Below, piece after piece: positions 1 to 64,000 of a stretch of DNA of 64,000 bases. The stretch lies in contig MJCC01000004.1 of the NCBI GenBank assembly GCA_001766655.1, forward strand, positions 819,421 to 883,420. Reading direction: 5' to 3'. The notes beneath the pieces were generated by a model that was not told the DNA's origin, made no database searches, and saw only the letters and a program-made list of their open reading frames with translations. Made by a program: the position numbers and the translations under genes. This DNA is from Phytomonas francai (Eukaryota > Euglenozoa > Kinetoplastea > Trypanosomatida > Trypanosomatidae). Numbering within the stretch: position 1 is the first letter of the stretch; each line of letters opens with the position of its first letter.

Positions 1-755
1 CTCGGCAGCCGCGCCGCGGCCGCCACCGCCAGCGCCCCGCCGGCCGCCGCGAGGAGGTAGAGAAAGCGGCCCTCGGTCGCCGCCGCGAGGCCGCCCGTCG
101 GGAGCCCCGCGAGGCACGTCACCACGTCCGCGCGGCCCTTCTCCTCCCCTTCCCCCTCGTCCGCGTCCCCTTCCTCGGCGGCGTTTTCGTTTTCGCCGGC
201 CTCCCCCTCCCCGTCGGCCTCGCGGAGGACGAGTTCGAGGCTCCGCGGCTCGAGCGCCGCGCCGGACTCGAGGAGGCGCTCGAGGCGCCGCGCGGCCTCG
301 GCGCGCGCGAGGCCGCCGCCGCGGAGGGCCCGCCAGACGCCGCGCTCCGCCGCGTTCACCGGCAGCGCCGGGAGCGCGAAGCGGAAGAGCGGGCGCCCCC
401 CGCGGAAGGCGAGAAGCTCGGAGGCCACCGCCACGACCACCGCGACCCCCCCCTTCTCCGCCCTTTCTTCGGGGCCTTCGTTTTTTCCCTTTTCGTGGCC
501 TCCCTCGCGGCCGGTCGCGTCGAGTTCGAAGGCGCTGACGGCCGAGGGCACGCCCGGAAGGCGGATTTGGTACTCCAGCGCCGTCCCGCCGAAGACCTTC
601 AGCAGGCCGCTGTGGTCGGCGACGAGGAGTTTGTGGTCGCCGTCGCCGTTGACGTCCGCGGTGTGGAGGCCGTTCTGGAAGACGCGCAGCCCCGCCAGGT
701 GCTCGCGGAAGGCGAGGAGCCAGAACTTGTCCTTTCGACGAGTCGACTCCGCCAT
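1..755 (-). CDS. BBS1: BBS1, BBSome subunit (N-terminal part, cut by window edge)
   Basis: This is the N-terminal 251 codons of a Bardet-Biedl syndrome 1 homologue; the rest lies beyond base 1. BBS1 is a beta-propeller subunit of the BBSome, which carries membrane cargo in and out of cilia. The translation has the family's opening beta-propeller pattern: a D-V-N-G-D-G-D-H-K-L-L-V-A-D stretch, then L-L-K-V-F-G-G, then R-P-L-F-R-F-A-L-P-A-L-P-V-N followed by a helical insert (R-G-V-W-R-A-L). An acidic low-complexity insert (Glu/Asp/Gly rich, about bases 150-215) interrupts the propeller where other species also have an insertion. The start is the ATG at 755 (M-A-E-S-T-R-R-K). Base composition is extremely GC-rich compared with the flanking spacer. 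It fits the other flagellar genes in the window. Confidence 0.8.
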   Translation of the reverse strand, partial: MAESTRRKDKFWLLAFREHLAGLRVFQNGLHTADVNGDGDHKLLVADHSGLLKVFGGTALEYQIRLPGVPSAVSAFELDATGREGGHEKGKNEGPEERAEKGGVAVVVAVASELLAFRGGRPLFRFALPALPVNAAERGVWRALRGGGLARAEAARRLERLLESGAALEPRSLELVLREADGEGEAGENENAAEEGDADEGEGEEKGRADVVTCLAGLPTGGLAAATEGRFLYLLAAAGGALAVAAAARLP

Positions 756-1327
756 CCGAGGGGGTGCGAAGTCGATATCGATCGATATCTAGTCGTTATG
801 CACCTAAAAATATCTCTCTCTCTCTCTATTGATATATATAGATCTATGAAAAGCCTCACTAAATCGCGGGAAAAAGGATCACAGCGTTAATCAGGTTCAG
901 TAGGACGTTACAATCGAAAGGCGCCCCTCAAGGAATCAAAAAACAAACATGGATACCCTTTTTAAACGAATGGTGTCCGGAGTGCACCATTTGTTATCCC
1001 CTTCCCCCCTTTCTTTGGGAAACCATCCGTTAATCAATGAAGGGGATAGGTAATTTTTCCCCATTAAATAATTATTGAGATTTAGACCATGTATCTCCTC
1101 ACTTTTTTTTTTTTTTTGGGGGGGGGGGGAGGGAGGGAAGGGGGACTATGGCAATGAGTTTGGAAAAGAACACAAGACATTGTCTTGCCCTTCCCCCCTC
1201 CCACTCGGAGTGATTGAAAACTTGCTGTCATCTTCATCCGACATGCGTAGGGATGTATGCAGTGTACGGTATATCTCCTTAACCTTTCAGTTTTTCCCCC
1301 TTTAAGGAATGAAGAAGATAAAATGTT
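756..1327. other. Intergenic spacer BBS1-RPC4
   Basis: No gene seen. It holds a short CT-dinucleotide run (about 810-827), an unusual T15-G12 homopolymer junction at 1103-1129 followed by more G-rich sequence to 1144, and otherwise AT-rich DNA. Confidence 0.7.
1103..1144. repeat. T15-G12 homopolymer junction and G-rich tract
   Basis: Fifteen T are followed directly by twelve G, then by further G triplets broken by A. It lies about 185 bases past the RPC4 stop, in the probable 3' UTR or intercistronic region. The G runs could form a quadruplex on the plus strand. Homopolymers this long are also prone to length errors in sequencing. Confidence 0.9.
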
Positions 1328-2416
1328 CTAGTCTTCCTCAACGGCCGGCGTACAAACCATTTTCATTGCCAAGCTTCCAACCTCAAAGCAGCTCGGCTTG
1401 CAATTCTCATCCAAGGGGTCCGACGGTGGCTGCGTAATAGCAACTGTCGAATGCGCTCCCTCCTCCCCTCCCTCCGTGCACACATCGTAATAAACTCCCG
1501 CAATATCCATCACCATACGCCCATTCTTAAACACCTTCAGCTCCCCTACCTTCCCTGGCGGAAGGTTTGACAAAACAAATGGGGGATTCTCAAAAAAACG
1601 CGGTATCTGCATGTACACCAAGGGGCTCTCTTCTTCCTTTCCAGTCGGATCCCCTTCCATGCGATATTCCTCCTCGTCCTCTATTTTAACATCTAGCGAG
1701 GCCTTCTTGGAGAGGAATTCATGGAAAAATCGCAGGTTTGCACGCCGGGCGCGCGCTAATTCCTCATCCCCTTCGCGTAAAAATGCAGTTCCATCTAACG
1801 CCATCGAGGGAAGAGGAGGAGAGGGCGAAGCCTGTTCCTCCTCTTCATTTTCGTGCTTTAAAGCTTGGGAAAGTTTCGACGGCTCTTTTATACATGAAGA
1901 AGAGGTGCTTTCGCGTGGTTGTAAAGGAATCGGGCAGATTACGCGATCAAACGCATCACTTGGGGGTGTTAAAATCGAATAAACCGTATCCGCTTCAAAC
2001 GTCTCCGCGCGATCCGGGTAGGAGGCAATGCCGGTATTGCGGTATAGCGCTTCTTTCCCTATAATTCCTCTTTCGCTATGCGAGGAAATGGGTTCGGCAT
2101 GGCCGGTCGCCGTAGTCGGGCGTGCAGTATTCGCAGAAGAGGAGGAGGGGTCATTTCTCGAATGCGATGCCGCATGATCCTGCGGGGAAGCTCCCGGTAC
2201 CCCCTCTTGCCCAACTCCATCCGAGTGTTGGACCTTTTTTTGCTCCTGTTGTTGTAAGCGCTCGAGTTGGAGAAGGGTGAGCTCCTCCCGATTGGAGTCC
2301 TGAGGATTTGGTTGCTTGTTTTTGGCTACTAATTTAGGTTTAAACCTCAAATTTGGCAGTTTGGGCGGCATATGCAATGTGTTAGCACTCCTTTTGGGTT
2401 TGATCAGGGATACCAT
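1328..2416 (-). CDS. RPC4: RNA polymerase III subunit RPC4 (RPC53)
   Basis: Probable RPC4/POLR3D, the Pol III-specific subunit that pairs with RPC5 (RPC37) and works in initiation, termination and reinitiation of tRNA and 5S transcription in the nucleus. Two family signatures are visible. Near the N terminus is a basic L-R-F-K-P-K-L-V-A-K element, like the F-K-P-K segment of yeast Rpc53. The C-terminal domain has G-K-V-G-E-L-K-V-F-K-N-G-R-M-V-M-D-I, then Y-D-V, and ends with E-V-G-S-L-A-M-K-M-V-C-T-P. The middle is acidic, Ser/Glu-rich and probably disordered. Length is 362 residues from the ATG at 2416. However, a strong pyrimidine tract runs right up to that ATG with no AG between, so the mature mRNA may begin inside the frame. 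The real start may then be the ATG at 2371 (M-P-P-K-L-P-N). Confidence 0.8.
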   Translation of the reverse strand: MVSLIKPKRSANTLHMPPKLPNLRFKPKLVAKNKQPNPQDSNREELTLLQLERLQQQEQKKVQHSDGVGQEGVPGASPQDHAASHSRNDPSSSSANTARPTTATGHAEPISSHSERGIIGKEALYRNTGIASYPDRAETFEADTVYSILTPPSDAFDRVICPIPLQPRESTSSSCIKEPSKLSQALKHENEEEEQASPSPPLPSMALDGTAFLREGDEELARARRANLRFFHEFLSKKASLDVKIEDEEEYRMEGDPTGKEEESPLVYMQIPRFFENPPFVLSNLPPGKVGELKVFKNGRMVMDIAGVYYDVCTEGGEEGAHSTVAITQPPSDPLDENCKPSCFEVGSLAMKMVCTPAVEED

Positions 2417-2979
2417 AGTAGGGTGGGAAAACAGATAAGGAAGAAAAACAAGGACGACAACGAATGCAAATAACCTCTACTATCTGTATTTAGTTCAGAT
2501 GGTCAGAATCGTGCATTTAAAAGAAAGAAAAATCAAATACATAGCGCAAAAAAGGGACGTAACGACATCATTTCATCCGCATGCTTTAAAATGCATAATC
2601 TTTATTCCAGACAAATTGTCCTGAAAATAGCAAGATTTTGAAATTTCACACAGCCGAATTTCGACTTCTACAAATACTTCCGCAACAATGCGAGAAGGGA
2701 GACTGAAGTAAGAAATATTACAGTGATCTATAATTATTTTTATCTTTAGTTTAATCACATTTTATAAAGGATCCATAATCTGTGAAGGGAATTTATATAG
2801 CATACTTGTATAGACTGCATATTAGCAATATAAGTATAAGAATACATATATAGTCATTTATGTATACAGTAAATATATAATCCCGTAACCACGCATAGAC
2901 ACCCTCAGAAAAGACATTAGGTTCCTCCATTCCACTTCTCTGCCTCCCCTCCACCCTACCCTTTAAAAAAAAATTCATA
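2417..2979. other. Intergenic spacer RPC4-DUF2009
   Basis: AT-rich. A pyrimidine-rich stretch on the minus strand (about 2420-2462) adjoins the RPC4 start and is a likely splicing signal. The small open frames here are low in complexity and unsupported. Confidence 0.6.
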
Positions 2980-4443
2980 TTAAGTGCTCATTTCCCCATC
3001 AAACGAGCTAAAACCCGCCCAGAGAAAAAGTGGATAAAACGTCTTAAAACGAATATTATTGCACCAATTCCAGGCACTCGTCAGACGTCCGTCGATGCAG
3101 CTCCCGGCATCCTCCATGTTATCCCCACCGCTCCCGTCAAATCCATGGCGAAAGAAATCACCCAGAATCGCGATCTTCGCCCTCTCTCCGCTTCCCCAGA
3201 CATTTGTGATGTAGGCAGCACGCCTGCGATCCTGCATGAGATCGTCGACCTTGTTCAGTGTACGCAAAATCGGCACAAGTATGCGAGAAACCTGGCCGTA
3301 CTTGTCAATAAAGTAAAAGGCATTGGGCACCTGATCGTCCCCGAGGTGGATTCGCTCCGAGCCTACCCACTCCCCGACCTCCTCCTTTGTCTGTTTTAAA
3401 ATCGCCTCGATCGCGCGGAAGAGCTTCGGCGCCTTCTGCACGCGTTGGAGGCCCTGCCCGGTAAAGCGTAGGTCGTATTTCTCCTCCGGGTTCAGCATAT
3501 CGGCCTCGGCGATGGTCCAGAGCATGTACATCCGCGCGCAGATCGACTTCCAGAGCGAGAGGCTCTGCACGACGTACGCATACTGGCGAGCGTGAGGGTG
3601 GGAAATCCGGCTGCCGTGCCGACCCTCCTCAATCGCCAGGCTCGTGAACTCGTCGTACTGCGTGGGGTGGAAGTATTCCCGCAAGAGCCCGAGGATCTCT
3701 TCCGTGGTTTTCACGTTGTCGTTCGAAAAGCAGTTCGCGTCGTTCAGGCTTCGGATAATCACCTCGATGCTCTCCGGCGTCTTGTGGTGCTTCGTCGCGT
3801 ATTCCTTGACGACCGTGTTCACCAGGACGTCCTTATAGCGAAGGCATTTGTTGAGCACCGCGCGGTCGGCCATCACCGGGATCGGGGTAATGCAAAGCGG
3901 CAGCCGGCTATCCTTCAGGATCTCCTGCACCCCAAGCTCCTCGCAGTACCTCCCCACCGTCATCAGCTCCGAGGCCGGGTCGAAGTTGAGGATATCCCGC
4001 ACCCCGCTATCCTGAACCGCGTCCTGGACCATGTAAAGGAACTTGACGTAGTCCGTCCGCATTAAATCGGGGTTCATGATCTTATACCGCCGGCAGGTCT
4101 CGATCGCCGTGCGCACCTCCTCACTGTAGGGCGCGAACTCCTTACTCTGCAGGAGCGCCGCCGCGCTCGTGAAGTCTAACCCGATGATAAGCCCGCTGAA
4201 GATGTTAATAAGCTCGCGCGCGATGACGATCCCCCGCTTGCCGTTTTTCGCCGCGACCGAATCAACCTTATCGGTATAACACGAGGCTAAGATGATCCCC
4301 CGCATCAGTCGCTGGACTTTTCGTTCGATCGGATTCAGTCTAAGAGGGATGTGCATCGCACTGTGGATGGGCTCATCGAGGAGCTCATACTCATTATCAT
4401 AGCTTCCGCTCAGGGGCTTTTGACGACTAAAAAAATAATTCAT
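2980..4443 (-). CDS. DUF2009 / UPF0652 family protein
   Basis: A conserved eukaryotic protein of unknown biochemical role, 487 residues, matching what I know of the DUF2009 (UPF0652) family along its full length. Typical landmarks in order are: a Y-T-D-K-V-D segment near residue 60; G-L-I-I-G-L-D-F; R-R-Y-K-I-M-N-P-D-L-M-R-T; Y-V-V-Q-S-L-S-L-W-K; F-T-G-Q-G-L-Q-R-V-Q; W-V-G-S-E-R-I-H-L-G-D; F-Y-F-I-D-K-Y-G-Q-V-S-R-I-L; and near the C terminus F-F-R-H-G-F-D-G-S-G-G-D-N followed by S-C-I-D-G-R-L-T-S-A-W-N-W-C. No signal peptide or membrane segment is seen. The ATG at 4443 (M-N-Y-F-F-S-R) is the first ATG in frame; two non-ATG codons extend the frame upstream. Function cannot be given from sequence; the identification is by recall of family motifs. 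Confidence 0.75.
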   Translation of the reverse strand: MNYFFSRQKPLSGSYDNEYELLDEPIHSAMHIPLRLNPIERKVQRLMRGIILASCYTDKVDSVAAKNGKRGIVIARELINIFSGLIIGLDFTSAAALLQSKEFAPYSEEVRTAIETCRRYKIMNPDLMRTDYVKFLYMVQDAVQDSGVRDILNFDPASELMTVGRYCEELGVQEILKDSRLPLCITPIPVMADRAVLNKCLRYKDVLVNTVVKEYATKHHKTPESIEVIIRSLNDANCFSNDNVKTTEEILGLLREYFHPTQYDEFTSLAIEEGRHGSRISHPHARQYAYVVQSLSLWKSICARMYMLWTIAEADMLNPEEKYDLRFTGQGLQRVQKAPKLFRAIEAILKQTKEEVGEWVGSERIHLGDDQVPNAFYFIDKYGQVSRILVPILRTLNKVDDLMQDRRRAAYITNVWGSGERAKIAILGDFFRHGFDGSGGDNMEDAGSCIDGRLTSAWNWCNNIRFKTFYPLFLWAGFSSFDGEMST

Positions 4444-5360
4444 GAACACACACTTTGGTATTATTACTCTCCCTATTTACTCTTGCAAGGTCTAAGTTCT
4501 TCAGTTAATGCTTTTCCCTTTGGATGGGATAAATGAATTTATATAAATATATATATATATATATATAGAAAGAGAGAGAGAAAGAGAGAATATGCGTGTG
4601 AAAGCGAGAGTCTGCGAGATCTTTTTACTGACCTAATTAGTTATTAATATATGGGAAAAAAATAACCTTGGAGCACTATGTGGCTTTTATTTTTCCCTAC
4701 TGCTTTTTAAAGTAAAGAATGAACTAACTGAATATCAATAATACCCCTGTAATTCCACTTAGAGTTTGAATATATACGTAAATCTGTATAGTTGCAGCTG
4801 TAGAAGCCTAAACCTTGACCTTCACCCCCTCCCACAATGACTAATGGTTGTAAACGTTTATCAGATGAAAAGAGTAAATAAACAAAACCTCGAAAACAAT
4901 ACTATACAGACTAAACAAGAGCGAATTCTCGCATGCATCAGCTCTTAATTTGGCAAGGACAAGTTATTCTTTTGACTCTCTCCTATAGATCTAAGAACAA
5001 CCTAACAGTAAGGTTTGTATGGGCGCGTGTCAGGCCTCTATGAAGGAAAAAATTGTAAAATAATTTCTTTCTAAAATCCACATGGGCCAAATACTTTCAG
5101 CATTTGTTGCCTAAACAAGTCTTACTCGAAAATAATCATTCCCTTTTCGTGCAAGTAGAAAGGTAGATAGATTTACATTCCATATATTTATATATAATAT
5201 AAAAGGAAAGGGTTTTGAGGCATGAGAATGGCAGGGGTTTCCCCCACCCATCCGAACAACTACCTCCTTATTCCCCTTCTTTTACTTCTCACATGCATTA
5301 CACCACTATGCCTTTATTTACTAAAATCGTCGTTTCCACTCTTCTGGGGGGGGGGGAGGG
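4444..5360. other. Intergenic spacer DUF2009-HBS1
   Basis: About 0.9 kb, AT-rich, no gene seen. It contains a compound TA/GA microsatellite (about 4541-4605), a TA-rich patch near 5180-5200, and a G10 run (about 5346-5355) a few bases beyond the HBS1 stop. Confidence 0.7.
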
Positions 5361-6965
5361 CTACCGGACTATTTTTTTCACAATCCCACCCCCCACCACA
5401 TCTCCGTCTTGTTGAAGCGCAAAAACCCCTAACGCGCGGCATTCCTCGGCGGGAACGAGTGGAATCGGCTGCTCCGCGCGGAAAATCACCAACGCCTGCG
5501 CTTTCGCCGGGATGCACTTCACCATCCCGGTTGACCACGACCCATCCTTCCCGTTCATCTTCGCCACCAGCACCACCACCTTCACGACCACCACAATTGC
5601 GTGGATGATGAGGGTAAACGTCGCGCCGGGCAAAATCGCCCGCGCGAGCGTCGGAAAGGTCTGAATATGCGCCTCAAAATCGGTCGAGGCGCCCTCGTTC
5701 GCGATATGCGCGGGGGGGATCCCTTTGAGGTAGCCAATGCAGCCTGGATAAAGCCCCACGAGGGCGGATGGGGTGTGTATCTCCATCGTCTCCCCGCACG
5801 AGGCAACCGTGACCGCGCCCCCGTCAGGCGGTGGTTTGATCAGCGTTTTCACGTTGACGACGACCTCGCAGGGGGAGAACCGCAAGACATCCCCGCGCGC
5901 GAGCCGCCCGCTCTCCACCTTGACGTAGAGCGTGTCCTTTTGCACGTCCTGGAGGCTTAGCCGCAGCGGCGCGTCGACGAGGCGGCTGCCGAGCGGGAAG
6001 CTATCGAGTATCTCGAGCAAGCTCGGCCCCGTATACCACGGCATCGCGTCCGGGTCGCGCTCGACGAGGTTGACCCCCTGCATCCCGCTCACGGGGCAGT
6101 ACGCGAAGACCCGCCCCTCCGCGAACCGCAGCTCCCGGAGGAGCTGCTTCATCGCCTGCACGACGGCCTCGAAGCGGTCGCGCGCGTAGCCGACCGCGTC
6201 CATTTTGTTCACGACGACCACGACGGCCCCGACGCCGAGGGTCTTGAGGACGAGGAGGTGCGCGCGGGTGCCGTGCAGGAGGCCGTCCTCGAACTCGTCG
6301 GCGGCCGCCGGGACGACGAGCAGGGCCGCGTCCGCCTGCGCCGCGCTCCCGATCATCGCGGCGAGGAAGTCGCGGTGCCCGGGCGCGTCGAGGACGTGGA
6401 CGCGGCGCGTCGGCGTCGCGAGGTCCGCGCGGCCCGCGTCGACGGTGACCCCGCGGCGGCGCTCCTCCTCCGAGCGGTCGAGCAGCCACGCGAAGCGCGG
6501 CGCCGCCCCCCGCCCCCCCCCCGCGGCCGCCACCGCCGCCGCCGGGACCCCGCCGAGGCGGTGCAGGAGGTGCCCGAGTGTCGTGCTCTTCCCCGCGTCC
6601 ACGTGCCCGGCCACCACCACCGTGCACGCCGCGCGCGCGTCCGCGGGGGGGCCTTTCCCAGGGCTTTTCCCAGGGCCTTTCCCAGGACCTTTCACGGGGG
6701 CTTTTGCCGGGGCTTTCGCGGGGACCTCCCCTTGCCCCCCGCGGGCCTTCACATTCGCGTCCGTCCCGCGCGCAACGGCGGGGGAGGGACGGCTCCCGGC
6801 GGGCCTCGACGCCACCCGCGGCGCAGGGGGGGGCACGCGCGCGGGGGCCTCCTCCGGGACCCCCTCCTCCTCGTCGTAATCCTCCTCGTAGTAGTCGTCG
6901 TCCTCGTCGTATGGGTCGTCCATGTACTCGCGAAGCTCCTCGTAAAACTTGTTATGCCGATTCAT
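5361..6965 (-). CDS. HBS1: HBS1-like ribosome-rescue GTPase
   Basis: A translational GTPase of the EF1A/eRF3/HBS1 group, most like HBS1, the partner of Pelota/Dom34 in freeing stalled ribosomes (no-go and non-stop decay). Length is 534 residues from the ATG at 6965. The N terminus is very acidic and tyrosine-rich (D-D-Y-Y-E-E-D-Y-D), as in the HBS1 N domain. A Lys/Gly/Pro-repeat linker follows, then the G domain: G-H-V-D-A-G-K-S (about 120-127), D-A-P-G-H (193-197) and N-K-M-D (252-255), with S-G-M after it. Two beta-barrel domains end in G-G-G-I-V-K-K-I. Lack of the eRF3 N terminus and of typical EF1A wording in the G domain favours HBS1. An Ala/Gly-rich insertion sits before switch I (about 140-155). 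The G domain half is much more GC-rich than the barrels. Confidence 0.82.
   Translation of the reverse strand: MNRHNKFYEELREYMDDPYDEDDDYYEEDYDEEEGVPEEAPARVPPPAPRVASRPAGSRPSPAVARGTDANVKARGGQGEVPAKAPAKAPVKGPGKGPGKSPGKGPPADARAACTVVVAGHVDAGKSTTLGHLLHRLGGVPAAAVAAAGGGRGAAPRFAWLLDRSEEERRRGVTVDAGRADLATPTRRVHVLDAPGHRDFLAAMIGSAAQADAALLVVPAAADEFEDGLLHGTRAHLLVLKTLGVGAVVVVVNKMDAVGYARDRFEAVVQAMKQLLRELRFAEGRVFAYCPVSGMQGVNLVERDPDAMPWYTGPSLLEILDSFPLGSRLVDAPLRLSLQDVQKDTLYVKVESGRLARGDVLRFSPCEVVVNVKTLIKPPPDGGAVTVASCGETMEIHTPSALVGLYPGCIGYLKGIPPAHIANEGASTDFEAHIQTFPTLARAILPGATFTLIIHAIVVVVKVVVLVAKMNGKDGSWSTGMVKCIPAKAQALVIFRAEQPIPLVPAEECRALGVFALQQDGDVVGGGIVKKIVR
6648..6722 (-). repeat. 12-bp coding minisatellite in the HBS1 linker
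   Basis: Roughly six imperfect copies of a 12-base unit (like GGCCTTTCCCAG on the plus strand) encode a Lys-(Gly/Ala/Ser)-Pro-(Gly/Ala) repeat between the acidic N domain and the GTPase domain. Units stay in frame and differ mostly by substitutions. It probably gives a flexible basic tether, and copy number may vary between strains. Confidence 0.75.
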
Positions 6966-7544
6966 CGGTTTCACCCTTGTTTGGCGTCGTCTCCTTCGCT
7001 GCTACTAGGGCTCAACGCACTCGACCTGTACTATCGTCTAATGACACCGCTTGTTCGCGAAAAGAGCAGTTTATCCGGCATGTAAAATTGGAATAGCCCT
7101 TCAGTGCTCATAATAATAATAGAAAATCACAATTAGAAAAATGAAAATGAAACGGTAAGAATTTTCCCAGTGAAACGTCTATTTATGCAAGCGTCAGTTT
7201 CCACAACCGCAAACGTCCTTTATCGGGTTTAATGACACAATTTTGAAAAGGAAGAGCGAGTACATCCCGTTTACGCGGTCCGCCCCTTCGTATAGAAGTT
7301 TAAGCAATGCATTGAACATATCATTCAATCGCTGATTCCACGTATATATGTTAGAGATTTCAAAGACCTAATTGACTCCAAGTTTTGGCAAGGTATGAAG
7401 TCACTTTTCCCCAAGTCTCGAATCAGAGGCAAAAAAAAGCAAATAACAAAAAAAAAAGAGGAAACCTCCAACTGGAAACAAATAAGGATAGATAAAAATG
7501 CCTATACGTTATACCCTTTCCTCTCTTCTTCTCAACGTATTTAC
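6966..7544. other. Intergenic spacer HBS1-REEP-like
   Basis: AT-rich, with A-rich patches (about 7430-7470). No gene, RNA or clear repeat seen. Confidence 0.6.
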
Positions 7545-8378
7545 TTAAATAAAGTTTCTATACGGATCCTGGTGCGTCGGCTGCACGTAGGAATTGAGCC
7601 TCTGGCTAAGCATCGCGATCCCCTTTGCGAACTCATTGTTCCTGTCCGCCGCCTCGGTGCCTGTGGCCCTCTCCGAAGAGTGGAAATCGCTCGCGGACGC
7701 GAAGTCGTCCTCGTCCCACGCGCTCCTCTTCGTCAGGAAGAGCCTCGACAAAAGCGAGGCCGAGTTGTCCTCGCTTGTATTGTCGTCTTCGTGGAAAGAG
7801 GGCGGGGCGGCCACGGCCTCGTCGAGCACGCGCGCGGTCACCGCGAGGCCGTCGAGGACGTCCGCGATCTCCTCGGCGTCGACGGCCCCCCGCCGGGCGA
7901 GGGTGGTCGCGGCCGACGAGGCCCCCGCGAGGGCCCGCTGGAGGCCCCGCACGAGGAGGCCGCGCGCGAGGCCGCGCAGCGCGCCGGCCCCGCTATCGAA
8001 GAGGGCCGCCGCCGCCGCCGCCGGGGCCGGGGCGAGCACCAGGAGGCAGCCCGCGATCACGCGCAGCTCCGTGAAGAGCGGGAGGGCGCCGGCCCCCGCG
8101 AGCGCGAGCGCGGCCGGCCCCAGCAGCAGCACCCACAGCTTCAGCTCCCCCACCCCCAGCGCGGGCCGCGCCCTTCCCCCGTTCCCCCCCGTTTCCCCTT
8201 TCCCTCTCCCGTTCACCCTATCCCCTGTCCCCCCCGCCTCCCTCGCCCTAGGCCCTCCTGTCGCGTCCGTGTCGCCCGCGGGCCCTCGCCGCGCCCGCCG
8301 CAGCGTCGCGAGGGCCGCGTAGAGCAGCACGAGGTTCAGCAGGCCCGCGTTGACCCACTCCCGGAGGGTGTGAAACAT
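7545..8378 (-). CDS. Probable REEP/DP1/HVA22-like membrane protein
   Basis: A 277-residue protein with an N-terminal hydrophobic segment (L-L-N-L-V-L-L-Y-A-A-L-A-T-L), a charged Gly/Arg-rich insert, then two further hydrophobic stretches (L-K-L-W-V-L-L-L-G-P-A-A-L and R-V-I-A-G-C-L-L-V-L-A-P). The order matches TB2/DP1/HVA22 (REEP) proteins, which bend tubular ER: a first hairpin with 'Y-A-S-x-K-A' wording, a W near the start of the second hairpin, and a P-x-x-x-E-(I/L)-(K/R) step between halves. The C-terminal half is acidic, Ser/Asp-rich and probably cytosolic. The family call is inference from hydrophobic pattern and a few positions; the extreme GC bias has pushed most residues to Ala, Gly and Arg. 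The start is the ATG at 8378; the frame runs further upstream without an ATG. Confidence 0.42.
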   Translation of the reverse strand: MFHTLREWVNAGLLNLVLLYAALATLRRARRGPAGDTDATGGPRAREAGGTGDRVNGRGKGETGGNGGRARPALGVGELKLWVLLLGPAALALAGAGALPLFTELRVIAGCLLVLAPAPAAAAAALFDSGAGALRGLARGLLVRGLQRALAGASSAATTLARRGAVDAEEIADVLDGLAVTARVLDEAVAAPPSFHEDDNTSEDNSASLLSRLFLTKRSAWDEDDFASASDFHSSERATGTEAADRNNEFAKGIAMLSQRLNSYVQPTHQDPYRNFI

Positions 8379-10011
8379 GGGAAGGGGGTGGAAACGAAGG
8401 ATGGAAATGGAAAGACGGAGTCGTGCCCAAGAGGGCCCGCGTGTGTCAGACGGCAAAAGAGATGTCGCGGGGTGAAGCCTTTTTTTGAACTTTCCTATCC
8501 TTTGTGCTAGATGTGGATGCGTACATCAAGGAAAAGAAGATGGGAGGCAAGGAAGATGGAGTGATCGGGATTTGGAAATACCATCCCCTAGAGACCTGTC
8601 CTATTCAGTAAAAAGTAACATCAGAAACCGGGTTAATTTCATTGTTAGTTTTTTTTTCTCACCGTTTAGACCAAAATTAGAAAATATCTTAATTTTTATC
8701 CTAATTCTTATTTTATATATATATATTGGATATATATGTATATCTATATATATAATGACCGAAAAATGAAAAAAAAATGATTGATCCCTATCGAACTCTA
8801 AGCATATACATATATCGATACATATATATGTATACATAGACTTCGGTTTTCTCCTTTATTTGCACACCCACGCTTTTTCTTGCTCACTCTACATTCGTAT
8901 TATATCTGAACTGGAGTGCATCATAAGCAGCAAGAAGTTTATCAATATACGTTTTTTTTTTCCCATTTATAAAGGAGGAAAAAAAAAAGAGGAATAAATA
9001 AAAGTGAAACCTACAAACTGCAATGATGAGAACTGGTAAAAATTATCAAGAGAGGTTGTTCTCAAATTTATATTTTTCCCCCTTTAATTAAACTAGTCCT
9101 ACCCTATCAAGAGCCTCTTTCATCTTCCGCAATAGGACTCACACCCTATAGCCTTTGCATTTTTTTCAAAAAAAAAACTAACAACCTTTATTTCGTTTAT
9201 CCCTCGGCGAAATCTTTTAGTATTACAGCATACAGAAACCTCTATCAACAGACCTCTCTGATGCTAGTGGTAACTTATCTTCGCACCCGGATAAAGTTTT
9301 CTCCACGCCCAACGTATGCATCCATATACGCGAATTAATCGAGTATAAACCCCACAATTAAACTGAGATCTTTATCAATAAAGGAAAAAGTTAGGCATTT
9401 TAAAATATTAAGTTAATTAATCTTTTTTCTTTCTCTCCTATTCTTTACGATTTTTTCTTTTTCTTAGGGACGTGAAAACCTTTACCTTTCGTACCACTCA
9501 AAAAGGAAAAAGTAAAAAAGTGAAAATGGATGGTAGAAAGTACGAGCATTAAGGAATGAGGTGGGGTTATAATGCTTAATCGGTACATAAATATCACCCG
9601 CCCGCCCCCCTCCCCCGTGTTCCTCTTCATCTCTTATTAGCAAGAGAGACCCAATTTTAAAACATACCCAATGAACATGCTAACAAGATTTTTCCCGCGA
9701 ACCCATACCCAACAAAAGGGAGAAAAAAAAGCATGATATCTCCGGAAGCAATGTAACTGTGAGAAAAAGAAAAAAATGATCAATGGAAAGGAAGAGTCAA
9801 GTGTAAACAAGAGTATATATATATAGCCATATATATATACAATTACCGTTCTTCGTTTCTGTCCCCTTTTTGGCAAAGGAGGATGGGGGTTTGAATGTGT
9901 GTCTGTGTGTGTGTGTGTGTGTGAGCGAGGGGGAACTTGGTGGGCAAGCACAGTCGACGCGGTGAGCGATCCCCCCCCCCTCCCCTCCCCTTCCTCCCCC
10001 TACCGAGCGCG
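8379..10011. other. Largest intergenic spacer (REEP-like to PABP)
   Basis: About 1.6 kb without a supportable gene. It holds TA-rich tracts (about 8715-8755, 8805-8835), a GT repeat (9895-9923) and a C-rich tract (9969-9999) next to the PABP stop. Open frames here read through these repeats and look spurious. A long 3' UTR for PABP is plausible. Confidence 0.65.
9895..9999. repeat. GT microsatellite and C-rich tract downstream of PABP
   Basis: A (GT)n run at 9895-9923 is followed by a C-rich tract with a C10 run (about 9969-9999) ending 12 bases from the PABP stop. In the mRNA sense these read as CA and G-rich elements in the 3' UTR. Confidence 0.85.
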
Positions 10012-11673
10012 TTAGACGCCCATGTGGTGGTTAAGCACATTGAGGGCCTCGGCGACCTTGCTGTCGAGCAGGATCGGGCTCTCGAGCATGTTCACGATCA
10101 CGTCCATCTCCATCTCGAGCAGCATGCCGGTCACCTTCGCGGCGAGCGTGGGGTGCGTGCGTACGATGTAGCTGTAGAGCCTCTCCCCGAGGACGTTGCG
10201 CTGCTGGTCGGGCGTCAGACTCGGCAGCATCGCCGCGAGGCTCTGCGCGGGGGCCGGCGGCGGCTGCTGCGCCGCGTAGCCCTGCGGCACCATCGCGTGA
10301 AGCGGCGGCTTCTGCGGCGCCATCGGCCGCGCCACGCGCATTTGATTCATCGGGGCCGGCCCCGCGGCCATCCCGCGGCCCATCGGGAAGCCCCCGGCCC
10401 CGCCGCCCAGCGCCCCGCCCGCGCCCATCGGGGCCATCGGCGCCCGCTGCCCCGCGAACGGCGCGCCCATCCCGCCGAAGAGCTTCGAGCCGCCGCCCAT
10501 AAAGCCGAGCGAGGGAAGCCCGCCCATGGGGTTCTGCCGGATGCGGAACTGCTGTTTGTTCCGCTCCACCAGGTTCTGCCGCCGGATGTCCTTGCGGAGG
10601 GCGTAGGTCACGAAGAGCGGGCGCGAGCTCAGGAGGGTGCTGCCGTGCAGCATCTGGATCGCCTGCGCGGCCGCCGCGTGGTCCTTCATCGAGACGAAGC
10701 CGAAGCAGTGCGAGAGCCCGGTCTCGTTGTCGATCATCACCCGCACCGAGACGGTCTCGCCGTAGGTCTCGAAGAGCTCCTTCAGGCGCTCGCTCGTGAC
10801 CGTCTCGTCAAAACCCTTGACGTAGAGGTTGGGGTAGTTCAGGAACTTCTTCACCCGCTCGCGCCGGCGCTCCTCGCGGGAGCGGAAGCGGCTCACGTCG
10901 AGCGCGGTCCCCTCCTTCGAGATCTCGCACTCCTTCCCGTTCAGGGCCTCGACCGCCTTGACCGCGTCCTCGTGCTTCGCATAAGCGACGTAGCCGAAGC
11001 CGACCTCCGTCTTGACATCGCCGAAGTCGCGCACCTTCGCGGAGGTCACCTCCCCGTACGTGCTGAAGAACTCGCGGAGCTGCTCGTCGGTGAGCGAGGG
11101 CTTGAGGTTCTTCACGTAGAGGTTCGCGAACTGCTTGAGAATCTCCTCGCGGTGCTGGGGCTGGTAGCGCTCGACGAGAATGGGCTGCCCGTCGACCTCG
11201 GTCCGGTTCATCTCCTTCACCGCCTCCGCCGCGGACTCCTCGCGTTCGAAGGAGATCCGCGCGTAGCCGCGGGAGGCGCCCTTCTCATCGCACACCAAAG
11301 CAATGCTCGTCAGGCGGCCGAACTTGGAGAACATCTCTTTCAGCGCGTAGGTGTCGATGGTCAGGGGGAGCTTCTTGACGACGATGTTGCTGATTCCGCT
11401 CCGGCGCTTCGCAGGGTCGCGCTGAATCTTGGAAATGCGGAGGTGCCTATTGCCAAGCTTGCTGCCAACAAGGTCGAGGGCCTTCTCGGCATCCGCGGGA
11501 TCCTGAAAGTTGACGTAACCGTACCCCAATGATTTCTGAGTGGCCGAATCCACGCAAACGCGAACGGAGGCAACAGGGCCGATGCGAACGAAATAATCGT
11601 ACAACTTCTGCTCGTTTAGGCTGAGGTCGAGACCACCAACCCAGATCGAGGGATTGGGACCAGGGAACGACAT
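10012..11673 (-). CDS. PABP2: Poly(A)-binding protein (PABP2-like)
   Basis: A cytoplasmic poly(A)-binding protein, 553 residues, that coats mRNA tails and links them to translation and decay factors. Four RRMs are visible in order: RRM1 starts with N-P-S-I-W-V-G-G-L-D and has L-G-Y-G-Y-V-N-F; RRM2 has N-I-V-V-K-K-L-P; RRM3 has N-L-Y-V-K-N-L-K and F-G-Y-V-A-Y; RRM4 has N-L-Y-V-K-G-F and C-F-G-F-V-S. A Gly/Met/Pro-rich linker leads to a C-terminal MLLE (PABC) domain with G-E-R-L-Y-S-Y-I and K-V-T-G-M-L-L-E-M. The I-W-V-G-G-L-D opening and the Q-R-D-P-A-K-R-R-S-G linker resemble trypanosomatid PABPs. PABP2 rather than PABP1 is suggested only by the apparent synteny. The start is the ATG at 11673 (M-S-F-P-G-P); a likely splice acceptor lies about 60 bases upstream. 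Confidence 0.9.
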   Translation of the reverse strand: MSFPGPNPSIWVGGLDLSLNEQKLYDYFVRIGPVASVRVCVDSATQKSLGYGYVNFQDPADAEKALDLVGSKLGNRHLRISKIQRDPAKRRSGISNIVVKKLPLTIDTYALKEMFSKFGRLTSIALVCDEKGASRGYARISFEREESAAEAVKEMNRTEVDGQPILVERYQPQHREEILKQFANLYVKNLKPSLTDEQLREFFSTYGEVTSAKVRDFGDVKTEVGFGYVAYAKHEDAVKAVEALNGKECEISKEGTALDVSRFRSREERRRERVKKFLNYPNLYVKGFDETVTSERLKELFETYGETVSVRVMIDNETGLSHCFGFVSMKDHAAAAQAIQMLHGSTLLSSRPLFVTYALRKDIRRQNLVERNKQQFRIRQNPMGGLPSLGFMGGGSKLFGGMGAPFAGQRAPMAPMGAGGALGGGAGGFPMGRGMAAGPAPMNQMRVARPMAPQKPPLHAMVPQGYAAQQPPPAPAQSLAAMLPSLTPDQQRNVLGERLYSYIVRTHPTLAAKVTGMLLEMEMDVIVNMLESPILLDSKVAEALNVLNHHMGV

Positions 11674-11730
11674 CCTCAATGCTTGCAAATATCTTTCCTC
11701 TTATCGTTGATTCTTTTTCACCTTCTTTTC

Positions 11731-11790
11731 CTCAAAACAGGTAGAAAGGATGGTTCACACAAACGACAGAGATGAAATAAAAAAAATTCT
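11731..11790 (-). promoter_or_regulatory. Putative trans-splice acceptor for PABP
   Basis: On the minus strand a T-rich pyrimidine tract is followed by the first AG at 11732-11731, giving a 5' UTR of about 57 bases before the ATG at 11673. This is inferred from tract plus AG only; no transcript data. Confidence 0.4.
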
Positions 11791-11977
11791 ACTTTTGGTT
11801 ATGTTGGTATTTTTTCTATTTTATTTTTGTTATTTTTGGTGTTTCCACCTTTAGTATAAATAAGAACTGATTAATAAGAAAAGAGACGACGAGAGGACAC
11901 ACAATGTGAAGAGGAAGGAAAAGGTAAGGAAGAATATAAATGTTCACCATCAGTGCTATCTCACCGCTTCTGAGAAG

Positions 11978-12007
11978 CCCCCCCCCCCCCCCCAAAAAAA
12001 AAAAAAA
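11978..12007. repeat. C16-A14 homopolymer junction
   Basis: Sixteen C are followed directly by fourteen A; the minus strand therefore reads T14-G16, the same T-then-G order as the plus strand at 1103-1129. Confidence 0.9.
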
Positions 12008-12170
12008 TATATATTAGGAAGCTGGGAAAAGGATACGAGAAAAATCAGCCCCCAACTCAATGTAACAAGATCATTTGCCACCGCACAAAATGACTCCATT
12101 CAAATCTAAAAACAAAACTAGACAGGGTAAGGGAAATTAAAAGTCCTCCCAACGGAGTATATTTCTGGCA

Positions 12171-12193
12171 TATATATATATATATATATATAT
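12171..12193. repeat. TA microsatellite
   Basis: A perfect alternating TA run just beyond the stop of the 664-residue gene. Confidence 0.9.
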
Positions 12194-12213
12194 GCATTTC
12201 TTTATTTATTTCG

Positions 12214-14208
12214 TCATTTTAAAGCTGAATCAGGAAATGCTTCGGCTAATCGCACAGCAGTTTTGCAGCATCCCGGCATGCACCATTCTTCCCGGATACT
12301 CTCCAAGACGAAAAATGCCTCATCCTTTTCTTCAAGAAGCAGAGCCTCTTCACGATCAAGAGATCTCGCTGCGTTCGAGTGGGGTTGCGTGTCCTTTTCC
12401 GCGGCCCTCCTGCCACCGGGAACGTGAAGATGGAGGACAAAGTACATGCGCTGGTCATCCATGGAGGGGCCGCTGTTTAACACGTAGAAAAGCGAGTTCT
12501 CGTGCGCAAAACACGCCCGCTCGGACTTCCGCCCGGCGATCTGAAAAACGATTACGCGCAAAAGAAAAGCCTCTTGCGTTCGCCGAGGCTCCGCGGTCTC
12601 CGCCAGACGTGTGGGGGGGAGGACAGCGTTCAGCACCCACGGCGCCATACCGACGCGGTCATCCGCGGATTCGCGCGGGCTCCCGTCGACGAGCATAGCC
12701 TCGCGGAGCACGAACTTATTCTCCCGCCAGCAGCACGCCCCGGGGCGCGTGGTGTTGTCGGTGATCAGGACAAAAGTCGCCGGGAAGCGCTGGCGGCGGA
12801 GGGCCGCCCGGATCGCGCCCACCATCGTCGGATCCCCCCCGGCCCCAACCAGCGGGCGACGCACGCGACGCGGCGAGGCGGCGCCGGGGCCGTTCTCAAC
12901 GCCCCCCTCCTCCGACGCCGCGTATCGGAAGGCAAACGGCGGGTGCGGCTTGAGGCCCGCATCGGCGCCCTCCCCCTCCCCCTCCTCCTCCTCCTCCTCC
13001 TCCTCTTCTTCTTCGTCGGAGCCCCGCCTGGCGGCCGCGGCGTCCAGGGGCCGCGTGGCGCTGAGGGCCCGCCGGAGGGTCGCGCGGCCGCCGTCCGNNN
13101 NNNNNNNNNNNNNNNNNNNNNNNNNNNNNNNNNNNNNNNNNNNNNNNNNNNNNNNNNNNNNNNNNNNNNNNNNNNNNNNNNNNNNNNCGCGGCCCTCCGC
13201 GAGGAGCCGCCCCCCGCCGAAGAGCAGCCCGCCGCGCCCGCCGAGGGCGCCGACGACGCGCCGCAGGAGGCCGAGGAAGGGGCAGCGCGCGCGGAGGACG
13301 CCCCCTCCTTTTTCCTCCTCCCCTTTTTCCCTTTCCCCGATTTTAGGCTCGCCTCGGAGGTCGCGGGGGAGGGCGGGGTCGGGGCCCATCAGGCCGTGCG
13401 CGGCCCAGACGGCCTGGAGGGCGGCCGCCTCGCCGAGGGCGCCGTGGGCCGCGTGGAGCCGCCGGACGCCGCGGCCGACGTCGAGGGCGCCCGCGGACGC
13501 CGCGAGGGCCTGCAAAAGACGAACCCGCAAAGAAAGCCCCGCGTAGAGGACGAAAAGGAGGTAAAACTCAAAGGGCAAGATGCCGGCCGCGAGGTTGAAG
13601 AGAAGCTCGCGGGTGACCTCGTGGAGGCCGCGGCACCACGCCCGGCGCCCCGGCGACGCCACGGCCTCGCAGGAGATCGCGTAGAGGTGGGGCGGCGGCC
13701 GCCTTCGCCGCGGCCCGTCGGGCTCGGGGCAATCATGGCAGCCGAATAACTCCTTCCAGAGCGCGAGAAAGCCCATCAGATAGTTCCAATAGGCGGACAG
13801 GTAACGATAAATGTCCAGTAGATAATCCGGCTCCCGCGCGTTCGGCGACATCACCGGAGAGGAGCACGGGGTAAACGCCGTGGAATTGATCTGGGAGGAT
13901 TGAACTTCAAAGGCCCGCTGCCGAAGGTATTGCAGGGTATCCCAGGAGGATTTCTGCTCCTGGATAAAGCCTTTTCCGCCACGAGAGACGGCCGCCGTAA
14001 GAGAGAGGATCGGCATGGCGGCCTCAATAAGAGGAAGGGGAAGGCATCGCGAGCTCGACGCCGATGTCGTCGTGGAAGAAAAGGATGAAAGCCCAAAGGC
14101 ACAGCTCACCGCATCGCGCAGGTACGGTATCAGCTTCACCCCCTCATCGGAGGCTAACATTTCACTCAGCACCTTCCGATGGGCTTCCGCATCACCGAAA
14201 TAGGTCAT
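12214..14208 (-). CDS. Unknown 664-residue protein, interrupted by assembly gap
   Basis: I do not recognise this protein. From the ATG at 14208 it begins M-T-Y-F-G-D-A-E-A-H-R. An alpha-helical first third includes a Y-L-L-D-I-Y-R-Y-L-S-A-Y-W-N-Y segment and a hydrophobic stretch (F-E-F-Y-L-L-F-V-L-Y-A-G-L-S-L). The middle is GC-rich and holds 90 N (13098-13187) followed by a glutamate run of about eleven residues. A more ordered C-terminal third has T-F-V-L-I-T-D-N-T-T-R-P-G and M-Y-F-V-L-H-L-H-V-P-G. The two halves stay in one frame across the 90 N, but the true gap length is unknown, so a frameshift or two genes cannot be excluded. The frame extends five codons upstream without an ATG. The near-uniform coding quality and position in the gene cluster argue that it is real. 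Confidence 0.6.
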   Translation of the reverse strand: MTYFGDAEAHRKVLSEMLASDEGVKLIPYLRDAVSCAFGLSSFSSTTTSASSSRCLPLPLIEAAMPILSLTAAVSRGGKGFIQEQKSSWDTLQYLRQRAFEVQSSQINSTAFTPCSSPVMSPNAREPDYLLDIYRYLSAYWNYLMGFLALWKELFGCHDCPEPDGPRRRRPPPHLYAISCEAVASPGRRAWCRGLHEVTRELLFNLAAGILPFEFYLLFVLYAGLSLRVRLLQALAASAGALDVGRGVRRLHAAHGALGEAAALQAVWAAHGLMGPDPALPRDLRGEPKIGEREKGEEEKGGGVLRARCPFLGLLRRVVGALGGRGGLLFGGGRLLAEGRXXXXXXXXXXXXXXXXXXXXXXXXXXXXXXXDGGRATLRRALSATRPLDAAAARRGSDEEEEEEEEEEEGEGEGADAGLKPHPPFAFRYAASEEGGVENGPGAASPRRVRRPLVGAGGDPTMVGAIRAALRRQRFPATFVLITDNTTRPGACCWRENKFVLREAMLVDGSPRESADDRVGMAPWVLNAVLPPTRLAETAEPRRTQEAFLLRVIVFQIAGRKSERACFAHENSLFYVLNSGPSMDDQRMYFVLHLHVPGGRRAAEKDTQPHSNAARSLDREEALLLEEKDEAFFVLESIREEWCMPGCCKTAVRLAEAFPDSALK
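12970..13012 (-). repeat. Glu-coding trinucleotide run
   Basis: A CTC/CTT trinucleotide run on the plus strand encodes about eleven consecutive Glu in the 664-residue unknown protein, next to Gly-Glu repeats. Confidence 0.85.
13098..13187. other. Assembly gap (90 N)
   Basis: Ninety undetermined bases inside the unknown 664-residue gene. It is flanked on both sides by very GC-rich sequence, the probable reason for the dropout. Confidence 0.99.
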
Positions 14209-14689
14209 ATACGGTACATGCAAAAGATAAAAGAATGCTAATTAATAGGTCTAGGATCTAGCCGAAAGCGAGGGGGGGGGGAGAGAGAAGGAGAAAAGGT
14301 CAGGAATATTTATTTGCAAATACTAATATTGCCAATTTTTGGGAATAACGTGATGGAATTGATGAATTAGTGAAATACGGGAGCGGGGAAACTCGGTAGT
14401 TCATCTTTTTTTAACAGAAAATATGGTTAGAGATATTTTAACGCCTGATGGGATTAGGGTCCTATCATGGTAGTAAAAGCAATGCGCAGCGACAGCGTGA
14501 TCATTGTTATTCATTGCCTCAATTAAACCAGATTATAGAACCCTTAGACAACTCTAATAGATCATGTTGGATGAGGCACATCAGAGACACGTAAACATCT
14601 AACTCCAACGGCTTATTTTTCCCCTTCAATTTATCGACACAATCCATAGTATTGTTAGGGTATCAACTTTAATAAATGTGAGACACTTT
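14209..14689. other. Intergenic spacer 664-residue unknown - HDDC2
   Basis: AT-rich with a G10 run (about 14272-14281) followed by a GA-rich patch. No gene seen. Confidence 0.6.
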
Positions 14690-15274
14690 CTACGAATTCA
14701 AAAAGGGCCTCGTTTTGTTTAGTCTTTCAAAGATGGCTTTCGCCCATGGGTGCCGTATTTTATCACCAGATTCAAAGAATGAGCTCAAATTTTTACCTGG
14801 ATGAAGCGCCTCGTAAGAGTGCGCTTGGATAATCATCTCTAGCAAATCCATATCCCGCACAAAATTCGACTCTGGTGTCTTCTGATCCTCGTACTCCTCG
14901 AACAAATTACGGAAATCCTCGCTAAAAGGGGAACACCCCGCCGAGGAGGCCAACGTGCTGAGTTGCTGGATGGCCTCGAGCTCCATCTCGTGCTTCTGCT
15001 GCTTGGTGATGGGCGAATGCGGGGTGATATCGCCGATAATGCTCTCCCCCGCATCATGGCAGAGCGCCATTTGAATCATCCGCGGTTTGTCCAGCAGGGG
15101 GTCCGGGCACATCATGCACATCAGCGCCATACGATACATGTGATCCCCAACGGACTCCGGGGTCGCGATACCGCTCTCCACCCACCCCGTCCGCGGCGTA
15201 TCCTTCAGCCTGCCAATTATCTGCAGAAACGAAATCGCCTCCTGAGCCTGTCTTTCCTGCACAGTATCCGACAT
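14690..15274 (-). CDS. HDDC2: HD-domain 5'-deoxynucleotidase HDDC2
   Basis: A 194-residue HD-domain phosphohydrolase of the HDDC2/YfbR-like group, which removes phosphate from deoxynucleoside 5'-monophosphates and so helps balance nucleotide pools. Family landmarks in order: F-L-Q-I-I-G-R-L-K-D-T-P-R-T-G-W; the metal-binding histidine in E-S-V-G-D-H-M-Y-R-M-A-L-M; the HD pair in A-L-C-H-D-A-G-E followed by I-I-G-D-I-T-P; and the distal aspartate in V-R-D-M-D-L-L-E-M-I-I-Q-A. Length matches single-domain HDDC2 proteins. No targeting signal is seen. The ATG at 15274 (M-S-D-T-V-Q-E-R) is the first in frame; four upstream codons lack an ATG. Confidence 0.88.
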   Translation of the reverse strand: MSDTVQERQAQEAISFLQIIGRLKDTPRTGWVESGIATPESVGDHMYRMALMCMMCPDPLLDKPRMIQMALCHDAGESIIGDITPHSPITKQQKHEMELEAIQQLSTLASSAGCSPFSEDFRNLFEEYEDQKTPESNFVRDMDLLEMIIQAHSYEALHPGKNLSSFFESGDKIRHPWAKAIFERLNKTRPFLNS

Positions 15275-15738
15275 GCGAAAGCACACACAAGAAAGAAGGG
15301 GAAGCGTGAATTAAAGCCGATTGGTAATTTGCTGCTTTGTGTCTGCCATCCTATCCGAGGTCAAACAAAGAACACAAAATAATAATAATAATAATAATAA
15401 TAATAGAAAAATAGAGAAAGAGCGCGATATATTAAATGATAATAATAAAAAATCAACTGGAGATACATCGATAATGCTGATAGAATAATAATCCCCACAA
15501 CGATTCACTCATGGGAAAAAAAAGAGCTAGTCGGTATCGTAAACCTTCAAGGGGGATGGGGAGAGGTATTCCTTTGAGTTGGCATAGTCCAATGAATCTC
15601 TAATTGATAAAAACTTTCCACACGCTTTTAGGCTTCCCCGATGCATATCTTATACTCCTCTTACCCCTACTCCTTGAGCCTCCTTTCGGCCGTCCTTTTT
15701 TCGATCTTCAGTTCTTTTTGCCCCTCTCCTCTCATGGA
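15275..15738. other. Intergenic spacer HDDC2 - SseB-like
   Basis: Holds a TAA microsatellite (15377-15405). Otherwise AT-rich; no gene seen. Confidence 0.7.
15377..15405. repeat. TAA/ATA microsatellite
   Basis: About nine tandem copies of the AAT/TAA trinucleotide in the spacer upstream of HDDC2. Confidence 0.9.
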
Positions 15739-17130
15739 TCACATGTCGAAGTAATTATAACCCTCGTAGGGCTTCCTCCCGATTTCATCAAGCAGTGGCT
15801 CGTGGTAGCCGATACTCTGCGCTAAAACCCCCCCTTTGTAGGTGTACATCGATCTCAAAAGCTCGCCATCTTCAGAAGTGTAAACACACATTGGAATCGA
15901 ATCTTTAGAGGGCTTTGGGATCGCTGAAGTCAGCTCAATATGCACATCCATGCGAAATTCACTCATGTAGCTCCATCGCTTTAAGTGTTGAAGAAACTCC
16001 TGTGGGGGTTTCTTCCCGGGCACCGGAATGATATCAATTTCTGTGAGCTTCTCCGGTACCCCCATCATCGTCCGCCAGCGAGGGCGCTCGACCGTTCGCA
16101 CGTAAATTTGCCCTATTTCAGGATATTTAAAAAGCAACAAATGCAGCTCAAGCTGTGCGATTGGCGGAATTGGCGGCCGCGCGCGCATCTTCGCCTCGAC
16201 CTCGTCGGGCTCCACTCGCTTAAGCTCCATCTTCCGTGTATCGAATAACGTCATGAGGTGCTCATCAAAGATGTATCCTTTCTTCCCCTCCCTCTCCTCG
16301 ATGAGCGTGAGCTCTCGCTTCATCAATGGGGTTTGTTTGATTTGCGAAAGCCGGACCATCTCAGGATAGGTGAGAAACTTGCTCGAATACTGTCCGGGAT
16401 TGATTAAAATCGCAAACTGATGGGGCGCTAAGGCGACGGTCGCCAAGGCGGCGAAGCGCTCGAGCGGTCCGACGACGCAGGCGGGAAAAGGCAGCGCGCA
16501 GAAGTGCTCCCAGCGAGTCCCCATCCGCGGGATGGGGAACCAACACGATTCGAACGTGTTCGTTCGGCAAAAGTAGTGATCGAGGCATTCCTCGACAGAG
16601 AAAACGGGCAACACGAGAAGCCCGTTCGGCATCTCCAGGAGATTCGGAACCCGCTTCTCCTCGCACGCCTCGAGCTCGATCCAGAGCTTTTGCCCTTTGG
16701 GAAAGACATCCTCGGCCTCCTTGCGGACCTCCCCGCACATCTCTGTGGTGCGCAAGAACATGTAAAGCTCCTGCCAGGAGCGATGCTCGGGGAGCTCATT
16801 CCGCGCGCGATTCAGCGTCGTGCGCAGGCGGTCGAGTTTGTGGTAGTTTTTGAGGTTCGCACCGCTGGAGAGGAGCTCCTGCATCATGTGCGAGCGGCCC
16901 TCCGGCGGCAGGTAGGCCTCCCCGCCGGCGGCGACCCCGCCCTGATTGCCGTAGAGCCCGATAGTATCCTTCAGGCGATCCGGCACCGGCGGCTGCTCGC
17001 GGTAGCCCTTATTCGGCGGACGGCCCTGCCAACGCCGCGAAAAGGCGAGCGGACGGGCGAAGAAAGGGGCCGCGGAGGCCGGGGAAAGGACCCCGCGGAG
17101 GGGGACCCGTCGCCCTGCTTGGCCCCACAT
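15739..17130 (-). CDS. Probable mitochondrial protein with SseB-like domain
   Basis: A 463-residue protein whose first 40 residues are rich in Arg, Ala and Pro with no acidic residue (M-W-G-Q-A-G-R-R-V-P-L-R), like a mitochondrial presequence. The central part resembles the N-terminal SseB domain: L-L-V-L-P-V-F-S-V-E-E-C-L near residue 185, a strand with a hydrophobic core, and F-A-I-L-I-N-P-G-Q-Y-S-S-K-F-L near 255, where SseB proteins have a similar N-P-G turn. The C-terminal third is another alpha/beta region with P-E-I-G-Q-I-Y-V-R-T. SseB itself is poorly understood in bacteria, so no reaction can be given. The ATG at 17130 is chosen because the open frame above it (14 codons) lacks an ATG. 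The SseB link is inference from a few positions. Confidence 0.5.
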   Translation of the reverse strand: MWGQAGRRVPLRGVLSPASAAPFFARPLAFSRRWQGRPPNKGYREQPPVPDRLKDTIGLYGNQGGVAAGGEAYLPPEGRSHMMQELLSSGANLKNYHKLDRLRTTLNRARNELPEHRSWQELYMFLRTTEMCGEVRKEAEDVFPKGQKLWIELEACEEKRVPNLLEMPNGLLVLPVFSVEECLDHYFCRTNTFESCWFPIPRMGTRWEHFCALPFPACVVGPLERFAALATVALAPHQFAILINPGQYSSKFLTYPEMVRLSQIKQTPLMKRELTLIEEREGKKGYIFDEHLMTLFDTRKMELKRVEPDEVEAKMRARPPIPPIAQLELHLLLFKYPEIGQIYVRTVERPRWRTMMGVPEKLTEIDIIPVPGKKPPQEFLQHLKRWSYMSEFRMDVHIELTSAIPKPSKDSIPMCVYTSEDGELLRSMYTYKGGVLAQSIGYHEPLLDEIGRKPYEGYNYFDM

Positions 17131-17496
17131 CCCCGCCAGCGCGACGTCGTATGCCAACGGGCGTGCGCTCACTATGCGTGTGTGTATGTGTATGTGTGTG
17201 TGTGGAGTTGAAATGGCCTCCTCACATCAACTAAAAAATAAATCAAAGCGAAAAAAATGGAGAGGGGAGAAGGGAGGTCTTGTCTGATAGTGGGTCCTAC
17301 ACGCACGCGTGCAAACATCCCCTCCCCCCTCCCCCCCCCATACGTCCTTCGCTGCATTCAGCAAAGGAAGTTAACATCCCAGCACTAGTGGGAATAGACA
17401 TACGTGCGGGGGGGGGGGGAGATAAAATTGGGTTTTCATTTGTCGAACCCTTATTTTTTCGTTGTTAAGAACACTTTTCTTTTAGATACGTTCGCC
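17131..17496. other. Intergenic spacer SseB-like - SF3B5
   Basis: Contains a TG-rich tract (about 17176-17203), C runs (about 17318-17339) and a G12 run (about 17409-17420). No gene seen. Confidence 0.7.
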
Positions 17497-17751
17497 TCAT
17501 CTTTTATGCAAAGGATCTGTTAAGCGCTCCATAAAAATTCTTTCTAGCTTCGCCGGAGGTGCATTCTCTGCGAGGGAAAGATAGGCTAGCTGGTCGCGAT
17601 GCAGAATCATCGTGGCGAGGGTGTCGCGATGTTGATAGCGAAGCCAATCTTCCTTTGTCGTTTCTAACGTGAGAGTCCCCTCATTGCGCAAGAGAACCTG
17701 CTCAATGTGAGGCTGATATTCTAAGCCAGGACGAACAAAAGGGTCTCCCAT
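17497..17751 (-). CDS. SF3B5: Splicing factor SF3b subunit 5 (SF3b10)
   Basis: A complete 84-residue protein matching SF3B5 (SF3b10, yeast Ysf3), a small helical subunit of the SF3b complex in the U2 snRNP that helps hold the branch site. Shared positions run the whole length: a central W-L-R-Y-Q-H-R-D-T-L (family: W-x-x-N-Q-H-R-D-S), then H-R-D-Q-L-A-Y-L-S-L-A-E-N (family: H-x-D-x-L-x-Y-x-x-x-A-E-N), and a C-terminal M-E-R-L-T-D-P. Family members are 84-90 residues, so it is full length. The ATG at 17751 is the only reasonable start, and a pyrimidine tract with AG lies about 43 bases upstream (17794-17795). It shares the window with PRP8. Confidence 0.88.
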   Translation of the reverse strand: MGDPFVRPGLEYQPHIEQVLLRNEGTLTLETTKEDWLRYQHRDTLATMILHRDQLAYLSLAENAPPAKLERIFMERLTDPLHKR

Positions 17752-18820
17752 TCGAATCTATTAATATCTCTACCAAGCCTTCTTTTTTTCCACCTCGGAA
17801 AAGAGTTAGAAACCTACAAAAATAGATTGCGTTTAAGCTAACCTCACCGTTATGCTTGACCCTAGGAAAAAGCGCAAGCTCTAGCTAGACCTTTGGGGGG
17901 TGAAAATGTTTGTGGACAGAAACTAGTGCTGCCAATTTTTTTGTGGGTATTGCTATAAAATATCGCAGGAGTAAATAAATAATGTTATTCGTAATTAATG
18001 GAAAGGGGTAATTCCGATAACAAAGGTATAGTCCTGATGGAAAAGCCATTTATCTAAATAAATATTATTTCTTCTATTTTGGTGTAGAAATTTAGCAAGA
18101 ATCTAGTGCTCATTTGTATTCGTTGTATATAAATAGATTTATTTATATTTATAAAATACACAGTGACCAAATCAAATTAACTTCATGTAAAATTATGGAT
18201 TTTTTGTCAGTAGCCGGGCCTACCATCTGACCAATCACTGTGCTCGAGCAAACAAGCATACTTTGATAAAAGAGTGCTTCTGTGAAACGTTTCGCGTAAA
18301 TCTAAGCTTTCGCATAGCTCACCTTGATAGTAAGAAGAGGAACTACTACCGGCCGAACATCCAAGAAGACCCCGGAGCACCAACAAAAACTGATTCCTTG
18401 ATTTGTGCTTTGGAAAACCAAGTCAAGATAGATTATTCGAGTCTTTCATATATATTCATTACACTGAATCATTCGTGGACTTTCCCTTTACGTTTTTGAG
18501 AAAATTCAATTTACTTTCCGTGCTGGAATGATCTTGGGAGCGCGCTGAATTGACACCAAGGTTTTACGATGATGGGTAGATTTCCTCACCAAACCTTACT
18601 GTACAATCCTAGACATCGAAATTTGGCGCCAACGCTCTCCCACACAGGGGTCATTGGCGAGTTCTATGTTTTTTCTTTTTAGTTTGTTGATATATTTCTA
18701 TCCAGTATCGTGAAAATGTAAAATCTACTGAGTTTGACTTCCAGGGGAGGGGGACATCATATGGCGTCTCTAAAGGTGTTTAACAGGGCGCAGCATCGGA
18801 TTCTGAAAAAGACTCCGATA
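17752..18820. other. Intergenic spacer SF3B5 - F-P-T-I/L motif protein
   Basis: About 1.07 kb. The first half is ordinary AT-rich spacer. The second half (about 18180-18720) has more even composition and no simple repeats, unlike other spacers here, but I find no tRNA, known snRNA or coding signal. The 78-codon plus-strand frame at 18263 has no recognisable content. Confidence 0.5.
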
Positions 18821-20803
18821 TCACCGAAAATGACCTGGCTTGGAGCTACCATTTTTAAACCAACTCGACATTGATTCGCGAGGTGGCGCTTCGCTTTCAG
18901 ATGCACACGGTAGAACCGGAGCTGGCGGAGGGAGCCCCCCGGGGGCACTTTGACGAGGTCTCCTCTCACAGGGAGGCTTCGTTGTGAACGAGGCAAGCGG
19001 AGGATGCTGCGCGGTAGCTAATGTGAAATGGGGGAATAAAATTTTATCCTTTTCTGTTCGCCCCCACTCCTGAGGGCCGTACTGCTGCTCATAACGTCGC
19101 AATGCCTCCATAAATCGCGGCTTGGTCAACGCCAGATGATCCGACCGAATAAAAGTGCGCAGGGCTTTTAGGACGCCGGCATCCTCAGGGTAAAGAAGCC
19201 GCACTTTTTCCTGCACGTCGGCGATGCTCACCGTTTCCGCCTGTGGGGAGGGGGTATACTTGTAAAAAAGCGCCCCTATGCGAATACGACGCATCTCATC
19301 GTACAAAAGCTTCTCTTTCACCCACGCGTCGTCGGGTTTGGTCGGGGCCGACAAGGCGCTGACGGTGATCGTGTTGGAGAGGGATAGGGAGCCCGGGCTG
19401 CGCTCCGCACTATCCTCCCTCGCATCGCTGTCGTGGGAGCCGTAGGGCAGCGAAGTCCGCCGAATCCCGCGCGCGGGAGGGGCCTTGCGGGGGAAACGGC
19501 GATTGGGCGGCTCGAAAGACGCGGCCCGGAGGGCCCCCTCGGGGGGCCGCGAGGCCTTCGCCGCCGAATCCCCCCCCCGCGCGCACGCCATCGCCTCCTG
19601 CGCCTTTTCCTCCTCGCGGCGGCGCGCGAGCAGGCGGGCCGCGCGCGCGCGCTCCCAGGCCTCGAGGCGGTCGAGGAGCTCAAAAACCCCGCCCCGCGAG
19701 AGCCGCCGCCGCCCGCCAACGACGCGCGCGGCGTCGGCCGACTTCGCGCGGTGGGCGGTGATCTGCCGCCGCAGAAGACGCTCCCCGCCATCGCGGTAAA
19801 GCCGCTTGGCGGCCTCGGAGACGTCGGAAAGGTCCTCGGGAAGGGGCCGGACCCCCCCCTGTCGGCCGCGCCCGTCAACCTCGCGAAGCCTGCGCAGAAT
19901 GCGCGCCGTTTCCTTCGAAAGCGTCGGGCGAAATGGGCAGCTCCGGAGCACCGCCGCCTCCTTTTCTAGGCGCTTCCGCGCGAGGGCTTCCTTCTGCAGT
20001 TTGTCCTGCTCTAAATGAAGGTTGAACCCGGCCGGATCGCGCGAGGGGGCCAGCCGCGTCGCGTAGGGCGAGATGGTCGGACGGAACGTGCAGGCCTCCT
20101 CCTGCGTTCGCTTTGCCCGATTTAGGGCCTCGGCTTGCATCTGCGCGATCATCCTCTGCTGCGCTTTCGCCTGGGAGTAAAGCCTCTCGCCCGCCTTCGT
20201 GGCTACTGGCGATATTTTAACGGGTTTACTTTTCGTTCCCGCCTCGCGATGGCTTCGAAGGAGAAATTTCTCCTGCCTCTTCGCCCGTACGCTGGCGTTT
20301 GGTGCGACCAGGCGTTCAATCGCGGCTTTACTAATTTTCCGCTTCGGCTTCGGTGCGGTTTCCGGAAGCGGTGGGTTCTCCTTAATTTTAATCTCCATTA
20401 GGTATCGACGAAGCCGCTCTAAATAGTGGGCATTCTCGGGAGAGGAGAAGGATTGTTCGGACGAGGCCCACCCATCACTGCTGATCTCAATTTGATGCGC
20501 ACGCTCTGGGGGTTTCCGTGATTTCCCCCGTGCGATCGCGATTGCGGAGCTCAGCTCCTGCCTCGTCGCCGTCCGTTGACGGTGAAAAGCATCCCTAACG
20601 AGCTCATCGGTGCTGCTTAGGCTGCTATCGAGGTGATGGCGATGGTGGCCCTTTTTTCCAGCAGCCGCGTTGACATACCTCGCCAACGCAGAGTATCTTC
20701 CTTTTTTGAGTTGGGGATCCGAAATGCGATTCACGCTATCTGATGACGACAAAGTCGAGGCACCAGAAACTTCAACCGCATAGGGATCTACCTTTAGGCT
20801 CAT
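18821..20803 (-). CDS. Coiled-coil protein with F-x-P-T-[IL]-S motifs, probably flagellar
   Basis: A 660-residue Lys/Arg-rich, largely helical protein without a family name I can give. It has two copies of a motif common in axonemal and basal-body proteins of protists: a stretch like E-R-L-Y-S-Q-A-K-A-Q-Q-R, then C-T-F-R-P-T-I-S-P-Y-A (near residue 246) and C-P-F-R-P-T-L-S-K-E-T-A (near 292). A further K-R-L-Y-R-D-G-G-E-R-L follows. The C-terminal part contains K-Y-T-P-S-P and a small helical domain with F-M-E-A-L-R-R-Y-E-Q-Q-Y-G. No membrane segment or signal peptide. The central third (about 19400-20000) is very GC-rich and Arg/Ala-rich, while both ends are more balanced. The start is the ATG at 20803. 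The cilium assignment is inference. Confidence 0.6.
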   Translation of the reverse strand: MSLKVDPYAVEVSGASTLSSSDSVNRISDPQLKKGRYSALARYVNAAAGKKGHHRHHLDSSLSSTDELVRDAFHRQRTATRQELSSAIAIARGKSRKPPERAHQIEISSDGWASSEQSFSSPENAHYLERLRRYLMEIKIKENPPLPETAPKPKRKISKAAIERLVAPNASVRAKRQEKFLLRSHREAGTKSKPVKISPVATKAGERLYSQAKAQQRMIAQMQAEALNRAKRTQEEACTFRPTISPYATRLAPSRDPAGFNLHLEQDKLQKEALARKRLEKEAAVLRSCPFRPTLSKETARILRRLREVDGRGRQGGVRPLPEDLSDVSEAAKRLYRDGGERLLRRQITAHRAKSADAARVVGGRRRLSRGGVFELLDRLEAWERARAARLLARRREEEKAQEAMACARGGDSAAKASRPPEGALRAASFEPPNRRFPRKAPPARGIRRTSLPYGSHDSDAREDSAERSPGSLSLSNTITVSALSAPTKPDDAWVKEKLLYDEMRRIRIGALFYKYTPSPQAETVSIADVQEKVRLLYPEDAGVLKALRTFIRSDHLALTKPRFMEALRRYEQQYGPQEWGRTEKDKILFPHFTLATAQHPPLASFTTKPPCERRPRQSAPGGLPPPAPVLPCASESEAPPRESMSSWFKNGSSKPGHFR

Positions 20804-21244
20804 CGCAGGAACACCACCCCCTCTCTAAACCTTACTAAAAAAAAAAAAAAGAGGCAATCCTATAACCGAATAGTGGTAAATTTTTGAAAATTCAAGAAAA
20901 TCCACCTTTAAAGGAAAAAATATAGTGTAGAGGGACAGAACGTCTGCGTGCGCGCATGTCAGATCGTCCACCGTTTTTTTTTTTTGCTATTGCTAAGCCC
21001 CCAGGAAAGGAAAGGAAAAAGATTGACGATCCCAAAAATAATAATACTAACAATAATAGTGTTTTAACCCATTTAAACGAATCCAAAACAAAAGCTTGCT
21101 AGCCTGTAAGCGCTGCGCTTTATGACACGAAAGAATTACACGACTCTTATGGGATCTTATAATTCACCCTTTACGATTCCCCCCCCTCCCCCCCCCTGTA
21201 TAGGGTATAAATAGAATAGCGCGTTGGAATAACACCAGTGTTGC
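20804..21244. other. Intergenic spacer F-P-T-I/L protein - ACL4-like
   Basis: Contains an A14 run (about 20836-20849), a T10-rich tract (about 20973-20984), TAA-like repeats near 21038, and two C runs (21181-21197) close to the ACL4-like stop. No gene seen. Confidence 0.65.
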
Positions 21245-22258
21245 CTACTCTTCATCCTCAGCGGAGGACTCCCACTCGGGCTCTTCCAGCTCATCCCCAC
21301 CCTCTTCTCCCTTTTCCTCGTCATCCTCGGGCTGCAGTAGCGCGATCGGATCGGGGTGGTCGAGATCGGGGACCTTCGCAGCCTCCTCCGCGCCCCCCAT
21401 CTCCTCCACGAGTACTCGAATCGCGTTGTCGACCTCCGCGATCGCGTTCGCATCGCCGTCGGAGAGGACAAGCATCATCCGGGCGCGTCGGAGAAGACGG
21501 GCCGCGTCGACATACCGCCCCCGCATCCGCGCACACTCGCCGAGTAAAAACCAAACGTAGGGGTTGTTATCCCCGAGTTGAAGGACTTCCAGCAGAAACC
21601 CAAACGCCTCGTCCGGGCTTGCCTGCATTAAAAGCCTCCCGAGCTCGACCTTCGATTCGTAGGTTGGCTGGTGCTCCTCACTAAGGCGGTGGGTGAGGTC
21701 GACAGCGCGGCGAAGGGCCTCCCGCGCGGCCGGGATGTTCGCCTGGCTGAACAAGAGCGAGGCGTGCAGTTGATGGGCCTCGACACCGTTTGGATTATAC
21801 TCTAGGGCTTTTCGAACCAGACCCTCACAACGTGCCTCCGCCTCGGCGTGAAAGCAAAGATCCGTCAGGTAAAGCTCAACCATCGCGCAGCAGATGGTCG
21901 CCAAGGTCTCCTTTAAAGCCTGTTTTGCCTTCTTCTTACGGCACTTGCCTAACTCCATATACGCGATATCATGCGCTCTTTGATAGAGATGCAGTCCCTC
22001 TTCAGCCTCGGTGAGCTGCGCTAGGTTGAGGTACTTCACGTAGCCTACTTTTGGATTGATCTCAATGGCATGCCTTAGCATCTGCTTCGCGCGCTCGATA
22101 TCTTGCACGTGATGAATCATAATCTCCGCGTAGGCTTCTAATACCTCGTCGTCGTTAGGAGACTGCAATAGGGCTATTTCGTAAAACTCACAGGCGGCTT
22201 TGATGTTCCCCACATCCACCGCGTTCTGCGCGAGGTTGAGAAGGGTTGGAGTGTCCAT
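21245..22258 (-). CDS. TPR protein, ACL4-like ribosome-assembly chaperone
   Basis: A 337-residue TPR protein. Repeats are visible as A-C-E-F-Y-E-I-A-L-L-Q-S-P-N-D (about 25-39), A-K-Q-M-L-R-H-A-I-E-I-N-P (about 60), then Y-V-K-Y-L-N-L-A-Q-L-T-E-A-E-E-G-L-H-L-Y, A-L-E-Y-N-P-N-G-V-E-A and L-G-D-N-N-P-Y-V-W-F-L-L-G-E. It ends in an acidic tail (D-D-E-E-K-G-E-E and similar). The Y-L-N-L-A-Q-L step, followed by a long helical insert and an acidic C terminus, is what I know of ACL4, the dedicated chaperone of ribosomal protein uL4. Another TPR family is possible. The start is the ATG at 22258 (M-D-T-P-T-L-L); the frame extends three codons upstream without ATG. Confidence 0.6.
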   Translation of the reverse strand: MDTPTLLNLAQNAVDVGNIKAACEFYEIALLQSPNDDEVLEAYAEIMIHHVQDIERAKQMLRHAIEINPKVGYVKYLNLAQLTEAEEGLHLYQRAHDIAYMELGKCRKKKAKQALKETLATICCAMVELYLTDLCFHAEAEARCEGLVRKALEYNPNGVEAHQLHASLLFSQANIPAAREALRRAVDLTHRLSEEHQPTYESKVELGRLLMQASPDEAFGFLLEVLQLGDNNPYVWFLLGECARMRGRYVDAARLLRRARMMLVLSDGDANAIAEVDNAIRVLVEEMGGAEEAAKVPDLDHPDPIALLQPEDDEEKGEEGGDELEEPEWESSAEDEE

Positions 22259-22315
22259 TTTCTCCACGGATCACTACTCTGAAAGGGAAAAAAAGGAGAA
22301 GAAATCGCGTTTTAT

Positions 22316-22348
<33 letters not shown>

Positions 22349-22717
22349 TCTCATTAAAAATAAAAAAATTACATAGTGCCACTTGTACGACGGAAATTCT
22401 TTCTTCGCTCACTTGCACCATAGAAAAAGGAAACCCAGTACACGCTGGTACTGCAAAGATCTTTTCCAACCTTTTATTGTATCCAAGACGGTGCTTGTGA
22501 GGGCTACTTTATCCACATAATATCCGAAAAGTAGATCTAACTGCATTTTACATAAGAACTGTACCCAAAATTTCTCCTTTCATGTCTAAAAACGCTGCAT
22601 CACTGTATTCCATTCGAAGGAAAAGGAAACACAACAACGAAGAAATCACCTCAAGTAAGAGTTGGGGTGCTATGGAAAGCTACAAAAAGGACTATTGGCT
22701 TCTTGCTGAATATCGAA
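22259..22717. other. Intergenic spacer ACL4-like - RSP7-like
   Basis: Contains an AT microsatellite (22321-22348). No gene seen. Confidence 0.7.
22321..22348. repeat. AT microsatellite
   Basis: About fourteen perfect AT units just upstream of the ACL4-like gene. Confidence 0.9.
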
Positions 22718-23659
22718 TCAGCCCCCTTTCACAACCTTAGAGTCAAACTCATCCAAGTAATGTGACAGGATTAAACGGTCGAACAGATGCTCAATCTCTT
22801 CCGCACACACGACTTCTTCACCATAATCGCCGCTATAGAGCTTACATTCTAGATAAATAATCCGCACATCTCGATCTGTCAAGGGGATCGGTGCATCCAA
22901 GATGGCGTTACAGTATTCTCCCCAGGAAAGCACCCCACTGAACTCTTTATCAATGGAGTAAAAATAATTGCCGAACTCACTTTCAAGATCCTCGCGGCTC
23001 ATACCGTGAACCTCCATCTCATCCGGATTTTTGTTAAGCACCGCCTTGAATCCCTCCTCTACTTGGTGTAAAAAGGGCAAAAGAAAAGCACATTGCTGTA
23101 CGAAAGACTCGTAGTCGATAGTCTCCTCCCGCTCCATTGCCGTTACCGAGGGCGCCGTTAGCAGAAAAAGATACTGAACAGAGCTGAGCTTAAAGCACTC
23201 GCTCAACACACCGAGTAGCTTCTGCACATTGATCACCCCAGTATGGGATTCATCCACGGAGACTAAAGCTAACAGCAGCTTTTCCTGCGTCAATCCATCC
23301 TCTAAAACCCCTTTCTCCATCACCACTTCCTCCTGCTCCTCCTCTTTTTCCTCCTCCTCCTCCGCGGCGGCGGTGGCAACTGGTGAGGAAATACTGGTAT
23401 TGGCCACATTCAAATCCCTGGGAGGGGCTTCTGTTCGCCGATGTTGGTAGGAAAGATCCGATTGCAGGGCAAGCTGTTTAAAATACTCCGCGCTCCATTC
23501 AAGAATATCATGCGGCTGAGCTCGCAGCACCTCACGCGCGTATTCTTTTAAAACGGCCGGAAAGTTGGGCGGTAACCTCGGCCGAGACAGTGGATACGGC
23601 GGGCGAGCCTCATCCAGATCCTCCGCCGCCGCCGCCGCCGCCGCCTGAGGTGTCGACAT
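22718..23659 (-). CDS. RIIa / EF-hand protein, radial spoke RSP7-like
   Basis: A 313-residue protein with two parts. Residues about 30-68 form an RIIa-type dimerisation/docking domain (L-P-P-N-F-P-A-V-L-K-E-Y-A-R-E-V-L, then P-x-D-I-L-E-W-S-A-E-Y-F), as in ROPN1, RSP11 and PKA regulatory subunits. After an acidic, Glu-rich linker the C-terminal two thirds look like divergent EF-hands: S-V-D-E-S-H-T-G-V-I-N-V, S-I-D-K-E-F-S-G-V-L-S-W-G-E-Y and a final helical pair. RIIa plus EF-hands is the layout of Chlamydomonas RSP7 and of some sperm fibrous-sheath proteins, so an axonemal radial-spoke role is likely. Loop positions are too degenerate to claim calcium binding. The start is the ATG at 23659; an Ala run of about eight residues follows it. 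Confidence 0.65.
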   Translation of the reverse strand: MSTPQAAAAAAAEDLDEARPPYPLSRPRLPPNFPAVLKEYAREVLRAQPHDILEWSAEYFKQLALQSDLSYQHRRTEAPPRDLNVANTSISSPVATAAAEEEEEKEEEQEEVVMEKGVLEDGLTQEKLLLALVSVDESHTGVINVQKLLGVLSECFKLSSVQYLFLLTAPSVTAMEREETIDYESFVQQCAFLLPFLHQVEEGFKAVLNKNPDEMEVHGMSREDLESEFGNYFYSIDKEFSGVLSWGEYCNAILDAPIPLTDRDVRIIYLECKLYSGDYGEEVVCAEEIEHLFDRLILSHYLDEFDSKVVKGG

Positions 23660-24345
23660 GAAGAACGCTTGTAGGTAACCTTTTATGGATCGGTTTAATT
23701 TTTTGTTTTGTTTTGAATGAAATAGAATGTCAAGGTTCTTTCTCTCTTTCTCTAAAAAAAGATATCTGACTAAGTATAGCGGGGATGCACCTGTAGTTTA
23801 CTCACCGGAAAAGAAGACACATCGCGGGAAATCACAAAAGAGGACAATAATGCTAAAAATCGGCATGATATATAAATCTATATGTATATCTATATCTGTG
23901 GATATAGATATACATATACATATATATTAGCGATTTGGTAATAAAAGACAAGGTGCGAGCAAGATGGAATGGAGGGTTTTCAAATCGTTATTTCCCATGC
24001 CCTGAGAGACTTAAACCGATAAAAAAACAACAAGTGGAATCATTATTATGAGGGAGGATAGAATCCTAAAAAAAGATCTGCCCTTGTCACTGATCCCTTG
24101 CTTTGGGGTCTTTTACTACCTACTCATCATTATCCCTTCTTTTGTGATTAGATTACGTCAATGGCAAGGGGAGGAATAATGATAGAGAGGAAAACAGATA
24201 ACTCGGCAAGACAAGCGGTGAAACAACAACTATCCACACACACACACACACACTAAAAAACAACAAACCCGCGTCTCTGTCGATTGAAAGGAAAGGATAT
24301 CCCGACCACACACAAAACAGGCTTATGAGAACTCTAGGTGTGGGC
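23660..24345. other. Intergenic spacer RSP7-like - KKT3
   Basis: Holds TA-rich imperfect repeats (about 23868-23928) and a CA microsatellite (24234-24255). No gene seen. Confidence 0.7.
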
Positions 24346-27300
24346 TTAGAAGGTTTCGTAGAGGAGGCGGTTGATCGCGGGGGCGAGGGTGAAGGTGCGG
24401 TCCCCAACGACCTCGCAGACGCCATTGCTGCGCACGAGGAACTTCCGCTGCTCGTCGAACCACCGGAGCTCGAAGGCGCCCTCCACGAACACCTGCACGC
24501 CGCCGTGGGAGAGCAAAAACGCGCTGATCCGGCGGTCCTCGCTGAAGCGAAACCATCGGAGGTAGACGACGGGGTCGCCCCGCGCGCGGTAGGCGCTTTG
24601 GGGGGCCTGGTAGACGGAGAGCGGGCCCGGCGCCCGGCCCTGCTTCTGCGCATTCGCTGCCAGAGTCTCGATGGCGCGGAGGGCGTGAAAGGCATCCGCG
24701 AGGCCGGGCTCGGACTTCGCGCGCAGGAGCGTCATCAGCCGCGTGCGGTCCGCCGCGCCCTCGAGGTCGACCCCGTCCACGACGAAGAAGCGCCGCTCGA
24801 GGAGGGAGACGACCGCGGAGTGGATCGGGAAGTCGCCTGTGAGGAAGATCGCGCCCGTGCGGCCCGGCTGGATGTGGTAGGCGAAGGCGAACGGCGGCTC
24901 CCCCCCGGCCTCGTCGGGGTAGAGGTGGAAGAAGCGGAGCCACTCGCCGGACAGGATCACCGCGCGCTCCTGGGGCGAGGGGGTCTCGGCGGCGGCGGGG
25001 GCGCGGACCGGGGGCCGGAGCCGTTCGAACGGGCGCCAGGGCCCCTCCGCCGGCGCCCCCGCGCGGTGCGTGATCTTCCGGGCCGCCGGCCGCTCCTCCG
25101 CGAGGATGTCGCGTGCCCTCGCCTCTTTCCTCGCCTCGTCCTTGTCGTCGTCGTCGTCGTGGGGCCTGGCGCGCTTCTCCCGCGCCCTGGCGGCGAGGTG
25201 GCCTCGCCGGGCCTGCGGGTTGGGGTGGGCGACGCCGCAGCAGTCGCAGGTGCAGGCGCGGCGGTAGGCCGCGTGACAGCCCGCGCAGAGGTCGCGCCCG
25301 CAGCCGCAGTGGAAGACGTGCAGCCGCCGCCCCCGCCCCCGCCCCCGTCCCCGCGGCAGGAAGTCGCCGTGGCAGCCGTCACAGACGAAGCCGTCGGCGT
25401 AGCGCCGGGAGGGGATTTGGGTCGTCTCGCGGAAGCGGTGGGGGTGGGCCGCGGACTTCGCCTGCTCGCCCGCGAGCCACGCCAGGCCCTGCCGCGCCGC
25501 GTCCTCGGCGAGCACCAGACGAAGCCCGCCGAGTAGCCACGCGTGCTCGAGCGCGAGCGCGGAGGCGAGGCGACGGTGCTCCGCGAGGTCCGGGNNNNNN
25601 NNNNNNNNNNNNNNNNNNNNNNNNNNNNNNNNNNNNNNNNNNNNNNNNNNNNNNNNNNNNNNNNGGGGGGAGGGGCGGGGAGCGCGCGGCTTCTTCCGCA
25701 GGAGCCGCGGCGCCTCGCTGGACACGCTTCGACGACGCGAGGCGGACGATTGCCTAGGAGGAGTAGCCCCGCCTTGCGTGGAAGGCGGCTGCTCGAGAAC
25801 GGGCGCGGCTTGTTTGTACGGCAAGCGCGATGGCGGGCATCGACCCTCGGTGAAGGGGGTGCGATCCTCTATATGCACGGCAGCCTTTGATTCAAGCGAA
25901 TTATACTGTGTGCGCTTCCGCCCCTGTCTTTCGTATTCGGACTCGCGCCGTGGGAGGATGGAAACTCCACTCACCGGCTCATCCGCCTCTTCGTGAACGA
26001 GAAGCGCACTTCCTTCGCGCGCGCATGGCCCCCCCTTAGCTGGCGCGTTACCATTGCTCAAAGAGCCCGGATCACTACCTGCTTCGTCATCCTCAACAAC
26101 CACGTCATCGCTAGATCGGCAACCGTCGCTACTCCCCACCAAGGAAATGGATTCCTCTAGGTCTACCACCGGATCGCTCCCCTGTGGTTGATGCTCAGGA
26201 GGGGATCCGCCCTCTGCCTCCTCCTCCTCCTCCTCCTCCTCCACAGCGTGCTCCTCATTGGATACATTTCGCTCGCCAAGGGGGGGACTCGACTTGGCAA
26301 CCGCGGAAAAGGTAATGACTTTCGCCGTTTGACGTTCCTCTGCATTGGCGTGAGATTCGTTCACCACTGCCGAACGGCTTGCCGGTGCTGCCTTTGACCG
26401 TGCGCGTTTGCTAGAGTTCACCGAGCTCGCCCGCGAGGTGGAGGCGGTGGGTTTCGCAATATTCCCCTCAGTACGCGGCTTGACACTTCGACGCGAGCGC
26501 GAGCGCGTCTTTTTTGCCGTCTCCTCCGCTATAACAACTGAAATATCTCGAATCGGTTTGCTTTTTTTGTGTGTGCTCGCACGAACGTCGTAGATCTGGA
26601 CGGAGGGCACCCCGCCGACATCGCATTCCTCCCTAGAAACCACCTTTAGTGAGCCGATTCGCGACGGCGGCGGGGTCGAGGTCGTCGTGCAGGTGGCGCT
26701 TTCCCCGTTATGCGAGAAATCCTTGCCCTCACCGTCGTGAAGACTCTGGGCTCGGCTGTTCAGAAGCGACGCGGAGACCCCGGCGCAGCGCTGCTCGACC
26801 GCCCGCATCAAATGCGCCTCATCGTGGGAAAGCAAAAAATCATCCTGCACGCCCAAAAAGCGCATCAGATCCTCCGGCGGGGAGCGCCGCCGGCGCTCCC
26901 AAATCGGGTTCTCCAAAATGACCTTCATCGTCGGCCTCTCGGCGGGGTCCTTGCGGAGCACGCCCTCGACGAGCGCCTTGAGCTCGCGCGGGAGGGCGCA
27001 GTCCTGCGGCCACCGCCAGTCCGCCGCGGCCACGCACTCGAGGAGCTGCTGATTCTGCCGCCGCTGGAGCTCGCCGGCGGCGCTCGGCATCGTCTGGGCT
27101 TCCATTTTCGCGCCGCGCGGGCCCTCGGCGACCCCGTCGTAGGGGCTCCGCCGCGTGAAAATGGAAAACCAGACGATGCCGAGGGCCCAGACGTCCGCCG
27201 CGGCCCCGACGCTCACGCGGCGATCGCGGAAGAGCGCGTTGTGGGCCATTTCGGGCGCCATAAAGGCGACGGTGCCGGCGACGACGTCGCCCGGCGGCGG

Positions 27301-27849
27301 GTCCATGCGGTCGCAGGCGAGGCCGAAGTCGATCAGCTTCACGTTCCCGTCGAGGTCGAAGACGAAGTTCTGGAGCTTGACGTCGCGGTGCGCGCAGCCC
27401 TCGGCGTGCACGAGCGCGACCGCGAGGGCGGTTTGGTGGGCCAAAAAGAGCCCCTCGCCGGCGCGCGCGAGCGGGGCCGCGAGCAGGAGCTCGTGCAGCG
27501 TCCGCGGCACGCAGAGCTCCATCCCGATCACGACGAGGTCCCCGGCCGCGTTGAGGGCGCCGAACTCGAAGCGGGGGAGGTGCAGCTTCCCCTTCGTGCA
27601 TGTGAGCCCGAGGACGTCGAGCTCGCGCCGCAGCCGCGTCGTCTTCCCGGTCGAGATCTTGAGCGCGAGGTGGGGGTAGTCCTCGCTGGTCGCGCGGTAG
27701 ACCGTCCCGAAGGAGCCCTGCCCGATCCGCTCCAGCGTCCGGATCTCCTTCGTGCAGACCCCCGACGGCGACCCCCTCGACGGGAACCGCAGAACCACCT
27801 TCAGAACGCGCGCCCCATCGTAGCTGATCGCGTCGACGGTGCCGATCAT
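24346..27849 (-). CDS. KKT3: Kinetoplastid kinetochore protein KKT3 (or KKT2)
   Basis: Architecture is kinase, zinc region, then two polo-box-like domains, which is the known layout of KKT2 and KKT3, the centromere-bound kinases of the unconventional kinetoplastid kinetochore. The kinase has G-Q-G-S-F-G (43-48), Lys64 in A-L-K-I, H-R-D-V-K (154-158), D-F-G (174-176) and A-P-E (198-200), so it looks active. The middle is Ser/Arg/Lys/Pro-rich and acidic in patches. The zinc region (about 823-871 if the gap is sized correctly) has C-D-G-C, H-V-F-H-C-G-C, C-A-G-C-H and C-T-C-D-C-C. The divergent polo boxes lie at about 963-1065 and 1092-1165; the second has V-V-Y-L-R-W-F-R-F, then I-S-A-F-L-L-S-H-G-G-V-Q-V-F. 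A 70-N gap cuts the linker; 70 is not a multiple of three, so frame across it is not proven. KKT3 over KKT2 rests on apparent synteny. Confidence 0.8.
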   Translation of the reverse strand: MIGTVDAISYDGARVLKVVLRFPSRGSPSGVCTKEIRTLERIGQGSFGTVYRATSEDYPHLALKISTGKTTRLRRELDVLGLTCTKGKLHLPRFEFGALNAAGDLVVIGMELCVPRTLHELLLAAPLARAGEGLFLAHQTALAVALVHAEGCAHRDVKLQNFVFDLDGNVKLIDFGLACDRMDPPPGDVVAGTVAFMAPEMAHNALFRDRRVSVGAAADVWALGIVWFSIFTRRSPYDGVAEGPRGAKMEAQTMPSAAGELQRRQNQQLLECVAAADWRWPQDCALPRELKALVEGVLRKDPAERPTMKVILENPIWERRRRSPPEDLMRFLGVQDDFLLSHDEAHLMRAVEQRCAGVSASLLNSRAQSLHDGEGKDFSHNGESATCTTTSTPPPSRIGSLKVVSREECDVGGVPSVQIYDVRASTHKKSKPIRDISVVIAEETAKKTRSRSRRSVKPRTEGNIAKPTASTSRASSVNSSKRARSKAAPASRSAVVNESHANAEERQTAKVITFSAVAKSSPPLGERNVSNEEHAVEEEEEEEEAEGGSPPEHQPQGSDPVVDLEESISLVGSSDGCRSSDDVVVEDDEAGSDPGSLSNGNAPAKGGPCAREGSALLVHEEADEPVSGVSILPRRESEYERQGRKRTQYNSLESKAAVHIEDRTPFTEGRCPPSRLPYKQAAPVLEQPPSTQGGATPPRQSSASRRRSVSSEAPRLLRKKPRAPRPSPXXXXXXXXXXXXXXXXXXXXXXXXPDLAEHRRLASALALEHAWLLGGLRLVLAEDAARQGLAWLAGEQAKSAAHPHRFRETTQIPSRRYADGFVCDGCHGDFLPRGRGRGRGRRLHVFHCGCGRDLCAGCHAAYRRACTCDCCGVAHPNPQARRGHLAARAREKRARPHDDDDDKDEARKEARARDILAEERPAARKITHRAGAPAEGPWRPFERLRPPVRAPAAAETPSPQERAVILSGEWLRFFHLYPDEAGGEPPFAFAYHIQPGRTGAIFLTGDFPIHSAVVSLLERRFFVVDGVDLEGAADRTRLMTLLRAKSEPGLADAFHALRAIETLAANAQKQGRAPGPLSVYQAPQSAYRARGDPVVYLRWFRFSEDRRISAFLLSHGGVQVFVEGAFELRWFDEQRKFLVRSNGVCEVVGDRTFTLAPAINRLLYETF
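25595..25664. other. Assembly gap (70 N)
   Basis: Seventy undetermined bases inside the KKT3 gene, between the disordered middle and the zinc region, in a very GC-rich context. Confidence 0.99.
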
Positions 27850-28297
27850 TCGCTAACCTCCCTTCGCCCGCGGGGAAGCCTAAAGGCGCAGCTTTACTTC
27901 AACACGAGGAGTCCGGGACGAATTTTTTCCGCCGACGGAATCCTCAATCCCACACGAGAAGGAGGCAGTACACACCACCAAAAAGTGGTCAACTGTGTCT
28001 AGGGGAGGGGGAGGGGGGGAAGAATCTAGAAAAAAAGATAGGTTATGCGTTTCGTATGGTATTACTCTATAAAAAAGCTCAAAAAGGCACTTAGCCTAGC
28101 AGAAAAAGCAGGGAGGCGAAGTGATCTTTTCAAACCCTAAAGCATAATTTAAATGAAAGCGAGATAATTTTAGATTCGTATAGAACCTATCATTTTCGTT
28201 AAAGACACGGGATACTCTCTCACTTCAGAGCAGAGGATTTCCCCTAGTGTACAATATCCATGAACGAGAGGTTGATGTGGTATTCATTACGAGTAAT
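27850..28297. other. Intergenic spacer KKT3 - 97-residue unknown
   Basis: Contains a G-rich tract (28001-28019) of runs broken by A. No gene seen. Confidence 0.65.
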
Positions 28298-28591
28298 TTA
28301 ATCAGCATCGACGAAGCTTGGATTGGATGCTATCCGAAGGAAATCTACCCTTAAGTCAGGATCGCTTAAGCACCGCAAGAAATACAAGGTTCGCCCGGAA
28401 CGCAACTTAGACCGTAGGGCCGTATCACTTGCATATTTGGTGTAGAGATAGTTTAAATAATCTTGAACAGATTCCTGCAGAAGGGTTGAGCTACCCCCTT
28501 CCCTGGTAACTGCGAAAGAAGCGGAAACAAGTGTGTGAACCTGCCGAGCATTACTCAACCAACTGTTCAAAAAGTTGATTTCCTCATCCAT
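28298..28591 (-). CDS. Small unknown protein, 97 residues
   Basis: An intact 97-codon frame from the ATG at 28591, in line with the cluster direction. It begins M-D-E-E-I-N-F-L-N-S-W-L-S-N-A-R and continues with a helical, amphipathic pattern (L-Q-E-S-V-Q-D-Y-L-N-Y-L-Y-T-K-Y) and ends P-S-F-V-D-A-D. There is no membrane segment, signal peptide or metal motif. Composition is ordinary protein-like, unlike the repeat-driven frames in the spacers, and the spacing to its neighbours is typical of this cluster. I recognise no family; it could be a small subunit of a larger complex. Confidence 0.5.
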   Translation of the reverse strand: MDEEINFLNSWLSNARQVHTLVSASFAVTREGGSSTLLQESVQDYLNYLYTKYASDTALRSKLRSGRTLYFLRCLSDPDLRVDFLRIASNPSFVDAD

Positions 28592-29365
28592 GATTTATAT
28601 CTCGGTATGAATTCTCGAATGGCATATTCGGTATGACGAAACGTCTGAATTTCAGATTTTTTGTGGAATACGCTTTTTATTGGCATCAAAATTCACCACC
28701 TAAAAGGTAGAGGAAAGCAAATATAATGAATTTTAGTGTAAAATAGCTCATGTGGGTGTCTTTCAAAACGAACAAGCTAGCGGAAATATCTTTACCACAT
28801 GCATGTCAAGGCCGTCCAAACTTATTAAATTACATAACTTTTGACCCCAGAATACCTTCCCCGCACATTTTCATCTTCCGTAATACCCGGAGTTGACGCA
28901 CGATGGGTGACTATGGATAAACCTTTTCAGAAACCCACCACATTGTTCATGGTATCACGGAAAACGGGTGCAAAAGGCAAGGAAGAAAACATGTATCACG
29001 TCATCAGTAAAATAATCCTCTTTATTCTTCCACGAATACGTGAGAATTATGTTGAGGTTGCTCCAAATCCTCCATTTTAGCATGCACCCCCCTCACAAGA
29101 TTTTTTAAAATAAAAAAGTAATTAAGCATCAACAAACTAATAGTGTAAATGTGGATTTCACCGTATACATTACATAAAAGACACGAAAAACAGAGAAAAA
29201 GGCGTCGATGCAATCGAGTTACGCGATTGGAGGAGACATTAGCTTCTAGTACTACTTATACAAACTTGTTAGTTACCATTGGGTATCTTTGAATCCTCAA
29301 ATTCAAACACACAACCTCCTTTAGAAAAGAATTGCACCCATCGATGACGGGAAAAAATATATTAA

Positions 29366-29427
<62 letters not shown>

Positions 29428-29555
29428 GTATATGTAATATATATATGTATGTATATATAATTTTAATTGCTTTACGCAGTATGTGTGCTCTTTTGATTAT
29501 TCCTTGACACACACATAGAAGGATAGAGAAAATACCTCATCCTCTGATGGGTTCG
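28592..29555. other. Intergenic spacer 97-residue unknown - J protein
   Basis: About 0.96 kb. It holds a long TA microsatellite (29371-29459) with occasional TG and AA steps. The remainder is AT-rich, with no gene seen. Confidence 0.7.
29371..29459. repeat. Long TA microsatellite
   Basis: About 90 bases of alternating TA with a few GTA interruptions, the longest simple repeat in the window, just past the stop of the J protein gene. Confidence 0.9.
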
Positions 29556-30530
29556 CTATACCTTGGTAATGCATTCTTTTCTCTCCAGGAAGAAAACCTC
29601 AAGCGTCCGTTTAATAGCCTGAGCGTGGTAGAAGGCTTCAGGGTTCGCGTTAGATTTGCCCGACACCTTTAAATTGTGACTCGGCGAGGCATTTCGACTT
29701 CTCGAAGCCCCTGTGGAAGCTGAAGAAGATAAAGGCGTTATGGAGGGTACAGCTAAAGAGATCCCCTGCAGACCAGAGAGCCCCTCCCCCAGCGAGGTTT
29801 CCTCACTCGTACTCGGCGACAATTTATATGAAGATTTCACAGAAGAAGGCGAAAAAGAATTTGACCGATTATTGTGCCCGCCTTTGGTGGAGCCATTCGA
29901 AGAATTTCCTGATTTCAGCGAGGGGTAAATTCTAGGTGGTGGCTTATTTATTCGCTTTGACGATTCCATCGGAGGTTTCCCGCCTGGTCTAGTTTTTTGG
30001 TGGAAATTAGACGTCTCTGGAGTTTCACTAAAGGAAGTAGGGTCCTTATCAGGTTCCCCAAAGACTTGAGTCGAACTAAACTTAGAGCCATCGTCGTTTA
30101 TAATTTCTGCATGTTGGTCACTGGACTGCTTCTGTGTAGGTACTTCTACCACAGGCCTCTCATACAACGCCTGAGCTGCTCGCTCACGTTCTGCCGCGAG
30201 ATCTTTCTCCCTTCTCTGTTCACGCATAAAATTTTCCTGCAAAATTCGTTGCTGATTGAGTAAATCGACATAATTAAGATCGTAGAGGTAGCGCCGAGCG
30301 ACATCGCCGAGCACCTCATACGCTTCCTGAACATCTGTAAACTTTGGCAAAATTGCGTGCTCAAATGCGTTATTGGCACCCGCTATTATCGCATTAGAGC
30401 AGCCTACAGAAGTGTTTTGTGAAACTTTATCCGGATGGCATTGGAGGGCAAGTTGCTTAAACGCACTCCTAATCTCTTCGGCGGAGGCATTAGGGGACAC
30501 ACCTAATATGTAGTAATAGTCCTTGAACAT
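29556..30530 (-). CDS. J-domain (DnaJ/Hsp40) protein
   Basis: A 324-residue type III J protein. The N-terminal J domain starts at residue 2 (F-K-D-Y-Y-Y-I-L-G-V-S-P-N-A-S), with helix II (E-I-R-S-A-F-K-Q-L-A-L-Q-C), the catalytic H-P-D, an insert that lengthens the usual loop (C-S-N-A-I-I-A-G-A-N-N), then F-T-D-V-Q-E-A-Y-E-V-L-G-D and Y-L-Y-D-L-N. HPD stimulates Hsp70 ATPase. The rest is Ser/Thr/Pro-rich and probably disordered, with no Gly/Phe region or zinc domain, so client and partner are unknown. The ATG at 30530 is chosen because the J domain begins there and a near-perfect splice acceptor lies 10 bases upstream; 40 further codons without conserved content extend the frame. Confidence 0.85.
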   Translation of the reverse strand: MFKDYYYILGVSPNASAEEIRSAFKQLALQCHPDKVSQNTSVGCSNAIIAGANNAFEHAILPKFTDVQEAYEVLGDVARRYLYDLNYVDLLNQQRILQENFMREQRREKDLAAERERAAQALYERPVVEVPTQKQSSDQHAEIINDDGSKFSSTQVFGEPDKDPTSFSETPETSNFHQKTRPGGKPPMESSKRINKPPPRIYPSLKSGNSSNGSTKGGHNNRSNSFSPSSVKSSYKLSPSTSEETSLGEGLSGLQGISLAVPSITPLSSSASTGASRSRNASPSHNLKVSGKSNANPEAFYHAQAIKRTLEVFFLERKECITKV

Positions 30531-30944
30531 AAAACTAAGCTGCACAACAGGGAAAAGAGAGAAAGAGTATTTCAAACAAATAAACTCTAAAATTGAAATA
30601 GAGAGATAACTTTTCTTTTTTTTAAAGGGGAATAGGCAATTTAAGCCCATAGTTGCCGCTTTTCAATGACGTCGTTGGCGCATGTCACGCGAGGTGTGGT
30701 GTATTTAAGAGAGCAACTTCTCTGAGCACGAGGGAGACCTCCCCCCCTCCCCCCCCCCTTCTAAAGAGCAATAAAAATGTAAACGGAAACTCTTACGCGA
30801 TTATTATACTAATTTATAAATTAAACTTTCTTTCGGAAAGAAAGATTTTTTTTTTTTAAGTTGATGCTTCCGGTAGTAGCAAGACGACTTCGACAATCAC
30901 CCTTCGTTTACCACCTGAATATTCAGACAATTGTACACAGGCCC
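30531..30944. other. Intergenic spacer J protein - SPB4
   Basis: Holds the J protein splice signal (30540-30578), C-rich runs (30738-30759) and a T11 run (about 30848-30858). No gene seen. Confidence 0.7.
30540..30578 (-). promoter_or_regulatory. Putative trans-splice acceptor for the J protein gene
   Basis: On the minus strand a long pyrimidine tract (C-T-C-T-T-T-C-T-C-T-C-T-T-T-T-C-C-C type) ends in G-C-A-G at 30540-30541, and the ATG at 30530 follows within 10 bases. It excludes the longer upstream frame from the mature mRNA if used. Confidence 0.5.
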
Positions 30945-33053
30945 TTATCCGCTGCGACGCCGAACCTTCCCGGCCTCCTGCCGCTCACGCGAGCTGAGCA
31001 AGGCGTTTTCAATCGCGTTCACGCCCATCTTTTCATCCACCACGCGAGCGTTAATACGTCCTTGGCGCTCCTTCTTCACGTAGTAGCTATCTTTTAACAA
31101 CTCGTCAATCTCCGCCTGCTTCCACGCGCGGCTGCGCTCCGACTGCGACATTTTGACACTTTTTAACGCCTCGAGCCTTTCATTACGCTCGACTTTGTGG
31201 TGCTTTAAACCGGGACCGTCAGAATCCTCCCCGACCCCATTTTTTTTATCGTGTTGGGTGCGCTGCTCGAGTTCTCGCTGGCGCTTTTCGCGAACTCGAT
31301 CCGATAACACCTTGAGAAAGCTATCGAACTCGGGCTGGAGCGGAATCTTGAGGATCCGCATCCGCCGGATCTCACCGCAGTTCGGCACCTTGAAGATGCC
31401 GAACCCGTGGGTGAGATCGGTGAGATCGATCAACTGCAGCTGAAAGATGTGGCGGCATTCGTGTTCTTTGTAGGCTCGAATGAACGAAACGAACGCTCGG
31501 GTGGCTAAATTGAGGAGTTTTTCGTTGTGGCATGCCTCTCGGCGGAGTGCTAGGACCGAGGGGCTTTCGCATAGGTCACCGTAAACTTCTTTTCGATCCC
31601 CGCGCGCCTGCGCGGCGCCGGTGGCTTTACTAAGATGCGCCTCCTGGATACTCGCGCGGCGCTCGCGCCGCGTGAGCTGCTTCTCGCGGTGTGATTGGTG
31701 AATGCGCTTTCGTTTATCGACGGGCTGCGCGCTAAACAACGTCCGCCGGGCGTTGAGGCGCTCGAGCAGCCCGCGCGCGACCTCCACGCTATCCCGGGCC
31801 TCGTCGAGCGGCGCCAGGCGCACGTTCTGGAGCGCCATGAACTCGACGTACTCGTACTCGTGCGGGAGGAGGAGGACGAGGCTCCGGCCCTGCCGCCCCA
31901 TCCGCGCGGTGCGCCCGATGCGGTGGATGAAGGTGTGCGGATCGACCGGCGGGTCGTACTGCACGACGACGCCCACCTCCGGAATATCCAACCCGCGCGC
32001 GGCGACGTCGGTCACGACCAGGACGCACCGCGCGGCGCGCATCACCGCGCGCTGGACCTTCTGCCGCTTCTCCAGCCGCATCTGCCCGTGCAGGGGAAAG
32101 ATCTCGGCGGCGGCCTCCCTCATCAGGACGCCGCTGAGGGCCGCGTAGAGCCAGTCGACCCCCGCGCACGTCATCGCGTACACGATCACCTTCGCCTCGC
32201 GGTGCGCGTGCAGGAAGTCGAGCAGGCGGTCCAGCTTCTCCGAGGCCCGCGCGAGGGCGTAGTGGTTCGTCAGCCGCTCCGGGATCTGCGGCTTGGCGTC
32301 GTCGGCGGGGGCGGCCGTGCGGGAATGGAGGCGGACGGTGACCGAGACCGGGTTCCGCATCCCCACCCGCGCGATCTCCGCGAGCTCCGTCGTCTGGGTC
32401 GCGCTGAACATGCCGGTCCGCCTCTGCCGCGGGAGCCGTCTGAGCAGCCCGTCGAGCCTGGCCTTGAAGCCAAACTCGAGCAGCTTGTCGGCCTCGTCGA
32501 GGACGAGCAGCTCGAAGGCGCCGCAGTCGAAGAGCCCGGCGTGCCTCGAGGAGACGAAGAGCTCGTAGAGCCGCCCGGGCGTCCCGACGACGACGTTGCC
32601 GCCGTGCCGCTCGAAGTCCGCCACGTCGCGGGCGACGTCGCGGCCGCCGATGTAGCATTGATAGGAATAATCCGGAATGCCCCCGGCCCTCCCGCCCCCG
32701 TAGGCCCGCGCGAGGAAGTGCAGCATCGTCTTCGTGACCTGGAAGACCTGCTGCGCGAGCTCGCGGGAGGGGAGGACGACCATCGCGATCACGGCGTTCG
32801 CGCGCGCGCGGCAGGTCGCCTGGCAGGCCGGCCGAAGCAGCATCTCGAGGCAGGGGATTAAATACGCCAAGGTCTTCCCGCTCCCCGTGATCGCCTCGAC
32901 CACGACGTCGTAGTTGGTAAGAAGAAGAGGGATCACGCGGGCCTGCACGGGCGCCATCGTGCGGAAGCCAAGGCAGTCGTTCAAGAGGCTCAGCGTCGGC
33001 TTGCTAAGCTTGACACCCTCGATGCTCTCCCACCCGTTATCAGAGGCCACCAT
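30945..33053 (-). CDS. SPB4: DEAD-box RNA helicase SPB4/DDX55
   Basis: A nucleolar ATP-dependent RNA helicase of 702 residues for large-subunit ribosome assembly. DEAD-box motifs in order: Q motif (F-R-T-M-A-P-V-Q-A), motif I (A-I-T-G-S-G-K-T, 54-61), Ia (P-S-R-E-L-A), Ib (G-T-P-G-R), II (D-E-A-D, 186-189), III (S-A-T, 217-219), V (T-D-V-A-A-R-G-L-D) and VI (H-R-I-G-R-T-A-R-M-G). After the core, the segment F-V-S-F-I-R-A-Y-K-E-H-E-C, then L-I-D-L-T-D-L-T-H-G-F-G-I-F-K-V-P, is the SPB4/DDX55 C-terminal extension rather than that of DDX10 or DDX18. The tail is basic and helical. The helicase core is far more GC-rich than the tail. The start is the ATG at 33053. Confidence 0.88.
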   Translation of the reverse strand: MVASDNGWESIEGVKLSKPTLSLLNDCLGFRTMAPVQARVIPLLLTNYDVVVEAITGSGKTLAYLIPCLEMLLRPACQATCRARANAVIAMVVLPSRELAQQVFQVTKTMLHFLARAYGGGRAGGIPDYSYQCYIGGRDVARDVADFERHGGNVVVGTPGRLYELFVSSRHAGLFDCGAFELLVLDEADKLLEFGFKARLDGLLRRLPRQRRTGMFSATQTTELAEIARVGMRNPVSVTVRLHSRTAAPADDAKPQIPERLTNHYALARASEKLDRLLDFLHAHREAKVIVYAMTCAGVDWLYAALSGVLMREAAAEIFPLHGQMRLEKRQKVQRAVMRAARCVLVVTDVAARGLDIPEVGVVVQYDPPVDPHTFIHRIGRTARMGRQGRSLVLLLPHEYEYVEFMALQNVRLAPLDEARDSVEVARGLLERLNARRTLFSAQPVDKRKRIHQSHREKQLTRRERRASIQEAHLSKATGAAQARGDRKEVYGDLCESPSVLALRREACHNEKLLNLATRAFVSFIRAYKEHECRHIFQLQLIDLTDLTHGFGIFKVPNCGEIRRMRILKIPLQPEFDSFLKVLSDRVREKRQRELEQRTQHDKKNGVGEDSDGPGLKHHKVERNERLEALKSVKMSQSERSRAWKQAEIDELLKDSYYVKKERQGRINARVVDEKMGVNAIENALLSSRERQEAGKVRRRSG

Positions 33054-33534
33054 GGCTCAAACTGGTTCTGTCAAATATACGCTACCCCTCCTTTCCTTCA
33101 AAGCTACCCTCCGTTCTCGAGTATCTATTTCACCACCTTTTCCCGTTATAGAATGCGGAGAGAAGATTTAGTAATGAAGGATTGAAAATTTAAAAAGGCG
33201 GATTTTTTTAAAAATCACAGACAAAGTTGAGAGATGAGCTGAAGAGACAGTTGGATGTTGTTTGCTCAACCACATTTCATACCCCATAATTAATGAAACG
33301 TCAGAAAGAGAAAAATTCCTTGATTTCAGAAATTACGGCTATGTAGAAAAAAAATGACAAGGAGTGTTTTTAAAGGATGTGGGAAAATAACACCCAAAAA
33401 AAAAATAGGGGGGGAGGGGGGGGAGAAAAATTTCCCGATATAGATTCAGACGTCTATAGGTCTTGCATAAACATGCACTTTCCCCTTTACTTTGAAAATT
33501 TTTCAAGCAGTCTTCTAGTTATCCTGCTATCTCA
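33054..33534. other. Intergenic spacer SPB4 - ABHD13-like
   Basis: Contains an A9 run followed by a G-rich tract (33396-33424). No gene seen. Confidence 0.65.
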
Positions 33535-34614
33535 CTATTGAATGAAATTTACAGTTTTACCTTTTTCTACATCGTTTACAAAATCAAAAATTGTCTGAGT
33601 ATAGCCATAGCATAGAAACATGTCATTATGACTCCCCTCCTGGAAGGTGACTAAGCGGCGAAGGGGATCGCCCTTGGGGTTCCTCGCGCACGCGGCCTTG
33701 TATAACCGCCTCATTTGCTCTGGAGGTACGAGTTCGTCCTTGAGTCCAGAGAGAAACAACATTGGAACGGAGATGCCCTGAAGTATAGCAAGATTCCTCC
33801 ACTTCAGATGAAGCATCAAGGGAAACACGTAGTAGATAAAAAAGAGCACCGCGAGATTAGAGAATGGGATGGAGAATTGACGAATGAGCGAGGATACAAA
33901 AATGACGGCCATATCGCTAATGGACGTGAAGGTATTTTCTATAATTACACCAGAAATATGGCGCGCATTTCGAAGCTTTGCCGCCAGATGAAGGGCAACC
34001 GCAGCGCCCAGGCTGGTGCCCATAACGTAAATTTTATCCTGCGGAAGCCGTTCGTCGTGTCTGATAAAATCCAAACACGCCTGCGCGTCCATCTCAAGCC
34101 CATTCTGCGTGATCGCGCTGGAGGAACTCAACCCAAAGCCCCTGTAATCTACCATCAGCACTGCACAACCCATGGTAGACAGAAACAATTTGGCTATAAA
34201 AAGTCGATGCCCAACATTTCCAGCGTTCCCATGGAAATATAGAAGCACGAAAGGTGGTTTTGCGTTGGCAGAGCCAGGAGCTTCGGCCGCTAATGGCGAC
34301 GTAGCCTCACCCTCAGAGGTTTTACTGAACCCCACACTGGAAAGCGACGGGGATAGGGGATGTGGCCACATCAGATACCCTCTCAATATTTGGCCGTCAG
34401 ATGTGGAAATTGAAACGGACTCGAAATTCGAAATTCCCGCATCAACAGGCGAGGCGCACATATTGCGGCTATTCGGGGGATCGTTTGGGAAATATAGCAG
34501 GGAACCCTGCTCTTCCCGGAAGCGCATACCCATGGCCCATAGAAAGAACGAAAACAGAAGAAAGATCACCATTGCCGAGGTGATAAATAGAATAAAAGTG
34601 CCCATGAATGGCAT
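33535..34614 (-). CDS. ABHD13: ABHD13/Bem46-type alpha/beta hydrolase
   Basis: A 359-residue membrane-anchored serine hydrolase. An N-terminal hydrophobic segment (I-L-F-I-T-S-A-M-V-I-F-L-L-F-S-F-F-L) is followed by the fold landmarks: Y-F-H-G-N-A-G-N (oxyanion region), V-D-Y-R-G-F-G-L-S, the nucleophile elbow G-T-S-L-G-A, the acid in S-G-L-K-D-E-L-V-P-P, and the histidine in E-G-S-H-N-D. This order and wording fit ABHD13/Bem46 (with ABHD17 as near relative, a protein depalmitoylase); the natural substrate is unknown. A second hydrophobic stretch (A-V-L-F-F-I-Y-Y-V-F) lies in the cap. The start is the ATG at 34614: the 30 upstream codons lack an ATG, and a pyrimidine tract with AG sits at 34617-34627. 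Confidence 0.85.
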   Translation of the reverse strand: MPFMGTFILFITSAMVIFLLFSFFLWAMGMRFREEQGSLLYFPNDPPNSRNMCASPVDAGISNFESVSISTSDGQILRGYLMWPHPLSPSLSSVGFSKTSEGEATSPLAAEAPGSANAKPPFVLLYFHGNAGNVGHRLFIAKLFLSTMGCAVLMVDYRGFGLSSSSAITQNGLEMDAQACLDFIRHDERLPQDKIYVMGTSLGAAVALHLAAKLRNARHISGVIIENTFTSISDMAVIFVSSLIRQFSIPFSNLAVLFFIYYVFPLMLHLKWRNLAILQGISVPMLFLSGLKDELVPPEQMRRLYKAACARNPKGDPLRRLVTFQEGSHNDMFLCYGYTQTIFDFVNDVEKGKTVNFIQ

Positions 34615-35445
34615 ATCCCTAAAGACTAAGAGGAATAACGGTAAACAAGAATACCAGCGGAACACAAACTCAAGTGCGAACTCAAATCCTAATCTAAAAC
34701 CCAAACCCTTTGAAGAGCATTAACCCTTTCGTAAAGCCTGTACACGCAAACCAATGTATAAATTAAGAAATAATAAGAAAAGAATTATAATATAGGGATA
34801 AATGCCACGATTACCACAAATGGAAATTAGACCAAAAATTATCATACCCTCATTCAAATTTCAGTTTTCCACGTATCTGCGATACGAAATATTTCTAGTA
34901 ATAAATGGTATCAGATTTGAATACTTCTTAGCTGTATTCAGAGATACATATCCGCTGCGCATGATTGAATATCTTATGATATGGCATTGTTTAAACAGGA
35001 TACACGAAAAATGTACATTTACAGTATGCGAAACCGATCTCATATGTAAGAATATTTAAAAATAAATAAGATGGTGAAAGAGCCGAATGCATGCGTGTAT
35101 ATGTTATCAAAGCAAATGTTAGGTAAGGAGTAAGTACAATATGTACAGAAAAGTTGAGTTTATTAAAATAAGAAATCTTAGTACGAAAACTTAACTAGCA
35201 ACACGCTATCAATGATTATATGGAAAGAAAGAGGTCTCAATTAATAAAGAAAGTAGAATTAAAAGAAATCAAAGTAAACCAACAGGAGTGCAATGTCTCA
35301 TCTAAGTCATATTATTATTATTGCCTGAACAAGAAGTACACAAAAGGCTAATAGGAATAGTACAAGTAATTTTAGCGAAAAAAAAACGTTAAGCAAAATG
35401 AAATATTCAAGGAAATATACTCTAGATATAGAGATGCAAAAAGGG
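34615..35445. other. Intergenic spacer ABHD13-like - PKA copy 1
   Basis: About 0.8 kb of AT-rich DNA with no gene. The probable acceptor for the hydrolase gene is at 34617-34645. No similarity to the spacer beyond the intact PKA gene is visible. Confidence 0.6.
34617..34645 (-). promoter_or_regulatory. Putative trans-splice acceptor for ABHD13-like gene
   Basis: The minus strand reads a pyrimidine tract ending T-T-A-G (34626-34627) and again T-T-T-A-G (34617-34618), just before the ATG at 34614. Either AG would exclude the upstream open frame. Confidence 0.45.
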
Positions 35446-36504
35446 TTAGTAATCCCTGAACTCTGCCTGCTGTGTTGACGTTAACGGCGGATTGCGATCC
35501 ACAGGGCTATCAGGATACTTTTCAAAGTTGCTGGTGTCACCGGGGTTCCGCACCTTCACAGGAATTGGTGCTGGATAATAGCGCGCGTAGAGCTTATCCC
35601 AGTTCGCGCCGCTAAAGTACGGATGGTTCTTGATGTCCGCCACGCCCCCCTTCAGCGTACCCAGACGTCGCGTGTGGTCATTCTGCAGCAGCCCCTTCAC
35701 GAGATCACGTGCACGCCCGTCGAACCAGTTCGGGAACCTCAGCCGGCCGGCCAGGATCTTCTCATAGATTCGGAACGGCGTGTCGTCGTAGTATGGGGGA
35801 TAGCCCGAGATGAATTCATACAGAAGGACGCCCATCGTCCACTAGTCCACCGCCTTGCCGTGTCCCTTGCTCTGGATCACCTCCGGTGCGAGGTACTCCG
35901 GCGTCCCGCACAGCGTAAACGTCCGGTCCGTTACCCTCTTCGCGAAGCCAAAATCCGTCACCTTGACGTGGCCCTTGCTGTCCAGTAGCAGGTTCTCCGG
36001 CTTCAGATCGCGGTAGATGATGTCCAAGGAGTGCAGGTACTCAAACGCTAGCACGAGCTCCGCGTGGTAGAACTTCGCCACGTCGTTCGGGAAGCGACCG
36101 GCCGTCCGCAGGTGCGTGAACATCTCGCCCCCCATCACGAACTCCATCATCAGGTACACCTTCTTCTCGTCCTGGAAGGAGCACATCATGTTGACGATGA
36201 ACGGGTGGCTCAGCTTCATCAGAATCTCCTTCTCCTGCGCCAGGTGCTGCTGCTGCTTCATTTTGATGATCTCCCGCTTCTTGAGACACTTCACCGCGTA
36301 AAACTCGTCCGTGCCCTTGCGGCGCACCAAGCGCACACGCCCAAACGAGCCGGTGCCTAGCGTCTCGCGCATCTCAAAATCGCTCAACTTCCATGAACTC
36401 GTATCCGGCAAGGTAAACCTTAATACGTCGGTGATTAAAAAATTCGAGCTGCCTTCACAGATTAACGGTATACAACAAGTGAAGCCCAAATCCCTACGGG
36501 ACAT
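35446..36504 (-). pseudogene. PKAC2: PKA catalytic subunit copy 1, interrupted by TAG
   Basis: A second PKA catalytic gene that is full length except for one in-frame TAG at 35842-35844. From 35451 to 36409 it matches the intact copy (49293-50251) base for base except at 35821, 35843 and 35950. The changes at 35821 and 35950 are silent. The one at 35843 turns the second Trp of D-W-W-T-M-G into TAG. The product would stop after 220 residues, at the start of the C-lobe helix after the A-P-E motif, losing about 131 residues and so not folding as a kinase. The N terminus (about 31 residues from the ATG at 36504) and the final residue (Tyr rather than Phe) differ completely from the intact copy. 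It may be a recent pseudogene, an allele or assembly error, or a case of readthrough; TAG is a normal stop in neighbours. Confidence 0.75.
35451..36409 (-). repeat. 959-bp near-identical tract shared with 49293-50251
   Basis: The tract is collinear, without indels, and differs at three positions. The borders fall inside the coding region, at the codon before P-D-T-S-S-W and at the last codon, and there is no similarity outside. This is more like gene conversion of a kinase core between two paralogues than a fresh duplication. Confidence 0.9.
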
Positions 36505-37069
36505 CGAATGGATGTTAATGTTTTCAAACACCACACTAAGGTGATTCCCGCGTTCTCTGTAAGGCAAAAAATCAAATTAGATATCTAACATATAGGATCC
36601 TGTGAATGATGTCTGATAATGATAATAATAATAAGATAAATTCATTCTATACGGTCTTAATTTTCGAAAAGATCTAAGGAAAAAATAAAGGCGATATATA
36701 TGTATACGTATAGCACTTCTTGAGATATTAAAATAGTTCATCCGAAACTTTAGCCTTTCTTGAAGCGATTAATGGTAATATTATGAATATGTAGAGTAAT
36801 TAGCTTGATTTATTTTTCACTTACTGTCACCTGTGGGTATATGGTGATTCCTATCAAAGGGAAAACCTTTCGTGCGCCAATGTATACATTTTCGAAATAG
36901 CATCAATAATTTTTTCTCATCAAAACAACAAAAAAGAATATAATATGCAAATATTATATTATACTTTAGATATTATTACCTTCCAAATGAACTTTTACCA
37001 CTCCACCCCACCCCCTGTTCTAGATTGTGAACTCGGGCTTTAGGTTTACCGCCACAATTTTTGGCTGGA
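36505..37069. other. Intergenic spacer PKA copy 1 - TPR-kinase-HECT
   Basis: AT-rich. The minus-strand frame of the PKA copy continues to about 36567 without ATG. No other gene seen. Confidence 0.6.
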
Positions 37070-40000
37070 TTATACAATATGGAAACCATCACTCACGTGG
37101 GCTAATGCAGTTTCAAGCTTTTCCTTCAATACTCCTTTGTCATTGTAGTCACCAAGGTCTAACTGATGCACACACCCATGGCCAACTGGTAGGCGTTGCG
37201 TGTCAGAGGCCTTGACCACCTTAATTTTCCTCAGGCTGTTATTTACCGGCATCGCGGCTGAAGAGGTGCAAAACTGCAGGAAGCGCCGTAAATTGTTTTG
37301 TGAGGTTTCTAAAATGAACTCCTTCAAGTACGTTGGGGTTTGGGATGTGCTATTGAACCCGTGGAACTCTAGCGCATCGATGATCATCTGAGGGGAGACG
37401 TGTTGGACGCCGCACAATAACAGCAGGAGATCGGACGGGGAAAGCAGCTTGAGATGTGGTTCGATGGAATGAAAACTGTAGAAACCCTTCTTCATTGCCG
37501 TCAAAGCACGCTTTCGTCTCTCAATAAGATGGAATTGAACAGAAAGCTCCACATAGTCGCGCACGTTGTCGGTCGTCAGGGCGGTCTCCCGTATGTACCT
37601 TCCATCAAAGTGGTTAGCCAAGAAGGTTGTGGTGAAGGTTGAAAACTTCAGCTCCGCTGCCTCCAGGTCCTTTGAAGAAAGCAGGCGCAGACGCTTAAGC
37701 GACTCCGCCAGAACGCGGTCATATTCCTCCAAGTCCAACATGGAAACAGACGCACCACAGAAGTACTTGATAACCGAGAGGTTAAGCTGAAGTGGCAACG
37801 GACGGTTCTCGACAATGCTCTTCAGCAGCACCTTCCCCAGCAACTCAAAAACGCTTGTTCGTATGTTTTTATCATCCTCGGCTGGAATATACGTCACCCC
37901 CGTCACAATACCCACCTCCGCATCCCTGGACAACGCCACCTCCTCGTCGTTGATCGAACACACGAGCGCGCTCTCCCGCTTTACGACTTGTTCGTAGTAC
38001 AAATTCAACATCTCCGTGGTGAGCGCGCCCTCGTCGATGCCGGATTCGCCCTGAAAGACGACCATAATCGGCGCCATCATATCATCCTCGTCGAATCGCT
38101 CCATGATATTCGTGAGCGACTCCAACATTTGATTCCTCGAGACGGATACGAGGACCTTTTGCGTGCGCGTCGCGCGAAGCGCATGAATGTACGAGCGCAC
38201 CGCATCAATCCGCTCATCGCTCTTCGCCAGCGTCGCGCTGCTGATGGTGCCGGGGATGGAGCTCATCGAGGAGCTGAAATACGGGTGCGCGAGGAGCTCG
38301 TAGGCCGTCGCCCGCCTGCCCATATCAACGACCAGTGCGAGCATGATCAGATCGGCCAGCTTTTCATCCCCGCCAACGCGCCGTGCGGGGACGTCGACGA
38401 TGCCGTTGCTCGACGCGACGAGCGGAAAGTCAGGCTCCCCCAGCGACGCGTCGTCGAAGAAGGCGTTGTACGCGACCACCTCGTAGAAGGTAACCCCGAG
38501 GGCCCAGATATCGCTCTTCGTGGTGGCGCCCTTGCGCTCACCGAGGAGCTGCTCCGGGGCCATGTACCGCATCGTCCCCGAGGCGCTCTGCACGGCCGGG
38601 GAGTTGGCCGTCATCGTAACGTCGAAGCCCTCGCCCAGCCGGCCGTTATCCCTGGCGATGCCAAAGTCCGATATCATTGGATAGCCGTTGTCGGCCATGA
38701 GGATGTTCGACGGCTTGATATCGGCATGGCAGATACCCCGCTCGTGCAAATACGCGAGGCCCGTGGCGAGCTGCCGAAAGATGCTCTGTACCTCCCCCCA
38801 TGGGATGGGTTCCCTCCTATTAAGACGTGTCTTGAGGCTCCCACGATGGTAGTAGGGAAGGAGAATATACGCGAATGGTCCGTCAAAGAAAACACCCTTG
38901 ACCCGAACAATATTGGGGTGCGAGCAGGAGGCGATAATGTTCACCTCCCGTTGAAAGCTGCGGCGAACCTTTTCATCATCGATGGGGATCTCCTTTAGCG
39001 CAAAGTTGTCGCCGCGCCGCACCGCATGATAGACCTTGCTACTCACAGTCGATGACAGGGTTGATACGATCTGGAAGTCCGAAAATGACACGTTCAGCCA
39101 GAGACCACTCCCTTTGATGAGACGCAAGATACGTGAACTAGACGCGATGGACTTCCACACGAGCTCAGGATGGTCCGTCTGGACAAGTTCAAAAATACGC
39201 TTCTGAACCCCGTTTTGCCGTACGTTGATTTCGGTGATGCTCTGCTGGACGGCTTTGATGTGATCTTGCAGAACTAAAATACGATTCTCCGGCTCGTCCT
39301 GAACCTTCAACCACTCGACCTCTGCCTGTAGTTGAATTCGCTGCCGCTCAAACATCAAGCGCTCCTTCTCGAGTTGGGCCTCCTCCTCTAGAAGGTGGTT
39401 ACCTTCCTCAAGTGTCGCTTTGAATGAAGCCTCGTCCAGTTTCACACGTTGAATTATCGCGTTCATCTGGTCCAGCGCCTCCAGGCGACTATTAGAGAGC
39501 TCTCGGGTGGCCGAATGAGCCATATGCCTAGCATGCCGTTCAAGTTCAACGCCCAGGTTCGACGCCTCGTCCAGTAAAGGGTTGATATTCTTCATCTCCG
39601 CTGTCTCCTTCTCAAGGGCCTTCTGTAAGGCGCAGCTTGCCGAGTCCGTTTCCGCAAAGCACCGCTGCACTTTACGCACCTTCTCGTTGATTGCCAGCCT
39701 GCGCATGAGGAGCTCATCAAGGCGGCTTAAATCATTCTCTTCCTCCTGCGTACAAGATGGAAAATCAGAGGTTGGGGTGGGATGCGGCGTGAACGGGGAT
39801 GATGATTTAGACGAGGAATAGTCACCGGTGCCGTTACTGGCCGCGAACTCGTGTGGCCCCTCTTTTCTAGAACCGAAGCGACGGAAAAAGGCCTGCTCCT
39901 CAGCAGCGATCACGTGCAGCTTCGCAATCGCATTCTCCACCTCGGAGGCTGTTTCCCACACGTTTTTGTAGGTCTCATCACGAGTGCGCTTTGCGTTGTA

Positions 40001-41014
40001 GTACGAGGCCCGATCCTGGCTCTTGAGGGTGTTCCGAAGTTCCTCTTGTGTCTCCTGAGCGTATTTGCACAGCTCGGATAACCTATGTGTGGTCGCAATA
40101 TTCAAAAGGTGCTTTACCCTCTGCACACTCGATCTACAATTTACGATATCATCCTGTCCCTTGAATGTGTCCTCGTAAGAATTTACCTCTTCGCGGGATT
40201 TCACGATGGAAGCAATGAGATTCCTCAGATACTCATAGTCAATTTCTGGTGATGAAGAAAGACAACCATCCGTCTCGGCGGACTTGATCATGAACGGCGA
40301 CAGCAACGAATCGAAATTCATCGAGCCATTAGAGGAGTTGGTGGGCGCCCGAGCTAGCTTGGATTCACATTTGGCGATGGCGACGAGAATTGTCTGCTTG
40401 TCCTCGACTGGCGTCAGTTCCAGTGACTTTTTCAGGTTATCCAACGCTGCGGCGAATTCCCCCATAGCGACCTGTGCGAGACCTAGGCGGTAGTATGCCT
40501 TGTAAAAGTTTGAGTTTATTCGAATGGCTTCCATGGAATCCTTGGCAGAGGCCTCATAATTACCTAACTTGTAGTGAACAAGAGATCGGTTGGTGAAGTT
40601 GAGCTCTTGGTTAGGATTTCGCTCAATGGCTTTGGTGTAAAGATTGAGCGCGTCGGTGTAACGTCCTTCCCTGAATGCCTTATTCCCTTTCTCACGAATC
40701 CGTGTGTCGTCTAAATTTTGAGAGGTCGTTGTGGATGGAAACTGGAACGGGGTGAGTTGCTGCTCGCGCTGGATCCACAACGATGGCGGCATCCCCCCCG
40801 AGTAAATGTGCCCAGTCGTGTTCTCCGACCTACTATTCGAAGTATTAAAGGGCGAAGAATTGCTGTGCGAGCCTATAACATTTCCTGTTGACATACCTAA
40901 CTGACTAAAAGGTATTACAAAAGGAATGTTACGTGATACGTTAATGGTGGAATCTGAGTTTCGGCCCCGAAGTTGCGGAAACAATTCCAGAAAAGACTCT
41001 AATGGATTTGCCAT
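37070..41014 (-). CDS. TPR - coiled coil - protein kinase - HECT E3 fusion
   Basis: A 1314-residue protein joining four modules. TPRs (about 105-215) have I-R-E-K-G-N-K-A-F-R-E-G-R-Y-T-D-A-L and two further repeats. A long charged coiled coil follows (about 400-640). The kinase (about 655-920) has Lys in F-A-L-K-E-I (near 674), H-A-D-I-K-P-S-N in place of H-R-D, D-F-G (near 784), M-A-P-E-Q and D-I-W-A-L-G-V; its Gly loop is replaced by S-S-T-V-S-S. The last 330 residues form a HECT ubiquitin ligase domain: F-Q-G-E-S-G-I-D-E-G-A-L-T, L-L-G-K-V-L-L-K, and the catalytic Cys in G-H-G-C-V-H-Q-L-D-L, 34 residues from the end as HECT requires. It probably couples phosphorylation or kinase-dependent binding to ubiquitylation. 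The ATG at 41014 is preferred; 53 more codons upstream are hydrophobic and behind a likely acceptor (41029-41030). Confidence 0.8.
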   Translation of the reverse strand: MANPLESFLELFPQLRGRNSDSTINVSRNIPFVIPFSQLGMSTGNVIGSHSNSSPFNTSNSRSENTTGHIYSGGMPPSLWIQREQQLTPFQFPSTTTSQNLDDTRIREKGNKAFREGRYTDALNLYTKAIERNPNQELNFTNRSLVHYKLGNYEASAKDSMEAIRINSNFYKAYYRLGLAQVAMGEFAAALDNLKKSLELTPVEDKQTILVAIAKCESKLARAPTNSSNGSMNFDSLLSPFMIKSAETDGCLSSSPEIDYEYLRNLIASIVKSREEVNSYEDTFKGQDDIVNCRSSVQRVKHLLNIATTHRLSELCKYAQETQEELRNTLKSQDRASYYNAKRTRDETYKNVWETASEVENAIAKLHVIAAEEQAFFRRFGSRKEGPHEFAASNGTGDYSSSKSSSPFTPHPTPTSDFPSCTQEEENDLSRLDELLMRRLAINEKVRKVQRCFAETDSASCALQKALEKETAEMKNINPLLDEASNLGVELERHARHMAHSATRELSNSRLEALDQMNAIIQRVKLDEASFKATLEEGNHLLEEEAQLEKERLMFERQRIQLQAEVEWLKVQDEPENRILVLQDHIKAVQQSITEINVRQNGVQKRIFELVQTDHPELVWKSIASSSRILRLIKGSGLWLNVSFSDFQIVSTLSSTVSSKVYHAVRRGDNFALKEIPIDDEKVRRSFQREVNIIASCSHPNIVRVKGVFFDGPFAYILLPYYHRGSLKTRLNRREPIPWGEVQSIFRQLATGLAYLHERGICHADIKPSNILMADNGYPMISDFGIARDNGRLGEGFDVTMTANSPAVQSASGTMRYMAPEQLLGERKGATTKSDIWALGVTFYEVVAYNAFFDDASLGEPDFPLVASSNGIVDVPARRVGGDEKLADLIMLALVVDMGRRATAYELLAHPYFSSSMSSIPGTISSATLAKSDERIDAVRSYIHALRATRTQKVLVSVSRNQMLESLTNIMERFDEDDMMAPIMVVFQGESGIDEGALTTEMLNLYYEQVVKRESALVCSINDEEVALSRDAEVGIVTGVTYIPAEDDKNIRTSVFELLGKVLLKSIVENRPLPLQLNLSVIKYFCGASVSMLDLEEYDRVLAESLKRLRLLSSKDLEAAELKFSTFTTTFLANHFDGRYIRETALTTDNVRDYVELSVQFHLIERRKRALTAMKKGFYSFHSIEPHLKLLSPSDLLLLLCGVQHVSPQMIIDALEFHGFNSTSQTPTYLKEFILETSQNNLRRFLQFCTSSAAMPVNNSLRKIKVVKASDTQRLPVGHGCVHQLDLGDYNDKGVLKEKLETALAHVSDGFHIV

Positions 41015-41522
41015 CAGAAGGCAGCAAACTTTTTTTAAAAAAAAAACCCTGTATTTGGATAAGTTAGAAAGAATATGTATCTTGAAAGCGAACAAGATTA
41101 CTGTGAATTTGCTACAATCAACAGGAGAAGAAAGTGGAGAATAAAGACAAAATTGTCGATAGGACATCTTCACGCAGCAACTACGAACCCCATATGCCTT
41201 TCCTATTCACCAAATTAGATTTATGATAACGCATAAATTACGACATAAATTATTGAATTAATAATTAGAAGCCCCCTTCCCTGAAAATTTTCGCATTGAG
41301 GTACGAAACCCTCCTCTTCAAACCATTCTCAGGAATTGAGGGAGTGACTGGATGTTGTTTTATTGAACATGCATATAAAACTTACTAGGATACTGTTATA
41401 AAGGAGATAAGTACAGAAATAAAAATAAAAATAATAAAAATAACACAACTAGTAGAAGCAAATTTTATAAATCGTTTAACTCACCCCAATTGAGCTTTTT
41501 TTTTTTTTTGGTGTTTGGCTCT
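41015..41522. other. Intergenic spacer TPR-kinase-HECT - carrier
   Basis: AT-rich; an A10 run (41037-41046) in the pyrimidine tract before the fusion gene, and a T13 run (41498-41510) just past the carrier stop. No gene seen. Confidence 0.6.
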
Positions 41523-42566
41523 TCAAATCTTTGTTTTTAAATATTCATATAATGCCATGGCCAGGGCGGCGTTGGGTGCTGCATGCGCCATCCGGCATCC
41601 CACACCTCTCCATAGCCCCCGTACACCCTCTTCCTTGATAACCGTCCGTAAGCCATCGTAAAGACTTCGATATTGATACCTATAGAGGGGGCTCTTGTTA
41701 CCTTTTAGAATCGACCTTTGCACCTGTAATCGTGTCTTGACAAACTCAAGTGGGTTTGTTGTTAGAGACGCGATAATGTTGCCGCCAGCCCCGGCAACAA
41801 GCGCGACAAGAACGCGAGTTTTTTGATTAGTATTGCCAAGATCATTGCCAGGCCCCGTTGAGACGCTGTCATTCCCACAGAGCTTGGTCAAAAGGCTCGT
41901 GAAAATCTCATAACTAAAAAAATAAACAGCCGAGAAGGGGCCAAAGCTGCACAATGTAGAAGCATATCCACGATAAAGTCCATACAACCCCTCATACTGG
42001 GCAATCGTACGGAGGGCATCCCAGCTGTTTCGGTAGCGACCCTGCAAGCTCGGCGGCTGAGATTGCAGACGCTCCTTCGAGACGTCCATGGGCACCCACA
42101 CAGTGCAGCTCATCACCTCCGCGAGAAAGCCGCTTGTAAGAGAGGTAAGCGCGGATGGGGTATTCGCCGCGACCGAGCACAGCACCGGATGCCAACCAAA
42201 AGGAACTTCCTCGCCTGTGTTGGAATAGGCCTCCCCGAGTGCCCGCCAGTGGGAGCTGAACCAGTCGTAGCTGGATAAATAAAGCCCCATCGCGGGAGCC
42301 GCGCCGATCGCCGAAATGCCGACGCCCCGATAAAATCCTACTATTCCCTCCCGTCGCCAGATATCCTTGGCGGAGGATAGGAAGTTGGCGCGACGGGGGA
42401 CCTCAAGAGTCCTCCCTGCGAAGGTTGCGGCCCCTTTGGGCTTTCCGCGTTGCTCTACAGGAACCTGAGAACTCTCTGCGAATCCCGTAAACGTCACCGT
42501 TTTGATGGTCTCCAAGGGGTGGGTGATGACCCGTGCTATTGACCCAGCAAGAGCTGCACAGAGCAT
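41523..42566 (-). CDS. Mitochondrial carrier family (SLC25) protein
   Basis: A 347-residue inner-membrane transporter with the three-fold SLC25 repeat. The signature P-x-[DE]-x-x-[KR] occurs three times: P-L-E-T-I-K near the N terminus, P-M-D-V-S-K-E-R-L-Q in the middle and P-L-E-F-V-K-T-R-L-Q in the last third. Each is followed by the usual G-x-x-G or G-L-x-G-L-x-R-G pattern (G-F-Y-R-G, G-L-Y-R-G-Y, G-L-W-R-G-V). The substrate cannot be told; the second repeat (W-V-P-M-D-V) recalls the SLC25A44/mitoferrin-like branch, but that is a guess. Repeat 1 carries a longer matrix loop than usual. The start is the ATG at 42566, which begins only a few residues before the first helix. Confidence 0.85.
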   Translation of the reverse strand: MLCAALAGSIARVITHPLETIKTVTFTGFAESSQVPVEQRGKPKGAATFAGRTLEVPRRANFLSSAKDIWRREGIVGFYRGVGISAIGAAPAMGLYLSSYDWFSSHWRALGEAYSNTGEEVPFGWHPVLCSVAANTPSALTSLTSGFLAEVMSCTVWVPMDVSKERLQSQPPSLQGRYRNSWDALRTIAQYEGLYGLYRGYASTLCSFGPFSAVYFFSYEIFTSLLTKLCGNDSVSTGPGNDLGNTNQKTRVLVALVAGAGGNIIASLTTNPLEFVKTRLQVQRSILKGNKSPLYRYQYRSLYDGLRTVIKEEGVRGLWRGVGCRMAHAAPNAALAMALYEYLKTKI

Positions 42567-43733
42567 TTTGTCTCTGGTCGAGTTTTTTATTTATTTCCAC
42601 AGGCGTGAATATTTTACTAGTTAAAATAAAATAGTATAATTGCCTAGCTTTGGCGCACTAAAAATGCCGTACCGGCCTACACTCAAGACACAAGAACAGG
42701 GGGAGAGAGAGTAAATGCAAGATACAAGGGGCCTCATCCCCCTACCACAATAAGTGGCTGGGGCCCATGTCTTTCGATAGAGTGCTACGTTACGCGTAGT
42801 CCTGCCTCTATAAAAATGCATCCTTGTTTTTACTTTCTTAATTAGACCGAATATTAATATTCACAAAGTCAGAGAAGTAAGATTATTACGGGCGATATAA
42901 TTATTTCATTTCAACTCGCACTTCGTCTTTCACAAGCTCAGGAATTAATTTCAAAAACCCTCCAAAGAGAAGGAAACACCGCCACAAAGCACCCCAAAAC
43001 AACTTACTTTCATAGTCAAGTGTACAAGTTTTCGATAGTTACTGTTAAGAAAGCAAGAAAAATAGCGATCATCCATACATAATCGAAACATTTAAAGAAG
43101 GAAATAAAACATTTCATATACAAGAAATGACAGCCAAAAACTCAAAACAGCATCATTCTTTTAAAGGTAGTCTAAATCAAGTGAACCGAATTGGTAAAAC
43201 GAAGGTAAAAATAAGCGTCGAAAAAATGTTAGCTGAAAATTATGGTAAGAATGCATTTTGGGAGGAAACAGTAAAAATCATCTGCGCCATAACCAAATTT
43301 CTTGTGACAAGCGGAAGGAAAAGAATGAATTGGACACAAAGTTGCCATTACTTATAGTAAGCAAAATCATGGAATCGGTCCGCTTGTATCTACCGATATA
43401 TATCGGCGTACATATGTAATAAACGGATATAGAAGTACCCTATCGTTTTTTTTTGTTTATTTTGCCCATTACCCTCGCCAAATTCATTTTCCATCCCTTT
43501 TTTCCCGTTTGGTGTGCTTAGGCCTCCATTTCAGTGGGAGCATGGTATCGATCTACCATCTCCATTAATGCCGAAAAGAAACAAGCGAAATGAAAAGTTT
43601 TCCCCCCATACATGTATATATATCCACATGCGTACATCACAACAAGGAACTCGCTTTTTTACCCCTCCACACGTGCACTATCCCAATATAGAGGCCAGTG
43701 TGCTCGTTCCGTTCCCCCATAGCGATGGAAGCC
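42567..43733. other. Intergenic spacer carrier - 4E-IP
   Basis: About 1.2 kb, AT-rich in most parts, with no gene I can support. A 76-codon plus-strand frame at 43127 is Lys-rich and shows no family; it opposes the cluster. A T10 run near 43446. Confidence 0.55.
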
Positions 43734-45266
43734 TTAATGCCGCTGATGATGCTGCTGCTGCTGGTAAAGGCACTGGGCATTCGTGGGGAAGGGGCTTAGG
43801 TTGGCGGGCGGCGGGGGCATGTACATCGTCCCGTCCGGGCGGCGGTAGACCACCGGGGGCTGCTGTCCGCCGGGAAGAAAGAACTGCGGCTGCGTGCTCG
43901 CGATGAACTGGCCCTGCGGGTTCATCATGAGCGACATCGGCATCGCGTTCGGGACGGCGAGGTGCGTCTGCATGGGCATTTTCCCCCCGGACGGCAGGCC
44001 TGGCGGGGCGGGATGGAGCATCGGGTTCCCGCCCTGCATCCACGGCTGCGGCGCGAGGCCCATCCCGCCGATCGGCGCGAGCGGGCCCGGGACGGGGTGC
44101 GGGATCTGCTGGGCCGGCGGGCGCGCGCCGCTCGCGGGCTGCGTGGGGAGGGCGCCCGGCATCGACAGCGGCCGAAGCGAGCCCGCCGGGGGCGCTCCCC
44201 CCCCGCGCGCCTGCCGGAGCAGCATCGGCTCAAGCTCCGAGGCCTGGATGACGCCCTTCGCCTTCTCTTGGGGAAAGCCCAAGTCCTTCGTGGGCATCCT
44301 CCCCGACTGCAGCATCTGCTCCAGGTCCTCGGCCCGCACGATGTGCGATTGCGGGGCAATGTCCTGCCGGGGCGCCCCACTCGGGTCCGCCACCGCCATT
44401 GAGCCCATCGAGGGCTTTCCCAGAGACCCAGGGGCGTTCTGGAAGGGCATCCCAGGGAGGTTCGAGACGCCGCCTGCGATGGCAACACTGCCCATCGCAT
44501 TGCCCCCTGCCTGTGCTCCTAAAGAGCTGTTCGGGGCGGCCCCGCTCGCGTGCCCGAAGTCTTTTTGCGCGAACGCCGCAGGGGGCTGGCTCCAGATATT
44601 TGCATCCGATGTGTTCTCCCATCCTTTCACCAGCCCTTGGTTCGACGGGGCTTCGACACCGAAGAAGCGCGAGCGACGCGTGTTGTTGGCCTTCGGCTCA
44701 TCGCGCATCGCGATGCCCGCGATGAGACGCTCGATCTCATCATTACCCTTTTCATCCTCCCGGGGGGCAGGGGGTTCGACCTTCTTCGCGCGCTGCTCCT
44801 CGTCCTTGCCGTTCTCCTTCGCGATGGTCTCCTTGAGCTTCCGGTTGTGCGCCGCGTTCCGCTCCAACTCGTACTTAATCCCCTCTTCAAAGGTCTCCTG
44901 ATCACGGCTGCCACGCCAGCCCCGCGGGGGGGGGGCGAATCGGTCGTGCGCGGCCCGGCTCTCCTCGCGGGGGCCGCCTGCTCGCCGCTCGTTCGCGCCC
45001 ACGCCGGCCTCGGCCCCGCGGCCTTTCGCGTTTCCGCCGGCGAGGACGGGGGCGGGGCCGGGCGGCGCGGTCTGGCTCGTCTCCGCGCTTTGGACGGCCT
45101 CGCCGCCGCGCTCCCCCCCCCGCCGAAGCCCCGCCGCCGCCGCGGGGTCGACGACCTCAATCACGTCGAACCTCTTCGCCGCCTCCGCGGGGAGGGCCCG
45201 ATCGCGAACGAGCACCGCAAAGTCCAGAAAGTCGCCCTTCGTGTACACCCGCCGGGACGATGACAT
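43734..45266 (-). CDS. 4EIP: Probable eIF4E-interacting protein (4E-IP/4E-T-like)
   Basis: A 510-residue low-complexity protein. Right at the N terminus is a candidate eIF4E-binding motif, V-Y-T-K-G-D-F-L-D-F (Tyr8, hydrophobic pair 13-14), close to the Y-T-K-E-E-L-L-D of 4E-T and to the Y-x-x-x-x-L-phi rule, with Phe in place of Leu. Further in, R-R-S-R-F-F-G-V-E-A recalls the S-R-F-x-x-[WF]-F element of 4E-T. The C-terminal half is Met/Pro/Gly/Gln-rich and disordered, with A-E-D-L-E-Q-M-L-Q and A-S-E-L-E-P-M-L-L repeats. In trypanosomes 4EIP represses mRNA through eIF4E1, and, from memory, its gene lies between the PKAC2 and PKAC1 genes, as this one does. The start is the ATG at 45266; twelve upstream codons lack ATG. 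Confidence 0.6.
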   Translation of the reverse strand: MSSSRRVYTKGDFLDFAVLVRDRALPAEAAKRFDVIEVVDPAAAAGLRRGGERGGEAVQSAETSQTAPPGPAPVLAGGNAKGRGAEAGVGANERRAGGPREESRAAHDRFAPPPRGWRGSRDQETFEEGIKYELERNAAHNRKLKETIAKENGKDEEQRAKKVEPPAPREDEKGNDEIERLIAGIAMRDEPKANNTRRSRFFGVEAPSNQGLVKGWENTSDANIWSQPPAAFAQKDFGHASGAAPNSSLGAQAGGNAMGSVAIAGGVSNLPGMPFQNAPGSLGKPSMGSMAVADPSGAPRQDIAPQSHIVRAEDLEQMLQSGRMPTKDLGFPQEKAKGVIQASELEPMLLRQARGGGAPPAGSLRPLSMPGALPTQPASGARPPAQQIPHPVPGPLAPIGGMGLAPQPWMQGGNPMLHPAPPGLPSGGKMPMQTHLAVPNAMPMSLMMNPQGQFIASTQPQFFLPGGQQPPVVYRRPDGTMYMPPPPANLSPFPTNAQCLYQQQQHHQRH

Positions 45267-46218
45267 CGCGTGCTTGAGTAGGGTGCCACCTTTTTCCTCC
45301 AACGAATCGAGTCAAGATAAGAAAGGTCGTATAGAGGTGATACTAGTGAGCGTATAAGCCTTAATAGATATCTGCTTCTCTTGCTCCACCTGTCTCCCAG
45401 TGCGTCGATATGATGGGTTCGCTTTACAAGTATTCAGATTGAATTTAAAAAGTGAGAGGTGGTAAAGAAAAGGTGCAAAACTACAACTAATAGACACAAA
45501 TCTTTCTCTCTAAAAATATATAGATTGAAATAGGAAAAGAAACGTTTAACCTAATAATTTTTGAAAATAATAAAGTAAATATATAGATATAGTTATTTGT
45601 TTATATCTATATTGATTAGGAAAAAAATATTGTACTAGATACGGGATAAAAAAGCAAATTAAATAATTAAAAATGATGTTGTATGAGGGAAGAGAAGCTA
45701 TAAAGAATCTAGTTCAATATATAATGCTTTCTTATATATATCTATATATAGATAGATAGATAGATAGATATCACATGAGAATAACATGCAATGAGAAACA
45801 GGAAGATCATCATTTTATTGTTCCATGAAAACAGAATAGGTTGGCTCCATGAAACAACCCTTAATTATGCATGCCTTTCCCACGCATACACTGACAGTTT
45901 CATTCTTACTCGTACACGCATGTTTATTGGAGTTGCATCTGCAAGCTATTTAAAATAGTGATATTTGGGATTTATAAATACGCCACCTCATGAAAATGCA
46001 TCCATATCTCCATTACCAGGTTGAAGTACTTCTCAGAAAAATCATCTTTATCCGTTTACCTACTGGCATGCCAAGCAAAGGAATAAACTAAAGCTGTAGG
46101 GGGATATGTGCAATACTATTTCAGTCATTTTCCTGTTCATGAGTCCGCATTTTTCCCTCTAATTTTAGGTGAGCAACGTCGCGTAAATCAACATGAGTGG
46201 AACGGAAAACCATCACAG
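45267..46218. other. Intergenic spacer 4E-IP - SIZ1
   Basis: About 0.95 kb, AT-rich, with a TA/GATA microsatellite (45733-45770). No gene seen. Confidence 0.65.
45733..45770. repeat. TA/GATA microsatellite
   Basis: Short TA stretch running into about five GATA units. Confidence 0.85.
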
Positions 46219-48291
46219 TTAAAGTTCAATAGGGTTTTCAGCAGTACCCTCCGGAGAAGTGGGGAGGAGGGATGGCTCTCGAGGGCGCTTACCTCCCAAG
46301 GGAGTCCCGAGCGAAGCGCTGCCCTCCCGCTCCGGCGAGACTGAGCGCGTTTGTCGAGCGCCCTGCCCCACCGCCGGATCCACGGCATCGGCGTCGTCAG
46401 CTAACAGCAGGCCACCCTCAGCAGGGGTAGTCCCACTCTCGAGGTGCGATGGGTACCAAACGTACGCAGGCCATGGGGGCACCAGGGCAGAAGCCTCGCT
46501 CGCGACCCCGTCGGCCGCCGCCGACGCGAACGGGTCCACGCTTGACGAGAGGTGCAGGTGCGTCGGAAGGGCCTCTCGCATCTCGCATAGGCGCCGCCAG
46601 AGCAACGTATCCACGACCAGATCCTTTGTCCACATCTCGCGATCACAGAGGGGGCAGTTCCAGTAGCATCCCTTATGCCCGCTCAGGAGGTGCGAGCGCA
46701 GGTCGATGCACTGCAGGTGGCGGCAAAGCGCGCCGCGGACGGGCACCTCGATGGGCATCTGCGAAACTGAACACTTCGTGCTGATCGCCGGATCCCCCAA
46801 CGCAAGCGCCTCATGGCTGTCCTCGCAAAGGATGCTGCGGTAGAAGGACCCGGCGCGTTGGTCGCTTTGGGCAAGCATGGATCGGACCCCCGTTGGGGCA
46901 GACACGTCCGAAGACAGGACAGTGGTCGTAAGATGGTCTACCAGCTTCGGAATACGGCCTTCGCCAAATCTCTTCTCCAAAAAAGTCGCCACAATCTCCT
47001 CGAGCGTATTGGATTGCACCACCACCAACAGCGCTGGTGTAAAGTAGTCTCTGTTGAACACATCGATCCTCAACCGTTGGCTGCTTTGCGGACGATTAAT
47101 GTACTGTGTAATATCCAGGGATAAAAAGGTCTTTGCCACTTCCTGTTTCCGCTCTGGCCATGCGCGTCGCCACGACGCTAAAACACACTGATCATTCACA
47201 TAAATGGTGATTTCCTTTGCGGTAGGCCATCGAGCGGGAATATTGGGATGGCGAAATGGAATCAAATGAATGCGGAGACGACGCGCGGCAACAGCATTCG
47301 CGTACTGCACAGGCACCTCAAACTTCATTGAATGGCTGCCATAACGGAGTTGAAAGCGGCGAACAATACCAAGAATCGTAAAGAAAGGCGAGGAGCGTTC
47401 ATCAAGGTGAATGATTTCGGTGCTGCCAGAGCCTAGTGTCGACGAGGCGGCATTGGAAGATCCAGTGGACTGGTTCGTCGCCGGCACCACTCCCACAGCT
47501 GTCGTTGGCGTGACGTTGACACTGTTCGGGGGCGGTGAACCCAACCTTTTAGGAACAGGGGTAGTAAGTATCCTATCCTTTGGATACCTGAGCATGTTAG
47601 GGACAGGCTCAGTGTTAGATACAGGTGCCATTTCGTGGGGCTTGGAGACTTGCAGAAGCTTAGAGCTCGACAAACAATTTCCCATGGCAGGACCAGCTTC
47701 CGAATTTGCGGCTAAGCTCGCTGGGGGGGCAGAGTCCGGGAAATCTGTGATGTGATCCACGATAGGTAGTGGCCTTAAATGACGACTCTCGCCATTGGAA
47801 GGCGCTCGGTGCGACTTAGCAATCAACAGGGGCCCCTCTTCCGTGAAACTATTCGTGTTGACGTTACACCCGTTGCTACTTTTGATAAGTGTATTAGGGG
47901 GTAAAAGCGAGGAAAGAGAATCAATTTGATCGGCAAGTGGCAACTGATTTAACTCCAGAAAGGGAGGGCGTAGGCGATCTCGGTTAAGCACCCTCACTGC
48001 TGCTGCTGCCGCACGCGAGAGATCCGCCTTTCTACCGGTGACAGGAAAACTAGCCGCCTCACGTAGCTCACCGTGTTCCAAAAGAATATCCCGCATTTCC
48101 TGCATAATCTTGTGGATATCTTTCGCCAGATACCAATCCTGTAGCTTCCCCTCAGAGACGATCCCTTTAAAATCCTCGAAGTTGACAGAGTTTGGAATCA
48201 CACGACCATGCAATCGGCTCCAATCCCCTTCTGTTATACCATCAGGAAAAACACTAACATTGCATTTAGTCGTTTTACTGGGAACTTTCAT
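46219..48291 (-). CDS. SIZ1: PIAS/SIZ-type SUMO E3 ligase
   Basis: A 690-residue nuclear SUMO ligase. After an N-terminal helical part and a disordered Ser/Pro/Thr linker comes a PINIT-like domain (about 305-460: F-Q-L-R-Y-G, V-P-V-Q-Y-A, I-H-L-I-P-F-R, I-T-I-Y-V-N-D, F-L-S-L-D-I-T-Q-Y-I). The SP-RING (512-570) has V-P-V-R-G-A-L-C-R-H-L-Q-C-I-D-L and N-C-P-L-C-D-R-E, giving zinc ligands Cys523, His525, Cys546 and Cys549, then D-L-V-V-D-T-L-L. A C-terminal acidic tail ends T-A-E-N-P-I-E-L, which could include a SUMO-interacting segment. Trypanosome SIZ1/PIAS supports VSG expression-site SUMOylation. The ATG at 48291 is chosen because a strong acceptor lies at 48319; the 34 codons above it are hydrophobic and outside. 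Confidence 0.82.
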   Translation of the reverse strand: MKVPSKTTKCNVSVFPDGITEGDWSRLHGRVIPNSVNFEDFKGIVSEGKLQDWYLAKDIHKIMQEMRDILLEHGELREAASFPVTGRKADLSRAAAAAVRVLNRDRLRPPFLELNQLPLADQIDSLSSLLPPNTLIKSSNGCNVNTNSFTEEGPLLIAKSHRAPSNGESRHLRPLPIVDHITDFPDSAPPASLAANSEAGPAMGNCLSSSKLLQVSKPHEMAPVSNTEPVPNMLRYPKDRILTTPVPKRLGSPPPNSVNVTPTTAVGVVPATNQSTGSSNAASSTLGSGSTEIIHLDERSSPFFTILGIVRRFQLRYGSHSMKFEVPVQYANAVAARRLRIHLIPFRHPNIPARWPTAKEITIYVNDQCVLASWRRAWPERKQEVAKTFLSLDITQYINRPQSSQRLRIDVFNRDYFTPALLVVVQSNTLEEIVATFLEKRFGEGRIPKLVDHLTTTVLSSDVSAPTGVRSMLAQSDQRAGSFYRSILCEDSHEALALGDPAISTKCSVSQMPIEVPVRGALCRHLQCIDLRSHLLSGHKGCYWNCPLCDREMWTKDLVVDTLLWRRLCEMREALPTHLHLSSSVDPFASAAADGVASEASALVPPWPAYVWYPSHLESGTTPAEGGLLLADDADAVDPAVGQGARQTRSVSPEREGSASLGTPLGGKRPREPSLLPTSPEGTAENPIEL

Positions 48292-49287
48292 GAGCTCAAA
48301 TTCTATGTAAAATTGTACCTCAATAAAGAGAAACGAGGAAAATAAAAAAAAAAACGGAGTCTTGCGTATGAATGGTGTATCAATACGAGACAAGGGCCTT
48401 TAACCAATCAAAAGGCTCAATACTTGTCGTATCGCCAAAGGATAGTGGGGGAAAAACAAAACTGCTATGAGTTTGACCCTGAGGCCTATTTTCAATTTTC
48501 CTTCTTTTGTTATTCGCTATAAGAAAGGGTAAATCGAGCATAACGGTCCTCATATTACGCCTATAGGGGAAAAACGTAGAAATGGGAAAATTTGAGTGAA
48601 GCTGAATAAGACACATTTACTAAAAAGCTGACTCAGATACCCCCCGGAACAGTTGTATCGGACAGGTAAATTAAAAAGACTTAGGGAATTACATTTAAAA
48701 AATGAAGAGGAACTATTGACCTTTAAATAGATCACCCAAGCCTTATTTTCACTTTTTCAAAAAACTGTTCTAGAACTTCCATGCGAACGGGAAAAAGGGA
48801 AAATATGCAAAATCCTTCACCACTAAAAATTATAGTTGAAAATATGTATACATATCTATACATATAGATAGATAAATATACAGAGAACTAGCAAATTTAC
48901 ATAATGATAATCAACATAGGAATAAAACTTAACATAAGTAACAGTGTGTAGAAACTTACCAAACCAAAATTTCTGTCGCTGTATACATTTAGGCTTTACA
49001 AAGCAGTTGAAAGAAGACAATACACTCGAAACTGGTTACAGACCTCTCCTTAAGGTGTTTCCTTAACGCTAAACCTTTTTCATGTTCAAAGGGAAAAAGG
49101 AACAATCTAAATACATTATAAAGAAAACTTGAACTTTTTTTTTAAAGGAGGGGGAACCATAGAAACATCCTTAACGCTTTGATATGCCTCGGTTAGATCA
49201 GTTTTATATTAAGATTAGAAAGATCAAACAATATAAAATTTATAAATAACATAGACAGAAACTAGGAAATCAGTAACTAGAAGTGGC
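48292..49287. other. Intergenic spacer SIZ1 - PKAC1
   Basis: About 1 kb of AT-rich DNA; holds the SIZ1 splice signal (48319-48356), short GATA/TATA patches near 48840-48880 and a T10 run near 49134. No gene seen. Confidence 0.65.
48319..48356 (-). promoter_or_regulatory. Putative trans-splice acceptor for SIZ1
   Basis: On the minus strand a T12 run and further pyrimidines lead to the first AG at 48319-48320, then the ATG at 48291. It is one of the clearest tract-AG pairs in the window. Confidence 0.5.
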
Positions 49288-50394
49288 CTAGAAATCCCTG
49301 AACTCTGCCTGCTGTGTTGACGTTAACGGCGGATTGCGATCCACAGGGCTATCAGGATACTTTTCAAAGTTGCTGGTGTCACCGGGGTTCCGCACCTTCA
49401 CAGGAATTGGTGCTGGATAATAGCGCGCGTAGAGCTTATCCCAGTTCGCGCCGCTAAAGTACGGATGGTTCTTGATGTCCGCCACGCCCCCCTTCAGCGT
49501 ACCCAGACGTCGCGTGTGGTCATTCTGCAGCAGCCCCTTCACGAGATCACGTGCACGCCCGTCGAACCAGTTCGGGAACCTCAGCCGGCCGGCCAGGATC
49601 TTCTCATAGATTCGGAACGGCGTGTCGTCGTAGTATGGGGGATAGCCCGAGATGAATTCATAGAGAAGGACGCCCATCGTCCACCAGTCCACCGCCTTGC
49701 CGTGTCCCTTGCTCTGGATCACCTCCGGTGCGAGGTACTCCGGCGTCCCGCACAGCGTAAACGTCCGGTCCGTTACCCTCTTCGCGAAGCCGAAATCCGT
49801 CACCTTGACGTGGCCCTTGCTGTCCAGTAGCAGGTTCTCCGGCTTCAGATCGCGGTAGATGATGTCCAAGGAGTGCAGGTACTCAAACGCTAGCACGAGC
49901 TCCGCGTGGTAGAACTTCGCCACGTCGTTCGGGAAGCGACCGGCCGTCCGCAGGTGCGTGAACATCTCGCCCCCCATCACGAACTCCATCATCAGGTACA
50001 CCTTCTTCTCGTCCTGGAAGGAGCACATCATGTTGACGATGAACGGGTGGCTCAGCTTCATCAGAATCTCCTTCTCCTGCGCCAGGTGCTGCTGCTGCTT
50101 CATTTTGATGATCTCCCGCTTCTTGAGACACTTCACCGCGTAAAACTCGTCCGTGCCCTTGCGGCGCACCAAGCGCACACGCCCAAACGAGCCGGTGCCT
50201 AGCGTCTCGCGCATCTCAAAATCGCTCAACTTCCATGAACTCGTATCCGGCTTCTCAAAATTCTGCATGGACCAAGCACTCCCCCTCCCTTTTCGGTCAT
50301 CTTGGGGTGTTTGCCCCTTAAAGTTAGAATGGTTTAGATGCCTTCCATCTATTTTTCTCTCAAAAGAGGTACTTTGGCTAGTAGATCCGTTCAT
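49288..50394 (-). CDS. PKAC1: cAMP-dependent-type protein kinase catalytic subunit (PKAC1)
   Basis: An intact AGC kinase of 368 residues. All PKA landmarks are present: G-T-G-S-F-G (66-71), Lys88 in A-V-K, Y-R-D-L-K-P-E-N (180-187), D-F-G (200-202), the activation Thr213 in T-L-C-G-T-P-E-Y, A-P-E, and D-W-W-T-M-G. The C-tail carries N-P-G-D-T-S-N-F-x-x-Y-P and ends E-F-R-D-F, a hydrophobic end of the AGC type. The N-terminal 48 residues are specific to this copy and lack a Gly2 myristoylation site. The P-D-T-S-S-W-K-L-S-D-F-E entry is like trypanosome PKAC1/2. In trypanosomes the PKA regulatory subunit responds to nucleosides rather than cAMP. It lies next to PRP8. The core tract is shared almost unchanged with the broken copy at 35446-36504. 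Confidence 0.92.
   Translation of the reverse strand: MNGSTSQSTSFERKIDGRHLNHSNFKGQTPQDDRKGRGSAWSMQNFEKPDTSSWKLSDFEMRETLGTGSFGRVRLVRRKGTDEFYAVKCLKKREIIKMKQQQHLAQEKEILMKLSHPFIVNMMCSFQDEKKVYLMMEFVMGGEMFTHLRTAGRFPNDVAKFYHAELVLAFEYLHSLDIIYRDLKPENLLLDSKGHVKVTDFGFAKRVTDRTFTLCGTPEYLAPEVIQSKGHGKAVDWWTMGVLLYEFISGYPPYYDDTPFRIYEKILAGRLRFPNWFDGRARDLVKGLLQNDHTRRLGTLKGGVADIKNHPYFSGANWDKLYARYYPAPIPVKVRNPGDTSNFEKYPDSPVDRNPPLTSTQQAEFRDF
49293..50251 (-). repeat. 959-bp near-identical tract shared with 35451-36409
   Basis: Partner of the tract in PKA copy 1, with a constant offset of 13842 bases. Differences at 49663, 49685 and 49792 only; here 49685 keeps the Trp codon. Confidence 0.9.
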
Positions 50395-51023
50395 CTCCTC
50401 ACCCTATTCTGGAAATTTTACCTTTGTCTTTCTCTATAATTTGGATGTTACAATATAAAAAGTAATGATTTAGTCAGAAAAAATGTATATACAAGAAGGT
50501 GCTAATTTTGCTCTGATTGTCGTGTTTTCCCTTCCTTTTTAATACAATATTCCTTCACTCACAAAATATAATGCAAATACCTGCTAGTCTTTTAAGTGTA
50601 TATATTCCCATAAATACTTTATATTTAAAGACTGTTCTTAAGAAAGGAAATAATGATCTAGAACGAAAAAAAATTGGGCCAATTAGCATCATGATTTAAA
50701 ATAAATACATCTCCAATAAGACATTTTTTGTATTGATTGATTGATTTAGTTATGAATTTTTTTGCTTCAGCGTGTATCGATTTTGAAGTAAAAAGATGCC
50801 CTAGTAGAATCTAATTTAGAGGTTTTACTTTTCGTTCACGCCCCTTACCTCTATAGAAGCATATTTTTTTAGGGATAAAGTAAATGTTTTAAAGGGTTCC
50901 TCAGTCTATTCCTTATACTGTGTTCTAAAAAGGACTGCCTACGTTATCAAGTTTTCGCAGTAGAAACTCTTGATTCACATCTACGCTCCCCAACCTCACC
51001 CTGAGCATCTGTCCATCAATCTA
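50395..51023. other. Intergenic spacer PKAC1 - PRP8
   Basis: AT-rich, no gene or clear repeat seen. Confidence 0.6.
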
Positions 51024-54000
51024 CTAGAGAAAACCTCCCTCATTTTCGAAAACATCATTTTCATCCATGATGTCAACTACATCCTCTCTTTCACGTAGAC
51101 GAAGAAAGCTCAGAAAATGTTCTGTACGATGAATTGCCGAAAAAAACGCCTCAGGAGTATTCACTGTCACTTCGAACTCACTTGTGTCCTTCCACAGTGC
51201 TCCTTTAAAGTAATAGTTCCACGACCGCTGAGTGGGAACTAAGAAAAAGCCCATTAATTTGGTGGAAAGAGTGCCTCGGCCAGGATTGTAGTATTCTACC
51301 GGAACCTCTGTCGGACTTCGCTTCAAGATACTTTCGTGCTCTGTCTGCGCCCAGGCGATGCCCTCCGGTGTAATAGAGAAGCAGCGCATATTCACACCAT
51401 CCTCTGACATCCCAAGGATAACAGTAAGAAGACCCTCTATTTGAATGCCCTGGTTTGCACTCAGGAGACGTCCCTGAATTCCTAAATCGTAAGAGTCGAT
51501 CTGTAGCGTAGACTCTCCTGTACGGACTATACCTAAGAAAGCCAAGTTACAGTCCCGCAATTCGGGCGCCTCAAAGGGAATTCGTGCTGGTGTACGGACT
51601 CCCTGTGGAGTCCCAGCCTGCGGCGGTATCATGGCACAAAGTACTTCCTTAATGTTTGGAGAGTCCGGTAGCGCATGGCCGAATAGGTAGGCACAGCACT
51701 GCACTTTTACGTCACACGCCGCCAAAAGCTTTTGAACGAGATCTTCCGGTAGAATAAGCTGGTCACTTCCGGCGGTGGCACCTGCAACATCTAGCCTCAG
51801 CGGTGTGTTTTCGTCCAGAAACGCGGCATTTGCTAAAGACCTTGGCCGCCAGTTGCTCTCTAGAGCTGCACCCCCAAAGTCAAAAGCACTTTTGATCTTG
51901 CGTGTCACGACCTCGCCCGTCTGGGTGGTTAACTCGACCGTCTTTTCAGGAACCTTGGTGCGTCGCATGGATTCAATCTCCTTAATTTCTGCTTCCTGTA
52001 TTTCGACATTCGTCATCCGTTTCCCAAGCAAAATTCCCTCCTTCTCCTTCTCTGTAAAATCGTTCGGACTCGCATTCATCCGGCGAGCGGCATCCGCGAT
52101 GATCATCTCTTCCAACCGAGTCGAAACTATCTCCCACTCCTGCCGAGCCCCAAATGTTGGCCAAAAGTTTGAAGAAGACACCTCGACATGCAAGTCCGGT
52201 ATAAGTATCTGTCGTGTTCGCATCAAGTTCACGTGGTAGCCACGCAAAATGAGATTAAGCAGGTTGAAACAAGTGATGGGTTGAAATTGCAAGGACATCT
52301 GCCAATCGTCGTATAGGCAGAATTCCCAGCCCTTGCTCTCCGTCGCCGTGATGCGCAGGTCAATGAGGCGGGTATGACGCAGGATCATCGGCAGAGGCAA
52401 GTTAAGCTCGCTCTGGCCAATGATTAAATTGGGATGGTCTAGCACCAGCATATTATGCAAAGTTTGCCGAAACCGAGAACGCGTTACAATGATTTTTCCA
52501 GGGCGCTCGTTGGGAGGGGTACTGCGCAGCCATGAGGCAATCTCCTCAGCGGCCTTTTCTCGCGCCAGCTTAGAGCGGCGTTTCATTCCGGAAAATACGC
52601 TTTTGTGCACCACACTCATTCGGAGCTGCCCAGTGACCGGTTCGAAAATCAATACAGCACCATTTTCAGACTTGAACTTTCGCCCACCATCCGGTGTGGG
52701 CTGCTCACTGGTGACATAGGTCGCGCTATCGTCGACAATCCATGTCCGCATACCACCGGAAAAGAGCTCAGCAATATTCGTGTCCGACAAGCTAGATTCA
52801 GTCGGGTTAGAGTTAAAAAGACCGAGGTCACGCTTCATGCGATCGCGTAGGGTGTTTAGAGCTGGATTACTCCTCATGATAGCCTGCATAAGCTTTACCA
52901 TCAGCGACTTAAATCCAGGTATCCAATACCCAAAGACGCTGTGACAATTGTAAGCGATATCAATAGCAACAATAGCACCAGATGGAAACGGGTACATTTT
53001 TGCGGTACTGTATTCATAGAACTTCTTTCGGGCGTATTCAGCAATGTTATGGCTGTCGTAGTTGCCCCAGCGAAGCTGCACATCGATCCAGAACTTACCC
53101 GTCGTGAAGCCCTTGTACTCATCACTCACCTCGTCCAGAAGAGAGGTTGGCTTGCTGGTCACAGGCCAGCGAGCCGCACTCACCATGATGATATCCGCCG
53201 CAGAGCTGGTAAAGGTATACGACTTCTGCGGGTGTTGTTGTTGGAGCGTCACGGATGCTGCCGACAGATCCATCATAGAGTCTTTCATTTTACTCGCGAT
53301 GGCATTCACCACGGAAGCGTGAATCTTTTCCCACAACGATTGGCTAAAAATCTTGATTAATGACTTTTTAATGGTCTCGAGCTTGCCGTGCATAAACACC
53401 CCAGTGGTTTCAATTTTCGATTCAAAACCAGCCTGAACATCAGAACGATTGATAGTGGGACTCCACCACAGTGCAAAACGTTGATTCGGAACCTTGGAGA
53501 GACCTGCGCGCTGCTGCTTGGCAAGTTTGGAGTCCTTCTTTGTATTCTCAAACCCGCCTTCGCGGTTGAATTCGATACCTTCCCATGATGGAAACCCGGT
53601 GCCCTTGAAGAGACTATGCTCTAAGATAGCCTCAACACCACCGAGAGCAATGTTCATATCCGCTCGGTACTTCTCCAAAACACCACCACAAATATTTCCA
53701 TCATGCTCGTGGTGGAACCACCAATTTTTAAGATACTTTCCAGCTTGGTAGCGTTGGAATTCCATACGAGACCGAAACCCGACGTTAAAGTGGAAAAGAG
53801 GTGCATTACGTGAGAAACGTACACGGACACGGGGAACGCCCTTGTCAATGATATCCTCGATGTCGTCCAATGAGACACGACCGCCAGCAGCTTTTGCTTC
53901 CCGCTCACGTGAGCGGAACTCTAGCCAAGCCCGTTCGCTTTCCCGAAACTCTGTCTCCCAGGGGGTGTAGTACTGCAGAATATTAGGAATAGGAATGTTC

Positions 54001-57000
54001 TCATCGTTAGTGAGACCTGAGTAGAAAAATTGTATGCCCGTGTTAGTTGTTTTCGAATACACAGTATCTTTTGCTGGAATAAAAGAATGACCTACGGAAA
54101 GCATTCCCAAGCCTCCTAGATCGGATGGTGCGTAAAACATCGCCGCGGGAAAACGTGACTTGGCGCGTGAGTTTAGATTCATCATAACCCGGGCCTGCAT
54201 GCGATGCTCCGCCATGGCCAGAACCATCTGCAGCTCTTCCGATCCGAGGATCGCCTCACGGTAGTAAGGTACAACTTCAGTTATAAATGCGTTCCATTTA
54301 GCTGCGATACTATGAAAAGTTGAACTGCCGACCATCATGACGGTTCGGCGGGCCTTGTTACGCATCATATTAATGTGTTCCTTTGACACCTGAAGAAATG
54401 CGCGGCAGGTAATGTCCTTAGTGGTATGGTTGCGCAGGCTCCACATCGACTCATTCTCCAGAACCTCGGTTTCCGTGCGTGCTACAGGCAGCAAGCGGAT
54501 CGAAAAGCCAGCAATATCACATAGAAGGTTCGGGTTGTCTTTGGAATAAACACTTACAAAGCTCGTTTCCTCTGTAATTTCAGCCAAAGCTGGTGGTAAG
54601 CGGCCGCTAAACTCCCATAGCACTGCACGTGCAAGATTGACATCATTCAGGAATAATCGCATACGTGCGTCACGAGCCCATTGCTTGGCGTTTTTGAATC
54701 CATATACGGACGCGTTCTTAGAACGCATAGCTGGGTCTGAGTTGGTCTCCCTCAGGTAGCGCTGTCGAATATCATCAGCTTCTGCTTTGGTATAGCGCAA
54801 TAGAATGTAAACCTCATTGTGATAGCGGCAGTAACCACGAATAGGGTGAGACACTGCAAGGTAAGGGTCTCGGAAAAAACTCATAAAGGGATTCGGCTTC
54901 AGGGCCGTTCCAGCAATTTCTTGGCTTCGCCTAGCTCCTATCAAAAGAATGTCCATCATCAGACCCCAGTACTGGGCAAGGAACGACGAGAACATAAACC
55001 CACGAATAAGGCCTTTATGATGATGGTAGCTCATATCCTTGAACTCCACCACCACGTCGTGGCGGCTGACAATATAATCGACAAGAGATTTGTCCATAAT
55101 CAACTCCAGCAATGGACGGAAGAAAATCCAATCCACTTGGTCATAGAACGCTTGCTGCAAGTCAGCATGCATAAGTACCACAGACTCTTCATGGTTAGTA
55201 TCCCATATATCAGGGCTGTTGTTGACGCCTTCGCACCACCGGTACACAAGCTGCGGCGCCGGTTCTGTATCTGATGGTTTTACCCAATTAGGGAACATGC
55301 GCTGCACTCCCATCGCCTTGTACCACAGGTACTGGTCAAGAAATGCATCAATCATCTTTTCTGTTGGCGTTACGTTGTAAATGGGATAAAGGTGCGAAAA
55401 ATTGTCAATGTACTCAACCTCTAAATTTTTGAACCGACGCTGATGTGCTAAGGTGTCGACAATGCGCGACAGCATCTCATGTGGCGCATTGAAGGCCTGC
55501 TCGATACGCGCCTGCTCCTCCCGTTGGCTAGCGGTCAAGCGGTTGGCAATGTTATGTTGTTCTCGGAGGCGATTGAGAGAGAGCTTGAGCAATGAGAGTT
55601 CAGCTGTTTTCGACGGATCAGGGAATGATATTTTTTTAAATCCACGATCATCGAGCCAATTAGCCATCATACGGTATATCTCAGTTGCCACCTCTGGCGT
55701 CAAAGCTGCTTTATCCTCACCACGGATGTACCGCTGTTGCCGCTCCTGCTCCTCCATGATCTTCAAGCGTGTAAGGCGGCCGAGATTTTTCATGAAAGCC
55801 CGCTTATCGACCATATCACTATCTGCAATGCGTTGTCTTTGCAGTTGTGCAATGCGAATGTACTCCTCCGAGCGCAGCTTAACATACTTTTTCACTAAAT
55901 CCTCTAGAGGCTTCGCCAATCCAGGGATGGACCACGGCACCCCTGCACGCCAGTGGCGAAATGCCTCGTTCATATGTTGATCCATAGTGACAATGACAGA
56001 GCCCTTGACATTTTCAGGAAGCATCTCACGTAGCTCTCGTCTGTACGCTTCTTTGATGTTGACGTCTTTGTATGTTTCCACGCGCTGGCGGGTGACGCGC
56101 TTCCCAGTATACTTGTCTTTTTGAACTCGCCCATGAAGAACACGCTCCGTGAGATTCCCTAGGTGATTCTGCAAAAGCGAAGTCATCCCGCGGAAAAAGA
56201 AAACCCATACTCTCCACGAAGGCCCCCAGAACCCGCAGCCCGGTCCACTCGGCACACCACCAACATTGAATTTGCTGTACAGCACATGCTTTAGGTCGCG
56301 AGTGCGCTTGATCTGCCGCATGGTACGAAGCTTATAACGGTAAATGCCTGTTTGCACTCCGACGTGATTAAAGAGGTAATGCAAAGCATCAGCCAGTTGG
56401 AAAGCATCGCTGCGTCCGAGTCGATACATCACGTGCAAATCGATGATCTGTTTCATAAATCCTAGCATCTCTCGCACGAGGTGAAAAGATGGGCCTAAGC
56501 GACTCTTTTTGATTTCTTTGGTTGTCAACGTGCGAGTCGGTTTTGCCTCAAAGTTGTAGTCAATGTGTACGTACGGCAAGCACTTTATGTTGATGAACTG
56601 GACAAGCATGTTGTGACCCTGACGCATAAGCTGCAGTCCTGCCTCCAGCCAGTCCATCTTAGTACGAGCAAAATACTTTATCTCCGCAAGGCGTTCGAGA
56701 CGAGTCTTTCCAGATACCCTGATGTCATCGTCGTCGTCTGTAGTAGAATGCCGATGTTTACTGTTTCTATGCAGATGACGCTTAACATGATGCTTGAGCA
56801 ACTGGGTATAACTCCGGAGAGTCTTCTCGCGTGAGTCAGAGGTGAGTAAACCCGGTGGATCCTGATAAAAGCTATCACATAAAGGAACGTCTAGTCGACG
56901 TTTCGAACCTCCCTCAAATGCGTTAAAAGGTTTCGGTGCAAACACCAGGGTCATAGCAGACTTAGTTTGCGACGCTTCTAAAGGAATTTCGCTCAAAAAG

Positions 57001-58307
57001 GGCTCAAAGCTATTGGGCAAGATTACGGATGAAAAAATGCCTTCGTTTCCCTTTACCACATCTAGTTTTCCAGTTTCATTAATATTTGTTACTTGTTGTT
57101 GCGTGCGTGCCAATGCGACAAAGGAGGAGCAGAGGACTTTGTCAGTAGAATCCTTTTCCGTGTACTTTTTCTCTAATGATTTAATAGGATTCAAAGATGG
57201 ATGGAATGAGAAGCACGGCAACTCTGGGTCGTCGTTCTCCACACGGACGGATGGTGCGTAGCGGTAGGGTGGCACCTGGACACCCTTCACCTCACTACCG
57301 TACAAAAAAGGAAAGGCAATCTGCCGCTCTGTGAGCATGGTGAAGCGTGGATTGCGTGGATTATCACGATGAATGACACGCCTCAAGTCATTAAACTCAG
57401 TCCAATCATCATCTTCATCTTTTTGCTGGATCAAGGGTGGCGGTTCAAATTTCGGTCCTCGAGGAATAGCGAGATGCATAGCCTTTGCGGTGTAGAAAGA
57501 TTTGAGATTCCACAAATAATAATAGTTACGGTCATCTATTACAGGTAAAATGGGAAAAGCTAGCCGAAGCAGATTCTCTACAACATCCAAGGTAAAATAA
57601 TACCCCCTCGGACGACGCTGTCCGTGAATTTGATTCGACAAGACAAGACGCGGGAACGGCTCGTATAACCAATTCGAAACCGCATTATTGTCCTCTCCTT
57701 CCAACTCATCCCTTAAAGGGGGTGGTGGGTCCCGATCCATAAGATAATCGGCAAAATCCAACGGCGGCTCATTGTCGTCACCCTTATGGACGACGCGGCG
57801 GAAGGCACCGCCCTCCATGCCTAGCTCCACCTTGTGGGCCCGCATTTTGGTCCATGCTGAGCCCCACTGGGAAAGGTACGCGGGCTCAGCCACGACGGGG
57901 GTGTCTTCTACGATCGTCAAAATCCCCCCGACGTGGTAAACAGTGCTGACGTACCGCGCTTCCTCCCACGGCATCGGCATGTTTTCCAACAACTTATACA
58001 GCGCCAATGGGACGTACTGTAGCATTGCCACGCACAACTTCCGCTCAGACTTAAAGCGTTTCCCTCTCAAATCACCGTTGTCCTTGATAACCTTTCGAAT
58101 AAATTCAGGTGGCATGAAATCCTTTTCCTCAACTGCAGCCGAATAAGCTGCGCGATAGCCAAAGCGCTGTGTATTGTGGCGGCGCCACTCCTTTACTCGC
58201 TCTTGCTCTGTCTCATCCTCATCTTGTAAAGCTGGAAGCAAAGGCCCGCGATTCGTATCATCTTCAGTAAAGCCTGGGGGAAAGTCAAGGTCTGGATAAT
58301 TGGTCAT
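51024..58307 (-). CDS. PRP8: Pre-mRNA splicing factor PRP8
   Basis: The core of the spliceosome, 2427 residues, slightly longer than most PRP8 proteins, in one exon. It begins with a short acidic, Pro-poor N terminus and then the conserved body: P-P-E-F-I-R-K-V-I-K-D-N-G-D-L and M-P-M-P-W-E near residues 70-110. The reverse-transcriptase-like and U5/U6-contact regions follow. The linker has F-W-I-D-V-Q-L-R-W-G-N-Y-D-S-H-N-I (near 1750), the RNase-H-like domain T-W-I-V-D-D-S-A-T-Y (near 1855), and a C-terminal MPN/JAB domain (about 2180-2400) that lacks the zinc motif as in other PRP8. In kinetoplastids it serves trans-splicing and the few cis-introns. The ATG at 58307 follows a good acceptor (58330). 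Base composition is even, without GC islands. Confidence 0.97.
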   Translation of the reverse strand: MTNYPDLDFPPGFTEDDTNRGPLLPALQDEDETEQERVKEWRRHNTQRFGYRAAYSAAVEEKDFMPPEFIRKVIKDNGDLRGKRFKSERKLCVAMLQYVPLALYKLLENMPMPWEEARYVSTVYHVGGILTIVEDTPVVAEPAYLSQWGSAWTKMRAHKVELGMEGGAFRRVVHKGDDNEPPLDFADYLMDRDPPPPLRDELEGEDNNAVSNWLYEPFPRLVLSNQIHGQRRPRGYYFTLDVVENLLRLAFPILPVIDDRNYYYLWNLKSFYTAKAMHLAIPRGPKFEPPPLIQQKDEDDDWTEFNDLRRVIHRDNPRNPRFTMLTERQIAFPFLYGSEVKGVQVPPYRYAPSVRVENDDPELPCFSFHPSLNPIKSLEKKYTEKDSTDKVLCSSFVALARTQQQVTNINETGKLDVVKGNEGIFSSVILPNSFEPFLSEIPLEASQTKSAMTLVFAPKPFNAFEGGSKRRLDVPLCDSFYQDPPGLLTSDSREKTLRSYTQLLKHHVKRHLHRNSKHRHSTTDDDDDIRVSGKTRLERLAEIKYFARTKMDWLEAGLQLMRQGHNMLVQFINIKCLPYVHIDYNFEAKPTRTLTTKEIKKSRLGPSFHLVREMLGFMKQIIDLHVMYRLGRSDAFQLADALHYLFNHVGVQTGIYRYKLRTMRQIKRTRDLKHVLYSKFNVGGVPSGPGCGFWGPSWRVWVFFFRGMTSLLQNHLGNLTERVLHGRVQKDKYTGKRVTRQRVETYKDVNIKEAYRRELREMLPENVKGSVIVTMDQHMNEAFRHWRAGVPWSIPGLAKPLEDLVKKYVKLRSEEYIRIAQLQRQRIADSDMVDKRAFMKNLGRLTRLKIMEEQERQQRYIRGEDKAALTPEVATEIYRMMANWLDDRGFKKISFPDPSKTAELSLLKLSLNRLREQHNIANRLTASQREEQARIEQAFNAPHEMLSRIVDTLAHQRRFKNLEVEYIDNFSHLYPIYNVTPTEKMIDAFLDQYLWYKAMGVQRMFPNWVKPSDTEPAPQLVYRWCEGVNNSPDIWDTNHEESVVLMHADLQQAFYDQVDWIFFRPLLELIMDKSLVDYIVSRHDVVVEFKDMSYHHHKGLIRGFMFSSFLAQYWGLMMDILLIGARRSQEIAGTALKPNPFMSFFRDPYLAVSHPIRGYCRYHNEVYILLRYTKAEADDIRQRYLRETNSDPAMRSKNASVYGFKNAKQWARDARMRLFLNDVNLARAVLWEFSGRLPPALAEITEETSFVSVYSKDNPNLLCDIAGFSIRLLPVARTETEVLENESMWSLRNHTTKDITCRAFLQVSKEHINMMRNKARRTVMMVGSSTFHSIAAKWNAFITEVVPYYREAILGSEELQMVLAMAEHRMQARVMMNLNSRAKSRFPAAMFYAPSDLGGLGMLSVGHSFIPAKDTVYSKTTNTGIQFFYSGLTNDENIPIPNILQYYTPWETEFRESERAWLEFRSREREAKAAGGRVSLDDIEDIIDKGVPRVRVRFSRNAPLFHFNVGFRSRMEFQRYQAGKYLKNWWFHHEHDGNICGGVLEKYRADMNIALGGVEAILEHSLFKGTGFPSWEGIEFNREGGFENTKKDSKLAKQQRAGLSKVPNQRFALWWSPTINRSDVQAGFESKIETTGVFMHGKLETIKKSLIKIFSQSLWEKIHASVVNAIASKMKDSMMDLSAASVTLQQQHPQKSYTFTSSAADIIMVSAARWPVTSKPTSLLDEVSDEYKGFTTGKFWIDVQLRWGNYDSHNIAEYARKKFYEYSTAKMYPFPSGAIVAIDIAYNCHSVFGYWIPGFKSLMVKLMQAIMRSNPALNTLRDRMKRDLGLFNSNPTESSLSDTNIAELFSGGMRTWIVDDSATYVTSEQPTPDGGRKFKSENGAVLIFEPVTGQLRMSVVHKSVFSGMKRRSKLAREKAAEEIASWLRSTPPNERPGKIIVTRSRFRQTLHNMLVLDHPNLIIGQSELNLPLPMILRHTRLIDLRITATESKGWEFCLYDDWQMSLQFQPITCFNLLNLILRGYHVNLMRTRQILIPDLHVEVSSSNFWPTFGARQEWEIVSTRLEEMIIADAARRMNASPNDFTEKEKEGILLGKRMTNVEIQEAEIKEIESMRRTKVPEKTVELTTQTGEVVTRKIKSAFDFGGAALESNWRPRSLANAAFLDENTPLRLDVAGATAGSDQLILPEDLVQKLLAACDVKVQCCAYLFGHALPDSPNIKEVLCAMIPPQAGTPQGVRTPARIPFEAPELRDCNLAFLGIVRTGESTLQIDSYDLGIQGRLLSANQGIQIEGLLTVILGMSEDGVNMRCFSITPEGIAWAQTEHESILKRSPTEVPVEYYNPGRGTLSTKLMGFFLVPTQRSWNYYFKGALWKDTSEFEVTVNTPEAFFSAIHRTEHFLSFLRLREREDVVDIMDENDVFENEGGFL

Positions 58308-58823
58308 TTTTATTTCTGAAGATATACACCTGTAATGAAAAACGATTATTGTTTAAACTTAATATTAAGGAACAAGTTAAAAAAACGTACAACAGCGCGT
58401 TGGACAGCACAGTTTAACCGATTTATCCCTTATTAGTGCAATATTATTTTCTATTGCTATTTGCAGGTTCTCGTAAATGACTCAAGGTAACTATGAAATA
58501 AAAAGAAAAGAGAGAAAAAAATTTCCGAGGGGGGGGACCCAAGAGGGGTGAAAATAACACAATATAGCTACAGAGGGTGAGCTAATCTCGAAAATGCGTC
58601 AAAGGTTTCTCCATCAAAAGGGTAAATATATATTATCGATAGGGGAAAAAATGTGAGGAAATGGCCACACGTATTGCACCCCTTTAAAACCTAAACGCAG
58701 GGGAAAAACGGAAAGCCCAAAGCCTTTCTTGCAGTTTTTTTTGCACTCACTCAAATTCCTGAACACATAACCCTGGTGCACGAAACCAGGTAAAAAAAAA
58801 AACAGAAATACAACACCGGATGT
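58308..58823. other. Intergenic spacer PRP8 - mitochondrial protein
   Basis: Holds the PRP8 splice signal and a G9 run (58529-58537). Otherwise AT-rich; no gene seen. Confidence 0.65.
58330..58352 (-). promoter_or_regulatory. Putative trans-splice acceptor for PRP8
   Basis: The minus strand reads a T-rich tract ending T-T-A-C-A-G at 58330-58331; a second AG lies at 58316-58317. The ATG at 58307 follows within 23 bases. Confidence 0.45.
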
Positions 58824-60638
58824 CTAAATTTCAGGAATCGCTTTGAAGACATGAGCGCTAGGTTTAGATTTTTCTATTTGCACAGCTGCATTTATCACAT
58901 CAGGCCATCGAACCTCACGCTTCGTTCTTCGTTGCATAAAACGTGTGGGCTCAAATCCGGCAAAGCTTCCAGTTCGTGTGTAGTGACTTTCATAAAACCA
59001 TTTAACAGGACGAGATTGAATACGTCGTTGCTTGCGAAAGTCCGCATCGGGTGTATCAGGCACATGCTCTTGGTATTGTTCCTGGGAAGGAGTATTCTCG
59101 ATGCCCCACTCCATATTAGGGGCCCAAAAGCGGAAGTCTGCCCATTCCTCCTTCCAGTACCATGCTCGCATCTCTGACATCTTTGCTGACCGGAGCGAGC
59201 CATCCGGCTGGCGAATCACAAATCGACGTCTTTTCTCATTTGTAGGATCTAGCTCTAACTTCTTCAAGGGATCATGTCCCACATTAACGCCGATTTCTGC
59301 AAACATCCAGTTGTACTCAGATTTGTTAGCATGATCACGATGTGGACCGGCCCAGACAGGCATTTGGCTGTACTGCTGCACCGGCTCGCCAGTGCGCCCA
59401 ATCATTTCAGGAAACATTCGGCGGTAAACGTCATAATTGTCACCCCAATAGTCCTCATAATCTTGCTCGGTTTGCAAAAAACGATAAGGGTCGTCCATTT
59501 CCCATACGTTAGCATAGCTAGCCTCGCGGCGGTTGACTAAATCCCGGAAAAGAAACTTATCACTGTAGAAAGTTATCTTCTGCTCTGCAAAGCGCAACTT
59601 GCCGTAGAACATTCCTTGCTTCCTTGCACGTACATCACGGATCCATTCAAGCGCAAAAAGGCGCTTAGGCAGTGACCAGTCTGGTTCCACACACGCATCG
59701 TAGCATGCCTTAAAGTGATGCCAGACCAATATCTTACGGACAAGCGTAAAATCTAGGCCATACATCTTTGCCAGTCGCTCGGGTGGCCATCTCTCGGGAG
59801 CCTTGCTCCACAATGCAAAGAGCTCTGGTCCTACCTCATCACGGACTTTGTAATCCTCATTAATTTCATACCGAAGCCGTTTAGACATATCAAAAAACTC
59901 TGGAGTGCCTAAAGACGTTTGGAAGCCTATGCGCCGCTCTAAAAGCTCTTTATTTTGTACGTTGTTCTGCGTCAGCGCTTCAAGCCACAACAAATCCACG
60001 TGCGACATAACCGCAAGAAGAGGTCGAATCCGACGATCGAAATGTTCGCGCAAGCGCTGCATACCTTCCTCATCTAAAGACTTAAACCACTCATTTAGAA
60101 ATTGAATATAGTCGCTAAATGTACAGGGAAATCCAGCTTCATGGTCGCCAAACTCTAGCGTCCGCCACCGCTCCTTAATGATGTTTTTAATCAGCACATC
60201 GTCGCTTACGGGTGATCCCTTTTCCTGATTCTGTAAAAATGCGTTTCGTTGTCTTCTATAAATGGCTATTTTCTCCGCATTTGTTCGGCTTGGGAGTTTC
60301 AGCAGCTCGACTGAAAGAACGTTCTGTAGATACCACGCCCCAAAAGGGTTCGCCCACCACGGTACGTCATAACGTCGTTCTTTAAGGGACTGAGGCATGT
60401 CCATAAAGGGTTGAAGCACCTCATCCATGTCCTCCGAGCGTGCTCGATTGAGCCAAAGATCCCATTGCGGGGGATCGAAACTCTTCATTTCGCTTAAATC
60501 TTTCGTCCAAACTTTGGGATCGCGCCATTGAACAGGCTTTGGAGGCTCAGTAAGGACATGATGCTTCCAAGACTTGTGCTCACGAGGGCCTCGTTTATTA
60601 AATGGGTAACGGCGACACACTAATGTGAGGCGAAGCAT
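58824..60638 (-). CDS. Probable mitochondrial protein, perhaps mitoribosomal
   Basis: A 604-residue protein with a typical mitochondrial presequence (M-L-R-L-T-L-V-C-R-R-Y-P-F-N-K-R). It is unusually rich in Trp, Arg and Tyr, as many kinetoplastid mitoribosomal and assembly proteins are. A helix-turn-helix-like segment (W-P-P-E-R-L-A-K-M-Y-G-L-D-F-T-L-V-R-K-I-L) recalls the 'eukaryotic mitochondrial regulator' / mS35 (Bot1) motif, where a similar L-A-x-x-Y-G-L pattern precedes V-x-x-I-L. The rest, with repeated W-A and Y-W patches, I do not recognise. The ATG at 60638 is the first in frame; three earlier codons lack ATG. The mitoribosome link is inference. Confidence 0.55.
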   Translation of the reverse strand: MLRLTLVCRRYPFNKRGPREHKSWKHHVLTEPPKPVQWRDPKVWTKDLSEMKSFDPPQWDLWLNRARSEDMDEVLQPFMDMPQSLKERRYDVPWWANPFGAWYLQNVLSVELLKLPSRTNAEKIAIYRRQRNAFLQNQEKGSPVSDDVLIKNIIKERWRTLEFGDHEAGFPCTFSDYIQFLNEWFKSLDEEGMQRLREHFDRRIRPLLAVMSHVDLLWLEALTQNNVQNKELLERRIGFQTSLGTPEFFDMSKRLRYEINEDYKVRDEVGPELFALWSKAPERWPPERLAKMYGLDFTLVRKILVWHHFKACYDACVEPDWSLPKRLFALEWIRDVRARKQGMFYGKLRFAEQKITFYSDKFLFRDLVNRREASYANVWEMDDPYRFLQTEQDYEDYWGDNYDVYRRMFPEMIGRTGEPVQQYSQMPVWAGPHRDHANKSEYNWMFAEIGVNVGHDPLKKLELDPTNEKRRRFVIRQPDGSLRSAKMSEMRAWYWKEEWADFRFWAPNMEWGIENTPSQEQYQEHVPDTPDADFRKQRRIQSRPVKWFYESHYTRTGSFAGFEPTRFMQRRTKREVRWPDVINAAVQIEKSKPSAHVFKAIPEI

Positions 60639-60973
60639 ATATGTCAAACTCTACTTTTTCGAATTTTGGTAGGGAAGTCGAAAACAAAGGGAGGGCGAAC
60701 CAAACGCTATCCAATGCTCATGAATTGGGTATAATACCCACACACACCCCTTCAAGTGGACAAAAAACTGAAAGGAAAAAGCCCTACTATTACCTTCCCA
60801 AAGTTAAACAAAGGGGAACAAAAGAAATATTTATGTTGAGGCGTTGAAACTATTAAGTAAGTACCCAAACTTTTTCAGAGAATCGGGTTTACTGTAGCAT
60901 GCAGTGAAAGATGGCGCAACGATAAGCAACGGTATAAAAATACTGATGTAATGTTTTAACATTTTTACAATGA
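60639..60973. other. Intergenic spacer mitochondrial protein - UNC50
   Basis: Short AT-rich spacer, no gene or repeat seen. Confidence 0.6.
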
Positions 60974-61729
60974 TTAAGAGCCCTTTTCAGCTGGTAACCA
61001 GAAAAAATCGACGTTCCACACGGTCAAGTTTGTGTGTGTGAAAAAGGTAATGATAGCTATGAGCAATATTAGAACTGGAACAGGATACATGAGCCGTTGC
61101 TGCTGTATAAGCATGGGGAGCTCTAAGTAACCAAGAAAGACACTATAAAAATACGTGGCTGCCCCAAATAGATACAAGCTATTTGAAAGAATTTGCGATA
61201 TAAAGAAACGTTTAGAGTACAAAACTGGCAAAAGGAGAAACTGTGCCACCTTCGTCCATATAAAGTAAACGAAGTAACCGTTGCAGTGCACATCAAAAGA
61301 ATATCGCCACTCCGTCTCTCGAAAAGCTTCGTTAACCTGATTTGGATCAGCTAGAAAGCGGTTTACAGTGATCCAAATTAGGGACGCAAAGAGTATCCCA
61401 CATAAGTAATAAACAACAAGTACCTCGTATAGAAAGCAGCCAATGACTTGCGAAAATGAATCAGCAAAGGTAGCCCCATACGCACCGGTTGTTAGAAAAA
61501 TAAAGAGAAGCTGTATAACGAAAAAAGCAGGATCATCTCTATAATAATGATTTTTGGTCATTTTTCGAGCCTTACTCATTTTGCAAACTAATGATGGCTT
61601 AATACAAAGGGAGTACATTTGTGAAAGAGCAGAATCAAATTCCATTTGATCTACTTGCAAAGCACGGCGCGCAAAGGGAGGAAGACGCGACACCCAGCGC
61701 GAGGTAGCTGAAATACCGTTCGGGATCAT
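60974..61729 (-). CDS. UNC50: UNC-50 family Golgi/ER membrane protein
   Basis: A 251-residue multispanning membrane protein matching UNC50, a conserved Golgi/ER protein with roles in vesicle traffic and, in worms, receptor assembly. Landmarks: M-E-F-D-S-A-L-S-Q-M near residue 29, then K-M-T-K-N-H-Y-Y-R-D-D-P-A-F-F-V (family: T-K-x-x-x-x-R-D-D-P-A-F), W-R-Y-S-F-D-V-H-C-N-G-Y (family: W-x-Y-x-F-D-V-H-x-N), and F-L-G-Y-L-E-L-P. About five hydrophobic segments are present. The ATG at 61729 (M-I-P-N-G) is chosen because the 21 codons above it are hydrophobic and lie across a likely splice acceptor at 61756-61757. Confidence 0.87.
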   Translation of the reverse strand: MIPNGISATSRWVSRLPPFARRALQVDQMEFDSALSQMYSLCIKPSLVCKMSKARKMTKNHYYRDDPAFFVIQLLFIFLTTGAYGATFADSFSQVIGCFLYEVLVVYYLCGILFASLIWITVNRFLADPNQVNEAFRETEWRYSFDVHCNGYFVYFIWTKVAQFLLLPVLYSKRFFISQILSNSLYLFGAATYFYSVFLGYLELPMLIQQQRLMYPVPVLILLIAIITFFTHTNLTVWNVDFFWLPAEKGS

Positions 61730-62126
61730 AGCATAGGAAACAATTTGACAATCAACTATTATAATGAAATTAGAGGCTAACTTAAGTTTCAAGTAAGATT
61801 TCTAAAAAGTACAATATTGTGCTTTCTTCGTGTTTTTTATAGAGAGAAAAAATTGAGGACTAGCGGAAGTAGTTGCTCTGAGAGAAAAAAATCATAGTTG
61901 AAGTAACATGCGTCAGTACCATTAAAAGAAAAAAAACTTATTCCTATGAATCAAATTTAGGGCTACCTACTTTCTTTTACATGAAAGCACTCAAATAGGA
62001 GAAATAGAGACCAGAAATCTAATAAATTCAAGAAAAAGTAGCGAATAGTATACATAATAAGGCCTTTTAAATTCATCCCTAAAGTGTAAACAGATGAAAT
62101 TTAAAAATTAAGAGTGCTCACGCATT
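61730..62126. other. Intergenic spacer UNC50 - SHIPPO
   Basis: AT-rich. A likely UNC50 acceptor (T-rich tract then AG at 61756-61757) is present. No gene seen. Confidence 0.6.
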
Positions 62127-63521
62127 CTAAAATGTCGTGTGTAATGCAGTCGTTTGATTGTGCGATTTCTTTAATAATGTTGATTCGTAATAATACGTAC
62201 CCGCACCCGGAATATTATTAGCAGCGTTACCCGTAAAGCGAACATCTTTGCCCCAGCTAGAGTTCCCCAGTTTAGAATGAGGTCCTAAGTTATAACTTCC
62301 GGGTCCAGGGGTTTTATTATGACTCAACGTATTTTCGCCTCTCGTGGAGTTTCCAAAGATGCTTTTCAATGTTGCAGGTTTCGGCCAGTCATATTTGATA
62401 TCATAAAATGGGCTAGGCTGCACATGTGGTTTTGCATGGTGATCTACAGGATTCTGAACTCGCATAACACGATGTGGAAACCTAAGAGGTCTGTTCAAAG
62501 GTAAGGGATCACGATCTCCAATATCACTCATATGCAAAGATACAGGTTGGTGGAAACGTGGAACCGTGGACCCAAAAGGAGATTCACCTCCAAAGTGAAG
62601 TCTCTTTGGGAGTGGTTTGGCATCATAAAATTCAGACACCTCTGTGTAAGAGCCTGCGTTATCCGTAAAGCGATCTGCGGTGGAAGAAAAAGGAAATGCC
62701 TGCGATTCTTTAGAAGGTTGAGGGCGTCGAGGTACAACCTCGCCGGTGTAGTGCCCTGGACCGGGAGTTTCGCCATTCGTGTTTTTTGGGAAACGTGGAG
62801 CGGAGTAGCCGAAATCTTCGGTCGGTTTAGAATGGGCAAAACCTGACGTGATTTCATAAGTACCGGGGCCAGGAACCTTTGTAATAGGAGGCTGCGACCT
62901 GGCTGTTGTGGACACAAACATGGACGATGGCTTGGAGTTGTAGAAAGTGTGAAGTTTTGAATTGGTCTCATAGCTGCCAGGTCCAGGTGTTGAGGACTGC
63001 TGCGAGGAATTACGACCACTATATCGATTAAAGTTGACAGTACGAGAAAGCGCTTTCCGTGGGGGTGGTAATTCAATTGATTGATGAACCCCAGGACCAG
63101 CATCCACTTCTGATGGAGCAACACCATTCTCTCTTCCAACTGGGAACTTGTAAGCTCGGCAACGTCTTTTTGTTGGCCACTTATCAGCTAATTCGTAAGA
63201 CCCCGGACCCAGAACGCCACTGTCCCTCGAAAAGGGGAATCTTACTGAAGTAGATAGAAAAGGGCAAGCCGCTAAACCATTTTTACTCGATACCAGAGAT
63301 TGTGTAATATCATAAGTACCTGGCCCAGGTGTCTTTAAATCAGTAAAATGTTGTGGCAAACGCTCTGATGTCATACCAAATGGAGCATATGCTGTATTAG
63401 AGGGTATTTTATAGCCAATATCATATGACCCAGGACCTATTTGAGGACCTACACTTGTTTCATTATGTAAAGCGGTAGCTTTTGCTCGCACCAATGGAAG
63501 TTCTTTAATGACTTCAGTCAT
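62127..63521 (-). CDS. SHIPPO-repeat (ODF3/STPG-like) flagellar protein
   Basis: A 464-residue protein with about nine P-G-P-G-x-Y or close variants spread along its length: I-G-P-G-S-Y-D-I, T-P-G-P-G-T-Y-D-I, L-G-P-G-S-Y-E-L, T-P-G-P-G-S-Y-E-T, V-P-G-P-G-T-Y-E-I, T-P-G-P-G-H-Y-T, T-P-G-P-G-S-Y-N-L and I-P-G-A-G-T-Y. Such SHIPPO repeats mark ODF3 and STPG proteins, several of which are bound to doublet microtubules in cilia. No catalytic domain or membrane segment. The spacing of about 40-50 residues between repeats and the phenylalanine patches after them (F-G-M, F-P-F-S) are typical. The ATG at 63521 follows a T-rich tract with AG at 63535-63536. Confidence 0.85.
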   Translation of the reverse strand: MTEVIKELPLVRAKATALHNETSVGPQIGPGSYDIGYKIPSNTAYAPFGMTSERLPQHFTDLKTPGPGTYDITQSLVSSKNGLAACPFLSTSVRFPFSRDSGVLGPGSYELADKWPTKRRCRAYKFPVGRENGVAPSEVDAGPGVHQSIELPPPRKALSRTVNFNRYSGRNSSQQSSTPGPGSYETNSKLHTFYNSKPSSMFVSTTARSQPPITKVPGPGTYEITSGFAHSKPTEDFGYSAPRFPKNTNGETPGPGHYTGEVVPRRPQPSKESQAFPFSSTADRFTDNAGSYTEVSEFYDAKPLPKRLHFGGESPFGSTVPRFHQPVSLHMSDIGDRDPLPLNRPLRFPHRVMRVQNPVDHHAKPHVQPSPFYDIKYDWPKPATLKSIFGNSTRGENTLSHNKTPGPGSYNLGPHSKLGNSSWGKDVRFTGNAANNIPGAGTYYYESTLLKKSHNQTTALHTTF

Positions 63522-64000
63522 TTTGATTTCAATACTATAAATAAATAAATAAATATAAATATAAATAAATATAATTATAAATATATATATATATATATAT
63601 GTATATGCTCAATTCCTTTTTACAATATATTCTAAATTTCTTTAAATTTTTAAATAATATGAAGATAGAAACAAGTTAAAATTTGTTTAAAATAAGAAAA
63701 ATGTCCGAAGTTCCTTACATGTTAAATGTTCTCGATAAATAAATAAAATCGCATATACCTTGTAGAATAATCGTAGAAAGAGAAGATCCCTCCATTTTTC
63801 AATATAAAATATTAAAAACCATATAAATGTGGAATATATTGAATATATTGAAATATGAATCATAACTCGAGGTCTTTCTCTATACAAAAGTTGTTCTTAC
63901 CATTTTAAAAGCCCCTATCGCAGAGTATTTTTTTTTTACAAAGTTAGCTCATCGAATGCTTATATAAAACGCATCAAAAGGAAAAATAGAACGATTAAAA
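63522..64000. other. Intergenic spacer at right edge
   Basis: Very AT-rich. It holds TAAA-type repeats (63538-63575) and a TA microsatellite (63579-63602). A 66-codon minus-strand frame (63687-63887) is hydrophobic, AT-driven and unsupported. The left part includes the likely acceptor for the SHIPPO gene. Confidence 0.65.

Follow-up and report, generated by a model that had tools for sequence, protein, structure and literature searches.

Protein kinase and E3 ubiquitin ligase modules are found in one polypeptide in MEKK1, KEG and the plant U-box kinases, the E3 parts of which are RING/PHD or U-box; these are unrelated fusions, and their likeness to the protein described here lies in the pairing of kinase and E3 in one chain. 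To our knowledge, no kinase is present in HUWE1, E6AP or the NEDD4-type HECT E3s. The closest described system is that of Leishmania. The 2005 kinome paper presents LmjF35.4000 as a Leishmania-specific gene, in the product of which three TPR motifs and a HECT domain accompany a unique kinase domain. A table there counts HECT-kinases as 0 in T. brucei, 0 in T. cruzi and 1 in L. major (PMC1266030). A structure with the title 'TKUL kinase domain from Leishmania mexicana' (PDB 9gmp) was released on 2025-09-24; its sequence is almost the same as that of the corresponding region of P0015, a protein which groups with Leishmania and Porcisia sequences.

The window, a 64,000-nucleotide stretch of contig MJCC01000004.1 of the plant parasite Phytomonas francai (positions 819,421 to 883,420), encodes a protein whose sequence marks it as the orthologue of Leishmania TKUL/LmjF35.4000. 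The order TPR – helical – kinase – HECT is shared, the kinase–HECT half is 59–60% identical to Leishmania P0007, P0008 and P0013 with 100% of the query covered, and the kinase domain shares 66% of 235 aligned residues with 9gmp. The differences are the genus and the motif HAD in the window protein versus HGD in the solved Leishmania domain. Since the domain set of the L. major orthologue was published in 2005 and 9gmp was deposited as TKUL, the claim of the sequence-only reading that the combination is undescribed falls. Its PKA neighbour was found: a PKA-like catalytic subunit ORF (35842–36504) adjoins the gene. This agrees with the numbering of L. mexicana PKAC1, which is given as LmxM.34.4010 (PMC7902614), one number step from LmjF35.4000. 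We infer that the L. mexicana orthologue is numbered LmxM.34.4000, a number not found by term look-ups in the main text of that kinome paper. L. mexicana HECT12, a mutant of which is reported to lose fitness both as promastigotes and as axenic amastigotes and is to be 'described elsewhere' (PMC7647121), might be this TPR-kinase-HECT gene. The neighbouring ORF at 43734–45266, the putative 4EIP of the sequence-only reading, gave no match in a Pfam profile search.

The minus-strand frame (41167–37070) contains zero internal stops and specifies 1365 residues, the numbering used throughout; it is thus a single frame with no gap or frameshift, as first read. Met52, at 41014, is better supported as the start than Met1: the orthologue P0002 of Phytomonas EM1 begins at the equivalent Met, and by eye a pyrimidine-rich tract followed by AG lies within the 51-codon extension. 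The same start had been chosen in the sequence-only reading. The coding sequence was scanned for pyrimidine runs of at least 10; the only one lies within the kinase (residue 768), and none was found at the kinase–HECT junction. An assembly error joining two genes is ruled out by the 28 sequences with TPR, kinase and HECT in one frame, and is also contradicted by a junction which, by eye, is alignable in all 37 rows of the family alignment. The features of the gene are collected in Table 1.

Table 1. Features of the TPR-kinase-HECT gene, in window coordinates
Feature	Position	Strand	Basis
TPR-kinase-HECT protein, likely CDS from Met52 (1314 aa)	37070..41014	-	start by comparison with P0002
TPR domain, residues 157–253	40409..40699	-	
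Clamp positions R158 and N162 (HOP K8, N12 equivalents)	40682..40696	-	
Clamp position N193 (HOP N43 equivalent)	40589..40591	-	
Clamp positions K223 and R227 (HOP K73, R77 equivalents)	40487..40501	-	
First helical region, residues about 311–432	39872..40237	-	AlphaFold2 helices, model 260–381
Second long helical (coiled-coil-like) region, residues about 478–663	39179..39736	-	AlphaFold2 helices, model 427–612
Protein kinase domain, residues 694–965	38273..39088	-	Pfam; alignments; 66% identical to 9gmp
HECT ubiquitin ligase domain with N-terminal extension, residues 985–1365	37073..38215	-	
HECT catalytic Cys1332	37172..37174	-	37/37 rows; aligned to E6AP Cys
Phe1362, Phe at -4 from the C terminus	37082..37084	-	37/37 rows

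In the product of the frame, TPRs are followed by two long helical stretches, then by a protein kinase and lastly by a complete HECT domain. That all of these lie in a single protein, as the sequence-only reading held, is confirmed by Pfam matches to TPR, kinase (708–964; E = 1.1e-48, 166.4 bits versus a cut-off of 31.7) and HECT (1093–1364; E = 1.4e-55, 189.5 bits versus 23.9) in one open frame, and chance is excluded by these E-values together with the identical layout in the 28 rows which also hold the TPR. Pfam TPR_2 and TPR_1 each match two stretches, the best being 160–186 and 223–251, respectively. The 'long coiled coil' of the sequence-only reading stands as helix only, in the form of two AlphaFold2 regions (311–432 and 478–663; frame residue = model residue + 51) joined by a linker of low confidence.

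The C-terminal part marks this protein, near certainly on sequence grounds, as a HECT-type E3 ubiquitin ligase, one of 11 HECT matches in the source genome (17.4 Mb assembly, 37 contigs). Using phmmer, the HECT domain of HUWE1 aligned over residues 1000–1364, which indicates that the domain is complete. The catalytic Cys had been placed 34th from the C terminus; this is residue 1332, which an alignment pairs with the Cys in the HECT structure of E6AP. It is kept in 37/37 family rows, as are His1330 (the -2 His) and Phe1362.

The kinase domain retains the beta-3 Lys (K725), the alpha-C Glu (E741), the catalytic Asp (D816), N821 and the DFG Asp (D834). Its nucleotide loop has no Gly at the Gly-rich loop positions, and Ala815 replaces the HRD Arg (HAD), which places it outside the RD kinases. 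At the Arg position the 37 rows have Ala (24), Gly (8), Arg (2) or another residue (3), and rows keeping the Asp have Ala or Gly. The APE Glu and the DxW Asp are each present in 37/37. Among the trypanosomatid rows, 19 keep the catalytic Asp (18 plus P0083), and all 19 also keep the catalytic Lys, Glu, Lys, Asn and DFG. In this wider clade of the window protein the mean pairwise identity, computed over 18 of the 19 rows, is 70.7% for the kinase versus 68.4% for HECT; with the kinase as well conserved as HECT, it is likely to be live, though unusual. The module is likely to be under selection and active in the clade of the window protein.

The family was assembled with three queries, each protein search scoring approximately 8000 candidates that shared most words with the query. 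The kinase–HECT query gave 79 proteins among the matches listed, of which precomputed Pfam assigns both domains to 32 and a kinase without HECT to 47; a HECT-only query added P0081, and one with the Gloeochaete protein added P0083 (Angomonas), P0084 and P0085. The resulting set has 37 rows including the window protein, so that the family has at least 37 members. Relatives are present in Leishmania, Phytomonas, Strigomonas, Angomonas, Leptomonas, Novymonas, Porcisia, a euglenid and others, which shows the pair in other kinetoplastids and rules out the 2005 designation 'Leishmania-specific'. No named Trypanosoma row was among the matches listed for the three queries, which is weak evidence of absence because the HECT-only matches listed also omit the true relatives P0031–P0033. 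The kinase–HECT core is older than Leishmania, judging by its presence in the euglenid, in a Gloeochaete transcriptome and in three further sequences. The euglenid protein (P0032) is 39% identical over the whole query part and possesses the TPR; P0033 comes from a single Gloeochaete transcriptome, so that contamination is possible. A TPR match is absent in four kinase-HECT proteins (P0033, P0081, P0084 and P0085). The alignable stretch between kinase and HECT, weakest in P0084 and P0085, argues for one fusion event. In the HECT tree the window protein lies among the trypanosomatid rows with Phytomonas EM1, which is 86% identical over the kinase–HECT half, and Hart1 (support 100/100). At its base the tree brings long branches together, and the branching order there is unsure.

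Across the family it is the kinase that varies. Position 816 is Asp in 26 rows, Asn in 9, Arg in 1 and Leu in 1; the catalytic Asp is thus absent in 11/37 rows, and these same rows keep the HECT catalytic residues. Eight of the Asn rows (P0019–P0024, P0027 and P0030) form one clade among the trypanosomatid rows (support 100/99 in the HECT tree), within which the beta-3 Lys is lost in three, the DFG Asp in two and the DFG Gly in one. The distribution of Asp versus other residues needs at least two changes on the tree (2–2 over bootstraps), and the domain became a clear pseudokinase more than once. With P0081, P0084 and P0085 left out, kinase identity to seven outer rows is 37.4% for the eight Asn rows and 47.2% for the 19 Asp rows (bootstrap 95% of the difference, 6.8–12.6), while the corresponding HECT values are 43.3% versus 43.9% (difference -1.2 to 2.5). 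Kinase minus HECT identity is positive in 19/19 Asp rows and negative in 8/8 Asn rows, related rows not being independent. A drop in the kinase unaccompanied by one in HECT indicates that, where catalysis was lost, the kinase but not the ligase was partly freed of constraint. These comparisons point to a family in which the ligase stays constant and the kinase is optional.

The clamp of the TPR, on which the sequence-only reading is silent, tells most about the targets of this protein. HOP K8, N12, N43, K73 and R77, which we take to be the dicarboxylate-clamp residues, served as reference positions, and all five are filled in the window TPR, with a single exchange of Lys to Arg at R158. The clamp residues are present in 28/28 rows that reach the TPR, with Lys/Arg exchanges at most. 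SGT, CHIP and Sti1 are among the structures closest to the TPR model, and the cytosolic-type HSP90 of the source genome ends in MEQVD. The predicted clamp may dock on Hsp70/Hsp90 tails, and a CHIP-like role may follow. TPR clamps are able to hold other C-terminal carboxylates, and the Arg at the HOP K8 position in 26/28 rows could signal an altered preference; designed and other TPRs also match the model nearly as well. It is nevertheless rather improbable that the protein is an ordinary substrate-specific E3 with no chaperone role, its TPR holding some acidic C-terminal peptide in place of the Hsp70/Hsp90 tail, for chaperone-tail binders are numerous among the structures nearest by Z, and a clamp kept down to the euglenid fits a conserved partner with a conserved tail.

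CHIP itself is given as unidentified in Leishmania and Trypanosoma in a passage of a 2025 review (PMC12570473). A CHIP_TPR_N search of the source genome yielded zero matches, as it did in the control genomes, so that it does not count as evidence of absence. Membership of the window protein in the CHIP family is ruled out, Pfam giving no U-box match at E values up to 0.1. HECT stands in the place of the U-box of CHIP/STUB1, which implies a Cys-thioester mechanism, and a kinase domain is additional in this 1314-residue protein; it would act like CHIP without belonging to that family.

Two roles had been proposed for the kinase in the sequence-only reading. The first, autonomous phosphodegron writing, in which a site phosphorylated by the kinase on a substrate is read, and the substrate ubiquitylated, by the HECT domain that belongs to the same molecule as the kinase, is possible in the clade of the window protein, where the catalytic residues are kept in 19/19 rows and the kinase is about as conserved as HECT. 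As the general purpose of the family it is unlikely, the catalytic Asp having been replaced on at least two occasions in proteins with an intact HECT. The Gly-less nucleotide loop, the Ala or Gly at the HRD Arg and a HECT part in which Pfam shows no phospho-reader domain also count against it, and overall we consider this account unlikely. The second proposal, a kinase-like module directing or regulating the ligase, is a better fit to a family lacking the Asp in 11/37 rows. That the kinase is catalytically silent in the window protein too, a nucleotide-sensing or protein-binding scaffold gating HECT, would suit the same loop and missing Arg and the repeated rise of pseudokinases that still keep the APE Glu and DxW Asp, but is unlikely given that the other catalytic residues are kept in the wider clade, where drift like that of the Asn clade would be expected.

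We return to the chaperone-docked ligase and put at about even the chance that this TKUL-type HECT E3 works at the chaperone machinery, with the kinase as regulator, and ubiquitylates clients. The N-terminal TPR would grip Hsp90 and/or Hsp70 by the acidic tail at the C terminus, the helical middle would act as a spacer or dimeriser, and the kinase beside HECT would control or position it; in the Phytomonas lineage it probably also phosphorylates the substrate, the chaperone tail or itself. HECT would accept ubiquitin from an E2 on Cys1332 and hand it over to the chaperone client. Two observations speak against chaperone docking and any CHIP-like role, namely the relatives without a TPR and the apparent absence of the protein from Trypanosoma, itself without an identified CHIP.

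What this analysis adds to the earlier descriptions is the age of the kinase–HECT core, the constancy of HECT versus the variability of the kinase, and the conserved TPR clamp. An architecture that was a Leishmania oddity in 2005 becomes, through the family data, a testable system: one HECT ligase in a natural series of forms, probably with live and with dead kinases, from which the contribution of a kinase domain to a HECT E3 could be learned. For a Leishmania member, TPR and kinase structures have both been deposited. The protein is also a named candidate for a chaperone-linked ligase role in Leishmania, for which the review cited above gives CHIP as unfound. Tentatively, and with some doubt, in the euglenozoans possessing it this protein may serve as the chaperone-linked E3, with HECT doing the work of CHIP. 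The kinase would then be an ancient optional control unit acquired by one fusion that predates Euglenozoa, after which phosphotransfer would have been lost on at least two occasions and ligation never. If so, and if the kinase is live, one and the same molecule could act on the chaperone tail or client both as kinase and as ubiquitin ligase, and the switch that elsewhere chooses between HOP and CHIP would be joined to the ligase itself.

Three relatives that carry the kinase and HECT domains without a TPR match (P0081, P0084 and P0085) have N-termini of other kinds. P0081 gave a match to UBA, under the cut-off, and P0085 one to a RanBP zinc ribbon, narrowly under the cut-off; finger-like, Cys-rich stretches were seen by eye in P0081 and P0084. 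The kinase domains of all three proteins are strongly degenerate.

The TPR domain of P0015, a Leishmania-clade member of the family, is identical to the sequence of PDB 8ye5 at 127 of 127 aligned residues. The title of this entry names the reductive dehalogenase TmrC, produced cell-free. 8ye5 is probably a mislabelled protein originating in Leishmania cell-free extract.

The cytosolic-type HSP90 of the same Phytomonas francai assembly (locus L014) ends in MEQVD, not MEEVD.

Frame adjoining the TPR-kinase-HECT gene
Feature	Coordinates	Length
PKA catalytic subunit-like frame	35842-36504	220 aa

The adjoining PKA-like frame is terminated by an in-frame stop in the middle of the domain. Past this stop, about 130 further codons of the frame still resemble a kinase. 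The stop may be an assembly error or a nonsense codon.
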